Source of the DNA: Cystobasidiopsis lactophilus
Taxonomy: Eukaryota > Basidiomycota > Agaricostilbomycetes > Agaricostilbales > Chionosphaeraceae
Direction of reading: 5' to 3'
Assembly (NCBI GenBank): GCA_001599975.1
Contig: BCIO01000006.1
Span: forward strand, 1,359,587 to 1,423,586
Length of the DNA stretch: 64,000 nt
Shown: positions 1 to 64,000 of the stretch, one piece after another
Position numbering within the stretch: the stretch's first letter is position 1
Layout: each line of letters begins with the position of its first letter
Made by a program: the position numbers and the translations under genes
Notes under the pieces: generated by a model
The model's input: only the letters and a program-made list of their open reading frames with translations
Told to the model about the DNA's origin: nothing
The model's database searches: none

Positions 1-2265
1 GCGGCCCGGCTGGAAGAGTTTGCGGGCAAGATGCTCGCCGCCAGGAAGATCATCGCCGAGGGCTGCGACAACTGCCCGACATCAGAAGAAGTCTGGCGGG
101 AGGCCGCTCGGCTCAATGTTTGTCGTTTCCCTCTATCTTTGACAGTAGCTTTGTCTAAGGGTGGCATTTTTGGTGAACAGGTCCCGGAAAGTGCCAAGAT
201 CATCCTGGCACAAGCCGTTGTGCAGATCCCCACCAGCGTCAACATCTGGCTCGACGCAGCTGAGCTCGAGACCGAGGTGGCGGCCAAGAAGCGAGTGCTG
301 CGCAAGGCGCTCGAGTACATCCCCACCTCTGTGAAGCTGTGGCGGAAGACGGTCAACCTCGAAGAGAACCCGTCGGACGCCCGAGCGCTCCTCCAGCGCG
401 CCGTCGAGCTGGTCCCTCTTTCCGTCGAGCTTTGGCTCGCACTGGCCCGCATCGAAACGCCAGAAAAGGCTCAGGCGGTATTGAACAAGGCGCGGAAAGC
501 GATCCCAACGTCGCACGAGATTTGGGTGGCAGCAGGCCGGTTGGCCGAGCAGCAAGGCATCAACTCGGGTACGGACAACTCGGCGCAGGTGGACGGCATC
601 ATGGCTTCGGCCGTCTCTCGCCTCAAGTCCAAGGGTGTGGAGCTGCCGAGGGAAGACTGGATTCGGGAGGCGGAGAAATGCGAGGCTCAGGGCTCGATCC
701 TGACCGCCCAAGCCATCATCAAGGCTGCCATCGCACAAGGGCTGGACGAGGACCAGCGACTCGAGACTTGGGTCGAAGATGCAGAATCGGCGCTGGCGAA
801 CGGCCGAGTGGCGGTGGCAAGAGCCGTCTACACCTTCGCGCTGCGCGTCTACCCCATCAAGCAAGCGCTCTGGCGGAAGGCTGCCGACCTGGAAAGGGCG
901 CACGGAAACAGGTATGAAAGTCCGCCTTGCAATCGTCGTTTGGTGGCGCTTACGTCGCGACCGTGTTTTCACAGGGACACGCTTCTGGGCGTCCTCAACG
1001 AAGCCGTGAAGAACTGCCCACATGCCGAAGTGCTTTGGCTCATGGCGGCCAAAGAGACCTGGCTGGCTGGCGACGTGCCCGGAGCGAGAGCCATTCTCAC
1101 CGAGGCCTTTTCCGCCAATCCGGAATCTGAGCAGATCTGGCTGGCGGCTTGCAAACTGGAAGCCGAGAATGGTGACCTCGGCGCGGCTAGAAAGCTCATG
1201 CTGCGCGCGAGGAAGGTGGCAGGCACCGATAGAGTGGGTGCCTTTTCCGTTTCAGCAGCCTTCATCCCTTCTAACGAGCCCTTTTCGGTTCAGATCTGGA
1301 TCAAGTCGGCCGTCTTCGAGCGGCTACACGGCTCGCGAGAGTCGGCCTTGGAGACGATCGACGAAGGTCTCAAGCTGTTCCCGACTACCGACAAGCTCTA
1401 CATGATCAAAGGCCAAATCCTCTCCTCCCCGCCTTCCCAGGACCTCGCAGCAGCGCGAGAGAACTACACCCTGGCCCTCAAGCGCTGCCCGCAGTCGGTG
1501 CCACTTTGGCTGTTGTCGTCGAGGTTGGAGGAGCAGGCCGGGCTGGCGATCAAGTCTCGTGCGCTGTTGGAGCGAGGGCGGTCAGCCAACCCCAGGAATG
1601 AAGAGTTGTGGTTGGAAGCAGTCAAGATTGAAGAGCGGCAGAGCAACGCTGCACAGGCTAAAGTGCTCATGGCTCGAGGTAAGACCCCACCTTTGTCTGC
1701 GTCATCTGCTCTCAAGCTGACTGGGGTGTGATCGCACAGCTTTGCAAGAATGTCCGACGTCCGGCTTGCTTTGGGCCGAGTCAGTGTGGATGGAGGGTCG
1801 GCAAGCACGCAAGACCAAGTCGGTTGACGCGATCAAGAAGACCAACAATGACCCGCGTGTCATCGTCGTCGTCGCCCGGATGTTTTGGACCGAACGCAAT
1901 ATCGCCAAGGCAAGATCCTGGTTCGAGAAGGCGGTCAACATCAATCCGGATTTGGGTGGGTGTCCTTCTTTGTTTTTCGGTCGTTATTGAACTAACAAGC
2001 ATTATTCAGGCGATTCTTGGGCCTGGTGGTACAAGTTTGAGCTGCAGCATGGCACTCCTGTGAGTCCTTCTTCCCTCTCTACCCTTAGCCACCAGGGAAC
2101 TCATGATCAATATGAGAGCAGGATCAGCAACAGAACGTGGTCACCAAGTGCGTCGTCGCAGAGCCGCACCATGGACCTGTCTGGCAAGCGACAGCCAAGG
2201 ACCCGGCCAACGCGAGCAGCGATTTGCAGGGGATTTTGACGCTGGTGGCAGCGCAGCTGGCGTAG
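1..2265 (+). CDS. PRP6: Pre-mRNA splicing factor PRP6 (U4/U6.U5 tri-snRNP), 5' end cut by window edge
   Basis: The protein is made of HAT/TPR-type helical repeats with recurring IPTSxxLW-like units, such as PTSVNIWLDAAELE and PTSVKLWRKTVNLE, as in PRP6, which bridges U5 and U4/U6 in the tri-snRNP in the nucleus. The window opens inside the gene, in frame from base 1, so the N-terminal domain is missing. Introns are at 118-180, 912-974 and 1234-1293; all three are multiples of three and contain no stop, so one open frame runs through them. Further introns start at about 1679 and about 1959. The tail encoded after 2130 ends at TAG 2263-2265 (GILTLVAAQLA). The repeat match and order make the family assignment firm; exact junctions after 1990 are inferred. 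Confidence 0.93.
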
Positions 2266-2778
2266 AGGATCGAGGGATAGGTTGCAATCTCATTTTGCCA
2301 GATTTGAGCGACTTGTCTATGCATTGGCATCCTGCGAAGAGTGGCAGCCAAAGAGGCTCTGCAGGCGTGGTATTAGCAAATGACCATCCCCCACTAGCCG
2401 GGCCGGCATATGAACCTTGCCCTATTCCCCCGGTCACATCACTCAGCCCCGGAGGACAACGTTGTCGGCTCACAGCCACCTATAATCCGCTTGACTTGTC
2501 GCGGCCATTGACAAAGAAGCGTGGAGCGAGCTTGCACACGACCGAGGCACCATCCGGGGCCCGCAATTTGAAGACGAGGTTCAGCATAAGGCGCGGTCAG
2601 CATACTGGAGCACTCTGAACTGGTTGAATGTGAGCCAGCTCCATCTATGGCCGGTTTCGAGATTACCAAAGCGGCTCTGAACTCATATGGTGTAGAGCTC
2701 AAAGCGAACTTGGCAACCGGCAGCCAGCGGAAAGGTCCCGCACATCCCAACCTTGGACTGTGAATACGTTGTGAACAG
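2266..2778. other. Intergenic region between PRP6 and the methyltransferase gene
   Basis: I see no convincing gene. Several short open frames exist on both strands, none with a recognisable domain or good start and splice context. The stretch probably holds the PRP6 3' UTR and the promoter and 5' UTR of the next gene, which is in the same direction. Confidence 0.5.
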
Positions 2779-4277
2779 ATGGACAAGCGCTTCAATTCTC
2801 TGTTGGCGAATCAGCAGCGGCCGAGTCGCGCCACTCTGACGATTATCGCCTTGCTGGTGTTCTGTATCGTCTTGGTTACCAGTGGGGACTACTTTGGGCG
2901 CCCTCCGCCTGGCTGGGTCTACTTCCATCCTCAACTGCAAGGGGAGAACGCTATTTCTACTTCATCGCCGACTCTGGTCCAGCGACTGCAAAGGTCTGAA
3001 GCCCTCTTCCAAACCTCGAGGGGCCGACGGAAGGACCTCGACCGGAGATTCCCGTGGAACTTCGATTCCTACCCTGATCCTACTTTGAAGCACATTCCTG
3101 CCATGACTTGGTGGTAAGGCCCTTTTCTAGTCTGGTTGGACTTCATTTCAACGCCGACTCATTCTTTTCGGCAGGGACTATGCCTATCCCGCTTTCAATT
3201 GCCCGCATGAACTGGAACGAATTGGTGCTCCTGGAGATGGAGGCAAATGGGTGAGAGCCACAATTCGGAGCACTGCGCATGAGACTGACGCAGAAGCAGG
3301 TCTGTGGATTTAGCCGGGTGGCGAGCCTCCCAAAATGCGTCGTCTACAGCTTTGGTCAGTGCTTGCACTCTCGGAGGCTCTCTCTCGCTCATGCTTGACG
3401 ATTTGGTCAAGGCATCAACTACGAGTCTTCATTCGAAGCCGAAGTCCTGGAACGAGCGTCTTCGTGCGAAGTTTGGGGCTATGATTTTAGTGTTAATAAT
3501 GTGCGTGCCAGGGTACACTCGAGCGTCATGAGCTGACTTTCCATGTGCGCAGTTCGGGCCGGAGATATCAAAGCACCCTGCATTGGCTAGACGCGCCCAC
3601 TTCAAAGCAGTTGGCCTGGCCGGCGAGTTGTTTCTTTCTGGTAGCGGCCGCTCCCTGACTTGCGTTGACACCTTTCAGGCACCGATTCGCCCAACGCTAA
3701 CCCTCCAATGTACTCGTTTGCTTCGCTCATGCAACAGAATGGGCACACCTTCATCGATATCCTCAAAATCGAGTAAGTCCTCCCCTAGCCCGCGTTATGC
3801 CAATACGAAGCCCACCAACACCCCATACAGTATCGAAACGTTCGAGTTCGAAGTGATGCGCGACATTGTGCAGCAGTACTCTGGAAGACCTCTTCCCTTT
3901 GGCCAGCTTCAGATCGAGATCCACGCCTGGAATTCGCACTTCCCCAAGCTCAAACCACTCAGAGACTGGATGGAGATGCTCGAAGATGCTGGACTACGGC
4001 CGTTCATGTGAGTGTTGCTTGTGTTGCCTCCTTGCCAAAAGCGTGACTGACTGGTTCTACAGGAACGAGGTGAGAAGCATGTCGATGCGTTCCAGTTGTC
4101 CACTAACTGGTTCACTTTCAGCCCAACCTAGTGTATTATAACGTTGCTCGTGGGGCCGCGCCCGAGTTGCAGGAGGTGCGTCCCTTGTTGCTAAGTTGCC
4201 GACTTGCTCTGACTTTGTTCGCAAAGTATTCATTCATGAACGTGATGGGTCATCATGTCCTGATCGAAGACGTGTAA
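2779..4277 (+). CDS. METTL24-like methyltransferase, predicted type II membrane protein
   Basis: The start at 2779 gives a short cytosolic tail and one membrane helix (TLTIIALLVFCIVLVTSG, about residues 20-38), predicting a type II Golgi/ER-membrane protein. After splicing at least five introns the lumenal part contains WDYAYPAFNCPHELERIG, DGGKWVC, FIDILKIDIETFEFE and LPFGQLQIEIHAWN. This resembles the METTL24/Methyltransf_22 family, an SAM-dependent fold: DGGKWVC is the family hallmark and IDIExFE the acidic strand seen in FkbM-like enzymes. The substrate is unknown. It ends at TAA 4275-4277 after HHVLIEDV. The family name is from memory of the motifs; the coding assignment is strong because motifs continue across every exon. 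Confidence 0.8.
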
Positions 4278-4523
4278 AGTGTACAGACGGTCGTGGACAA
4301 TCGTTATTGCAATGCTATCAATGAAAGTCTCGTCAGTTCTGCTGGAGGAGCACGCGCAGGTATTCTGCGACTTTGCAACTTGGAGACCAACCGTCGCACC
4401 GTGCCATTGAGAGACATGGGAAGGCAATTCAGAACTCGAGAGCAGGGACCAAGAAGTGGCAAACCCAGACGCAGGCCGACGTAGAGGGAGAGGCGCTCTT
4501 TGCTCCAACACCGCCGCTCGCCC

Positions 4524-5195
4524 ATGGCATTACGACTGCCGGTTTGCACTTGCCGACCTCTGGCCCGGGCGCTCTCTACGTCGCTGGCCAGATCGGTCGC
4601 TCACCTGGAGCCTGTCGACCCTTCCAAGACCTATTTTGATTTGCTGGCCGCCCCGAGGACCTTCTCGCTCTCGCTCGCCGAGCTCAAGCGGTCCTTCCTC
4701 CAGTTGCAGCGCAAGGTGCACCCGGACGCGTACGCCAATGCGCCGCCGGACCAGCTGAACCGGGCCAAGATGTGGAGCGAGGTTGGGAATCAAGCTTACA
4801 AGACGCTGCAGAGCCCGCTGGCTAGAGCCGAGTACATGGTTCGTTTGCCCCTCTTCTCCCTCAAATGAAGCTCATGGCTCACAGTGATCATACAGCTGGG
4901 GTTGGAAGGGGTAGAGATTCTGGAATCGGACTCGGTGCAGGATTCAGAGCTGCTCATGCTCATGATGGAGGCGCATGAAGCGCTGGAGTCGGCGTCCAAG
5001 CAGGCCGAGGTGGACGCCATCCGGTTACAGAACAAGCAAGAGATCGAGGCCGTCTGCGAGGAGCTGGGCCAGGTGTTCGAGAGGGGCGAGATGGACCGGG
5101 CGAAGGAGCTCACCATCCGGCTGCGCTATTTGACCAATATCGACAAGGCGTGCCAAGAGTGGCAGTTTGGCCAGGAGGTCCGGATCGTCCATTAG
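4524..5195 (+). CDS. JAC1: Mitochondrial J-protein co-chaperone JAC1/HSCB for Fe-S cluster transfer
   Basis: Residues 1-30 are rich in Arg/Ser/Ala with no acids, as in a mitochondrial presequence. A J domain follows (YFDLLAAPRTFSLSLAELKR) with the Hsp70-activating HPD triad in RKVHPDAYAN. After one intron (about 4837-4896) the HscB C-terminal domain continues (DSELLMLMMEAHEALESA) and ends with AKELTIRLRYLTNIDKACQE, the helix that contacts the scaffold protein ISU. In yeast Jac1 stimulates the Ssq1 Hsp70 to move Fe-S clusters off Isu1. An in-frame ATG at 4500 would add eight residues; the one at 4524 gives the better presequence. Length is about 210 residues, normal for the family. Confidence 0.93.
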
Positions 5196-5272
5196 AGCCA
5201 GGGGCATGTGTGCCGAGTGTTATAGAGGAGCCACGCCACCGTGTGTTTATTGCAAAACACTTTTGCTTGTCC

Positions 5273-6284
5273 CTATAGTTCTTCGATGCGAGCCGAGCCG
5301 TTGGCCGCCGGCCGGGAGCCCTCCAGCGCCGTCGTCGCACCCGTGTCTTCTCCGGCCGCCAACGCCTTGCGCTTCGACCTCTTTTTGACGGGCGGCAGAT
5401 CCCAGTCCCACCCTGGCACAAACGACTCGAACTGTGCATTCACAGCCGATCTGTCAGCCCTAGATCATGAGCAGAGAGGACGACGATGGCAACGCACAAA
5501 TCCCACGTCCTCGAACAGCTTGGGGAAGATCCATATCCCTGGCTTGGCCACGACTTTGGTGATGGCCCAAAAGATCAACCTGAAGACGGCCATCCCGAAG
5601 AAGGCGCCGATCAAGCCCAAAGTGGCGATGGAGAGGTACCAGACGCCGATGCGCATGCTGGACGGCCAGAGCGGGAACATGCAGCCGCCGAGGATGGCGA
5701 CCACCAAGCCGACGCCGCCGAGGTACGTCTTGAGCTGGGAGCCCTCGAGCAGCCAGACAAAGTACTCGTCCGTCTTGAAGCGCTGCATCTGGGCGATCTG
5801 GAGCAGGCGTGGCTGCTTGCCTGGGTCCTTGGACGCGGCCGAGGCGCCGGGCTGGGAGGGCGGAGGAGGGAGGTGGTCACCGCGCTCAACGCGCAGGTAG
5901 AAGGCGTTGGGGATAATCTGGTTGAGCAAGTCGATGGCAGCCTTCTCGTCGGCCACTGATGGCACCGTCTTGTTCTTGGCGTACGCGGACGACAGCAGGG
6001 CTTTGACAGCGAGCCGGCCTGCGCACGCCCCGTTGCATTTTAGCGCAATGCTCTGCCTCTGCCAGTCTCCAACACAACTCACCTTTGAAGTATTCGACTC
6101 GCCGGCCATTGAGCACACCCGTCCGCAGCTTGAGGTTCGCTTTGGTTCGAAGCCACGCCGCGACTGCCTTGTGCTCCGCTGTTGGCCGCCTCCAAGGCTC
6201 AGCGCTGCTGCCCATCGCTATAACCAGCTCAAAAGACGCACGAGTAGCACCAGCTTGCTGTTGCTGAGGCGTTGGCGACGCCAT
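5273..6284 (-). CDS. SEC62: SEC62, ER post-translational translocon subunit
   Basis: Three exons are read. The N-terminal cytosolic domain includes KAVAAWLRTKANLKLRTGVLNG-type sequence and VEYFKG, then KALLSSAYAKN and ENAFYLRVER-like text (NAFYLRVERGDH). Two hydrophobic helices follow (LGGVGLVVAILGGCMFPLWP and IGVWYLSIATLGLIGAFFGM), separated by a short loop as in SEC62, and then a charged C-terminal tail with DWDLPPVKKRSKRKA. SEC62 works with SEC63 and SEC61 to import signal-bearing proteins after translation. One intron of about 98 nt lies between FEDVGF and the tail exon; another lies at about 6010-6085. Stop is TAG ending at 5273. The gene is convergent with JAC1, with only 77 nt between the stops. 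Confidence 0.93.
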
Positions 6285-6427
6285 TTAGGCTGCACTCCCA
6301 AAAATCGTCGCGGTTGGCTCAGGCCAAAACAAATTCGAGGCAGGTCGGTGGCGAGGGGTGGCGAATGACCGGCGAACGTGGTCAAAGTGAGGGAATGATT
6401 TATGCAAATGGAGTGGGTGATTAAAAG

Positions 6428-7887
6428 CTACAATGCCTTCCCGAGAGGGCCCAGGCAAGGTGAGGTGAACAGCTTGCCCGTGAATGCCTTTTGAGCTGAC
6501 ATGGTGCCAATGACCAACCACAACAAGAACACCACCACCGTACCAATGGTGCCAATGTATTTGAAGGCCTGCTCGAGATGGGGCATGAGTTGAACGCGGG
6601 GAGAAGTAACACATCGGCCCTCACCTGCAGCTCGAAATCTTGGCCAATGGCAATGCTCGCCGACACGAACGTGCCGAGAGGGAAGATGAAGGCCCAGAAG
6701 CCCATGTTGAACGGAATGCCATCCTTGAGCGAGAGCTTGAGGATGGCGCTGGTGGCGATGACCAGCCAGAAGATGCCAAAGCCAAAGATGACGAATGACA
6801 GGGCCAGTGTGCTGCCGTACACCGAGAGTGCAAGAACGCGAGCATCTTGCGGGTTGAACAGCTTGCCATTGTCCAAGAAAATCCCAAACTCATCCGACAA
6901 CCGCTGCACCCCCTTGGCGAGCGTCAATAGGGCGAAAGCCCCTTGCCCACAAGGACCGATCGGAAGGAACGATGAGACGATCAATCCGACCGGAGGAAGG
7001 TGGTGCAGTGCCAGACGCTGGATGTATATCGCCATGATGAGGAAGGCGACGGGTAGCCCTATGCCGAGCAGAATGTAGCCCGCAATCTGCGAGCGACTTT
7101 GAGAAAGAACACACTTTCAAGATATCATGACTCACTAGAGTGGTTATTGCTTGCTCTTTGGGCAGCAGATTCGCTAGGACAGCTCCCGCAGCCGAGCTGA
7201 CGACCGGCGATACCACGGGTAGCATCCAGGTGGCGTTCATATCTTGCAAGGACGTCTGGTGGTGATCGAAGAGTGCAAATGCCACTCCCAATGCCACCAC
7301 GACCGACAAGGCGGCATCAACCCAGAACAGCGCCAGGACAAAGTCGCTATACCCTGTTCCCCAGTTCGGCACCCCGACATAGGCGGCCATAGTGACCAAC
7401 GTGCTGAAGCCCATGGAGAAGGTGCCGAGGAAGAATGACTGGGCGTGGCTGAGCATAAGGAAGAAGACCTTGGGCCACCGGGCATAACGCAGGACGCTCA
7501 TGATCAGAAAGAAGGTGAAGAGGACGATGTTTAGGATGAAGATGGCTTCGGAAATAGGTCGAAGGCCAGCAAATTGGCTGGGCAGTGCGTTAGGCCAACA
7601 CGCCAATTGCCACCCGGCAAAGCACTCACAATGGCAATCGGTTCAGCAAAATTCCAGTGATACCGTTGCCCATAATGATCGAGTTCCAGCTCGGAGTGAA
7701 GAGCAATACGCGCCTACACGGAGCATCAAATCTGTACGTCCACTTCTGTCCAATCGCATCCAACGCACTTGGCCCATTTGGAAGTGGGTGGCGCCAAGCC
7801 CAAATCCTTTGCCAACGCTTCGTCCTGCGCTCGCTGTGCATTAGGGACCTCTTCAGCAGTCACAGTGCCATTCCTTCGACTTTGCAT
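6428..7887 (-). CDS. SSU1: SSU1-type sulfite efflux / dicarboxylate transporter (TDT family)
   Basis: A polytopic membrane protein with about ten helices. The first helix has FTPSWNSIIMGNGITGILL, matching the FTPSW..xMGTG signature of fungal Ssu1 sulfite pumps; later helices include WGTGYSDFVLALFWVDAALS and MGFWAFIFPLGTFVSAS. The first intron (55 nt) joins SKWAK to RVLLFTPSW, removing an otherwise open reading frame. Another intron near 7091-7135 joins QAITTL to IAGYILLGIG, and one near 6565-6620 precedes the last helix. The start chosen at 7887 gives MQSRRNGTV; an ATG at 7935 is an alternative. Mae1-type malate permeases are the nearest alternative, but the FTPSW motif favours SSU1. Confidence 0.85.
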
Positions 7888-8327
7888 TGGCAATATTGGC
7901 CGCCAGCAGGATAGAGTCACTGAGTCACGGTTCAAATGCTAAATCGAGGTCGCGGGTGTCAACGCTAGATGGGTTCGGACTGTGTCCCAATCCGTTCTAG
8001 GGAAACAATAAGACGTGTAGACAAACTTGCACAGTCAGCAAGCAAAGGTTGCGATGGTACCGCTCCAAGAAAACTTCTCTCTCTCGGTCAGCGATCTCGG
8101 TCCTCGGCGGATCAACTTGCAAGTTGACTCGGACCCATGCTGCCCCAATCTGCCTAGAACTTGCCTTGCCTGTTTTTGGACTCTGTGGTTTGCCGGAGAT
8201 AGTGCTTCGACTTTGATCCACATGCCCATCTAAGGGCCGTCGGACTCGGACTTGGACCTTGACATGAAGGCAATGCTTACGCCGCGACGTCTTAGAGCGC
8301 GCTGTCTGCTCTTCTATTGTCAAGAAA
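7888..8327. other. Divergent intergenic region, SSU1-like (-) and orphan (+)
   Basis: About 440 nt between two divergent starts, presumably carrying both promoters. Short frames are present but none looks coding. I found no clear regulatory motif. Confidence 0.5.
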
Positions 8328-9492
8328 ATGTTCTCCAGAGCTTTAGCGCTCCTCAAGACACGACGTCTCGCCAGAGTTCGCGCGTCGATTCGGCCACGAC
8401 AAGCCGCCGCCGACCAGCATATCGATGACTTGCTGGTCTTCGCTGCCAAAGCCTCCGATTCGGTGGCAAGCAACCAAATCCAAAGCATGATCGACAGGTT
8501 CAAGGCTACCACCACCTATCACGACTTCTTGAGAGGTGTCGAGCCCTTTTTGGACGACAAATTCCAGTTTCAGATGGATTCGCTCTTGGATGCCGCATAT
8601 GATCTCTCTAAAGCTCTTCAAGTACTCCAAGACCAAGACGATATCGTCTCTCGCGTCCCAGTCTTGCGAGTCCGAGCCAAGCCCCACGGCATTCCTGCTC
8701 ACGCGCTGGCCGTCGCTTTATGCGCCTATCCAGAGAAGAACATCATTATGGACTTCTGTACCCAATGGTGGGACCTTGGACGAGAGACAGCCAGCGCAGA
8801 CGAATTCCACAACTTTCTTGAATTCGTCTCAAGGGTCTTACAGTGCCTCGAACGCCAGTTTCTGTTCGACCATGCCAAAACTGCCTGCGTCTGGTACAAA
8901 GTGAGTTTCCCGGATCTTCGGGTGCCACCCTGAGCTGGGGCCCGACGGAAGGTCTACCTCAAAATGTCGCTGCACCACTTGAAGACATTAGCCAGCCAAT
9001 GCGGCCTTGCCGCTCACTTTGCCAACTTCTTGGCGACTGGCGAGGCTCTCATCCTTAGACTTTTGCAAGACCTCTCTGGTCAAAGTGGTGGCGACATTGG
9101 CCCCATTCGGCGGGCTGCCAAGTCGGCCATCGCTCACTACCAATGGCGCGCCAAGGAACCCCTTCCACCCAGGGCTCCACCCTCGAATGACACCGTGAGC
9201 TCTTTGGATTTCTCTTGTCGTCCCTCAGCTCATGACCGGTGGTCAGATGGAGGAGTTCCACAGAATGGTCTTTAGTTGGCTTGCCGCCGCCGGCTATCAG
9301 GTTGCTCCTGAGCGCGAGATTGGTACCCTCCTGTGCTTCGAGATTCTTGCCCAGTACAGCGTAATGGATGGTTTCGACCACGCCACCAGCCACGCCCAAG
9401 CGAACGTGGAGCACTGGATTCTGGAGCACAAGAATGCCGACACGCAAGCGTTTCTGCAGAAGAGATTCAGAGGTCTATTAGCAGAGGCTTAG
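8328..9492 (+). CDS. Uncharacterised protein, possibly mitochondrial
   Basis: Three exons. The first exon (8328 to about 8900) encodes an Arg-rich start, MFSRALALLKTRRLARVRAS, which could be a mitochondrial presequence. Helical segments follow, such as QIQSMIDRFKATTTYHDFL. A 51-nt intron leads to VYLKMSLHHLKTLASQCG, and an intron after SNDT (with CCCTCAG acceptor) leads to LMTGGQMEEFHRMVFSWL. It ends at TAG 9490-9492 after RFRGLLAEA. The protein is about 350 residues and looks mostly alpha-helical, PPR- or TPR-like in flavour, but no repeat register could be established. I do not recognise the family. Confidence 0.7.
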
Positions 9493-9636
9493 AAGGCCAT
9501 CGAGGGCTCATCCGTAGACTTGCACCCACGGGTCGACGCGCTTCCGTCTTGGCCAGTCCGAAGCTTGTCAAGGCGTGTTTTGAGCCAGCACCTCCGCCCG
9601 CAATGACACTGCCACCTTAAGGAACCAGTAGCCAAG

Positions 9637-12600
9637 ATGGCCAGTCTGCTGCTGAGGCTCTTCGAGAGCGATCACTTCAACATTCACCTAGCCGTCTCCT
9701 AGTGCGTGTCTCGCTGTCAATGCGGCTCGACGCTGGCTGCGGCTGATTTGAGCCTTCGCTGCCAGCCTCAAGACGTACCCAGACTCAATTGGGATCACCT
9801 ACTACCTGATTGAGCGCCTCAAGTCTTTTGGCGACGCCGACATCGAGTTCTATTGGCCTCAGCTATGGTTCGGGCTTTGCTTTTGCTCATCCCCAGCGCG
9901 CGCACTGACGCCCGGCGCTCTGCAGTCATCTCCTCGTATCCCGGCAGACAGAGAGCGCGGCCCTAGAGAACTTTATCCTGGCCAAATGCGCCGAGTCCAC
10001 CCACCTGGCCATGCTCGTACGTTTTAGGCGTCCATTCGTCTTCGCTCTTTTGCCCCATTGACAAGTGTACCCAATTCGATTCCCAGTCGCTTTGGTACCT
10101 TCAAGCATCGCTCACCGACTTGTCAGCCCAGCCAAAATCGCCCGCATTTGTGACTTGCCGGCGCGCCTTCAACAGCGTCAATGCCATTATTTTTGCCGAT
10201 TTAGTGGAGCCCAATGCCCAGCAATCGTCGACAGCGGCGGCTCTGGGTATCTCAGAGAGGGAGCGCGTTCAGCCGCACGTTGCAGCAGCATTTGCAGGCA
10301 TGGGGATTGCCCTCGCCGGCATTGGCCAGCCGGCCGTGGCCAAGGAGATTGGGACCATTGCGCTGCAGCAGGGCAGGCGCAAACTGGTGGATAGGGACAT
10401 TGCACTGGCTGAGCGGCCCAGCCTAGAGTCGGACAACGAAGGGGAGGAGGATGAGCCGCTCGCTGCTCAGCTTGCTCGGTCCACATCGCTCAACAAGGCC
10501 AGCCGGAAGCACCTCCAGCCACCAAAGTTGAAGAGGACTAACACCTCCCTCGCCAATGGCAAAGCTTCGCCGCCGTTGTCCAGGTCGGCTGGATTCGCCC
10601 CGGCAAGGCCAGCCAGCTCCGGGCGGCCGTCCCTACCTGGCAACCTTCACCGCAGCCCGCCAGTAACCAACTCTACGCCAGCCCGCAACTCAACCTCTGC
10701 GTTCAGAACATCGAGCAATCACCAACCGGTCGCAAGCTCCAGCTCTTCGCTCATCCTTACTGCCGCCCACTCCGCTTCGGTCCCTTCTTTGCCTCTCAAG
10801 CAACCTATCACATCATCCTCGTCTCTTCTCAGCCTGACTCCTTCACCTTCCACCAATTCTTATTCCGTTCTCGACGTTCAAAAAGCAGCCTCAGCGCTCC
10901 CAAGGCCGATGCTGATCAAGATGCTTCGGGCGCATTCCTGCCGGGCACAGCTGGACCTCTTGAGCAGCCTGCAAGACATCTCGACGCGCTTGGTGTCGGT
11001 GCCAAAGATGGCGAGGATCAGCGCCCTCCGAGCCGAACTCACCGTCCTCAACCACGGCCTGCCGAGAGGCTGCTGCCTGTGCATTGACTGCCAGGGTTCT
11101 TCCAGCGGCAAGAAGCATCACCGAATCGTCCGCATCTCACCATCAGAATCTGTCGTGCTCAACTCGGCCGACCGAGCGCCGTTTCTCATCCAAGTGGAAG
11201 TTCTTGAAGGTGACCTTGACTTTGACCCCAGCCGAAGACAGAACGCCGAAGACCTGCGGGTGGTCTTGTCGGAGCGAGAAGTGGCCATCGCCAGAGCTAG
11301 CTACCGCACTCCAACTCCGAACAACTCCACATCCAATTTGGCGGCCAGCACGCGCAAACCGCCAATCGACTCGCACGGCCTTGGCATCAACCTCAGCTCG
11401 CCCAAGAAGCTACCCCAGTCACCCTCCACCTTACAACTTCAACACCCAGCACCAGAGTCGGATTCCGAAGACGAAATCGCGGAAATGGCCTCACCCGTCA
11501 AGGCGACCACCCCAGTTGGGTCTTCGACACCGGCTGTTGAGTCACCTCCACTCCAGCCGGACGAGGAGCAACCACCGCCTGAAGACGAAGAGGTCGACAT
11601 GGTCGAGCAGCTGTACGGCAACATGTCAACCTCTATGCCAGAGCCCACGTTCTCCCCAGTCATACACAATCGGTCCTTGGATGAGGAGGCCTGGCAGCGC
11701 GAATCTGGTCGGTCAAAGTCCAAAAAGCATTCGCGAACGCAGTCGGGTGCCGCACGCAAGCCGGCCTTGACGCTGGACGAATACGCGGAGCGGATGCGAA
11801 TGGCGGCGGTCATGCTGTCGCAGCTTGCAGCCAACGAGCAGACGCCCATGTCCATGGTGCAGGCCACCTCTGGTGCTGCAGGTGGTTTGGTCGGCGTGGG
11901 CATGGGTCTGACAGCGGGAATCGGCGGTGCGGTCGGTGCCGGATTGGGCGCTGTGCGGGACAAGCTGTACGGCAATGGCAGCAAGGCTCAAGGGCAAGCA
12001 TCGGCAGGCGTTACTGCGAGGCTTAACACTACGCATGCGACCACCGGCCTCTCCGATGTACAAGGAACGCCAAACCTGGCCAACGGGATTCCCAATGGCA
12101 ACTTCGTCCCACCGCCTTCACCTGCCTTGCCTCAACTCCCGTCCCGACCCAAGGTCTTGATGCCAGCGGAAGCGGCGGCCATCAAGGATCGGATCATGGC
12201 CGAAATGATGGCTTTGGAGGAAGAGCGCATGGAGCGCATGCGGCTGGACAGCCAAGCTCGCGCTTCCGGGTGGACGGCCAGTGGCACTCCAACGCCCCAA
12301 GCCCTGGAAGATCAGAGCTTCGTGATGAGCGTCGTTCAGCGCGAGGACCCATCGGGCGTCTCGCTGTCCGAGTCGTGGACAGAGAAGCGCGCTCGCATTC
12401 GGTCGTCAAGTCCTTATGGCCACTTGGCTAACTGGACCGTTCTCTCCGTCATTGTCAAGACTGGTGCCGATCTCAGGCAAGAGCAGCTCGCTACGCAACT
12501 CATTCGCGAGTTCGGGCGAATCTGGTCTGAAACCAAATGTCCGCACTGGGTCAAATAGTGAGTGCTGCCTAACGCCTTTCACTTTTGCAGAGTTTGAGAG

Positions 12601-13502
12601 TAACTGGCCTTATAACAGCTTCCGCATCTTGGTGACTTCCGAGAGCACCGGTTTGATCGAGACCATCAAGGACTCGGTGTCGGTGCACTCCATCAAGAAG
12701 ACAGCGTACGCTAAGGCGGCAGCCTCCGCACAGACGGAGAATGGCGAACCTTTGGCCTCCTACACCTTGTACGACCATTTTGTAGAGGTGCGTTGGCTTT
12801 CGACTTTGGTCAGAGGAGTGCCGTGAAGCCTGATCTTCCCTCAGAAATTCGGCGACGCGGACACGTCTGCTTTCCGGAAAGCGCAAGACTGCTTCATCAA
12901 GTCGCTGGCCTCGTATTCTATCATCTGCTACCTATTGCAGATCAAGGACCGGCATAACGGCAACATTTTGATTGACACGGCTGGCCACATCATCCGTCAG
13001 TGTCTTTCACTGCCACTCGGTAAAGCAAATGTCTGAGCACTTCGTGTTATGCCAACAGACATCGACTTTGGGTTTCTTTTGTCCAATTCACCCGGCCAGA
13101 TCGGCTTCGAAATGGCGCCTTTCAAGCTGACCCAGGACTACATCGACATTTTGGGCGGGATCAACAGCGAAGGATTTGCTAGCTTCCGCAAGCTCTTGAA
13201 GCGCTGTTTTTGGGACGTTCGCAAAGAGGCCGAGCGCATCATCATGATCGTTGAGCTCATGCAGCGAGGTCAGCAGACTGCTCTAAACCTTGTGGCTGAG
13301 CTTAAGGCTTTGCGCTTTCGCAGATTCTCGCCTTCCCTGCTTCGCTGTTGGCGATCAAACATCACAGCAGCTGCGAGATCGATTCCAGCTGTCGATGACC
13401 CGGCAACAGTGCGATGATTTCGTGGACCGGCTTGTCGACTCTTCGGCCCTGTCCGTCTACACACGGTGTTACGACGCTTTCCAAACTTTCAGCCAAGGGT
13501 AA
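9637..13502 (+). CDS. PIK1: Phosphatidylinositol 4-kinase PIK1 (PI4K-beta type)
   Basis: The N-terminal lipid-kinase-unique helices are cut by three short introns: MASLLLRLFESDHFNIH, then LKTYPDSIGITYYLIERL, then HLLVSRQTESAALENF, then SLWYLQASLTDL. A very long exon (to about 12555) holds a low-complexity Ser/Pro-rich middle and the PI4K signature LLIQVEVLEGDLDF-like text (FLIQVEVLEGDLDFD). The catalytic part has VIVKTGADLRQEQLATQL, the catalytic loop DRHNGNILID and the metal-binding IDFGFLLS, followed by APFKLTQDYIDILGG. The C-terminus is restored by an intron between MQRG and DSRLPCFAVG and ends SQG-stop at 13500-13502. Pik1 makes PI4P at the Golgi and in the nucleus. Length (about 1,100 residues) fits. 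Confidence 0.95.
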
Positions 13503-13712
13503 CGTTCTTCGTCGCTCTCTGATATCGGAGACATCTTCTCACTGGTGGCTCTAGCATTCTGTAACAGCAACGATCATACCCCGCCGACTCCCACACATAC
13601 CTCCTGCATCTTTGGCATTCTCATATCCCAGCAGACTCCTTTGCAATCCCAAAGGCCACTTTCCGATGAAAGACGTTTTGCATAGCGACGCATTAAGAGG
13701 TTTCACGAGGGT

Positions 13713-15192
13713 TTAAGGTTGGCTGCTGACCAGCTTCTCTAAGGTGGCGAGCTCTAGTTTTCCGATTTTGCCCTCTAGCTTGCCTTGAAAGACACCCTTG
13801 CCGCCGCCTCTGAGTCTGGTGCCCCATTCGGCCTTCAAGACCTTGCTGGCTTCAGTGACCTTATCTAACCCGCCAAAGAGGACGATAGGACACGTTCCAG
13901 TGGTGTTCTGGCCTGCCAGAACGTAGAGCGCATCCGACGGGCTGCTATCGGCGTTCTTGAGCTTGATTGTGACGGCCAGCAACAGCTCCAGTTCTTCGTC
14001 GGGCCGGACCATCAAGGCGGCCACATTAGAATTTGCTTTGACCTCTTCCACCAATTGGGCAGAGAGGAAGCCCGTCAGCTCTTCTTTGAGCCGCTTTTCT
14101 CGCTTTTGCGACTCCTTCAAGCTGTCGATAGCTAGCTTGGTACGCGAGACCAAATCCTCCGCTCCTCCAAACTCCAACGATATCATTCGGTTCGTTTCTA
14201 GTGCTGTCGAGACGTTCCGTAAGACACGGTTGCCGACAAGGAAGTAGAGCCGGGTGTTGGTGCCTCGAATGCTGGTGGTGTGCGGCAAGATGTGGATCGT
14301 TTGCAGCATGGAGATAGCCGGCAAATGCGAGCCACAGCATGGATTGCGATCGTTCGGAATCGCCGGGTGATGGATAGTGACGTGTCGGACGACGCCGCCC
14401 TTGTAGTCGGCAGGGATCTTGGGTGGCCTCGGGTCGCCTGAATCTTCCAGGGCGACATCTACGCGGACAGGTGCATCATCTCTGATAAGCGAGTTGCACA
14501 TGTCGGCATATTGCTGGATCATTTCTGAGCTCGGTGCCGTGGGAACCTCGACGTATGAAGCCTGAGGATAAGGCTGAAGCGACCACCCGAGCGTTTCGAT
14601 GCCAAAGTGCTCTTCTAGCACTGACGATAAGAGCTGTTAGAAAGGGCTCAGTACTCATTCAGATGACGAAGCGCGATTTTGCTGCTCACATGCTGGCCCG
14701 TGTGTTGCTGCATCAGCTGTGGCGCGCGAAGTGAGCATAACGTTGGGTTTGGCGTACGAAGACGCTTCTTACATCAAGTCTGCGGTCGAAGTCTACCTCG
14801 ACCTTAACGCTGCTCCCTTCCGCTAGCGGCGCATCACAATAGTGGACGGCAGTGATGCCCTGCCGGAGCACTTTTGAGACGGCAACCTTGCTATTGCCCT
14901 CGCCAATGATCGTTCCTTGATCAAAAGGCTGTCCGCCACCCTCCGGAAACAAGCACGAGTCCTCGAGCTGGACCGCCCATTCTTCTTTCGCTGGGGCCGC
15001 TGGCGCTGACTTGGCAGCCTTCTTGGCCTGATTGGTCTTTGGCGCCTCGACTTCAACCACTTTTTCGCACTTGAGGACCTTCGTGTTCAGTTGTCGTTGG
15101 AGAGGATCGCGCTGGCATGCCAAAAGGCCGACAAACTTGATCTCGGGCAGCTCAAAAGGGCACTGAAAATAGTCGGAGGGCGTCTGCAACAT
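13713..15192 (-). CDS. Alanyl-tRNA editing protein AARSD1/AlaX type
   Basis: A free-standing alanyl-tRNA editing domain that removes Ser or Gly mischarged onto tRNA-Ala. Residues GLLACQRDPLQRQLNTKVL open the N-terminal barrel, SCLFPEGGGQPFDQG is the glycine-rich editing loop, and the zinc-binding HxxxH (HTGQH) lies on its own 27-nt exon at 14690-14716. The second metal motif is CCGSH, followed by MLQTIHILPHTTS. The C-terminal region has a coiled helix (ESQKREKRLKEELTG) and a glycine motif RGGGKGVFQGK, as in the DHHA1-like end of AARSD1. The start at 15192 (MLQTPSDYFQ) is the nearest in-frame ATG; an upstream exon is possible. It is convergent with PIK1. Confidence 0.9.
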
Positions 15193-15721
15193 TCTGCCAG
15201 ACTTCAAAAATGGCAGAGGTGGCTTTAGGCGGAGCAATGAGCGCAGAATTGTGACGAGCTGGATCGACGTTTCCAGAAGGGATGTTTTGGGGAGCTTTTG
15301 TCCGAGCTCGAGCGGGAGCCGATCTGGGGCCGGGTGGCAAGTTGGATAGTGCACATGCGGTCAAACATAGCTCTAAGTGGCAGCACAGAGGATTACTCGC
15401 ATCGGCGCCCTTCCGAGAGCCGTCTACTGATGTAGCCCGCCGTGAGCTTCCTTTCTTCAACCGCCGCGTCCTCTCAACAGCCCTTTTCGACGCCCATCTT
15501 GATGACCAAATCAACCAAGAGTTCATGAAGATCAATCAAGGGCTCACTGGAGCTGGTATCATGGAGTCACTCGTCCAATAAACCGAAGGCCGGTCGACAG
15601 TACCGAAAACCGATTCGGCCACGGTTCCAGTGGGGACTTGAGCGTGGGTCAAGTCATAGTTTGTATCGTTTTACTTCTCCACATCGCGGGAGACGGCGAG
15701 AAAAGCGAGAGGATCGCGCGT

Positions 15722-17536
15722 TTATGAAAGGAAGCTTGGGCCAGGCGCCCCTTTATCGAGCGGGTTCCGAATCCGAAGCAGCAGCCAGGCCAGCAGCGTT
15801 GCCGACGAGAACCAAAAGACGAGGGCGTGCGGTCTGGAGGCATAGCTGTGCAAGCCGTCGTTCGGATTGAACTTGTACCTGCGCTTGTTTTTGTCAACCC
15901 GCACATCGGACTCTCAAGATCGGAAAAAACACACCACCCATTCGAACCAATCTCAATAGCCAAAGCCAAAGCTGGCCGGAAGATCCAAGGCACGCCAGCA
16001 ACGTGATACAACAATGGCAAAGTGTAGTAAGCCCAAATGAAGAAGCTGTAGTGCAGACTTCTGGCAAACACAAAGCCCGTGTAGTGCGTCACAAAGAGAA
16101 GAGAGACGATCTGAAACCGCGAGGGCGAGATCTCTTGGGGACCAGAAACCGGCAAAGGGGTGGAAGAGCGGTAGCGCAGCTGATAAATAGCATAGGCGCA
16201 AGTCGAGAGGTGAAGCCCCAAGAGGATCCTAGGGAACCAGGGCCAGTAGAAGAAGGCTTCTGGGACCCATTTCCAGATGTGCATTTTCAATTGAACATGG
16301 GACTTTGATGGGCAGAAGGGGGCAACCCGAGCTCACTTCATTGAACCGGTCCAGCCAAATTTCCTATTGAGCTGGTATGCTCGCGTAATGTAGTGCACTG
16401 GTTTCGATAGCAGGAAAGGCAGTCCAGCCCAAAGTTGCCAGACGACTGCCCATCTGGAAGCGAGCACAGTTTTGCGGATGCCTATGGTGGCGAGGAAGTG
16501 GTAAGCGGCCCCGGGAGCCCAAAGCAAGCCGCTCATTTTGACTGAGGAAGCGATGCTGAAGAAGAGGATGGACAGGGCGGGGGAGGTGCCTTTGAGGAGC
16601 TGGATGACGCCGAGCAAGCTGAAGGCGACTTGGAAGACATCGTTGTGGCAAGAGTTGACATACGTGTTGCGATTCTAACATCTGGCCATGTGAGCGGTGG
16701 ATTCAAAGAGGCATTCAGTCCAGCACCTCACTCGCATCGTCGTCAGGAAGAAAATGCAATCGAGCTCAGGCGTCGGACTTGCAAGCGCATAGACGACATG
16801 GACGATCTGTTAGCACCAAGCACAAACGATTGAGCCAAAAGAAAGAGGCTACTGGAGAGGTGGTACTGGCCTTCATGACCGCCACTTGGACGAAAATGAA
16901 GACGACTTGAGCGCCAAAGTAGTGAGGAGCGTCCATGTTTGGCGGCACGCCAAACACCCTTTCGAAGAAGGAATAGATCAGGACATGACCCCCAGCTTCC
17001 GTCATTTTGAGATGGGAGTTCCGACGGTGCATCAAACCGAGGCGACTCACGATACTGTCCGGCAGGTTGTCAGTTAGAAGCCTCGAAAATGGGTGTGGTC
17101 TCACCATAATAGGTCCAGTGGCTTCACATACGAGTCCGAATTAGCATGGGCGGACATATAGAGCGGATTGGAGGTGCGTACGTCCGTCGATTTTGTAGTC
17201 TGGCCACCCCTGGCTTGAGGTCGCCCGCCCCAGTCGTTCAAATGAGGCAAACTCACAGTCCAGCTCTCCTCCCCACACTTTATGGACTTGCTCTAAATAT
17301 GTCGGGTAGTCAAGCACTGAACGTGCCCCAATATATGAGTCTCAGCGCCACCAATGAAGGCATGCAGTCCATTTACTATGCAGCGGCCCATAGAGCACGA
17401 AATACCAATCCAGCACAAACTCGGCGAGAAGGAGGTAGATGGACCAGTTCCGCCTGTACGCCTGGTAAATGCCCCGAAGTAGCCCAGGAGTCGGCGCCGG
17501 CTCTTCCTCGACCAGGTCTATCTCCTCGAAGCTCAT
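15722..17536 (-). CDS. ALG3: ALG3, dolichyl-P-Man alpha-1,3-mannosyltransferase of the ER lumen
   Basis: ALG3 adds the first lumenal mannose to Man5GlcNAc2-PP-dolichol in N-glycan assembly. The multi-pass protein starts MSFEEIDLVEEEPAPTP at 17536. Conserved pieces include LDYPTYLEQVHKVWGGE, then KIDGPTGPIMYPGGH spread over exons of 18, 17 and 4 nt, then VLIYSFFERVFGVPPNMDAP, SVKMSGLLWAPGAA, and the C-terminal half LLFVTHYTGFVFARSLHYSF. After the last intron the tail carries HALVFWFSSATLLAWLL and a short end with stop at 15722. The GPTGPxxYPGGHxLIYS string is the family hallmark. The exon just upstream of LDYPTY, where most ALG3 proteins have VPYTE, could not be placed with certainty. Confidence 0.93.
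17051..17199 (-). other. ALG3: ALG3 micro-exon cluster (18, 17 and 4 nt exons)
   Basis: Reading the minus strand, exon 17182-17199 (18 nt) is followed by a 60-nt intron, exon 17105-17121 (17 nt), a 50-nt intron, exon 17051-17054 (TATC, 4 nt) and a 55-nt intron. Every intron starts GT and ends AG; branch-like CTAAT and CTAAC are visible in the first two. The joined product reads DYYKIDGPTGPIMYPGGH, which matches the ALG3 signature in length and order, whereas no longer single-exon reading does. Confidence 0.85.
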
Positions 17537-18605
17537 CGTAAGAGAGCTCCAGACTCCTGGTGAGTGGCCGTATGGGAGAAAGAGGCGCGAGAGCACATGA
17601 AACTTGACAGAGTTCTAAGATTGGAAGCATTGGGCGGTGCGAGCTCAACAAGTTCGGCATGGCAGGCAGGAATGGATCGCTGGCCACGTCTACGATCAAG
17701 CGTACATTCCGATTACTGAGCAAGAGCTGGCAAGGGAGTGTAGAGGCAAGGCAAGACAGAAGCGACGCGAATTGGGAGTGAACGTCTTGCCGGCGTCGAC
17801 CAGATCGCGCTCGCACACCTCTAGGCTCTCTTGGTCATCATCTGCATTTGGTATTGCACCACAGAATGCAGTCTGAGAACTTAGAAACGCCAGCAAGAGC
17901 GGCCGGGCAGATTGAGTTCAAGCAAGCGGGCTCAGCAGGACAATTTAGCAGTGGCGCGTGGGCAGGGCATCAAAGGAGCATCCAGGGCGCATCATTCGTA
18001 TCTCAGCAGCACAACATATTGTGCCAAAGGTCATGGACTGAGACCAAGAGCCACAGAGCCCCAAGACGGGATCCGATCCTGTCCCGCACGCTGCCAAGCG
18101 CTGTTTGCCCTCTTGCCCTCGCCCCAGCAACGATCTCCGCCTGCTCAAGGCGCTGTGCACAGTCGACGACCGCCTACGACGAGCGACGAACGCCGGGCTC
18201 GGTCCCTCAGCCTCCTCACGCCCTCATAAATTTGCTGGAGAGGCCAAATCCGCGCGCGCCAAAGACGAAGGCAGCTTGACGCCCGGTTCAAGCGCTGGTT
18301 GCTGCCCGTTGCTGTTGATTCGGAGAGACGCCTAGGCCAGGTAGCGGCGAGGCTTGCCTGAACAGCAACCTAGAACACGTCTGCCTCGAGCCTCCGATCC
18401 TTCTCCTTCCCGTCTGTCGCCCGCGACCTCGCTCGCCTTGACGCCGGCTCTTGACAGGTGCGGCGCTACTTCCTACCCTGGCCTTACTATAGTGCCTAGT
18501 CTAAGAAGTAACAAAGCACAGACAAGCGCTCGACAAGCACACGACCCCATCCTCCCAAGCTCAGACCTACACCTCGATCCGCCCAACTCCAGTGAAACGG
18601 ACAGC
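17537..18605. other. Divergent intergenic region, ALG3 (-) and p24 (+)
   Basis: About 1.07 kb between two starts, containing short overlapping open frames (for example around 17848-18279) that lack recognisable domains or support from splicing. It probably holds both promoters and long 5' UTRs. Both flanking genes act in the early secretory pathway, so a shared promoter is possible but not shown. Confidence 0.5.
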
Positions 18606-19720
18606 ATGCTACGACTCACGAACGCCCACGCCCTCTTCCTCCTCCTCTGCCTCGCATTAAAAGCCAATGCGCTATACTTTTACGTGCGTTTACCCTCACC
18701 TACCTTTTGACAGGCTTTGGACTGATTTCTTCGACATTTTGTGCACACAGCTGTACGTTGGCTGTGATCCTGTATCCATTGGAGGATGTCAAATCCATAG
18801 CACGTGTACAGACAAAGCGGCGAGACCAAATGCTTCCTCGAAGAGTGGGCAGCCCTTCCCTTCTGCCCTTCTCTCTATACCGGCTAATGATGGAGATTAC
18901 GACCCACAGACTTCCGAATCACACCGTTGTGGCAGGTGAGTCCCAGTCTCTTGTTGGAAGCGAACTGCGGGGACAAGGTGCTCAAAGGTGGTGCGCGCTC
19001 GCAGGCCACTACAAAGCCGAAGAGTGGTCAACTGAGCAGAACAAGTATGTGATCAACGACCGAGTCGGCATCTCCATCGTGGTGGAGGAGGTCGACTCGA
19101 AGGAGAAGATCGTCCAGACCCGCGGCTCCGCCCAGGGCAAGTTCACCTTCACCTCGCACGACGCGGGCGACCACTCGATTTGCTTGAGAACAAAGTGGGT
19201 CCCCTCCGCTTGTGTGAGGCACAAAGAGCACGATGAATGGACCGGCGCTACTTCTAAGTCACAGCAATACGGGCGGCTGGCTCAGCCAATCCCAAGTCCG
19301 CTTACACCTCGACATCGCCGTCGGCGAGGCCAAGGTGGACGAGGAAGGGGAGAAGGACCACATCTCCGACTTGGCCGACAAAGTCAAGGAGCTCAATAAG
19401 CGCCTCGTCGACATCCAGCGCGAGCAGCAGTACCAGCGCGAGCGCGAGGCCGAGTTCCGTGTGCTCTCCGACCGCACCAACTCGAGCGCCGTCTGGTGGT
19501 CCATCTTGCAGATCGCCGTCCTCTTTGGCACGTGCACCTGGCAGCTAAGGCATCTCAAAGTGAGCACAAGTCCTTGCTCCTGCACTGTCCCGTTGTGCTA
19601 AGCTGGGCCGACATGTCTCGCAGAAATTCTTTGACAAGGTAGGCCATAGCTCCACCTTCGGCCTTGTTTTGCGGCTCACATATGCTTTGATTTTGTCGCC
19701 CACAGAAAAAGCTCATATGA
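18606..19720 (+). CDS. p24 family cargo receptor, p24-alpha/TMED9 (yeast Erp) type
   Basis: An ER-Golgi COPI/COPII cargo receptor. The start MLRLTNAHALFLLLCLAL is a signal peptide ending at NALYFY. The GOLD domain follows: SGETKCFLEELPNHTVVAG on two small exons, then HYKAEEWSTEQNKYVI, GKFTFTSHDAGDHSICLRT and GGWLSQSQVRLHLDIAVGE. A coiled coil (DKVKELNKRLVDIQREQQYQ), a membrane helix (WWSILQIAVLFGTCTWQL) and the tail LKKFFDKKKLI complete it; FF and the KK near the end are COPII and COPI sorting signals, and KKLI fits the alpha subfamily. Small exons include 26 nt (about 18913-18938) and 15 nt (19624-19638), and a 2-nt exon at 18751-18752 seems needed. Stop TGA 19718-19720. Confidence 0.93.
18751..18752 (+). 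other. Candidate 2-nt micro-exon (CT) in the p24 gene
   Basis: Exon 1 ends in phase 0 at 18683 (NALYFY). The next coding piece, from 18812, needs two extra bases to read LQSGETKCF. The dinucleotide CT at 18751-18752 has CACACAG before it and the near-consensus donor GTACGT after it, giving introns of 67 and 59 nt. The resulting spacing between YF and KCF equals that of human TMED9. The alternative, one 117-nt intron ending CCATAG at 18800, would insert three additional residues. Confidence 0.5.
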
Positions 19721-19926
19721 CCGGCCGAGAAGGGAAGAGGAAGATTGGCTGGGCCTGCTTTTTCCGCTTGCATTGTACTCTGAAAAAAGGAACCACAGCG
19801 CTAGCGCCTTTTTCGCATGTTCTTCCTGACCACTACTGCCCTTGACTTTCATTACCCGAGTGGCGACTTTCGCGCTTTCGCGAGCGACAACAGACTTTGA
19901 GCTCGCCCAGCCAAGTTTTGCTCAGA

Positions 19927-21109
19927 ATGGTGCACTACGACCTCAACGTGCCTTTCCCTGTGGATTTCACCGCGTCTGCGCCTGCTGCTAAGCCGAATAA
20001 GAAGGGCAAAGGCCCAACAGCAACGCCAGCAGCCTCCACTTCGGCAGCCGCCTCGAAACCTCCGCTTTTGACAGATGAGCGCAAAGCGAGCTTGCTGGCC
20101 TGCGTGGAGATGCTCATTCACCGTTGGTTGCTTCGCTCTTCATTCAAATTGAATGCGATTGCAATGATTGGGCCAACAGTGGGCTACTCGGCGTGCGCTT
20201 TCGAGCTCTTCATCCCCCTTAACTCTTTCAACCCGCAATCCGTCAAAAGCTCCCACCCTTGCCCCAACTTTCAGCCGCTTTTCCCAGACTTGGATAGCAG
20301 AACTGCGGGCGACAGCGGCCGCAAGACCATCCTGCAGCTCAGCCGGCTCACTGTAGCCTTGGACGAGAAGTCGATCGGCGGCGGCAAGGGCAATGGCATT
20401 TGTTTTGTCCGTCTTTCTCTTTCGTCCTCCTGTGAAACTTCCAGCTGAGAGTGTGATGCATAATCAGACGACGGCCAACGCCAACTTATTGGCGCAATAC
20501 GATCTGCTGGCTGTCCTACCTCGGGATGCGGCTTCCTTTCAATATGCTTGCACCAACCTCTCTTCGCCAACACCCACTTCCATCGACATCATCACTTTAG
20601 ACTTGGCGACTTCTCCTAAACTACCTTTTCACCTCAAGCGCTCTCTCATCTTGAACGCCATCCAGCAAGGCGTCGTCTTCGAAGTCGTCTACGGTGTGAT
20701 CCTCCGCACCAAGACGACCGACCCTGCCGTTCCACCAGACGCACGACGGAATGTCTTTACCGCTGCCAAAGAGTTGATCCGAATCACCAAGGGCAAGGGC
20801 ATCATCTTTTCGTCGGCGGTCAAGAACTGCATGGAGCTCCGCTCGCCCGAGGACTTGGTCAACTTGGCACGGGGCTGCATGGGCCTGGAGATTGTGCGAG
20901 GGAAGGAGGCACTGGAAGCCAACCCAAGAGCCGTCGTCATGCGGGGCTTCTCGAATCGACAGACCTATCGAGGCGCCATTAAGGGTCCGACTGTCATCAC
21001 CAGCAAGCGGCCGATGCCGGTGGCGATCTCAGACTCGGAGGAAGAAGACGAAGAGATGGACGGGGAGACTGCTGCTGCGTCGTCCTCAAAGAGGGTTCGC
21101 ACTTCATAG
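19927..21109 (+). CDS. RPP1: RNase P/MRP protein subunit RPP1 (p30)
   Basis: The protein starts with MVHYDLNVPFPVDF, the short N-terminal motif of the p30 TIM-barrel-like subunit shared by RNase P (tRNA 5' processing) and RNase MRP (rRNA processing). After the first intron, LGYSACAFELFIPL follows the helix LLACVEMLIH. Later motifs are ANLLAQYDLLAVLPRDA, SIDIITLDLATSPKLPFHLK, GVVFEVVYGVIL and GIIFSSAVKNCMELRSP, all in the order of the family. The tail carries an acidic stretch (SDSEEEDEEMDG) and a basic end KRVRTS, plausible for a nucleolar protein. Introns lie near 20122-20178 and 20400-20460; their exact limits are not certain. Confidence 0.9.
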
Positions 21110-21198
21110 CTCTTTGCAGTTCCAGCGCCACCACTGGCTCAGTCAGCACGCTGAGCTTGCGCGGCCGAAATTTCTGTTTGTTTTCGCCACCAACCATC

Positions 21199-22358
21199 AT
21201 GTCCACTCCCGAGCTGCCGTTGACCGAGCTACAAGTCTCATTTAACGGCGCCATCCATGCCCTGCCGGTCGAGCTGTCGATTTCGCTGCTGGATTTGCAA
21301 CTTCAACTGCAAGAACGGTTTGACCTGCCGCCACCCTTCCAAAAGCTCATCTTGAAAGGCAAACGGCTTTCTCAGCTTGATGCATCGTTGGAGAGCTTGG
21401 GTTTGAAAGCGCACAGCAAGCTGCAGCTCGTAGGAACCAAGGAGGCGGATGCAAATGCGTTGCAGGCGTACGAGGAGGAGCTCAAGCGGCGGGAACGCGT
21501 CTATGCCACTCGTAAGACAGGCACAGTAAGCCCTCGAAGTCTTGAGCGATGTGCCCATAGCTGAAATAGTGTGACAGGTACGCAAAACGGCGGCAGGAGG
21601 GTCCAGCTTCGCCAGCCTGTCTTCAATCCCGGCCACTCGCTTTGCCAAAATCACACCTTTGCCCGAGACTGCGATAACGCCACATTTAGAGAAGCGATCC
21701 AACATCCTCCACACCCTGGCTACCGATCCTGGGATCCTCCACATCATGGCCGCTGAAGGCCGCGATTTGCGCGTGGGCAACCTGACCGAGCTGGACCCTC
21801 GGACGTCGCCAAATCTTCTCGGACTGAATAAGGTAAGCCTCAGAGAGTGTTCGTTCGGCACGGGGGCCACGTTGACATGCTGGTCTTTCAGAACGCTGGA
21901 CAAGAAATTCTCCTGCGAGTCCTAACAGATGATCTTTCTGGCACAAGAAGCGTGAGCTAATCAGATTCAAAAGAACGGAGAGCCCAAGAGCTGATTGAAA
22001 GCTTGCCTCGTCCATACAGTACAACTCCATCCGCCGCGTCTTGGTGCACGAGCTGACCCACAACGTCCACGGACCCCACGAGCTTCCATTTCTTGAGCTT
22101 GACTCCAAGATGGCCAAGGAAGTGGCGGCCTTTCACGCCAAGAAGGACGAAGGCAATCGCTTGGGCGGCAACATCAAGCACTTTTACGATCCTGCAGAGG
22201 CGGCGGAGACCGAAAGGGCCCTTGCGGCAATGGGCAAATGCGAGCACACCTCAGAAGATACTGGCCATCGACTGGGTGGCCAAACCTCGGCGCCCCCGTC
22301 CGAGGATAGTATACGGGAAGAGAGGGCTAAAGCAGCAGAGAGGAGGGCCCGCAATTGA
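21199..22358 (+). CDS. Ubiquitin-like plus WLM metalloprotease-domain protein
   Basis: An N-terminal ubiquitin-like fold (about residues 10-80: LPVELSISLLDLQLQLQERF, FQKLILKGKRL) is fused to a WLM (Wss1-like) domain. The protease active site is clear: RRVLVHELTHNVHGPH contains HExxH and the third histidine. Upstream are RSNILHTLATDPGILHIM and RVGNLTELDP, typical WLM text; downstream FHAKKDEGNRLGG and GHRLGG. Wss1-family proteases cut DNA-protein crosslinks and SUMO/ubiquitin-marked substrates; this architecture, with the UBL first, resembles the fission-yeast ubiquitin-metalloprotease fusion protein. At least three introns are spliced, joining RKTGT to RKTAAGG, LGLNK to NAGQEILLRV, and LSGTRS to YNSIRR. 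Stop TGA 22356-22358. Confidence 0.92.
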
Positions 22359-22485
22359 GACCCATGACTGCGCCCGGTTACTTCGTTCACTGTACACTTA
22401 GTACCGCTCGACAATTTCTAAATGCAAACAGCGACATTGAGCGACTTTTTTTTCGGGTGACAGCCGGTTGCCCAGCGAACACCAG

Positions 22486-23494
22486 ATGTCGCTCACGCAA
22501 GTTCGCTCTTTCACCTGGCCTCTGAACAAATACTCGAGGTTTGCCCTGCAGAGAACAACTCTGTGACCCTTTCGAGCTAATTCAAAGCACAGAGCGACAA
22601 CGAGGCAAGGCCAGGTCGACTTGGTCTCGAGCACATCGAAGGAGCCCCTGGACTGGCAAGAGTTCACGCAAAGGGATATCTTCGTCTCTGTTGTGAACGT
22701 CGCTGGTGAGGGCAGCTCCGCTCTCGTGCAGCTCAAGGTCGTTTGGGATGGCGACAATGTCTACGAGTAGCTCCTCATTTCCCCCTTTACTCCTGATCCC
22801 ATCCCAAGAGTCACAAGTAGACACCTCGACCTCACCAAGCTGGCGGCACTCGCTACCGGCAGCAAGGAGCCACCTTTGAAGGCTGCTTTCAAGGACACTG
22901 TGGTTGGCTTTCGGTATCTCCAACTGGACGGCGTGCGTCTTCTCTTCACTACTTTAACCGTACAAGGTTGATGTCATCTGACTGGAGCAGCAGCCGGCCT
23001 GGAGGCGTTTTCAGCTCAAGTTCTGGACTCCGGAGGAAGCTCACGCTTTCGTTGGCTCGATCAAATTGGTATGCCCAGTGAAGCTGACCGACGGCGCTAG
23101 ACGACCAAAGCAACCCGCTCCACCACTGGTTGACGCCTTTTCCCAGCAGTTCTCAGCCACTCAAAGGCTGTCGACGCCAGCCCGCGATGACTTTTCCCAG
23201 GCTTTCAGACCTTCGGTGTCGCCCATTCTTGACCGCGGACCCAGCCTTTCCAGAGTCCAAGCGGATCCCTTTCGACCTCTGCCTACTTTTCTCCAACCCG
23301 CCGAATCCACTGAACCTTCGGCCACCCGCATCTTGTCCGCGCTGTACGCCAACGACCAAGAAGGTGGCTTATCTGACGCCGAGCTGGAGAAGGCTATAGA
23401 AGACATAGTTTGGGAGGAAGGTTTCATTGAATTTTGTCAGAGGATCCGAAAGCTGTGGAAGGCGCGGATGGTGGCGACTGGACAGACAAGCTAA
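22486..23494 (+). CDS. REC114-like meiotic recombination protein (candidate)
   Basis: Four or more exons read MSLTQVRSFTWPLNKYSR, QVDLVSSTSKEPLDWQEF, DIFVSVVNVAGEGSSALVQL, HLDLTKLAALATGSKEPP and AWRRFQLKFWTPEEAHAFVG followed by SIKLVCPVK. The alternation of strands ending in one helix looks like a PH-like domain at the N-terminus. A disordered Ser/Pro-rich middle follows, and a short C-terminal helical module (ELEKAIEDIVWEEGFIEFCQ, RIRKLWKARM). REC114 has exactly this plan: N-terminal PH domain, linker, C-terminal helix that trimerises with MEI4 for Spo11 break formation. Sequence similarity is weak and recalled, so this is a suggestion. Splice joints used: 53-nt intron ending before HLDL, and one ending GGAGCAG. 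Confidence 0.5.
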
Positions 23495-23519
23495 GCCAGT
23501 GGTCGGAAGTGTCTAGGCC

Positions 23520-24818
23520 CTAGGCAGCCTTGCGGCGGTCGACGACAGCAAATACCGCGTTTTGTACCAGTGTGAAGAGATTCGATGTGATCCAATATAA
23601 GTTGACGCCCTGGTGGACTCTCGATTATGCTCGCGGGCAAAGACAAAGGCTCAGCGCACGAAACTTACGACGGGGTTCTGCACAGCCACCATAATCATGG
23701 CAACACTCATGACGCGTAGAATACTGGTGATGAGTGTTCCGCTTTTCGCAATGGCGTCCGACGGTTTCTTGGTCTCAGTGGCATACTTGCGGCGTGCTGA
23801 TGCTATTTTGGCGGACCTCTTCTTATTGCTCCCGATCGTCGTCGTCACAGTTGCTGTAGGTGGTAATGAGGGGGGTGGAGTTGGGGTTGATGAAGAAGGT
23901 GCGGCGGGAGCAGGCGCAGCTTGACGGGCAGCCACAATCGCCGCTCTCACAGAGGCGGAGAGCTCCACGTTGAGGAAGAGCAAGACCCCGACAGCAATGG
24001 GAAGGATGAGATGAGGGTCTGTCTGTACGAGTGGGACGTTTTCGAGAAGATTTTCGTTGGCCAGGGAAAGCAGCCTCTTGGCCGCAGCGGCCCGCTCTGT
24101 GATGTCGACACTGTCCAAGTCCGGGAGTTGCCCTTCCACCATCCTCGAGCCACCTGACATGGCTGACGAAAGAATGTGCGCTTTAAAGAATGTCGCACGG
24201 TAACACGCTTCGCGAATGGCCATTGTTGCCCCGATGAAGATTGGGATCCAAGTGACGAGCGGAACGAAGATTGTTGGCCTTGGCGAGCACCTGTACTTCT
24301 TTTGCAGTTCCAGCTGTTTACTTTTGATCTGTTGAGGCCGATTTTCAGGGCGGCTGCCTGCGATGAAATTTTGCAGTGACACGCACCAAGCGGTTGTACT
24401 CTAGGGTGTACTGGTCGTATGACTTGCCCGCCCGCCGGAATCGATCTCGAAGGTCCACCTTCTCTCTTTCGGCGTAGGCTTGCATCATAGGGCCGACTAT
24501 GTCGTGCAGCCGGTCGGTCCGTTTTCGCTGCCAAAACGCGACTGGCAAAGTGACCGTCGTCCTGAGGGCAATGCAGAGGGCCACAATTGAGACGGTATAG
24601 CTTGGATGTCCTGGGAGGAGGTCGGGTAGCTTGAGGAAAGCGTGTGAAAGCGATCCCAAAAAGCCATCGGGGGAGAGCGTCTCAAGCACCTCGCTTGGCA
24701 ATCGCGCTGCCGTGCTCTGGTGCCTCGCTCCTAGTCCAGGTTTGTGAGCAAGTAACCTGGGTCGCAGTCTGCAAGCCATTCGATGCCGGGGTCTTGGAGC
24801 GCTGAGTGCAAAAAGCAT
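23520..24818 (-). CDS. COX18: COX18/OXA-family mitochondrial inner-membrane insertase
   Basis: The start at 24818 gives MLFALSAPRPRHRMACRLRP, an acid-free Arg-rich presequence. Membrane segments in order are YTVSIVALCIALRTTVTLPV, IFVPLVTWIPIFIGATMAI, LILPIAVGVLLFLNVELS, LITSILRVMSVAMIMVAV and the YidC/Oxa signature GVNLYWITSNLFTLVQN near the C-terminus. The protein stops soon after (DRRKAA), without the long basic ribosome-binding tail of OXA1, which favours COX18/OXA2, the factor that exports the Cox2 C-terminus. Between helices three and four there is an unusual Ala/Pro/Thr-rich insert (about residues 270-310) ending in a basic segment (NKKRSAKIASARRK). Stop is only 25 nt from the stop of the convergent upstream gene. 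Confidence 0.85.
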
Positions 24819-25030
24819 CTGAGCGGCGTTGATCCGTGGCGGCGAGGGTTGACCGATGGGTTTGCCACCGTGTTTTTCTTCCTTTTCAAAGAAGAATATC
24901 ATGACGGCGTGCATGTTGAGCGTGATTCATGGTTGGAGCAATTGAGACAAGTGTCAAAGTGGGCGGTTGCAAAGTACAACAGTGAAGGCACAAGAGCTAT
25001 AGACAGTAGGAAGATATGCTATAGAGGTCA

Positions 25031-27521
25031 TCAATGACCCTCAAGAAATGTCATCAAAGCGCCGACGTGTGGGAAGCCGAAATGAGCCAGCTTCGGGTGT
25101 TCGTGCGCATTCGCCAGGATGTAGACGATCTGGTCTTGGGATGAGTGAGTGATTACTGCGATCCAAGACAGACTAACCATCTCGATGAAGTGCAGGGCGT
25201 CAATCTCACACTGATTTAGTAAACGTTCATCACAGCTCGATCAGCAAAGGTCGGAAAATGCACCCACTGATTGGGATTCCAGGCTGGGAGGCGACACTGA
25301 GCTGGTGGAAAGCTCTTTGCGGATGATGTGACGCATCTGAACGATGTTCTTAGCTCAAGTGCTATAAGGAAGCCTAAGAAGAGACCAAACCAACTCACTC
25401 GATTTGCAAACAGAAATGCACCTTCGGAGCCGGCGACCACGGCACGATTATCAGAAGGACCTTGAAACTCGTGTGGCTGCAAGAAGGGTTCATCGAGCGA
25501 AGTTTCAAATTAAAGGAGCTGGCGTCTACCTGGAGATTCTGTGCCGCTGTCCGCAGATGCTGCCGCGAACTTTTGATAAGAGTGCGTCAGGTGCTGTCGC
25601 AGACTCACCTTTCTGCCGAATATGTAATGCTCGTATTGAGACTTGTAGAACAACCATGGAAGTGGTCCGCCCGTGGAGAAACGCTGCACCTCACGGGCAA
25701 GGCAAGGCGCCACATGTAGTGACCCGAAGACGGCAGTTTGGAGCACATAAAGACATTGGTAGAAGTGCTGTGCTGGGGAGCTGGTCGACCCGAGCACATG
25801 AAATGCGCTTTTGCTAAATGTCGCATCATCCAGCCGGGCAACTTTTCCATTTCCATTCAAATTCAGGAGGGCACTGCGATTTAGAAAATCAGACCGACCA
25901 TATCGAGCAGCCTGATGCTACAAGCTTCCGGCGAGGCTTCGTTCGGAGGCAAGCCTTTGGTGGTGACAATCTCGCGTTCCAAAATCAAATGTCGAAGCTG
26001 GTTATAGTCTCAGCTTGCAAAGAAGGGTCGACTTGAATGCCACCCACTTGTCTGGCCAGTCGTGTCGTAGAGTCGGAGTAAGGGACAGTACCCGTGATAT
26101 CAATCTGGCTGGGGGTGTCAACGACTAGTTCAAATCTCGGCTGCCAACCCACCTTGGTTTCGAGGCCCAAAACAGTCGCTCGCAAAACCTAGAGCGAACT
26201 TGACCATTGCGACAATGGGATAAAATGGGGGATTTTGTCACCTCGCCCATTAGTTGAGTGTCCTCCTTTTGCATCAACGCAAACCAGCCAGCCCGAAGCT
26301 TTGGAAAGAGTGCGTGAAGTGTAGAGAGGTCTAAGAGCGTAGAGTTGAACCGCTTCCATTCCTCGTCTGCCCGTTCTTTAAAAGATTTAAGCCGGGCGTT
26401 GGCGGCCAACCAGGCGGCAGGCGACAGGTCAACCACGTTGACTTTTGTCAAAAAGGCACACGAGTTTTCGTTCTGGTCAGGGATGGCCTTCCAGTCCACA
26501 AGCATTTCAGGGCACTTTGTCGAGTTGGTGGCATAGAGACTCCGCATGACAACGTTGCTAGCATCCATTTCGGCGGCACCGTTAAACACAATCATTGATT
26601 CAAGGAAGGCGACATGCGCAATCTGTTCAGGTGCCAAAGGATCGTGTGAATCCATTGTTGAAAGAGCGAGCAGACTTCCGGCAGGAATTCCGAGCGTTGG
26701 ACGCTGCTGCCGAGGCGGCAGATGTAGGCACGTACCCCCATCAGACTCGTGTCGCACAAGCATAACGGGAAGATCCCTTCCATAAGCTAGCTCGGAAAAT
26801 ACGGCTGCCTGGGCCCGTGTTCCGTGCTCGGACAGTGGGATAGCAGAAGATCTTCTGTGCGCGGGGAGTTGTTGGTCGAGGAAAGACCGGATGGCAGAGT
26901 TCTCCCAAAAGATTATCCCTTCCTCCCATATGAGGGAAAGGGCCCCAACGAGAAGAGCGTGCTCCCAGCAATTGAGCGTAAGCGTGTGCCTCTTGGCCTT
27001 GAACTGAAAGAGTCCAACTTGGCGCTCGTGGCATTCCCATCCGACTGGCATCCAAGAAGGACGCAGAGAGACAGGGAGGTTCAAGTGGGCTGGTAGCCAC
27101 AAGAAGAAGCTGGCAAGAAATGGAGGGTCCAAGGCCAGACGAAAGTCAGGATTCGCGAAGCCAGATAGCTGCCAGGGATTGCGATACGCGATATCAGAGA
27201 ATAGGTCCAGATAGCGCAGCATCTCCAAACGCCCAATGGATAGGGGCATATTGGCCGTCGAAGGAGTTCGAGGACGAATCCATTGGAATGCACGACTCCC
27301 TTTGTCGACACGACATGGACCTTCAGAGTAGACTTCGGATAATGGCCTTATACTGGTGCTAGTCAGTCTGCGCACGTAGGGACTCCACGAAAGAGATTGT
27401 GCGCCAACGGAGAGAGCTGCATTGGCGAGACTCGCTCTGGCACGCCAAGTTCAGACTTCAACCCTTTTGAGTACGCAAGAATGTCCAAGACGAGCGCTCC
27501 TTTGGGGTTCAGAAAAGGCAT
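25031..27521 (-). CDS. Large uncharacterised protein
   Basis: Coding character is clear but I do not recognise the family. The start at 27521 gives MPFLNPKGALVLDILAYSKG. A long exon (about 26190-27340) encodes LEMLRYLDLFSDIAYRNPW, FFLWLPAHLNLPVSLRPSW, PEQIAHVAFLESMIVFNGAA and DEEWKRFNSTLLDLSTLHAL. Smaller exons add GWQPRFELVVDTPSQIDITG, LRHLILEREIVTTKGLPPNE, HFYQCLYVLQTAVFGSLHVA and finally QIVYILANAHEHPKLAHFGF with stop at 25031. There are at least seven introns, and several joints could not be fixed by hand. No signal peptide or membrane span is obvious. It follows the epimerase-like gene in the same direction with about 245 nt between. Confidence 0.65.
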
Positions 27522-27765
27522 AGAGGAGATGAGCCCAGTTAGTCAGGGTCGAGTCTGTACTTCCCGCGGGCTGCCACTGACAAATGTGGCAAATTGCTTG
27601 TCGGACGTCAAGACTCCATTGGCAATCGAAGGATTTATCTGAACCCTTGGGTTTACAACGAGTGGGTAATAGAGCACTCCAAATGTGGTCGTTCTGCCAC
27701 GAGCGCCCCAAATGTCCAAATGTAGGATAGCAGCGCGGCCTTCGCAGACTGTCTCCAGCGCAGGT

Positions 27766-29190
27766 CTACTCCTTCTTGATGATCTCCAATTCGTGGACCT
27801 GCGATGTACGACATAAGCTAGCGTCTCAAACAGAGGCAACAAAGACAAACCATGGCCTCCTCCACGGATTCCTCGACCGGCTTCCAGCCCAGCTTGCGAA
27901 GGCGCACAGCGCGCGAGCGAGAGTTGCCCCGGTAGCCGCCATCCCAAAGCGGGTCCAGAGGAGTGCCTTCTCCGAGCTGCACGGATTGCACGGGCAGATT
28001 CATGATCTTGGCCAGAGCGGCAGTCGTTTCCGCGAAGGATTGCTCTCCGGCCTCAGCGAACCAAAATCTGCGGGCCATCGTAAGTGGCTTCCACAGCTCG
28101 ATGTGTGGGAAACAGACGGGTTTTTGAGCTCTGGGTCGCCGATTTTAGTGGCCAGCAAGTGCTCCTATTCCGGCATCTGAGCTGAGCCCAACAGGACAGG
28201 TGTAGTCGAAGGCACGAACCAGAATCAAAAGATAACCCCTGGCAAGATCGCGGACGTGCACGTAAGACCAAACGTGCTTGCCGGAGCCGGGTCGCTGGTG
28301 GTGGCGAATTAGCTTATGCTCGTGAAGCAGGCCATGGCGAACTCACATAAACCTTTCCGTCCTTCAAAGCCGCTCGAATCATGCAAGGAGTTTGAATGCT
28401 GATCACGTTAAATGGGCCCTTTCCGACGCCATAGATCATTCTACAGGAGGCAACGTGTTAGGGAAAGCTGATAGAGGACCGGAAGAAACGAACGGTGGCA
28501 TGACAACGGCCAGCTTCACATGATCTTTCAACGTAGACGTGTACTTGTTCAGGATGACGGAGTCGACGTCCTTGTGCGGCGCATCCTCCGGCAGCGCTTC
28601 GATCTGCGCAGGGTTGTCGTCGGAGAAGACCTCTTCGCCCTTCGCTTCCGTATTCTTGTCTTGGAGTTCTCCAGTCCCGGACGTGTGGATGTAGACGGAC
28701 TCAAATCCCAGCTTGCTCCTGGCCTCCAGACCTGCAAACTCATGAGCTCTCACCATGGCTTGAGTGGCGGGATGACTAACCTTTGAGCACCGCTTCAACG
28801 GATGGCAGGTCGTCGGCAGTGGCAGCGTGGATTACCACCTGTCAGACAAGAGCTTTCAGGCCGATCACAGCGACAGCAACCAACAGATGGACTGACGTCG
28901 GACGATTCGCTGAGGGCAGCAATCGTTTCGCTGCTATGCAGGCCGCCCAGGACGAATTCAACTCCCAACTCCTTCAGTTTATCGATCTTCTTGTCATCTC
29001 TGACCAAGGCGGTGATGCGAGGAGCCGATGGGCCGAGAGCTTTCGACTTCTCCAGCAGGTCAGTCAGGATCTGCGATCATCCTCGAGCAATTAGCCTGCT
29101 GCATCTACGTCTGTTTCTGCGAGCCCATACTGTGCCGCCAATGTAGCCTGTTGCTCCGATAAAGAAGATCTTCTTGTGCTCCAGCGACAT
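27766..29190 (-). CDS. NAD(P)-binding epimerase/NmrA-like protein
   Basis: The start MSLEHKKIFFIGATGYIGG contains the Rossmann GxTGxxGG loop of extended/atypical short-chain dehydrogenases. Next come ITALVRDDKKIDKLKELGVE and FVLGGLHSSETIAALSESSD, then ESVYIHTSGTGEL, NKYTSTLKDHVKLAVVMPP, GKGPFNVISIQTPCMIRAAL and GKHVWSYVHVRDLARGYL, the pattern seen in fungal NmrA-like and dihydroflavonol-reductase-like proteins. The C-terminus reads LRKLGWKPVEESVEEAM and, after an intron, VHELEIIKKE with stop at 27766. About six introns. The catalytic YxxxK is not clearly present (NKYTSTLK is the nearest text), so it may be a regulator or an atypical reductase; the substrate cannot be told. Confidence 0.85.
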
Positions 29191-29590
29191 GATGATGGTG
29201 TTGGAGCAAGGTGCCACAATGCCAAGATGATGACATTCGGATGATCCTCGGGGCAGCGTGGTTGGCGAGCAAGCTGTGCAGAAATCTTTCCTGATGGCTC
29301 AGTGACTGTGCTGTGTGCTGGCTTGACTGGTCTTGTGGGCCATTGATGCAGAGGAAGCATCTTGAAGGACGACCACTCTGAGGACCGTCGTCCGACATTC
29401 GTGACAATTCGCCACCATGGCTCCCAGGCAAGTATGTAGACGGCACTCCGTCAACAAAAGGGACCAGGGCGGACGAGGGAGCGCCTTCTGTTCTCTGTGC
29501 GTGCTTCGACCCGGGTTACAGCTGGTCGCGTTTCAGAACACAGCCTACCCTTTCGATTCTCTTGCTCCTGAACGACCAGTTCGAAAGATC
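29191..29590. other. Divergent intergenic region
   Basis: About 400 nt between the epimerase-like start and the small membrane-protein start. An open frame from 29417 runs into the next gene's first exon on another frame; nothing supports it as coding. Promoters are expected here. Confidence 0.45.
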
Positions 29591-30122
29591 ATGTCTCCTC
29601 AAGACAACATTGCCAATGGAACGGGGAACTCGACTGCTGGAGGCGCACATGAAACAACTCCCCTGCTCGGCGAAGGAGCAGGCGAGTACGCCTTCTTACT
29701 AGCGCAGCGTGCTCTTACCTTCCGTTCCCGCAGGTACCGCTAGCGACCTTGAGCATCAAGGCCACGTGAACAAGCCTACCTTCTTGACCAGATTTGAAGA
29801 TTTGTTCGACTCGCCTCGCAACGGTGAGCCCGGTATCTTTCCCTCTAGTCCTGTGGGCTCACCGATGCAACTTCATGATGCCTTTGTAGTCTACATAGCC
29901 ACTTGCTTCGTTGCATGGGCCATTGTCTTCATCCCTGGCCTCGTTCTCTCCTTCATCTCTCACGAAAAACTCGGGACCGTCAACCGCTGCAGGCTCTATT
30001 CGCTCTTCACCTCCATCGCCCTACTGATGCTGGTCTGGTGTCCGACCCCTCCTGATGGGTCGAAAGTGATTGGGTTGATTGCAATCTTGGTCGCCAGCTT
30101 GTTGTGGCTCGGCTTCTTTTGA
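29591..30122 (+). CDS. Small multi-pass membrane protein, uncharacterised
   Basis: Two exons. MSPQDNIANGTGNSTAGGA leads to ETTPLLGEGAG, an acidic dileucine-like motif that could send the protein to the vacuole or endosome. An intron starting GTACGC at about 29684 must end at CGCTAG, since the earlier AG would give an immediate stop; the joined text is GAGDDLEHQGHVNKPT. Three or four hydrophobic segments follow: HDAFVVYIATCFVAWAIVFI, PGLVLSFISHE, RLYSLFTSIALLMLVW and VIGLIAILVASLLWLGFF, where it stops. About 155 residues. No family recognised. Confidence 0.65.
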
Positions 30123-30348
30123 AGCTCCTCACAAGCTTGTCCCTTTGCATTAAAGAAGTCTGGCGTCCTGGCGAACTGATAAGTACCGAAACGATAAGAG
30201 GGTACATTCAGAATGTTGAGCAAGCTTGCGAGTTGAGGATAGGATGCGAAGTGCAGTGGGGGGATCTAATGCAGAGGGATGCAGAGGTCTACAGGCTCGA
30301 TTACGCTTCCGGAACAAGCTAGCCCGGGATGGGAATAAGATGGCGGGA

Positions 30349-32758
30349 TTAGGCGAACATGCTCGAAAAGCCACCTGAAACATTGGTCAGCTCCAGTTTT
30401 GAAGGCGACCCTCGAAGAATCTGTCCTACCTGCATACTGCATGGGCTTGACATCTGCTGGTCTTCAAGTCAGTAATGCATCTTTCGAAAGCATCGACAAA
30501 GGAAGAACGCACCTGGGTGAGGCTGCTCCTTGTAAGTGGTGAAGGTAAGGCTGCCGTCATCGGTGATGCGGGCGAAAGCTGTACGAAGGTTCTGTTACAG
30601 CATTACAAGCCAAAAGGTAACACATCAACCCACCAGCGAGGTTTCCAACCTGGTCAACGTAGTTGGGAGCGCTGAAGACAGTGATGCAGAGGCCATTGTG
30701 CTCGAGAGAATAGCCTCCTTGTCGGACCTCGTGCGATCGAATGACTGTAGATAAAGTGTAGGGCGGATAATCAGGACTGCTGGACTGATTGAAAAGACAA
30801 TCCACCCACCAGCTGTGACTTGGTTCTTCTCGGTCCACTTCTTGGTGATGTCCGGCCCAAATGAGAGGCCGACGCCGCGCTTGCTCGGGCCTCGTCCCGG
30901 CATGTCTTGCGGATCTGCCCATAGCGCCTCCCCAAAGATGGTGTCGCCCGAGGGCTGGCCGAGGCGGAGCCGGTCGATCTTGCGCACTTCGTCCAAGCCG
31001 ACGTTGTCGTCCGAGAACAGGCCGCCGTGCACGACAAAGTATCGCTTGGTGCCATTGGGTCCAACGGTGGACGGGACGGGAGGAAGCGCGTCGGAGCGCG
31101 GCGGTGGTGGGACGGAAGCGGTGACGAGGGTGGCGACGGGCAAGGCGACAAAGACCTCCTCGAACAGCTTGTAGGTCATGTCCGAGTACTTCTTCTTGAT
31201 CTCGCCCAGAAAGCCGTATACCGAACTGTCAGCATTTTTGGAGGGACGTTTAAGCAATGGGCATTGTTTAGCGGGTACACCACACTGACTTCATGTCCTT
31301 CGTTTCGTGGTTGCCTCGATTGAGCGCCACTTTCTGAGGGTATAGCCATCTGTGAGGCAAACTTTACGAGTTAGAAGGAGTTCTTCTAGAGTATGTCAAG
31401 CGCCACCCACTTATAGGCGAACCAGGTGAGAACGACCTCAGCCGAGAAGCTGCCGCGGTCGACGTAGTCGCCGTTGACGACCATGGTGTGCGTTTCCGAC
31501 GGCCCGCCGGTGAGTTTGAGGAGGTGGAGGACGTCATAGAACTGGCCGTGGGTGTCGCCCACCACGTCGCACGTCTCGCCCTCGGGGATGGTGAGCTCGA
31601 CCAGGCTCTCGTGCTTGAGCAGCTCCTCGTGGCAGCCCAGCACGATTTCCCAGACGTAGCGCCGCGGTAGGAGCTTGCCGTCCTTGAAGTGCTCGAGCAT
31701 GCCGTCGACAAACTCCTTGGTCGGCTGCGCCCGCTTCTTGCCTTTGGGGTCGGTGGTGAACTTCATCGTCGGCCCGTCGTAGTCCTTGTCCACCTCCATC
31801 GCCCCGTCCTCGATCTGCTTCCGACACCTTGAGGACACTGCTTCTTCTTCTTTCGAGGCGATCCTGTGGGCATCGATCACGCGAAGGTCAACAGAGGCCA
31901 TTAGAGGTGAGGCGAGCACCCACGCTTTCTCAAAGTCTTGCTTTCGCACCAGCTTGATCGTGCTGTCCAGCTGGGCTTTCGCAGAGGCGTTTTTCGGATC
32001 CAGTTGCACCACCTGTGTTGGACCAATTGAGGCTTGACCCGGTGGATGACATGCATTATATCTCACCTTCTTGAAGTCGACCATAGCTGCCTTGGGTTGC
32101 AGAACGGACCTGTGATTCGTTTGGAAAGCTGCATCTTCAGCAAGTCGAACGCCAAAGATTAAAGATAGTCCGCCACCCACAGCTGCGCCACTGCTCTCCT
32201 GTAGTAGGCCTTGACGTATTTGGCGTCCAGCTCAATGGCCTTGGTGGCGTCGTGGATGGCCAAGCCAAACTCTTCTCGTTTGAGTCGACATGCCGCTCCT
32301 GTGCTCGAGTCCCATTCTAAGCCCTGATATCTTTGGCTATAGGTAAATAAGAGCAGCGCACGGTTGCACCACACAGCAGGGTCGAACGGGTTGCGGTTCA
32401 GGGAGAGGGAGTAGAGGTCGACGGCGGTCTGATAGTCTGAGGACACGAACGCAGCGTTCGCCTGGCTCTTGATCCGTAATGCGTCCTGTTCACCTCACGA
32501 TCAGCTACTGTTGCAATAGCTAGGAGCAACCACGATAGAACGAACGGCCTTGTCGTCGTCCGTCAGATCCGACAGCTTCTCTGGCCGGATGCCTTGGCTG
32601 CCCTGGACGTGCGTCCCGTCAATGCTGAGCTGCTCCCCGAAATCGTCGGCCAGCGGCGCCGTGAAGCTCGATGCGACCGAGCTCGGACTGGAGGGCGTCG
32701 CCAGCTCAGCGGTGTCCACTAGAGGCAAGGTCTCGTGGTGCTCAGCGCTGCCGTTCAT
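30349..32758 (-). CDS. PPT1: Serine/threonine protein phosphatase 5 (PPP5/PPT1)
   Basis: TPR repeats at the N-terminus ([60 protein letters not shown]) autoinhibit the phosphatase and bind Hsp90. The PPP catalytic core has [38 protein letters not shown] (across an intron), [36 protein letters not shown] and [15 protein letters not shown]; all metal ligands and catalytic residues are visible. It ends FSSMFA at 30349, near the family's usual tail. An intron at 32299-32361 is a stop-free 63-mer that would keep frame if retained. The start at 32758 ([11 protein letters not shown]) adds an acidic Ser-rich leader before the TPRs. Confidence 0.95.
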
Positions 32759-32894
32759 TTTTCTGCCGTCTCGATGTCGACTTCCAAGAAATAAACATTT
32801 CATTCCGGAATCGCTCCAAAGGCGAGAACAACGAAGCACCGCCTCTGGTTGTGTGTATTAATCTACAGAGTCCGTGGAGAGAAGGGGCAGGAGG

Positions 32895-34492
32895 CTAGGC
32901 TTCGGCGGAGGCCAGGCGAGAGCGCTTGTTCGACGAGCGGTCGTCCAGCTCGTCCTCGTCGTCCGCCTCGCGCTTGCCATTGGGAATATCGTTTGAGAGG
33001 TGAGGCCACTTGAAGCCGCCTTCAGAAGTGCCAGACAGGGGACTGTGAGCAAGGTAGGCTCGCATCAGCATCAAAAAGTTGATAAAAGGAGGACGCCCGC
33101 CGCTCACCCGTAGCCAGCGCTGGACAGGTACTCGTCAAAGTTGTTGCCAGAAGGTTGCTCCTCATCCTTGCCGCTCGTCGTCCTCGACTCGGACTCTGGG
33201 CGGGAGTTGGCAGTGGAAGTGGGGAGGTTGAGCGGCGGCAACTGGTGGCCGCTGCTGCCCTGGCTCTTGCTGCCGTCGAACCTCCTGGCAATCGCGTCAT
33301 TGAGGGAGGTCAGATTGGGCGAGGGGTTGTTGGTGGAGCGGTCGATATGCTCGGATTGCGCTCGTGGCTGCTTGGGTGGGGCCGTGCTGGGCGACGGCAC
33401 CGGGCTGGAGGTGGACGAGCTGGGGCCGCCGATGCTGTGAGGGATGGGCAGGAACGGGTTGAAGCTGGGGTAGGGCATTGAGAAGGCTTCCATGCCGGGC
33501 GCGTAGGTGTACGATCGGCCCATCGACGCCAGCTGGTGCTGCAGCAGGCCGGGCGGCAAAGCGTAAGGATAAGAGGCGCCACCAGCACCCATGAAGGGAG
33601 GCATGCCCATCGGCCACATAGGCTGTTGGTGGGGTGGCGGAAGCTGGGGCTGAGAGATCACAGGCGAGTAGTCTTGAACGTGCATCTGCTGGGGTTGCTG
33701 TTGGTCCTCTTGCTTGCCCTGCTCGAAGTATGCTCTCAGAATAGAAATGAGAAGCGCGTGCGCGGGGATGGCTCACAGAAGAAGAGGCCGATTTGGTGTC
33801 ATCCGCATCCGCGACCGGCGCTGGGGACGCGGCTTTTCGGCGGCGCGAGCGGCTCGACGAAGGCGGGGGAGGCAGGGGTGTGTCCACAAAGTCCTCGTCG
33901 TCCTCATCATCGTCCTCGTCCTCGTCGCGTCGGCTGGCTCCGCTTCGGCCGCCGGACGGGCCAGCGCTGGCGGACGTCGAACCACCGCCAAAGTCCATCG
34001 GTCCCTTGCTTTCGGCGGGCTCTTCCGTTTGCGAGTACTTGTACAGCGTGGCGTCGATGTTGCCATTGCTTTGGAATCGCAAGCCAATTGAGCGCGAACT
34101 GGGGAGATGACCGAAGTTCATGCTCTCACCTCGAGAACTCGTGCCTGGGTCCTGGGTTTCAGCGCTTTCACTCGCATTGGGACGAGGCATAGGACGCTTA
34201 CACCTTGCCATTTTGGGAGATGATAATGAGGGCGACTTCGGCGTTGCACAGAACGCCTGTTCATGCGCGCGCGCATTTCATCAGCGGAGATTTCGGGTTG
34301 GCCAGCCAGACAGCTCACCCAGCTCAAAAGCCTTCTTCATCAGGCCTTGCTTGCGCTTGGTGAAAGTGACAGACCGATTCCGGTCCTCTGTAATGGGCGC
34401 AATAGCGATCTTGCGGCGACCCTGCGATTTTCCCGCAGCTCAGGAAGTGAGCGTCGGTTTTCGGTGGTGTGGGCTTGAGGAGGCCTTACCAT
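32895..34492 (-). CDS. RLM1: RLM1-like MADS-box transcription factor (MEF2 type)
   Basis: The MADS domain is rebuilt from small exons: the start codon, an intron, then [35 protein letters not shown], an intron, then [17 protein letters not shown]. The MEF2-type extension follows as [20 protein letters not shown]. In yeast Rlm1 and Smp1 are cell-wall-integrity and osmotic-stress outputs of Slt2/Hog1. The rest is disordered: an acidic run ([13 protein letters not shown]), a Pro-rich region with [14 protein letters not shown], and a nuclear-localisation-like end ([15 protein letters not shown]). The start codon at 34492 is the last coding triplet of its exon, GT following at once. Stop TAG ends at 32895, 136 nt from the PPP5 start. 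Confidence 0.9.
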
Positions 34493-34935
34493 TTTGAGCT
34501 GGCACACTCGCTAAAGGCTAAAAGCAGCGGTGCAGGGGTGAAAAGGGTGCAAAGGGAAGGCGGAAGAGAGGGATCGAAGTGGGCACGGCTAAAAATGGAC
34601 GGGAGTGATGCTGAGTTTAGAAGCCTTCTCGTGCCGTCTTCCGAAATAGCTACAGGGGGCAATCAGACGGGCGGTAAGGTCAGCAAGGTTGTCCGAGTGG
34701 TGAATGGAGCAGGTCGCTGTGCCCGTACAAGAGGGAGAACAGGGCAAAAACGTCGAGCCGGGTCGAGTTGTTTCCTGCCGAAGGGAGCACATGGCCCGCC
34801 TGATCACAGCGGACGGCGATGTCTCTCCTTCTACCCAGGAAACCCAGGAAAGGCGTTTCAATTCGTTGTGTGTGTGAACAAGAACTGAGGCGTCTAAAAT
34901 GTACAATGGCCGATCCCTCTGCATACTGAGGCCGT
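34493..34935. other. Intergenic region upstream of the MADS-box gene
   Basis: About 440 nt between the MADS-box start and the stop of the next minus-strand gene. An open frame through 34589-35254 overlaps the neighbouring real exon in a different frame and is rejected. Expected to hold the MADS promoter. Confidence 0.45.
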
Positions 34936-36392
34936 CTAGAAGTTGGCGGCAGCGTTGGAGAAGCTGAAGCCCATTTGCTCCAGCATGGCTCTGTAGATAT
35001 ACGACAGAAGATACATCAGAGGCAGACTCTGAAGAAGAGGGACGTCGACCTACGGGCTCATGCCGGTGGCGCGGGCAGCCTCGCGGGTCTGGTAGACGGC
35101 GGAGCGGTTGCCCTCGCCCCTGTTGTACCACAGGAAAGTGGCGACCAGGTCGTCCAGCAGCATATCTGGGTTGCGCTCCCAGTCGCCGTAAGAGGGGCCA
35201 CTGTGGGAAAACGCTCAGCAGTAAGAAAACATTCCTTTCGATGGGAGACGCCACTCACGACTTGACCACAGCTGTACGTGGCAAATTGTCAGACCACAAA
35301 GACAAAGCGAGGAACATGCAAAGACCCACCAATTGGGCCCTTGGTCTTGGGGTTGCCAGCGTAGCAGAACAGGCCGCCCAGCGGGTTGGGCTGCGAGTCG
35401 GACTTGGTGGCTTGCATGCCATACGCGAAGTAGTACCAGCCGGTGACTGTACACAGAAGCTGGAAAGTTGAAGTCTTTGGTAAATGACAAATAGGCAGCC
35501 TAACGCGCACCTTCGTTTTTCTTGTCGTACGCCTGGGAACAGATCCGGAGTCAGAGCAAGCCCACACTGGAAGGGAAGCAGACGACACCCACCTTGCCGA
35601 CTTCCTTGACGGAGGCGCAGTGGAACAGGTTGGCGAGCTGCTTGGCCTCGTCCCGCTCGTTGCCGAGGTTGTTGAGGGTGACGGCCTCGATGTGGGCGCG
35701 CATGGCGGTTTCGGAGGCGAGCGGGTTGGGGTGCTTGGCTCAATATCCCTGGGGGTGGATGAGGTAGCAGTGGGACTTCTGGACCAGGGGAGGGGCGGCC
35801 GGCTTGGGAGCTGGGCGGGCTTTGGGCGCGGGCGCGGTGGTGGCCTTGGTCCCATTGAACTTGTCTCCCTTGAAGGGCGTCCCTAGTGGCTCTGTGGCGG
35901 CGATGTAAAGCGCATAAGCCACGAGAAGGGCATATACAGTGGACGAGGCCACTCACCGAGCGGAGGCGGCTCGTCGTCGTCGTCTACTGGCGATGGGACG
36001 GCCACTAGTTTCCCGGGCGCTTTGGCCGCTGCTGGAGCTGGACTGGATTTGGCAGCTGCTTTGGCTGGCGCTGGAGCGGGCGCAGTGGCGGCAGACTTGT
36101 AGCCGACCATGGCTTCGAGCTCGGCGATCCTTTTCGTGAGAGCTGTCAGGGCCAGCTGCGAGGTCAGTGGCATTCAACGAGCTGCAAGAGGGACGCAGCA
36201 CTGACCATCGATGACATTGAGCAAGTCGCCAACGACGCCAGACTCGAGCTTGGCCCATTTGTTGCCGATGCCATCCTCTGACAGCTGGGCGACCGACTGC
36301 TCGTACTTCTCCCGCGTCGAGGCCGGCAGCGAGATGGCCGCGGACGACGTGGACGCCACTGGGGCAGCTGCTGCCTGCCCTTTCGGGGGCAT
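34936..36392 (-). CDS. Ala/Pro-rich orphan protein with ordered C-terminal half
   Basis: Starts MPPKGQAAAAPVASTSS, then a helical segment (REKYEQSVAQLSEDGIGNKW, ALTKRIAELEAMVGYKSA) and an Ala/Pro/Lys-rich linker. The C-terminal half looks folded: HPNPLASETAMRAHIEAVTL, ANLFHCASVKEVGKAYDKKN, GWYYFAYGMQATKSDSQPNP, GGLFCYAGNPKTKGPIG, GPSYGDWERNPDMLLDDLVA and, on a last exon, AMLEQMGFSFSNAAANF. At least six introns, all with GT-AG ends that I could place: for instance an intron of about 54 nt ending AAG joins PAAPPL to HPNPL. Stop ends at 34936. I do not recognise it; no membrane span or signal peptide is seen. Confidence 0.75.
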
Positions 36393-36454
36393 ATTGCAAC
36401 TGAAGTTGTGACACCCAAAGAGAGCGTTGACGGCAGAACGCGAAGAAGAGATAT

Positions 36455-37457
36455 TTAATTGTGCCCGGCGTGAACCCTTCCCTCATCTGCTGCCGTCACT
36501 CTGCGACTTGAGGTTTTCAGTGATGCCTGTTTGAGAGGTGCAAGAGGGACAGACGCACGATTCATGTGCGAAGGGCCAAACGAGAGTGGGAGCAGCTCCT
36601 CCAGCGTCCGCATGGTCACCTTGTCCGACTTGCTCCCATCTTCTGTCTTCCACGACGTGTTGACCATGTACACTGGGGTCTGCATGCCAACCTCAATGGC
36701 ATTGACAAAGCTGTGTCAAAGAGAGCGAGACAAAGCCTACGTCGAGCTCGCAGAACTCTCTGATGAACTGCCTGTAATTTCGCTATCAAACGAGCGATCC
36801 AGGACGAGCAAGAAAAAGCAGAGCTCACCTGCAGATGCCACAAGGCGAGCAAGGGCTGTCCAGATCTCTGTGAGGATGGAAGGCATAAGCGATCAGGCCC
36901 ATTAAGCACCATGATAAGGATCTCGCCAAATCAACTCACGACGAGACTGCTACTGCCAGAAACTTCTTCTTGCCATCACTCTGCGAAGCAGCAATTCCCA
37001 ACAATCAATGGGGCATTGATGAGCAGTGGAAGGTGCCGAAGCCTCACCAGCGCTTTGACCTGCCAAGTCGCCGTGCAGGGAATCAATCAAAACCAGCCCA
37101 GGCTTTGATTCAGAGCAAAGTGCGTGGCACTGACCATAGCTGTCCGCTCTGCGCAGATGCCAGCGGGCGTCGAGGCGTTCTCGATGTTGCAGCCCAGCAC
37201 AAACTCGTCGCCCGGCAGAAGCAAGCACGCGCCCACTCGGAACCTTTGGCAAGCACGAACCCTCTTGGCATGTCGAACAGAGCAGACAGAGGCGGAAGGG
37301 CACAGACTTGCTATAAGGGCAATAGGCCGCATCGCGCGCTTTTCGTGCGCTCGATTGAGCTTCGGATTTTGTGGTGGACAAGGTTTGGAGGGCTACCTTT
37401 CTGCGCATTGGAGATCAATTGTACTAGGACAGACTCTAGAAGGTCGCTGGCAGGCAT
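36455..37457 (-). CDS. CDD1: Cytidine deaminase (CDD1)
   Basis: Pyrimidine-salvage enzyme converting (deoxy)cytidine to uridine. Pieces in order: MPASDLLESVLVQLISNAQ, KARDAAYCPYSK, FRVGACLLLPGDEFVLGCN, IENASTPAGICAERTAMVSA, GKKKFLAVAVSS, DSPCSPCGICR, QFIREFCELD and TLEELLPLSFGPSHMN. The catalytic CAE (first zinc cysteine plus proton-shuttling Glu) and PCGIC (other two zinc cysteines) are both intact. Six or more short introns cut this small protein (about 170-190 residues). The last residues depend on whether a 32-nt GT-AG segment near 36533 is spliced; unspliced the frame ends at 36455, spliced it ends a little earlier. Start at 37457. Confidence 0.9.
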
Positions 37458-37746
37458 TTTTGGGGGAGCAGGTGGACGATGCAATTCGAAGAGTGTGCAC
37501 GCTGAGGCCGCGCGCGGGTGGCAAATTTCGGAAAGAGTAGCGGTGCTTGTTCTTGCTCTTGGACTCTTAGATGGAGTGCACCATCTTGTTTCGGACTCTC
37601 TGCTGGCAAATCGGTCGAGACGTGCCAGCACAAAACTAGCAAAATGTCTAGACAACCTCTACTAGATAATTGGCTATGAGACATTGCATTCGAGGAAGAG
37701 ATTCGAAGCTGTACAGGAAGCGAAAGGTGGAGAAGAGGCCTGACTC

Positions 37747-39825
37747 CTAGGTGATGCGACGGTCAGATGGTCCAGGAGAGGGAGAATTGGTGGCTGCTCT
37801 TTTCAGTCCGGCCGTCGGGCCCTCCAAGGCTTTCCCTTTGCCTTTCTCCGCTGTCTTTGCAAGTCCTAGCAGCTCTCCTTCGACTTTCTTGACCATGCCT
37901 TTGAGCTCGAAGTGTAGCTGATCATGCCAATTCACGATTGAGCCAAGCAAGCCTCCGTCTCAGGATGGAAAACCTTACTCGATCGAGCCCAAATCCGGTA
38001 AAGTATTCGAGACTGTTCATTGTATGGCCGTGGGTCTGGGGATGATGCTGGTTGAGGTCCCCCTCCAAGTCTGCAAGCAGCTGTTGCCCACGCTCGCCTA
38101 AAGCGAAGAGATTCAGGACGGCAAAAGCCAGATAAGACTGGCCTATGGTAAGATTTGAGCTCTTTGGTCACAATAAAATAACAAGACAAACTAACCGTAG
38201 AGTTTGCCGTAGTAGTCATTGACTTTATTGCTCCACACTTGCCACCCGTCGGCCAGAACTGTAGTATCGTACTGAAACATTGTCTTCCACTTGACAGCGT
38301 CTGCTGGCCACCACATTGAGTCGAGTGTGGGCAAGTGCGATTGAAAAATGTCCTTTTGCGCATGGACGTTTCGAAGACGCTCAGAAACTGGACAAGCGTT
38401 GCGCCTAAGGAAGCTTCAAGGCATGCGAATTCAACAAACGTACATAGATAAGGGGCAGTGGGAACCGGAGCGGTAAAAGCATCGTGGTGCACCTTTAAGG
38501 GGTGGAAGAATGTTGGATTGACAACGTGCGTTTTTAGATCGCCTAGCCAAGCCAAGAACTCTTGTCTGCGGATGACTTCAGCCTGGAGAATGGCGTCGTC
38601 TAGTTTGTTCTGAGGCCAGTCGAACCGGACAGCATGAATTTGGTCCAGCTTTCTCGGTATAATGGCACTCGCCGAAAGTGCCAACTCGTCTTTCTGCGTT
38701 GGCCTCGGGTGAAGCTGTGCCTTGACGTCCTCCAACGCCAAGTGTCTGCTTTGGCCCTGGACAGCTTTGATGAACTTTGCGGCGGCCTCCTCGTCAAAGG
38801 TCAAGTTCTGTGCGCAAGCCTCTCAGCACAACTATCGCCACGACCCATGGAGATATGGTTACCTTGAAAATGTGGTATTCCTTGCAGCCCATCAACACTA
38901 GCAGCTCTTTGACCTCGTTGAAGACGCGATGGCCCAGGATCACTTCCAGACCTGTGTGGAGTGGCTCGTCAGAACAAGTTGGTCACCTAAGCACCAATGC
39001 ACACCTGAAAAATTGTCACAAGCGATGGAGACTAGACGTTTTAACAGCTGCGAGGACGTCCCAGTCAAGCTTTGTTCGTGCGTGTGGAAGTCGGGTTGCT
39101 TCATCTTCAGCCAGTGCGCCAAGCTTGGGTCCGATTCGTCATACTTTTGGTTCACTGATATCGCGAAAACCTTTTTGGCACTTGTGATTAAGTCGGAAGT
39201 TGGTATCTTCCAACGCTGGACAATTTGAAGTGCTATGCATTTCGCCCAATACGAGTCATGAACGAGCGCCTGTTTAGTGAGTGGAGTAAGTCGCAGTCCA
39301 TCGACCCAGAAAGTCCTGCTTGCCTTGAATGCGATCCGCTATTCGCACATACATCAGTTGTAGATTTGTTCGACGGGTGCGAAAGCCCTTACACGTGAAT
39401 CGCTTTGATAATCTGCTTGGGCGTAAAAGCTGTCGCAGAACTCTTTGAAAGCGGTCACTTTCCATTTGGCTAGCCTCTCTCGGGCGACTGTGACAAGCGA
39501 TCTCGGCATCAAGTCATGTAATAAAGGTCTCTTACGCACTATCGAGGTCTTTCAGCACCGAGTCAGCAACGGCAGGCAAGTTCGTCAGACGATAAGGCCC
39601 TTGGACGTCTACAATCTTTTGCCAATAGCGACTAGGAATATCCCTTAGAGGGATGTCGGTCATTTTCGCATTTTCAGGAATTTTGTCAGAGGATACTTCA
39701 ATTCGATATCCTTCTGCCCGCAGCACGCTGACAACTGCAACGTATAACGCCTGCGCGATCGTGAAGCTGTAATACCATGCTGGGGATTCGGGGATTTCCC
39801 GAGGTTTCTTTTTGTTCGGGGCCAT
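37747..39825 (-). CDS. Uncharacterised protein with helical C-terminus
   Basis: The start MAPNKKKPREIPESPAWYYS leads to FTIAQALYVAVVSVLRAEGY. Further exons read PSRYWQKIVDVQGPYRLTNL, RERLAKWKVTAFKEFCDSFY, HWLKMKQPDFHTHEQSL, FDEEAAAKFIKAVQGQSRHL, VRFDWPQNKLDDAILQAEVI and RRQEFLAWLGDLKTHVVNPT. The last exon has WHDQLHFELKGMVKKVEGEL followed by a basic low-complexity tail ending GPSDRRIT at 37747. The text is Lys/Glu-rich and helical. Seven or more introns; not all joints were fixed. No recognised domain. It shares with the 25031-27521 orphan only its unknown status and strand. Confidence 0.65.
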
Positions 39826-39970
39826 AGGATGCGACGCAAAGGTGGCGAATTGGAGACAAGAACGAGTTCCGGCGTTTTGGGCTCTGCCCTCTACAACGAA
39901 AACAAAGCCAAGAAATGGCATCTCGCGCAAAAACGATGCATCTCCCTAGATCTCGCCAGGACCATTAAGC

Positions 39971-40551
39971 ATGCTTTTCAACGTCCGGAAAGACCTTTTG
40001 AGCAAGGGATGGAAAAGGCAGCCCAAGCAAATTCGCTCCAAATTGGCCCCCGAAAATCTGCCTCGGACAAAGGACATCGAGAAGGCGTTGAAACCGGACT
40101 ATAGACCGAAGTGAACAGAGCACCATTCTGTGACGACAGTGGCGAGGCGTATGGTCTCGACGGAAAAGGCGCTGCCGTCCGGACAGTTTCACAGACGTTG
40201 GGGCAGAAGGCGTTCGTACGCAGGGCGTTGGGGGAGGCCAAGAGGAGAGCCCACCATCGTGCCAGCCTGCCATACGTCCAATGGTCGGTGGTCGAGGCAG
40301 CCGGGTCAAAGATCACAAAGGACACTGAAGAGTGGCTGCCCGCAAGAAAGCTCTTCATAGGTGGCAAGCACCAATCCACTGCTCAGCCATCAACACCGTC
40401 CAGAGTTGCTCCCGTCAAAGAGGCAAAGCCACCGCCTTGGGACCGGGCTGAGCAGCAGTCCAATCGCGCTCCAATAGAATGCTCGAAAGATGGCCTCGAA
40501 CTCGCACGGCAGACAATCGGAAGAACGGGGCAGTGCTCGCTGGCATCTTGA
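39971..40551 (+). CDS. Small basic orphan, divergent to the preceding gene
   Basis: MLFNVRKDLLSKGWKRQPKQ starts a basic protein of about 180 residues. The first exon ends at RPK. The second open frame (GEAYGLDGKGAAVRTVSQTL, GQKAFVRRALGEAKRRAHH, DTEEWLPARKLFIGGKHQST) has no start codon of its own, and the only in-frame GT-AG join leaves an intron of just 29 nt (about 40110-40138). Either the intron is exceptionally short or the model is wrong. The composition (many K/R, few acids at the N-terminus) would suit a mitochondrial or ribosome-associated protein, but I recognise no family. Ends TGA 40549-40551. Confidence 0.45.
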
Positions 40552-40838
40552 GCGACTTCAGAAAACCACTCTCACAGACCCAGGTCGTCGTCCAGGACCA
40601 ACGAGCGACAAGAAAGAGCTGGGCAGCATTCTCCGCGGCGCTCCGCGGCGCTCAGAGCGGGAGGCAAGCCTCTTTCGCTTTTCTGTCTGCAGCGTCCACC
40701 TCTCTCGCCCCGTTGCTCTCTGGTCGCTTTACCAGCTCTCTGCACATCCCAAAGAAGCTGCTCCCACAGGCTTTCGTGGCCCTGCACACGTGAATTGATT
40801 GGAGGGGAGCTCGAGCGGTCGGAAAAGCGGGATCCATC

Positions 40839-41622
40839 ATGGCGCGGCTCAAGGAGATGCAGCGGCCTCAAACGACGCCTGGGAAAGGCAAAGGCAAGGC
40901 CAAGATGACGGGCGGGAAAGCCAAGGCGTTTGGAGCCAAGATTCGACGCAAGTGTCCCAACCCTCTTCCTGCCCATGGCTTTGGCTAACTTCGCGAGGGT
41001 GGCATTTCAGCCGGCGACCCGATTGTGGCTGCATCACCAGTCAAGCTACCACGGAAGAAGCACCGGTACCGACCTGGCACCTTGGCCATCAAGGAGATCC
41101 GCAGGTACCAAAAGAGCACCGACCTCTTGCTTCGAAAGCTGCCCTTTGCTCGGCTGGTAGGCTTTGGCATTCACTCTAGTCCTCTTATGGAAAGCTGAGG
41201 TAGAACTGGAACACCTATAGGTCCGAGAGATTGCTTTGGAGTTTGCGGAGCTCAACGAGGAAGGCATGGGTTTGAGGTGGCAGTCGTCCGCTTTGTTGGC
41301 GCTACAAGAGGCGACAGAGGCGTAGGCTCTCCTTATTCAGCTCTCATCAACGCAGCTCAATGGCAGACGGAACAGCTTTCTGGTGCACTTGTTCGAGGAT
41401 GCCAATTTGTGCGCTATCCACGCCAAGCGAGTAACGAGTGAGCGGCGCTTCCCTTTTGAGATCCGTCCCTGGTTCTTAGCCTAGGCATCCTGCTCTACAG
41501 TCATGCAGAGGGATATTCAGTGAGTTGCCACTACGTTCATGCGCATGACCTTTCGGTTGACCTGGTCCTCTCTGCACAGACTGGCCCGCCGGATTCGAGG
41601 TCCGTTCGCAGGTGCAGGTTAG
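40839..41622 (+). CDS. CSE4: Centromeric histone H3 variant CENP-A (CSE4/cnp1)
   Basis: The histone fold reads [94 protein letters not shown] and [15 protein letters not shown]. Features of CENP-A rather than canonical H3 are a divergent short N-tail without the ARTKQTARKS start, a lengthened loop 1 (ELNEEGMG), Trp in LRWQS where H3 has Phe, and LVHLFED as in animal CENP-A. It marks centromeric nucleosomes and seeds the kinetochore. Introns are placed after FARL, in EATEA, in RVT and in RDIQ. The N-terminal exon [20 protein letters not shown] ends near 40951, but I found no GT-AG pair that joins it in frame to the fold; see findings. Stop TAG 41620-41622. Confidence 0.92.
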
Positions 41623-41736
41623 AATCAATTGTAATAGACAGAGGGGGTGATTTAGGGATGTGCCACCATCAGTAGCTTTCCGAGGCAACGAGCAGCGCTG
41701 CCCGCGAATTTTTTTGGACCGGCGCCGACAAGAGAA

Positions 41737-43037
41737 ATGCGAGTGCTCAGCATCCAGAGCCACGTCGTCGTCGGCCACGTCGGCAACAAGAGCGCGACGT
41801 TCCCGCTCCAGCTGCGCGGCTTTGATGTCGACGTGCTCAACACAGGCGAGTCCGCGCGGGCTGGACCTTTCCGCAAAATTTATCGCTGAGCGACGAATGC
41901 AGTCCAGTTCAGTAATCACACAGGTGTGTGTCTTGGCAGGCTATAAAGGAGCATGGGCGCAGCTCAGCAGGGGCAGGTCCAGGCTATGGGCGATGGGGCG
42001 GCATGCGCTTCGACGCCGAGCACCTCAAGCAAGTGTTTGACGCCATGGAGGGCAACGGCCTCCTCCGCCACTCGCACCTGCTCACCGGTGAGCTCCTGCC
42101 TCTACCATATCCCTGCGAGGATACAGGCCTGATGGCGGCTACACAGGCTACACACCCGGCGCTGAGGCTCTCGAAGCCGTGTCCGACTTTGTTGATCGAT
42201 TGAAAGCCGTCAACCCGAACTTGATCTATGTCTTGGACCCTGTGTGTGGCGATGATGGCCGTCTCTACGTGCGTTCTTATTCACCCTCCCAGCCCTCTGA
42301 GGCTTGTCTTGAATTCAACCACAGGTCCCTCAAGAAGTCGTGCCCATCTACAAGAGCCTGATGCTGAAAGCTACCGTCATCACGCCAAACCAGTTCGAAG
42401 CCGAGCTCTTCTCCGACGTCAAGATCACCTCGCTGGTCTCGCTCCGGCAAGCGCTGGCCGCCTTCCACTCGCTCTACAACCTGCCGCACGCCATCATCTC
42501 TTCTTTCTCCCTGCCCATGTCGGAGCTCTCTGCGTTCTCCATTCCCGCCAACGTCGTCCCGGACCAGCAGTTCCTGTGCTGCGCCGGCTCGTCTGTCGAT
42601 TCCACGACGGGCAAGCAAGTCGCTTTCCTCATCATCTTCCCCGAGCTCAAGGAGCACTACGAGGGTGGGATCCCGGCCTCTTTTTCAGCGTTGATCGAGC
42701 TTAATTGTGTCCTGCACCCACAGGCGTCGGCGACGTGTTCTCAGCCATGGTGGTGGCCAACTTTGGCCAAGGCCTCAACCACCCCATTTCCTCGCTGGCC
42801 AACACGGCCGAGCAAGCCATCGCCTCCCTGGGCGGCATCATCCTGCGCACTCGCGAGGCCGCCTACGCAGCCGTGGCAGCGACCCCGGCGGGCGGGCAGC
42901 AAGTGTCCTTGGTCGCACCCGCCAACGAGACGGCCGAGCACCGCATCCAGCGCTTGAAGACCATCGAGCTCCGGTTGATCCAGAGCCAAGACGACATCCT
43001 CCACCCTACCGTCCTGTACCACTCCCAACCACTTTGA
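41737..43037 (+). CDS. BUD16: Pyridoxal kinase (BUD16 type)
   Basis: Phosphorylates vitamin B6 vitamers to make [23 protein letters not shown] and [20 protein letters not shown], then HTGYKG, open a ribokinase-like fold. [20 protein letters not shown] and [17 protein letters not shown] contain the family DPVxGD motif, followed by [19 protein letters not shown]. The ATP/anion-hole motif is [18 protein letters not shown] (GxGD with catalytic Asp). Introns separate these blocks, five or more, each short. The C-terminal helix [19 protein letters not shown] ends at TGA 43035-43037. Only about 115 nt separate the start from the CENP-A stop. Confidence 0.93.
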
Positions 43038-44043
43038 AGTCCCCGCGCTTGATCAGAGAAGGTGAGCCTCACTTGTCCAAATCCTCCATCCCCTCCCGCA
43101 CGCCGGCGCATCGTTCGCCACTACTTTTAAATGATGACTATACACACGTCGCCCCAGTCCTATCATTTCCTCTTCGGAGCAAAATGCGGATAGACGTATT
43201 TAACAAACAAACTCCAAACTCAAATTTTTCTGTCTGATTCTGCCTCTCTTACTCGTCTACTTTAATTTTTGTGGACTGCATACTGACTCGCTTGCTCCCG
43301 TTTCGAAGTATAGAACCTTACTTGGCGCGTTGTTGGGCCGGCCATTAACTTCCGCCGAGTGAGTGCCAATCTCCTTCCTGTTCTTGCTCCGTCCTTGCGG
43401 CCACACCCCTACGCTTTCGACGCCAATAAGATGAACAACTTCAAACATACCATCAAATTCAGAACCAAAGGCCTCCGTGGTCTTCATCGTGTTGATGCCT
43501 TTGTCTCAACTATAACTATTTTCGTCTGATGCCCTCCAATCCCTTCTCTTGTCTTTTGCTCTGCAAGGAATAGTATGCTGATTTCTTGTGTTTTTTTGAA
43601 TAGCCTCTCGCCGACGTATTCGCTCATCGCGACGCCCGTGTACATTCGGTATCCAGTCGACCTGAGCGCTGGCGCTATTTGACAGTAAGGAGTGAGTCAC
43701 CGTCTCTTCTTCTTGGCAGCAACCATCTCTGCTTTCCCTTCGCCACCCGCCCCTTTTTCATGATGACCAACATTATCCATTGCTGTAACCGAACGGTCCT
43801 TGTGGCCTTGACGACACAATTTGCTTCTAAGAACGGCTAACTGACCCCAACACTCCATCTCCTCTTTATTGTGTTCTGTGCAAGTGGCTGATTTATGTGT
43901 TTGCGAGAGCAAAGTTTCACCAGATCTCCTGGGCCAGCCCACTTCCTCGCCTTTCAGGTGGCAATAGACCGGCATATGTACAGTGTAGAATCCTTGTACC
44001 AACACTCTTCACTAGACCAAAGCCTAGAGCAATGTATTGTAGA
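43038..44043. other. Convergent intergenic region
   Basis: About 1 kb between the pyridoxal kinase stop (+) and the TIM-barrel gene stop (-). Sequence is T-rich with short frames only. No tRNA-like or repeat structure found. Probably two 3' UTRs and terminators. Confidence 0.5.
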
Positions 44044-45149
44044 TCAAGCACAATCGAGCCGCAGTCGCTCCAGAGCCTCCATCCCTTCCTTCGCCTGCTC
44101 TGCCAGAGAAAGCGTGGGTTCGACGTCCCCGGTTGGCCCACCATCCAGCGTCTCGACAGACACGTAACCACTCCACCCCGTTGCGAGAATGGCCTTGACC
44201 ATGTCCACGACGGGTAGAAAGCCTCCCTTGTACGGAAGGGGGCGGTAGGCTAGCGACCATGCACAGCGAGGCTGACTGGCGTCGACTGTGATGACTGAGC
44301 TAGGGGGTAAAACCGCGTGAGAGATTCGGTAGCCATCGGACAGCTGCAAGACGAAGAGCTTGTCTGCCGGTAGAGTGGCGGCCAAGTCTGCCATTTCCGC
44401 TTCAAAAGCAGCCCGAGTTGCCTCTTCGGTCGCATGTGTTAGACCGTTGTCTGTTGAAGGATTGCCAAAAATGTAGCCGCCAAGGTGAAAGGTGTCGAGG
44501 ACAAGCCCAAAGTTGGGCTCGTCGACAGCTTGAGCCAGACGCAGCCCAGTGCGCCAGTCTGGTGCAAAAGTCGCCCAGCAGAGGTTCTCAAAAGCTAGTC
44601 GAATGCCGTGCCCTTGCATTTGGATGGACAGCTCCTTCAGTTCTCGCACCATAGCGTTCTCGTCGCTGTTCAGTAGACTTTCGGCGACATCAGTCGCTCC
44701 GACCTGCCATACAAAGCCGAAGGTCAGCTAAAAGGCCTTCCTAGCAGCAGACCGCTCACCAGCAGCATATTTGTGCCCAGGGTTTTGACCACCTTAGCAC
44801 ATCCCTCCGCTCTTGTCCGGGCTGCAGCCCACTGCTCGCTCCCAACAGGCCAACCCTCATACTGCAGCAGCGCATCGAGCTCAATGATTTTCAATCTCAA
44901 CCGTTCACACTCTTGGCGGACTTCTTTTGCTCCTGCCACGAGCCCCTCATGATCGTCCATTGAGATCTCCTTGGCGGCTCTTTGGCTGCAATAGGCCTGG
45001 AGATCCCAAAGCAAGATGGCAACGCCTTCAAAACCCGCCGCAGCAATGGCTTGCAGCTTCTCAAAGAGCGGGAGAGTGAAGACGAAAGGCGCAGGGCCGA
45101 AAGCCAACGTCGAATGAGCAGCTCGCAGCCTGGGCACTTGAGTAGACAT
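44044..45149 (-). CDS. TIM-barrel sugar isomerase / dehydroshikimate dehydratase-like enzyme
   Basis: A xylose-isomerase-like (AP endonuclease family 2) barrel. MSTQVPRLRAAHSTLAFGPA starts the first strand; LFEKLQAIAAAGFEGVAILL, KVVKTLGTNMLLVGATDVAE, GHGIRLAFENLCWATFAPDW, LVLDTFHLGGYIFGN and LFVLQLSDGYRIS carry the strand ends with the metal-ligand residues: Glu in FEN, Asp/His in DTFH, Asp in SDG and Glu in YVSVETLDG. This layout is shared by sugar-phosphate isomerases and fungal 3-dehydroshikimate dehydratase (qa-4/quinate pathway), so the reaction cannot be decided from sequence alone. One intron (about 44656-44741). Stop ends at 44044. Confidence 0.85.
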
Positions 45150-45601
45150 CCTGCAGGCACCGAAGAACTTGTGCCAAGTCACCGTCAAGACACGGTCGAT
45201 ATGGTGATCTCTTCGAACTATCGACTAATTTGAGGGGCTGCAAAGAATGCATTGCCGCCGGGACGTCGCCGTCTTCGCCGATAGTAGCAGCCAAAGACAG
45301 GGAAACATTGTTGATATACTGGAAGGCACTTTCCATTTGCAGACACAAACAAGAGAGTGGTGGCAGTCAGCGCGAACGGCATTCGTTGCTCCCTCCAGTC
45401 GACGTCAACTTTAGCGAAGCGGCGAAAGATCTGGTACGTGTGCCCCAGGATGATCTGTGCTTGTTGAAATGCGGCGTAACGAGCTTGCAGCAGGAGGGGA
45501 GGGGATCATCAAGGCAGGCTGGCATAGCAACGCAACTGCCGACATGGAACGAGCCAACATTTGACGGCCGACCCCGAGACGACAGAACGCGGTTGCAGGG
45601 C
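45150..45601. other. Intergenic region between TIM-barrel and HAD genes
   Basis: About 450 nt, both neighbours on the minus strand. Overlapping short frames seem to be shadows. Expected to hold the TIM-barrel promoter and the HAD 3' UTR. Confidence 0.45.
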
Positions 45602-46782
45602 TTATACCGGGTATGGAGGAAGGCCCCATTCTTCCGGCTTGAAGTGTTCCAGCGAGTCCAAGGTCGCTGTTGGCTGAGGTGCATTCGGCGCTGCCACCAC
45701 AAAGTTCTTCAACTCCATGTCGGGAACCCAAATGACGGGCATATTGGCCGCATGCGCCGCCGTTATCCCTGTGAAAGTGGTAAGCATGCCTCCAGTTGTG
45801 AAGGGCAGCAGGTAGCAGGTAAAGAACCAACCGGGCAGGCCGTCTTCGAAAACGAGGCACCGCCGCTTTTGTTCTGGCGTTGACATGCCGATTGCGTCCG
45901 CTGCCAGCTCGAAAATGTCCTGCACCGTAGACTTTAGCAAAGGGATAGCTGGTCGACAAAACCCGCGGCGATTCGGAGGGGCCGAATTCCACGCTGGCCG
46001 TCCGCAAACTCACAGGATGTGGTTTTCCGCGCCCTGGCTTGAGGTCCTTGTTGTCGCCGCATATGATAGCATTGGGATGGAACGAGTCGATCAGGTGCGG
46101 TAGGTGTCCGGTCTTCAGTTTGAAATTTCGATGTTGGCTCCCGGTCGCAATCTGGCGTGACATTTGGAGCCTCATCCAAGAACGAAGGGCATAATACTCA
46201 CTGCAATGGGAACATTGCAGGCCTTGAGGTGCTGCACCAGCTTGACTGCACCTGGCAATGGGGCCACTGTCCTGAAGAGCTCATCTTGGACGACCGTGAT
46301 TTGCTCCACGACCGACTCGGGCGTGAGTTGGTCTTGAAGTTTGTAGTATTCTAGTAAGAACGCGACGGCTTGCGGTTGCGGCCTGCCCATGACTTGTCTG
46401 TGCCAAAGCTAAGAGCGTGTGCTTGGGTCGAGCTGGTGGAATTAGGTCCTCACGATTTGAATTCGTGGCTGTAGCGACTCTCAGTCTCAAGATGTGTACT
46501 TCAGAAGGCGCTACCTACGTCACTTCCATTCCGTACGGCTTGAGCAGTTGATTTGTGGCCACAGTGTACATCTTCAAATGAGGCAGACGAGGCAGCAAGC
46601 TTCAACACGATGACGGCCAGCGCGTCCCTGGATGTGCACTTACTCGCTCTGAGTCAATGAGGAGGCCATCTGTCAAGGAAACGAGATAAGCAAATCGGTC
46701 GCTCAAGATGCGGGTTCACCGGTGAGGCTTGAGCCATACCCATGTCAAAGATGACGGCATCGACAGCAGGGCGAGAGGACAT
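45602..46782 (-). CDS. HAD-superfamily phosphatase, pseudouridine-5'-phosphatase (PUDP/HDHD1) type
   Basis: MSSRPAVDAVIFDMDGLLID holds the nucleophile motif DxDG, with the second half on a 26-nt exon at 46644-46669. Then MYTVATNQLLKPYGMEVT, VMGRPQPQAVAFLLEYYKL, APLPGAVKLVQHLKACNVPI (cap to motif II), GKPHPDIFELAADAIGM (motif III Lys with PHPD), CLVFEDGLPG (motif IV acid) and NMPVIWVPD. The end FKPEEWGLPPYPV is typical of eukaryotic HDHD1-like proteins. Motif IV usually reads EDSxxG; here it is EDGLPGWF, and the text just after contains an intron. About seven introns. Other HAD sugar phosphatases (GPP/DOG) are alternatives. Confidence 0.88.
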
Positions 46783-47301
46783 TTCTTCCTGGAAATGGCA
46801 ATCCAGAGACTACTGAAATGTGCGCTTGGCAGTGGAAAAGAGAGCACATTGTCAGGACATTTTGTTTGTGCCAGACGAGTCGACGTAGCAGACAGAGCCC
46901 CTGTCACTGCTTGGAGGCGCGAACTCCAACTTGCCAGCCTCTCTGCGATGGCCACTCCGGCTAGTATGGCTGACCGTATGCGCCGATTTTGCTAGAGAAT
47001 ACGTGTGTTAAATCAACGACTTGGTGCACAAGTGGCTGGTAATGACAGGGGCAGCGTCTGTTGATGTTCTCACGCCACCGCCACCGGGGTCACCCTGCCG
47101 CCGCCGCCACCGATCTTTCTCGGCTCTCTGTCTGTTGGTTGTCTTCTTGCCTTTCTTTGCCTGCCTGTTCTATCGAAGCATCATCATCAACGTCTGCTTT
47201 GTAGAGGACGAGTCAACCCGCCGCCATCGACCTCCTTCCTTCTTTCCCCTTCATCCGTGCAACCCGTCTTAAATTGAAGGACAGCGCACGTTGCCGTTTC
47301 T
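46783..47301. other. Divergent intergenic region
   Basis: About 520 nt between the HAD gene start (-) and the next plus-strand start. A frame at 47021-47272 encodes a hydrophobic Cys-rich stretch but ends in a stop before the next gene and has no domain match; not called. Confidence 0.4.
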
Positions 47302-47941
47302 ATGCATTTGGTTCAAGCTCCTACACACTTTCCACTGACATGTGGTCCTTCCAACCCGTACGATGCCGGCAAAGGCGGCCAAGTCTTCATGCCCTACACC
47401 GAGAAACAATATCTTTGGGGGTACGCGTGCCACATACACTCACTCAGGCTCCAGACTCACGCAGAAACACTGCCAGGTTCTTGATACGGCGCGAGATTGG
47501 TTTTGTTCATGCGGGCATCGACAGCCCACCCCGCTTTGAGGATCAACCGGTATCCAGTGCCATGAAGGCCGCCATTCAGCAGCAATGCATTGCATCTCTT
47601 CAGCAGCATGCTATCGAGATTGGAGGCACGGGTAAGAACTTCTTTAGCACCCGAGAGTGAAACGAAGCAAATCGGATTGCAGGCCTCATCAACGTCAAAA
47701 TGTCAATGAGCGAGAGCCATGTGGGCGCTCATGAGCGAGTCTTACACTGTGATGGATCTGCCATGGCGGTGTAAGCCCGTATTCGTGTCATTTGCCTGCG
47801 GGGCCTGACTTTTGCTACCAGAATCGTCGGGCCAATCGAGTTTGTCCTCGTTATCTCTTCCCTGACATGGCGATTGAGTCCCTATTGCTACAGGTACATA
47901 CCACCCGGAATGAATATGCATATCAAGCCTTGGATCTAGCC
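47302..47941 (+). CDS. Orphan protein of about 150-170 residues
   Basis: Four exons. The first reads MHLVQAPTHFPLTCGPSN and MPYTEKQYLWG; a 58-nt intron with GTACGC donor joins it to FLIRREIGFVHAGIDSPPRF. Then EDQPVSSAMKAAIQQQCIAS and LQQHAIEIGGTG, an intron, LINVKMSMSESHVGAHERVL, an intron, and VIVGPIEFVLVISSLTWRL with the tail YRYIPPGMNMHIKPWI. All joints are GT-AG and keep frame. I do not recognise a family. Coding is supported only by frame continuity across three introns. Confidence 0.5.
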
Positions 47942-48186
47942 CAAAAGCTTGAATCCGGCCGTCGACATCTTGTCTGGACCTGCCGCCGACGAAGCAGAAG
48001 AGCGCGGGCCAATGGGCGCCTTCTCGTCCTGTTACACATTATTTCGTTCGTCATTTTCCATTGGTTCTTGTGGTGTGCCGCCGGAACGTGCGAAAAAGAG
48101 ATCCCGATGCAATGCGTACACGAAACGAGTAAACCCAAGAACCGTACAAGCCCAAGAACCAATACAACCCCTCTAACACCAACAAT

Positions 48187-50458
48187 CTAATTGAAAGCAC
48201 CACCGAATTCTAGAAAGTCGCGGCGCCTGTGCCAGCTTTGGATGGCAGAGTCTCTAGCCATGATGAGGTCGTTCGACGAAACGTGCAACTCGGCCAAAGC
48301 AAGCCTTCTCTGCGCCGTTGTCAAGCTAAGAGACTTCTCTTTGAAGTCCAACACTCTGAGGCTCACACCTTCAGCAGAAGTTGGCTTGTCAGAAGGCAAA
48401 TGGACGCACGCGATAGCTCGGGAGAAGGCAGCGTCTGTCAACTCGTGGCTGAGCTTCGCCAACTGCTCATCTCCACCGAAGTCCTTGGTGAGCTGCTTGA
48501 GAAGGTGCTTCTTGGACAACTCGGCGATTTGACGACAGCACTGAACCCGGCCCTTGACCACGTCGGCCCAAGCGATGTCGTCTTGAATGGCGAGCTCTGC
48601 CGCGGCTTGAGAAGAAATCAATTTGCGACACTCGGCGGCGTGCCCAAAGGAGTCGAAGCCGATTTCGCCCTTCTGGAGCTGCTTGTGAATGAAGTTCTTA
48701 AAGTGCTGCGGATCCACGACAAAGCCTGCCGCAACGTATTGCTCGGAGATCGAGATAAGAACTGCATAATGAATCAGTTACATGCGACAGCTCAGCCAAG
48801 AGCGAACCCACCATCCAGGGCATTAAGCGACTGCTCGGACAGGGCCAAAATCGATTTGCGGTGTGTGGCCAATTCATTCTCCAGCTCGTCTTGGTCTACC
48901 GTACCGTGTGAAATGAGTAAAGCAAGGCGCAGCGGATAGTGGGGTGACAGGCTCACCTTTGGCGGACGCTTGCTGGTAGAGGATGGCCTTGTCGATAAAA
49001 CTCTGAAAAGGCTCTGCACGGGTACGCTTAGATCATAGCAGATCGAGTCACATCTATTACTCACTGTAAACAGCTTGGATGGACTCCGAGAGCTCTACAT
49101 CCAATGCACATTCCCGCTTGCGCCAATCAGCCCGAACCTTGGCGATCTGGCCCATCTTGACGCGCAGTGCAGCAGACACATCATTAACGCGGTCCATATC
49201 TAGCTGATACCTGTGGCTCAGCAGCGATGGGTCAGTTATGCTGCATTTCGTGACTGGGCAAACGGAAGGCTCACGTGTACAACCGCTTGCCCAGCTCGAC
49301 CACCAGCTCTGCCTTGAGCTTGGCAATCCGAATTAGGGTTTCACCAATCTCGCGGTGCCCATCTTTGTTGGTGAAAAGCGGCATAAGATCGAGGAACTGG
49401 TGGCACTCTTGAACGGCGGTGTCGATCAAGCGCTGTTGAAGGGCAGATCGCTTCTCCAGCATAGCCTGAACTTTATAGAGAGCCGACGAGAGGGTGTGGG
49501 TGCTCTCAGTCCAGCTGGCAAGGTCTTCAATTTCCTGTAGCTTGAAGTCCTCTTTCATCGCAATCCGCTTCAGATCCACTTGGGTGTCGGCGTGCGGAGC
49601 GCTTGGAAGGGCGAGACACTCGAAGACTTGAAACTTGAAGGACTTGGCTTCTGTAATAGGCGTGGTCTTGCCGCTGGCGTTGGCTGGTGTTGCGGCCTTG
49701 CTCGGACCTGCCGCCTCCAACCAAGTGTCCAAGAACTGCAAGCTGCCTCCGCCAAGTTTCTTCAAGAGAACGAACGGCGAGCCAGCGGAAGACAGAGAGC
49801 ATTGCACGTCGAGCTTCTTGGCATCCTTGCCAGTCCGCGAATCGACTGGCAGCGAATGAGAACGGCGTTGCTGCAGCAAGACAGCGGACACTCACTCTCT
49901 TTCTGTAACGTAGCTCCAGTCAAATCCATAAACAGCAAGTCAACCACGCGAATCATGTCCTCCACTGTGAAGCTGTGCTGGCCAGTCTGATTAGCGTAAA
50001 TCGCCGGTTGACCTGCACCGATTGTGAGCTGACGACCGGCGACGGACGCAATTAGCATTCAAACACACGAAATAGGCGTTCTGTAGCCATTGAGTTGAGT
50101 CGGGTAATAGTTGGCGGCTAAAAGAACGACGCTCACCGGCGTGGTCGCGCGTGTCGGTCTTCGAGGCAACGCTGGCAGAGTCGGTCTGCGCCTCCGAAGA
50201 CGCGTCCTTTGATCCATTGGACTTGAAGGACGACGCTGGCTGGGCATCGTCTCGGTGGGTGACCAATTTGGTGGCGCTCTCGCCCAGCAATCCCTTGCCC
50301 GAGTACGACAGCTTGAGGAAGTTGGACAGGACGTCGGTGTTGAGCATGGGCAAGGACGTGAGGCCGGTAACTGCTGCCACCAGCTGCCGAGGGGTGGATA
50401 GGGACAGTGGCTGGGCGCGCGCTTGGAAAGCGTCTGCGTTCATTGTGGAAGTCGACAT
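48187..50458 (-). CDS. Helical, probably coiled-coil orphan protein
   Basis: MSTSTMNADAFQARAQPLSL starts a Ser-rich leader, then TPRQLVAAVTGLTSLPMLNT and DVLSNFLKLSYSGKGLLGES. After introns: HSFTVEDMIRVVDLLFMDLT, GGSLQFLDTWLEAAGPSKAA, KFQVFECLALPSAPHADTQV, EDLASWTESTHTLSSALYKV, ETLIRIAKLKAELVVELGKR, LDMDRVNDVSAALRVKMGQI and AKVRADWRKRECALDVELSE. The C-terminal exon (48187-48717) is helical with LAIQDDIAWADVVKGRVQCC. The repeated charged heptad-like helices suggest a long alpha-helical bundle or BAR-like domain, but I could not confirm one. About seven introns. Function unknown. Confidence 0.75.
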
Positions 50459-51490
50459 TGCCTGTTGGTATGCACGCGAAAGCGGGTTACGCGGGGCGAT
50501 TGGGCGCAAAAGAAGGAGAGATGGTCGGTCCAGGCGAAAAGCAGACAGGAGCTAAAGCCGGGAGAGAAGTCCCGAAAAGGTAAGAGCTGATAAGAAGGTG
50601 TTGATCGATTCGCCAGCGAAGGCCGAATTGAACAGAGCGGCGCGTGTTTGATGCCTGGGAGAGCTTGCTATACGACCACAGAACGACACCAAACAACACA
50701 AGCACAACAGATGGACGATAAGGGGCAGGAGAGGCAGGGAAAACAAGTCCCAGGCACGCGACCTTTAGTCTTTAATCTTCGGCGCGGCAACTCTCCCCAA
50801 CCGTCCCAAATACCCCACATGAGGCCGACCATCCAGAGAAATAAGCGACTTCGGCATGTCGATTGTGTGGCGAGACCGCGAGAGGGCAAAGGTCGTTAAA
50901 TTAAATGCGCGTAGAATCGAGATTGGCCTGGCCCTCTATTCCTATCTTGGTGCGCGAACCTGAGAGGAAGGGAGCGCTGCAATAGCGCAATGCGGCAAGC
51001 CACTAAATGGTCAACCTCGAGCCTAGTTCGCCTTGCCGCCTAGTTGGCGCGGCGATTTGCTGGACACGATTCCCGGGATTCGTCCCGGGATTCGAGCTGC
51101 CGGGGAACCTGCTCCTCGTCCGCGTTCAACGACAGCAAATGTTACGACTTAGTGCCTCTGCCTTTGCATTGCTGGCAAATTAATGTCACGAATACTGCTC
51201 TGACCATGGCTGCAGCCCCAACTCGTCCACTTCGTGGGAATAATGAGCCATTGATCTTGCCGCGACCCCTATCATATGGCGGTCCCGATGCTTTGTGGAA
51301 TGCCAGCTGCTGATCCGCCAAAGGCTGGACAGGCGTATTGAGATGGGCGTTGGAAGATCCGGTGCCTGAAAACTCCATTCCATACGATCAATCGAATGTT
51401 GCCAATGGCGATCCCTGCCAGTGCGAAAACAGTCGCGTCCTTCGTTGCCCGCTATATTCTTGCTTCGCGCCATCCATCCTCCGGTTAGCC
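50459..51490. other. Divergent intergenic region with a 12-nt tandem repeat
   Basis: About 1.03 kb between the helical orphan start (-) and the secreted protein start (+). It contains a perfect tandem copy of TCCCGGGATTCG at 51071-51082 and 51083-51094. A frame at 51044-51313 is open but ends well before the next gene and shows no domain. Otherwise nothing recognised. Confidence 0.45.
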
Positions 51491-52642
51491 ATGTCCATTC
51501 GTATGTCTGCTGCTCTCTTTTTGCTCCTGGCGTCGGCAACTCTGGCGGCTCGAGTCGAGCTGGGCCGGTTCTCGGCTGGAGTCAAATGCACGGCGCTGCC
51601 ATCCCAGCTGGGCACGAACAACAAGTGCTGCAGCGGCATGTGTGCCGGAGGGGTTCCTTTTGCAGAGTGCTGGTATGGGTGCGACGGCTTGGGTAAGTCA
51701 TGTGGTTCGATTCGATCCGGTAACGAGCGTCGCTCATAATAAGCGACAGAGGGCGTCTGTGGCGCCGACAAGATGTTTGGTTCCCGCAATGGCAACTTGG
51801 TCGACGTTGGGGGAGCCGACTGCTATTTCAACGGCCTCTGCAAATTTCAGAAGACGAAATGGAACATCGACTGCTGCACGTGTCCCGCTGGCTACAAGGT
51901 CGAATACGCAAAGGGAAAGCTGAGGTGCGATGGCGGCGACATTTGTGTAGGATGCGACGGCAAAGGGGAGTACCTATGTGGCGACGCGACCAATGGCTAC
52001 AAATGTGAGTGCCCTGTAACGGCATTTCGGTGACTCGTCTCTTATTTCAGCAAAATAGGCTGCACCGGACCCGCTCCCAAACCGACTCCTACGCCAGGAT
52101 GCGTCCCGTCGAGCTGTATCAACTCCTGGAGCCTGTTCGCTGAGGCTCAAGGCGCCCGAATCGACGAGATGAATATTTGGATGGACGGCTTGTGCGACAT
52201 TGCGGACAAGCTGGTCGGCATAGAAGGGCCAACTCTCGAACAGCTTGCTACTACATTCGCCGAATCGCTGGTCGACAAGTACTGCGACACGTCCATTTCG
52301 CCGCTCGAGGACAAATCGTTCGAGGCAGTCGGCAAGGTCTGCAAAGGCATGAACGCTGCCGCCTGCGCCAAGCTCACTGGCGCTGTCTCAGTAATGAACA
52401 GCGGCCTGGCAAAGCTGTGCAAAGTCGCGAACAAGGTGGATTTCGATGACGTGAAGGCCGTCGTCAAGTTGAGCGATGTGGTGGGAACCTTGGCCTGCGG
52501 CTCGCTCAAGGCGTTGAACAAGTCAGGAAGAAACCTCTACGTCAAGTCCATCGTAGACGCCAAGACGTCCAAGTGCAAGAGCAACTGCAAGGGCGCTTTG
52601 GCGGATCTCAAGGATGCCTTGTACAAGCAAGCACACCCATAG
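51491..52642 (+). CDS. Secreted cysteine-rich protein
   Basis: MSIRMSAALFLLLASATLAA is a textbook signal peptide. The mature N-terminal part is Cys-rich: TNNKCCSGMCAGGVPFAECW, CGADKMFGSRNGNLV, WNIDCCTCPAGYKVEY and DGGDICVGCDGKGEYLCG, with spacing like EGF-type or small disulfide modules. An intron ending CAAAATAG gives KCCTGPAPKPTPTPGCVPSS, a Thr/Pro linker, and then a helical C-terminal domain (DEMNIWMDGLCDIADKLVGI to LADLKDALYKQAHP) with paired cysteines. About 310 residues, two introns. No enzyme motif or GPI site is visible. A cell-wall or extracellular role is likely; an effector-like role in plant or animal association is speculative. Confidence 0.8.
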
Positions 52643-53273
52643 GCGCCACCTCCTACTACCACATTTCACCTCTTTTCCTTCTTTGGCACTCTCGCTCTCT
52701 TGTCTTCGACCAACTTCCTCTGTTCTCTCGCCGTCTCGCCATTCGCCACTCCTTCGCCTCCCTTTTTAGGGTGACGTGGGGTTCTACTTCCTTCGCCCTT
52801 TGGAGTGCTTGTTGATTTCGTTTTTGGCTGTTGTAACTTGGCTCAGCGTACATGCGCCTGTTTGAAATTTGTCGCATTGGTTCATTGGTTGCCTAGATGC
52901 TGTCGTCCGACCAATTGCCGCCGAAGTCAAAGCCGACACGCGCCTGCAACTTAGAGTTATCCCAAGACAGTCTTTTCTTACTCGCCCGCTGGATGCTGTA
53001 GCTCCAAAGCCATGGATCAGTTCTATGTGCAATTAGCGATTGCAAGCGGAGAAAGGAGCCCTAACTGCGTCAAGCAAGCCGAGTGTCCCTCTAAGAAAGC
53101 TTCTATGGACAGTGATAGGAAAAAGGTGGGAACGATTTTGAGAGACACGTTGTTAGGCCAAAAGAAAGCAAAGCCTGGGAGGGGAAATATGCAAAATGGT
53201 GAGGGGCGAGGGTATGATCGTCTTGCCGGAGTTGAGTGGCTCGACCTATGCAAAGGAACAGAAGGGAAAACGT
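52643..53273. other. Convergent intergenic region
   Basis: About 630 nt between the secreted-protein stop (+) and the BNI4-like stop (-). Short frames on both strands only; probably two 3' UTRs. Confidence 0.5.
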
Positions 53274-56258
53274 TCATGCGAAGAAGTCTGCACCCACTTG
53301 GTGAGCTATGAAAGAGCAACCTCAAGGCAAAGGACATACGCGTGTAGATGCGTGAGGTCTGGTGTACGTCCATTTCGTGCAGTTTGTAAGCGTTCAATTC
53401 CTCTCTGTGGTTGAGTCATGAGCTTGGTCAAAGACCGCACAAGGAGGCAGGGCGCGCACTTAATTCGCTGCGCCAATGCCGGGGTCAGCTTATTGCACGT
53501 TGCCGGCTCGCTACGCCGATCGTAGACGGTCGCGGGCCATGTGGTGTGCACGGACAAGTTGGGGGCGAACGCCAGGCGCTTGGATGATGCCGGAGTCGTC
53601 ACGCTCCGGTGAGCGAGGTACGGGGCGGCAAGGTCCGAGTGCAGGACAGGCGCGGACACGTTGGCAGCAGGATTGAGGTACGGGCTGCGTTGTAGAGTGG
53701 GCGAGTTGGCGCCGCTCTGGGTGGGCGAGTCGGTGTAGATACCATTGAGCCCAAACGCAGCCTTTTGGGTTGACGGGTTGTCGTAAGAGTTGGCGCGGAC
53801 GCGCTCGAAGTCGACCCTGGGCGGCGGGTCGAGTACTGAATTGAGAGACCGTGATGCTGGGAAGGTGTATTAGCTTGGTATGAGCCGCTCTACGAGCAGG
53901 AAGGGCTCACTTTTGAGAATGCCGCGAACAGGCCGCGTTTTGGCGTGCGGAGGTGACAGGAGCACCGGCTGCCCTCTGAAGACGCTCCCCTCGTATTCCG
54001 AATCAGCGCCCTTAAAGGACGCCGCGTCCTCTTCAAAGTAAGAGGTGATGGCCTCGGCAGAGGACGCCCAGCGCTCGTCCTCGAACAGCTTGACGCCGAT
54101 GGCTTCGGCCAGCGAGCCCGACTCCATGCTGGCTCGAGGTGTGCGGTCCTCCAAAAAGTCGGGAATGGGCACGCGCGCGGATTGAGTGACGGCCGGGCTG
54201 GCGGGCCTGGCGCTAGAGTGCTCCTTGTGCTGAAACGACGACGAATCGGCAGCGGCGCCAAACTCGTTGACGTCCTCCGCCGAGGCGGCAAAGTCGGGCT
54301 TGGTTGAGGGCGCGTAGGAGATAGACGAGCTGCCAAACGAGCCCAGCCCCCACTTCTTGACCTTACGCGACCGGAGCTTTTCCTTCTCCTTTTCAATCGC
54401 CCGCAGCCTCCGGTCGTTGCTCGTCTTGCGCTCCCGCTCCAATGCCTCTTCAGCCTCCTTTTTCTTGCGCGCAGCCGCCTCAGCTTCCTGCTGGGCATAG
54501 ATGGCTTGCTGCTTTTGGGCGAGTGCGGCTGCCGGCGAAATCTTGGTGGACCCCTGGGCTGCGTCTGGCTCGGCGTGGGCTTGGGAAAGGCTGGCCGCCG
54601 CCAGCGCAGCTTTCTTACGGTCCTTCTTCTTGAGCTTAGTGGCCGAGCCCGCGCCGACGTTGAGGTCCGACATAGCGTCCGAGTCGCGCTCTTTGTGAAA
54701 CATGGAGCCAATGCCGGCGAGCGAGCCCCTTTTGGTGAGCTTGGACCCGAAAGTGCCGATCTTGCGGATCATCATGGAGGCGGAGGACATGGTGGATGAG
54801 ATAGAGATGTTGTCGGTCGACCGGTTCGCTTTCGAGTTGAAGAGGCCCAGCTTCTTGCGCTTGGAGCCCGACTCGTTCAACCCTTCTCCGCTTGGCGAGC
54901 CGGACTCATCCGGCGTGGGAAGGGTGACGGCGGAAGACTCGGCCTCCGGGTGGTGGTAGATGCGCGGGTTGGACATGAAGGCGGCATCTGGGGGCGTGCG
55001 CGGCGGCGAGGTGGAAGCGGTGGAGGAGAAGGAAGATGGGTTGGAAGTGACGGATTCCCTGCCCTTTTCGTGGCCTTTGAAGTGCATGGGGTCCGGCGAC
55101 GAGGAGGGCGAGGGCGAGTCGCGGAGGTGAAAGGCCTTTTTGAACTTGTTGAGCCCGCCAGCTTTCTTTTCGTGGTGGTGCTGGTGGTCAGAGATGGTGT
55201 CCGGCGTGGTGCTGCGTTCGAACTGCAGGGGCGAGGGCCGGCTAGAGGGATGATGCAGGCCTGCTGCGCTGCTTGTGCTGCTCGCCGGAGAGTGGGAGAG
55301 GGCCACGCCCCTCGCAGTGGACATGGACGATCGAGGGTGATCAGCGGACTGCGTCGGGGTAACAGATCTCTCGGAAGACGCGCGGGAGGAAGAACGGGGT
55401 GATGAGCTACTGGCGCGGGATGACGCATGGCTGTCTTGCCGGAGGCGCTCTTGGGCAGTTGCTAGCGGTTGTTCGTCCTCGTCCACTACTGTGTACGTGA
55501 AAAGGGCCGCAAAAATTGAATGTCAGCAAATGGGACGCGTAGAGCACGACGCATAAAAACGTTTGTTTACCTGGCGACGCGGGCTTGACATCATGTCTCA
55601 ACCCCGAGGACGAGAGCGAGCCGGTTCGGACGGCGTGCTGGTGGTCCAGAGGTCGGTCTGCTGACGCGGCGTCAGAGGCCGTCCGAACTCTCGACGGCGA
55701 GACCGCATTCGGCGGTGCTGGCGGAAAGGGGACTGCGGACGGCAAAAATACGGGCGCGCCATTTGGGCCGACGAAAGCCTGGGAGAGGGGCTGCTGGAGC
55801 TGCTGGGGAGCGAGCTGGAAGGCAGATGGCGGCAAGCCTTCGCTGTACGCGACAGGCGGTGAAGGGCTGGGAGCGGCGGTGTGTGGGAAGAAGACGTTTG
55901 GGGGCGCAAAAGTCGTCCCTGGCGGGTAGGTAATGGCCGGGGACGGACTGTGGAAGGGGAACTGCAGGTGCGGCGGCGGCAGGAGCGAGGGCGGCAAGTG
56001 GACGGGCGAGACGGGCTTGGGAGCTGCTAATTGCCGCACTGCGGGCGGCTCCTCTGCCACCGAGCTCACGGGCGTGTACCTCGGCGCCCTGTCCTCCTCC
56101 CTTCCAAACGAGTAGCTGTTGGCGTTGAGCGTGCTCTGGGACGAATCGGAAGCGGCCGAGAGGCGCTTGAGCGATTTGGGCGAGGTCGACATGAGGCTGG
56201 AGCCAAAGTCGGGCTGGGGCAGGAAGAAGGGCGGGGACGACTCGATAGCAACAGCCAT
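53274..56258 (-). CDS. BNI4/AFR1-like protein phosphatase 1 targeting protein
   Basis: A long, mostly disordered protein starting MAVAIESSPPFFLPQPDFGS, with Pro-rich and Ser-rich segments, a basic block (MIRKIGTFGSKLTKRGSLAG), and a charged coiled coil (KKKEAEEALERERKTSNDRR). GVKLFEDERWASSAEAITSY and TRPVRGILK are short ordered motifs. The C-terminus carries the conserved family end: KRLAFAPNLSVHTTWPATVY, DRRSEPATCNKLTPALAQRI, KEELNAYKLHEMDVHQTSRI and, across a 53-nt intron, YTHFFA. KRLAF fits the RVxF-type PP1 docking consensus. Yeast Bni4 brings Glc7 and chitin synthase III to the bud neck. The main exon is 53870-55486; an exon with the N-terminus ends at about 55572. Confidence 0.85.
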
Positions 56259-57237
56259 TCACAAGTCGGTTGTGGCAGCCAAAGACATGGAGCGTCTCTG
56301 AAGCCTTTGGGGGAAGACCGAGGGGAGGCCTGCGCTACTTTTTTGGGGGCTGCAAGCTGCCAAAGACTCGAAGGTGGTGCACGCTGTTGGCGACGGCTCT
56401 TGCACCAGGCAACAAGCTCTTGCAAACGCAGCAGACAAAGCCCTATCAGTCGCAGGCGGGCGGCGATCGAGCTGCAAGATCCAAGAAACCCCCAAAAGGC
56501 GTGCACGCAAATTCAGCGAGGTCCAGCCGAAATCGCAATGCCGACTCGCCTTTGGGTTGGGTTGGTTGGCTCTAGAACGGCGCAAGTCGTGAGCCTGCTC
56601 AGAAGGAGCAGCGGGCGGCGGCGGCAGAAGGCGAAGGGAGCGTAGCGAAGTTGTCAGACGCAGTCGACAGGCCAGGAACGGATTGCGGCTGGCTTCAGAT
56701 TGTAGGGCGTGGCCGGATTCGTCGTTTTACAGGTATTAAAAGGTTGGGCTTGGGGAGCGGGTGCTTGAGGAGGAGGGGAGTAGGGTGGCCGGCGAGGGGA
56801 GAGAGGAGCTCTGGCAGTGCCCGCCTGACGATGCAATCAATTGTCAACAAATGGTTCTGCGGGCCACACTGTACAAGGGTCGCTCTGCTTGGCCGACAGG
56901 GAGTGCGAGAGACTAAAGCCTTCTTTGTTCGGCGAACTAAAAAGAGGCCAAACGACTGTCGCTAGTCCTCCTTTTGAAGCCGGATTGACCCCTGCGCTTT
57001 GACCTTCGCCTCCAAGACATGACGCCGTATCACGTTTCGCCTCACGCTCCTGCCTCCTGAAATTGACGACTGTCAAACCTGGAAGGGTGCTTCTGCAGGC
57101 CATGGGACCTACAGGTGTGTGACCCGAAGCGCCTAAGGAGGCCAAGGAAGGTTCCGTGGCTTGGCGTGCTGCCTGCCCTCGGACCAGCAGGACGTAAGGT
57201 GACGGACGATAGAGACCATTGAATGCAGAGCCAGGCC
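56259..57237. other. Intergenic region upstream of the BNI4-like gene
   Basis: About 980 nt between the BNI4-like start and the stop of the next minus-strand gene. Open frames on both strands (for example 56259-56585 and 56837-57241) show no domain and conflict with each other. It probably holds the BNI4-like promoter and a long 5' leader. Confidence 0.45.
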
Positions 57238-58249
57238 TCATTTTGAAAACGAGGAAAGGATGGCGTCCAGGTCAAAGTTCTCCGGGTCAAAGGGCGGCAT
57301 GGAGAGGTCCAAGTTGCCCATCGGCGTCGCGCTGCTGTTGGCCAGGGTCTGCGATGGAGCGGCCACAGTAGCGTCCAGGCCAGCGAACAGCTCGTCGAAG
57401 TCGATCCCGCCAGGTAGCAGAGCCGAGGGCGGAGCGGACGAAGTGCCACCGAGTGGTGGCGCCAGGGTCATCGGGGACGCTGCGCTCGCTGCTGGTGTTT
57501 GTAGAAAGTCCATGTACTTGCTTGAGGCCGCGCTTAAGTCCAGATTCGACAGCGGCGACGGCGCCTGCTGCACCGGCTGTGGTGGAGCAGCGGCGGCGGT
57601 GAAGGTAGAGGCGATCGTGCCCGGCGACAGTCCTTGCAAGTCCATCTGGATGTCTGTTGGCGCGGTTGGGATGGAAGCAGCCAGATCTGGCAGACCGGGC
57701 ATGGCGGCAGCAGGCATGGCGGCCGGCGATTCCACCATTTTCTTGTCCGACAGTGGCAGGGGCGGCTCCCCCTTGGCTTTCCGTAGATCCCGCTCCAAAG
57801 TCGCTTTGGCAAGCATCTGGATGGTTGTGAGTATTCCTTCAGTGACAAAATGAAGAGCCAACTATGCCCACCAAGTGCTTCTCGATGTTGTCAGCGTGCG
57901 AGGTGAAATTCTCAAAGGCGGCCCGGAGCTGGCTTGTTGGCGCATGGTAGGCATAAGAGTTGACTAACTTTGATCACTGAGCGTGCTGGTTGGGACAAAT
58001 GGCGGAGAAAAGGGGGAGCGCACCTCCCAGCGAATGGGCGTCTCTGCGGACCATGCCGTCTAAGTATCACGTTCCAGTCTCGAAACAGAGCTTAACTCAC
58101 GCATGGAAGCGCAAGACCAGGCCAAGCTGCAACAAAGCTCGCTGGCCAGCAAGAACGTCAGCGGCCGCGGTCGAGACGGTTGCCTTCACCGAGACGGGCT
58201 CGCTCACATTGTAAGCGGCATCGAGGCCGTTCAAGTCTTGCTCCAACAT
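57238..58249 (-). CDS. Orphan with acidic/hydrophobic C-terminal motifs, possibly Mediator-tail-like
   Basis: From an ATG at 58249: MLEQDLNGLDAAYNVSEPVS, then AADVLAGQRALLQLGLVLRF, an intron, TSQLRAAFENFTSHADNIEK with HLVG, an intron, and MLAKATLERDLRKAKGEPPL. A disordered Ala/Pro-rich region follows, with repeated short Asp/Phe/Leu motifs: IDFDELFAGLDATV, GNLDLSMPPF and FDPENFDLDAILSSFSK at the very end. Helical N-terminus plus such terminal motifs resembles Mediator subunit Med2, but this is an impression from layout only. An upstream in-frame ATG at 58444 would add 65 residues. Stop ends at 57238. Confidence 0.55.
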
Positions 58250-58572
58250 TGTTAATAGATTTAATTCTTGCAAATAAGGCGCTGCGACGGGGTCAGAGAC
58301 CAAACAATTGCGTTGAAAGCTCAATTGGGTTTGGCAGTGGTGACCCAGGCGGACGAGATCGACCAGAAACCGCCGCTTCGAGCGCAGATGACCGTCCCAA
58401 CTAAAGTCTTGGTCGCTTATACAGATTTGCTGAGCTCCTAGCACGAATAAAGTGACGGTTCGCGGAAGTGAGCACTGCCAGCTGATCCAGGTTCGTCGGA
58501 GGTCAGCGACTGTTGGGTGCGAACAACTCGTGGACTTTGTGCGGATGCAACTCTACAGATACAAAATACAAT
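58250..58572. other. Intergenic region or upstream exon of the Mediator-like orphan
   Basis: About 320 nt between the ATG chosen for the minus-strand orphan and the MFS stop. The orphan's frame stays open to 58444, so part of this may be coding. Nothing else is seen. Confidence 0.4.
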
Positions 58573-60972
58573 CTAAGCCTGTGCGTTTCTTGACTTCATG
58601 CGTAGCCGCACGCCCCAGCTGCTCCAGAAGAGGAAGGGGATGGGCATAAATAGTAGGGCCAAGCAGCCTAGCAATGTCGAAGCCCATTGCACACCAAGCT
58701 GAAGTCAAGAAAGCAGTAAGTGAGCCGAGAGAATGAGCTCCAGCAGTGTCAGCTCACCGATGAATACCTGTAGCGCGGGTGCCGAGGTAATGTGAGACGA
58801 TTGCACCATTGGCTCTTCAGAGCCGCCTACATTTTCTGTACACACGCATAATGCTGATCAGAATAGAGAGTTACCGGAGGGGAAAGCCTCTTACAGATGC
58901 AAATAACGGGAAAAGGCCGCCCGCGACCCTGGGTGGCGACCGCTATTTCAGCTATCTTGCGCCGGTATGCCTCCGGAGAGACAATACTCACGATCTCAGC
59001 TATAAATCGAGAGTGGTTTCAGGACAAAATCGCTGAGTAGGAAGAATTGTTGAAAGCCTTACAGCAATCTGGGCTCCCAAAGCGGTTGCCGCCTTCTTGA
59101 GGTAGACATCCACGGCCTTGCACCAAATTGATGAGAGTATGCTAACGGTAAAATGCCAATGGTACTTTACATCTGCACAAACTGGGTCAGCTCGAGTGTT
59201 AAAATGTCCGCGAATGTGGCAAAACCCACAGTTCATGAAAGGCAGAAAGCTGGGGAGCCTTGTTTCAGCGAGACCATCTACTTAATGAGATTGGTATACC
59301 TACATTCCGAGACAGCACGCGTTAATAAGGACGATGGCCAGGATTGGCGACCAGTAGGAAATACTGGGAAATGATGTCCACTGGTGACTGGCATTAGGCC
59401 AGAACAGCAAGGGGGAGACGAGAGACCTACTCCCAACCAGAAGAACGCAAGAGCAAAAAGTGGTGCCGCCAGCAGGGACATCTCCAATCGCTTCTCAGGC
59501 GGTACAGGGCTTGGCGCAAATTGATCAATGGCGCGGCGATAACGAGGATCGAAGACGAGAATGGCCACTGTGTTGCCCAGGACCCCTCCGACAAACAAAC
59601 TGAGCATGGCTAGCCCGTTCTGACCCAAGTTGAAGCCGTGATTTTGCACAAAGACGAAAGGCAAGGATTCGAAGAGCAGGTACAACAGTCCGTAGACGTA
59701 CGAAACGTATGCCGAGCTTGCTAGGAGCATGGGTTCCTGGACAAGCAAGATGCAACAGGCGGTGACGATGTCCCAGACATAAGGCAGAAGGTTCTTGCGT
59801 GGAACGAGTTCGCTCGCCGAGTAGTAGCGGTCGTCGTCGTGCTCTTTCCGCAAGCGCTGGGCCCTTTTCCGTAGGATGGTGCCTGCGTGAGTCTCGGGGA
59901 GGAAGACGATCACACCCAAGGCGCAAAACCCGGACTCAAATTCAGGTGAGGAGTTATCTCGCCAAAGGCAAGAGTTGCAACCTACAAATATTGCAACAAT
60001 CCAATGAACCCATCGAAAGTTGATTCCAGCAACATGGATATATCCAGAGCAAATGGGGCCGATGCTCGGTCCTGCGACCGCAAGGTCAGCAAGGAATCAT
60101 GGCTGACTTGGCGGCGGCGTGACATACCTGCTACTGGCGCAAGGGCAAAGATGGACATAGCAGCTCCACGGCTTCTCACGGGGTGTATGTCTCCGATGAT
60201 GGCTCCGGGAATGGACATGGGCCTGCAAGCATCACACACTTGAGCGCCGTCAGCATTTGCAAAAACGCATCTTACGCTGCCGCAAATAGGCCTGCCAGTA
60301 AACGGAATACCAGTACAGCTGCAAGGTTGGGCGCCAAAGCTTCGCCCACTTGCCATGCCGTGAATGGGACCAGGGCTACGATCAGCACCAAGCGACGCCC
60401 TTCGCGGTCACTTAGTGGGCCCCAAACTTGATCCGCCCGTCAGCATCACGTCTCATAGAAGAACGAATGCTCTTACTCAACGGCCCAAAGCAATAGCCAA
60501 TAACGAAGATGCCAATCACCAAGCCACTCGTAATCTCGCCGAAGTGATAATGCTCCTCCATGTCGGACAAGATCCCGGTCGGTGCTGTCGACGAAAAGCT
60601 GCACATGAAGGCAAGCATGCCAATCAGGCCAGTGATGAACCATCGATAAGCCGACGTCCAGTTCAACGGGTTGCCTGGATCTGTGGGCGACTCCCACTCG
60701 ACCAAGTAGGCGGCGTCCTTCTCGAGGTCCTTCATACTTGCGCGCAGTGATAATGCATCCTCTTGCTTCTCTGCATCAATGACCGCAGTGGTTTGGCTGG
60801 CAGCGAAAGTCGCCGAAGCAGGAGAGTAAACGTCGCCAGCATCAACCGTGCAAACTCGCTCGATTCCCTTGATAGCCTCGTCGTGAGGCATCATGTCGTC
60901 CTTTTTGGTGATAATTGCCATGCACGATGGGTCGCTGATGAGAACAGGAGCCAACGTCGGGCTTTTTGCCAT
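58573..60972 (-). CDS. MFS drug:H+ antiporter (DHA1) transporter
   Basis: A 12-helix major facilitator. The cytosolic start MAKSPTLAPVLISD to LNWTSAYRW ends in the NPxNW-like entry typical of fungal DHA1 pumps (DPGNPLNW). Helix 1 is FITGLIGMLAFMCSFSSTAP. Motif A is GPLSDREGRR; the antiporter motif C is AGPSIGPICSGYIH, which marks exporters. Later helices include PMLLASSAYVSYVYGLLYLL, GLAMLSLFVGGVLGNTVAIL and MSLLAAPLFALAFFWLGVGL. The end LLFMPIPFLFW is followed by a basic tail ending SRNAQA at 58573. Loop text PETHAGTILRKRAQRLRKE is the conserved central-loop start. Probably exports drugs, polyamines or metabolites; substrate unknown. About ten introns. Confidence 0.92.
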
Positions 60973-61484
60973 TACCGAGCGGCTAAGCCAAAACTTTCTG
61001 TTGGCATCTTTGGGGGGAAAATAGGCCTTTGCAGTCGACCTTGCGCGTATCTAATCATTCAGAGAGCAGCAGGGACAGCAAGAAACGCAGCAAGGGACCT
61101 GGAGGGGCCGGGCAACTTGGTCCATGTCGAAACTGGCCGGCGAGCGCACTCGCGGAGGCGCTTGTCCTCGCGACTTGCCTCTGAGAAGTGTCTAAGAAGT
61201 CTAGTGCGCCACGGAATGGTATCGCATCGACAAAGATACGAAAAGTGGTCGAGGCGAGGTTTTGTAAATTGAAGATGTGGCTCGTGACGGCTCGTCAGAC
61301 TGGTGGCGTCGGGCCAAGTTGGGAACGCGGCTTAGAAGGCGGGCCAAGTCTCAAAGTGCGCCCAAGAAACCCACTACAATCTCTTTTGCAAAGAAAACCA
61401 CCACAATATCGAGAGAAGTTTTGTACAAGGAGGGCTGGGTGACCACAAAAGTTCGAAGGTTTGTACAATGAGGTGGTAACAACT
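60973..61484. other. Intergenic region upstream of the MFS gene
   Basis: About 510 nt between the MFS start and the RING gene stop, both minus strand. Short frames only; presumably the MFS promoter. Confidence 0.45.
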
Positions 61485-63421
61485 TCAGACCATGTTCAAT
61501 ATTCCCACTTCATGATTGTTGCCGCCCCCACCGGCGCCGTCCGCTGCTTGTGCAGGAGCGGCTCCAGCTGCTGTCGATGCGCGCTTGCGGTTCTGCTTCT
61601 TGATGGGCGCCTGGCAGATTGGACAACGACCAGAAGTGCCGAGCCAAGGATCTAGGCAATCGCGATGGAGGACGTGGCGGCAGGGTAAGAGGCGCAAAGG
61701 CTCCCAGTCGATCGTCGATGGATCGCGCTGTTCAGTTTTGAGCGGCGGCGTCTCGAAGTCTGTTTGTCGACACCACCATCAGACCTTCCTGCTCATGACA
61801 TGCTATTGAGACACGCACCGGTCAAGCAGATGGGACAGGTGCAGAGATTGGAGGGCAGAGGGTGGAAAGGGTGCGGCCCGGGAACGTACTTGTCCCAAGG
61901 CCCGGCGCTGGTGGAGGCGTCGGAAGGGTTATTAGATGCTTGGGTATTCGATCTAGACTTGGCAAAGTGGCCTGGCCGGTCCTTGGTGGCGGCCGAGTCG
62001 GTGGCGGGTTTGGGCTTGGTGCGGAGTGTCAAGATTCGCTTGATCTTCCATGTGCTCTTTGGTCGCTTCTGAGGTGGTGCGGGCTTGGGAGGCGTTTCGG
62101 ATGTAGACTGTAGCAGCGGGTTGGCAGTATCCGGTGGCACTGCGGGCGAGATGGGTTCGCCGGAGTTCGACGCTTCGGGCTGATCTGCTGGCGGCCCATT
62201 CTCCTCCTCTTCCTCTGGCACATAAAGGACCAAGGGTATCTTTTGCACTTCGGCGGCCGTGAGCGGGCCCACGTCCGGCCGCTTCTCGCCGATGCCAAAC
62301 GCCCGGAGAAACAGGATGACCTGTTGTGAGCGAGCGACTTGAGATCAGTACATGGCGAGTAAGCCCTGGGCTTGGAATCTTACCAGAGGCAGGAAAAAAA
62401 CGATGGCGAAGAAGATGAGCCCCTGAAGGTCGCGTCCGTCAGGACACGCACGCGAGGCGGTGGTCGATGTGACCCACGATTTCCAAAGCGTAAAAGTAGC
62501 CCCAACACAATGCAGCTCTATTGGCGCATGGTGTGAGTTAGGAGGGCAGCACGGTAATTGACGAACGTACAATGAACCCCAGAACACTGTTGTTTCGAGC
62601 TTCGGTCAATGGCTGTGGAAGACAGTATCATGGCAGATATAAAAACGCACACGGAGGAGCAGTATGCTGGCAAGTCTTGCTGGAGTAGAAGAGGTAGTTG
62701 CCTACGACGAACAAGGCGAGAGCGGCGGCGCCAAGCAAGTCGCTGAAGAAGCGAACCCGCTCGTCAAGCCTTGCATTGCCTAGGACCCGATTCTCTGGCC
62801 TTGCCGGTTCATTCCGCTGTTGTCTGCATGGAACATGGGCGCGAGTTAGCGGTGTGACTTGCAAAGACCGAAGTCAAAGAGCGGGCGCCGGGGCACGAAC
62901 CTGGGCGGTGCGAGGGTCGAGTAGAAGGACAAGGGGAACGACAGGGCAACCCGGCAGAGGTGTAGAGCCAGGTAGGTGCGCAAAGGCTTGTCGCAGGCGT
63001 CGTGGGAGGTCAGGGCGAGGATGACGATGAACGCCACAACCTGGCCGATGGAGAAGACGCCCCTGGCGAGCAGCGCCAGCTTCTTCTCGCCACCCAGCTG
63101 GGACAGTCCGGTCAACACCCTGGAGAAGACGGCGCGGCGGACCTGCAGCGCTGGGTACTCGGCCGCCTGCTGCGCTTCCTGTTGGAGCCCGTCGCCGTTT
63201 GCCTGGGCGGGCGGCGGGTAGCCTGCTCGATGGTCGTCCATCGCCACCAAGGCTATTGCATGATGGTCGACAGCGTGCACCAAAGGCGAGGGAGGAGGCC
63301 GAGGTGGACGGACAGGGTCAAGGCTCAGCGATTCCGGGGTTGCTCTCGGTTGGCCGTCTGCCACGCCCATGGTCACCGCCTCGCCTGACTTGCGCATTTT
63401 GACTTCTGATTGTGAATGCAT
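61485..63421 (-). CDS. Multi-pass membrane RING-H2 E3 ubiquitin ligase
   Basis: The RING is split by an intron: CTCPICLTG, then TIDWEPLRLLPCRHVLHRD and CLDPWLGTSGRCPICQAPIK, giving a complete C3H2C3 set. Upstream are four or so membrane segments: LLARGVFSIGQVVAFIVILA, LHLCRVALSFPLSFYSTLA, FFSDLLGAAALALFVVGNYL and GLIFFAIVFFLPLV, then LRAFGIGEKRPDV and PLTAAEVQKIPLVLYVPEEE, an acidic segment. This N-terminal membrane/C-terminal RING plan is common in fungal and plant TM-RING ligases. About five introns. The start is uncertain: ATGs at 63397, 63421 and 63517 are in frame and the frame is open to 63823; 63421 was chosen arbitrarily among them. Stop ends at 61485. Confidence 0.8.
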
Positions 63422-64000
63422 TCCGAGCGTGCCCTGCTTGTCCCTATTCCTTTGCTCTGCTCGTCCCTTTGCCCTCGGTCCATTGCTCGCCCTGCGTTCG
63501 CCGTTTGCCTTGGCCATGAAACCTCTTGCTGGCAGTGTAGAAGTCAATGCAACCGGATTCGACTGTGAATACGATCCAAGGATGCGCTTGAGGGGCCGCG
63601 ATCGAGAGCGGCCAAAGGGTGGCGACGACCTGAGAATGGACTTCCGTCTTACACGCCACCGTCGTCCGTGTCTCTCACGCACAGGTTTGGCAGTGTGTCT
63701 TACTTCCGTGACATCGTCTGAGGGCCGCTGTCCTCGTCTAGCCGCCTCTTGGCTGGCCCTGTCTATGAGCCTCAGTTTTGGTCTTATCTGCCTCACAACG
63801 AGCACTGTACCATCACGTATCATGCTGACATGATGCTGTCATCCTATCTCTAGGGACGTTCTGGTGTTTATCTTGCTCCCTTGTTGGTCGAGAGACGCAT
63901 TCGGAGGTTTGTTTGCCGGCCAGGTATCTGCCACTCGCCTTCTTGTCCTACAATCACCAAGGACGCCCGTTTCGAATCTCGCTGGAATGCCGATGTTACC
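63422..64000. other. Window end, upstream of the RING gene
   Basis: The RING gene frame remains open to 63823 (basic, Arg-rich), so part may be coding. The last 170 nt show no recognisable gene; the text TTCGAATC near 63971 is not a convincing tRNA B box. Confidence 0.35.

What the first reader, a model, noticed from the sequence alone, without database searches (positions are those of the whole stretch)
17051..17199. Run of micro-exons (18, 17 and 4 nt) encoding the ALG3 signature
Seen: on the minus strand, GT-AG introns of 57, 60, 50 and 55 nt separate exons of 18, 17 and 4 nt. Joined, they give KIDGPTGPIMYPGGH, the expected ALG3 motif in the right spacing. Established: a motif of this form is nearly invariant in ALG3. 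Inference: the 4-nt exon TATC must be recognised by the spliceosome between two introns of about 50 nt, which is at the limit for exon definition and suggests strict intron definition in this organism.
Basis: partly seen in the sequence, partly recalled or inferred. Interest (0 to 1): 0.75.

Follow-up and report, generated by a model that had tools for sequence, protein, structure and literature searches.

The report
Four-letter exon in fungal sugar-transferase gene
A fungal gene related to the N-glycan enzyme ALG3 is cut into exons as small as four letters, and a distant copy elsewhere in the same genome is cut at the same places, so the tiny exons are very likely real, though exons this small are already known.

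Summary
On the minus strand, exons of 18, 17 and 4 nt are separated by GT-AG introns of 57, 60, 50 and 55 nt. Under my limits (GT-AG introns of 35-90 nt, at most five, family motif length) this is the only splice chain in the region, and it gives KIDGPTGPIMYPGGH; the best of 1000 shuffles scored 5.6 against 51.9.

The strongest evidence is a second copy on contig C1. It has the same 18-, 17- and 4-nt exons at the same codons and phases, although the introns no longer align and synonymous sites are saturated.

The gene is not ALG3 proper. The genome's canonical ALG3 is on C3, with one intron in this motif and no micro-exons. The window gene and the C1 copy lie in a deep, separately supported ALG3-like (GT58) clade, mostly of unnamed records.

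The window copy has a flaw: its intron 8 has no AG acceptor that keeps the conserved NWKWVP stretch.

Intron definition is the likely mechanism, but it is inferred and usual for fungi. A 1-nt exon is already published in Fusarium. I rate this a new member of a known kind. No RNA evidence was available.

The parts
17377..17536 (-). exon 1 (160 nt) of the ALG3-like gene; start codon inferred
   Evidence: aligns with C1 exon 1
17317..17376 (-). intron 1, 60 nt, GTAAAT..CAG
   Evidence: weak donor, also weak in C1
17257..17316 (-). exon 2 (60 nt), end of Met codon then LDYPTYLEQVHKVWGGELD and first base of Tyr codon
17200..17256 (-). intron 2, 57 nt
17182..17199 (-). micro-exon 3, 18 nt
   Evidence: same place and phase in C1
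17122..17181 (-). intron 3, 60 nt
17105..17121 (-). micro-exon 4, 17 nt
   Evidence: same place and phase in C1
17055..17104 (-). intron 4, 50 nt
17051..17054 (-). micro-exon 5, 4 nt (TATC): Tyr codon plus first base of Pro codon
   Evidence: identical 4-nt exon in C1
16996..17050 (-). intron 5, 55 nt, donor GTGAGT
16871..16995 (-). exon 6 (125 nt), completes YPGGH
16807..16870 (-). intron 6, 64 nt, GC-AG; absent from C1
16732..16806 (-). exon 7 (75 nt)
16675..16731 (-). intron 7, 57 nt
16337..16674 (-). exon 8 (338 nt), carries RNxxxNxxxND motif
16277..16336 (-). intron 8, 60 nt, donor GTGAGC; homologous 3' end reads CACAT, not CACAG as in C1
   Evidence: no GT-AG or GC-AG solution keeps NWKWVP
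15935..16276 (-). exon 9 (342 nt), if the non-AG acceptor is used
15879..15934 (-). intron 9, 56 nt
15722..15878 (-). exon 10 (157 nt) with stop codon

Best explanation
Window 15722-17536 (minus) is a ten-exon gene for an ALG3-like (GT58, dolichyl-phosphate-mannose-dependent) mannosyltransferase. It is a paralogue of the fungus's true ALG3. Its most conserved stretch, GELDY.KI.GPTGP..YPGGH, is cut by four short introns into exons of 18, 17 and 4 nt. Shown here: the chain exists, it is unique under the stated limits, and it is kept at the same codons and phases in a second, strongly diverged copy on contig C1. Inferred: each 50-60 nt intron is recognised across the intron. The two introns around TATC are then removed one after the other, because both splice-site complexes cannot sit on 4 nt at once. 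Skipping TATC gives a frameshift and an early stop, so inclusion is probably constitutive. The cluster was probably built by introns inserting into, or lost unevenly from, a motif that cannot change.
For: Exact exon chain. Single possible chain under the strict limits, 0 of 1000 shuffles reach it. Same 18/17/4 structure in C1, while all eight homologous intron pairs align no better than shuffles (z -1.4 to 1.6) and synonymous sites are saturated (dS about 2.7, dN 0.31). The 22-residue segment with YP is found in 293 of 325 family proteins (the misses include truncated records). Donors of introns 2-5 rank 16-25 of 34 in both copies against 34 introns harvested from CCT and proteasome genes; the donor after TATC ranks 25 of 34 in both. 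Skipping TATC gives a stop after five more codons. PF05208 hits. Two-clade tree.
Against: No transcript was available. The window copy's motif scores below the family's 5% point (51.9 against 62.9). Its acceptors around the micro-exons are weak (ranks 5, 3, 8 and 1 of 34 for introns 2-5; introns 3 and 5 end in AAG). In C1 a three-intron model without TATC is open and loses only Tyr-Pro (GPTGPLVVTGGH, score 104 against 120). The window copy's intron 8 has no usable AG acceptor, so its full-length product is in doubt.
Confidence: 0.9

Rival explanations
1. The window copy is a recently disabled paralogue (young pseudogene). The micro-exons are inherited from a working ancestor, but the gene no longer makes a full enzyme because intron 8 lost its AG acceptor.
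For: Intron 8 has no GT-AG or GC-AG solution that keeps NWKWVP. Acceptors score lower than in C1 in 7 of 8 shared introns, one of the 7 being the AT site itself. 4 departures at 41 columns conserved in at least 95% of 137 family rows, against 2 in C1 and 0 in C3.
Against: The frame is open over 431 codons if that site is used. Its branch is about as long as that of C1 (0.34 and 0.31). Overall dN is far below dS. An assembly error or use of a non-AG acceptor is not excluded.
Confidence: 0.35
2. TATC is not an exon; the motif is made by another splice choice or lacks Tyr-Pro.
For: In C1 a three-intron chain without TATC scores 104 against 120.
Against: In the window copy the best three-intron chain scores 77 against 113. 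The segment with Tyr-Pro is found in 293 of 325 family proteins. Two copies keep the same 4-nt exon with unalignable introns around it.
Confidence: 0.04
3. The window gene is the organism's working ALG3.
For: PF05208 match and the ALG3 motif.
Against: A better match on C3 (440.4 bits; C1 243.3, first 265 residues of the window copy 148.6) has no departure at 41 conserved columns and groups with fungal ALG3s; the window gene groups in the other deep clade with 100/99 support.
Confidence: 0.04

Closest known systems
1-nt exon of Fusarium CYP621A (PMC12940212, passages read)
   Same: Ultra-small exon inside a near-invariant protein motif; frame breaks without it; short fungal introns on both sides
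   Different: 1 nt not 4; one micro-exon not three in a row; has transcript support; orthologues across species rather than two paralogues in one genome
Xlr2 micro-exon of Trichoderma virens (PMC11121469, passages read)
   Same: Micro-exon in a filamentous fungus
   Different: There inclusion differs with glucose; no sign of regulation was testable here
8-nt exon of Phanerochaete chrysosporium CYP5141A1 (mentioned in PMC12940212, passage seen)
   Same: Very small exon in a conserved motif; white-rot fungus (a basidiomycete; recalled)
   Different: Different gene family; larger exon
Canonical ALG3 (PF05208, GT58; solved chain 9s6r_A)
   Same: Same Pfam family; same TGP..YP.GH motif and ND motif
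   Different: Canonical SxRxHSIxxLRLFND; the window gene has TxRxRNxxxNxxxND, and the genome's own ALG3 has no micro-exons

Membership tests
Micro-exon (very short internal coding exon) | Internal exon far below normal size bounded by valid splice sites | tested here: met
   18, 17 and 4 nt, GT-AG on both sides
Micro-exon (very short internal coding exon) | Needed to keep frame and motif | tested here: met
   skipping the 4-nt exon gives an early stop; skipping the 18-nt exon, or the 17- and 4-nt exons together, keeps frame but loses motif residues
Micro-exon (very short internal coding exon) | Included in mature transcripts | not testable with these tools
   no RNA data held
Micro-exon (very short internal coding exon) | Conserved in a relative | tested here: met
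   same structure in paralogue C1; no other species' DNA could be compared
ALG3 / GT58 family (PF05208) | Profile match over the curated cut-off | tested here: met
   148.6 bits for the first 265 residues of the window copy, 243.3 for C1; cut-off 23.6
Canonical ALG3 orthologue | Groups with named ALG3s in a tree | tested here: not met
   other side of a 100/99 branch; C3 groups with fungal ALG3s
Canonical ALG3 orthologue | SxRxHSIxxLRLFND motif | tested here: not met
   window copy reads TMRNRNTYVNSCHND; C3 reads SKRLHSIYLLRLFND
Canonical ALG3 orthologue | Adds the alpha-1,3-mannose to Man5GlcNAc2-PP-dolichol | not testable with these tools
   needs an assay
Intron definition | Splicing efficiency depends on intron length, not exon length | not testable with these tools
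   only consistent: introns 50-60 nt here, genome sample 54-76 nt

The most novel reading that the evidence does not exclude
The window gene and its C1 sister are fungal members of an undescribed ancient ALG3-like clade with its own sugar-transfer role. Their run of three micro-exons acts as a fragile inclusion switch, since missing the 4-nt exon destroys the message, and the window copy additionally uses a GT-AT intron.
Probability: 0.1. Interest if true: 0.65.

Novelty: new member of a known kind. Interest (0 to 1): 0.38.

Why it matters
Three successive micro-exons, one of 4 nt, have been kept at the same codons in two copies whose introns no longer align and whose synonymous sites are saturated. 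That makes it a clean natural test of whether fungi splice strictly by intron definition and how introns pile up in a motif that cannot change. Standard annotation would probably miss the exon and call both genes broken (inference). The gene also points to a second deep ALG3-like clade whose enzyme activity appears unassigned: it did not surface in the listings, which are not exhaustive.

Tried and rejected
One search used the wrong motif length, so its profile was empty; it was redone correctly. Scans of viral contigs and genome contigs (bacteria and archaea) with the clade alignment found no encoded relative (42 and 102 pattern matches, none confirmed), so no DNA of another species could be compared. 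U1 snRNA was sought with RF00003 (no match) and with a short 5' pattern (3 hits, none with the usual T and none followed up). I looked for introner-like families among 34 introns; the best pair scored 16 and two more 15, against 14 at most in shuffles, so none was claimed. A gap in a CCT gene was inspected by eye for further micro-exons; it looked like an ordinary small exon, and no genome-wide survey was made. At intron 8 an open AT-AC solution that keeps WKWVP exists (score 113, against 134 for GT-AT); it was not preferred, because the GT-AT boundary is the one homologous to C1. Intron gain within the clade rests on protein records only. P0002 and P0004 read straight through the motif. P0001 begins MYCFAD before GQIRGP, as if reading out of the same phase-1 intron, and P0003 begins at MYPAGH. 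No DNA was seen for any of these. Rejected: chance arrangement and canonical ALG3 identity.

Full report
What was checked. The window is part of an unnamed 22.1-Mb genome in 8 contigs, G000; the window is C6:1359587-1423586.

Is it more than chance? I fixed the flanking exons and listed every chain of GT-AG introns (35-90 nt, at most five) that gives the family's 22-residue motif length. Family members score 39.3 at least, 62.9 at the 5% point and 73.0 at the median, so the window copy is a low-scoring member. None of 1000 dinucleotide shuffles reached it; the best was 5.6. In C1, 4 chains fit and 2 are open; the micro-exon chain scores 66.4 and the next 13.2, and the best of 1000 shuffles 3.9. 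The profile came from 293 of 325 family proteins that matched the segment pattern, 203 of them distinct. The pattern itself requires Tyr-Pro, so it leans towards that feature; the 32 others include truncated records and were left out. With loose limits (introns 30-300 nt, any in-frame length, some GC donors) the chain is still best in the window copy: 113, against 77 for three introns, 61 for two and 33 for one.

The decisive comparison. A family search of the own genome with PF05208 found three loci: C3, the window on C6, and C1. The C1 gene is intact (428 aa, ten exons) and has exons of 18, 17 and 4 nt at the same codons and phases, the last again TATC. C1 and the window copy share 264 of 422 aligned residues; dN is 0.31 and dS about 2.7, which is saturated. 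All eight homologous intron pairs align no better than shuffled sequence (z from -1.4 to 1.6). The exon boundaries have therefore been kept while introns and synonymous sites have diverged. A caveat: in C1, with loose limits, a three-intron model without TATC is open and scores 104 against 120, losing Tyr-Pro.

What gene it is. The C3 gene is the canonical ALG3: 413 aa, 440 bits to PF05208, no departure at 41 columns conserved in at least 95% of 137 family rows (137 of the 325 proteins were used), and the usual SKRLHSIYLLRLFND motif. It has one intron in the motif, one base upstream of the place where the paralogues have their intron before Tyr. The window gene and C1 carry a TxRxRNxxxNxxxND motif instead. 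A looser form of it (R.RN, 4-8 residues, ND) was found in 17 of 325 fetched proteins; 297 have the canonical form and 11 neither. The 325 are the listed best hits of three capped searches, so these shares say nothing about the whole family. A tree of 61 rows was built from all 17, 41 hand-picked others of the remaining 308, and the three genes of this genome. It puts C1, the window copy, 15 of the 17 and one further protein on one side of a branch with 100/99 support, and C3 with fungal ALG3s on the other. Two of the 17 (P0060, P0098) fall on the canonical side, so the motif alone does not define the clade. Most members are records without an organism name (sources jgi, lgn, ena; presumably metagenomes). 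One (P0005) comes from a transcriptome whose id style I recall as the sponge Sycon, and a Sycon ciliatum protein (P0250) is on the canonical side.

How it probably works. The genome's introns are short. From 60 of the 71 matches I took 35 adjacent exon pairs of CCT and proteasome genes; 34 gave an intron, 54-76 nt, median 64, and one gave no solution and was dropped. The choice among candidate sites favoured GTRAGT and C/T before AG. Donors of introns 2-5 are ordinary to good (ranks 16-25 of 34 in both copies), and the donor after TATC is among the better ones in both. Acceptors in the window copy are weaker than in C1 in 7 of 8 shared introns, counting the AT site. Short introns with good donors fit recognition across the intron, and sequential removal around a 4-nt exon follows from space limits; both are inference. 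[quoted passage not shown] Skipping TATC gives a stop after five more codons; skipping the 18-nt exon, or the 17- and 4-nt exons together, keeps frame but loses part of the motif.

A flaw in the window copy. At intron 8 the C1 gene uses the acceptor CACAG, while the homologous place in the window reads CACAT. No single GT-AG or GC-AG intron there keeps the conserved NWKWVP stretch: the 3 GT-AG and 2 GC-AG open solutions all delete it. A GT-AT solution at the homologous boundary scores 134, and an AT-AC solution that keeps WKWVP scores 113. The copy also has a GC-AG intron that C1 lacks, and C1 has one intron (in the Pro codon before FQVAF) that the window copy lacks. Whether this is a young pseudogene, a non-AG intron or an assembly error cannot be told without reads. 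The low dN relative to dS and the similar branch lengths (0.34 and 0.31) suggest that it worked for most of its history.

Against the literature. A 1-nt exon with read support in Fusarium, and a mention of an 8-nt exon in Phanerochaete, are in print (PMC12940212, passages). A functional micro-exon in Trichoderma is in print (PMC11121469, passages). That paper's reference list names work on intron definition in fission yeast, which I have not read. Nine literature searches were made. I saw no report of this ALG3-like clade or of micro-exons in ALG3 in their listings, but only listings, and passages of four papers, were read. The finding is very likely real and is tidy, but it is a new member of a known kind.

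Noticed in passing
G000 introns of CCT and proteasome genes (L015-L063): The donor consensus in these genes is GTNCGT: C at +4 in 19 of 34 and A in 7 of 34, with G at +5 in 33 of 34, unlike the usual GTRAGT (recalled), although the site choice favoured GTRAGT. The ALG3-family genes mostly have A at +4. U1 snRNA was not found, so a matching change there was not tested.
   Followed up: partly
16277-16336: Intron 8 of the window gene ends in CACAT where the paralogue has CACAG; no AG acceptor keeps the conserved stretch.
   Followed up: partly
16807-16870 and L014: Two intron differences between the paralogues: a GC-AG intron only in the window copy and one intron only in C1.
   Followed up: no
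L014 2947-1094 and clade proteins P0001-P0013: A deep ALG3-like clade separate from canonical ALG3, mostly records with no named host.
   Followed up: partly
13716-15360 minus; 18596-21106 plus; 6893-7642 minus: Neighbouring reading frames match an alanyl-tRNA synthetase (two pieces, one below its cut-off), an emp24/p24 protein, RNase P p30 and a SLAC1-type channel; 5 of the 10 frames tested had no Pfam match.
   Followed up: no
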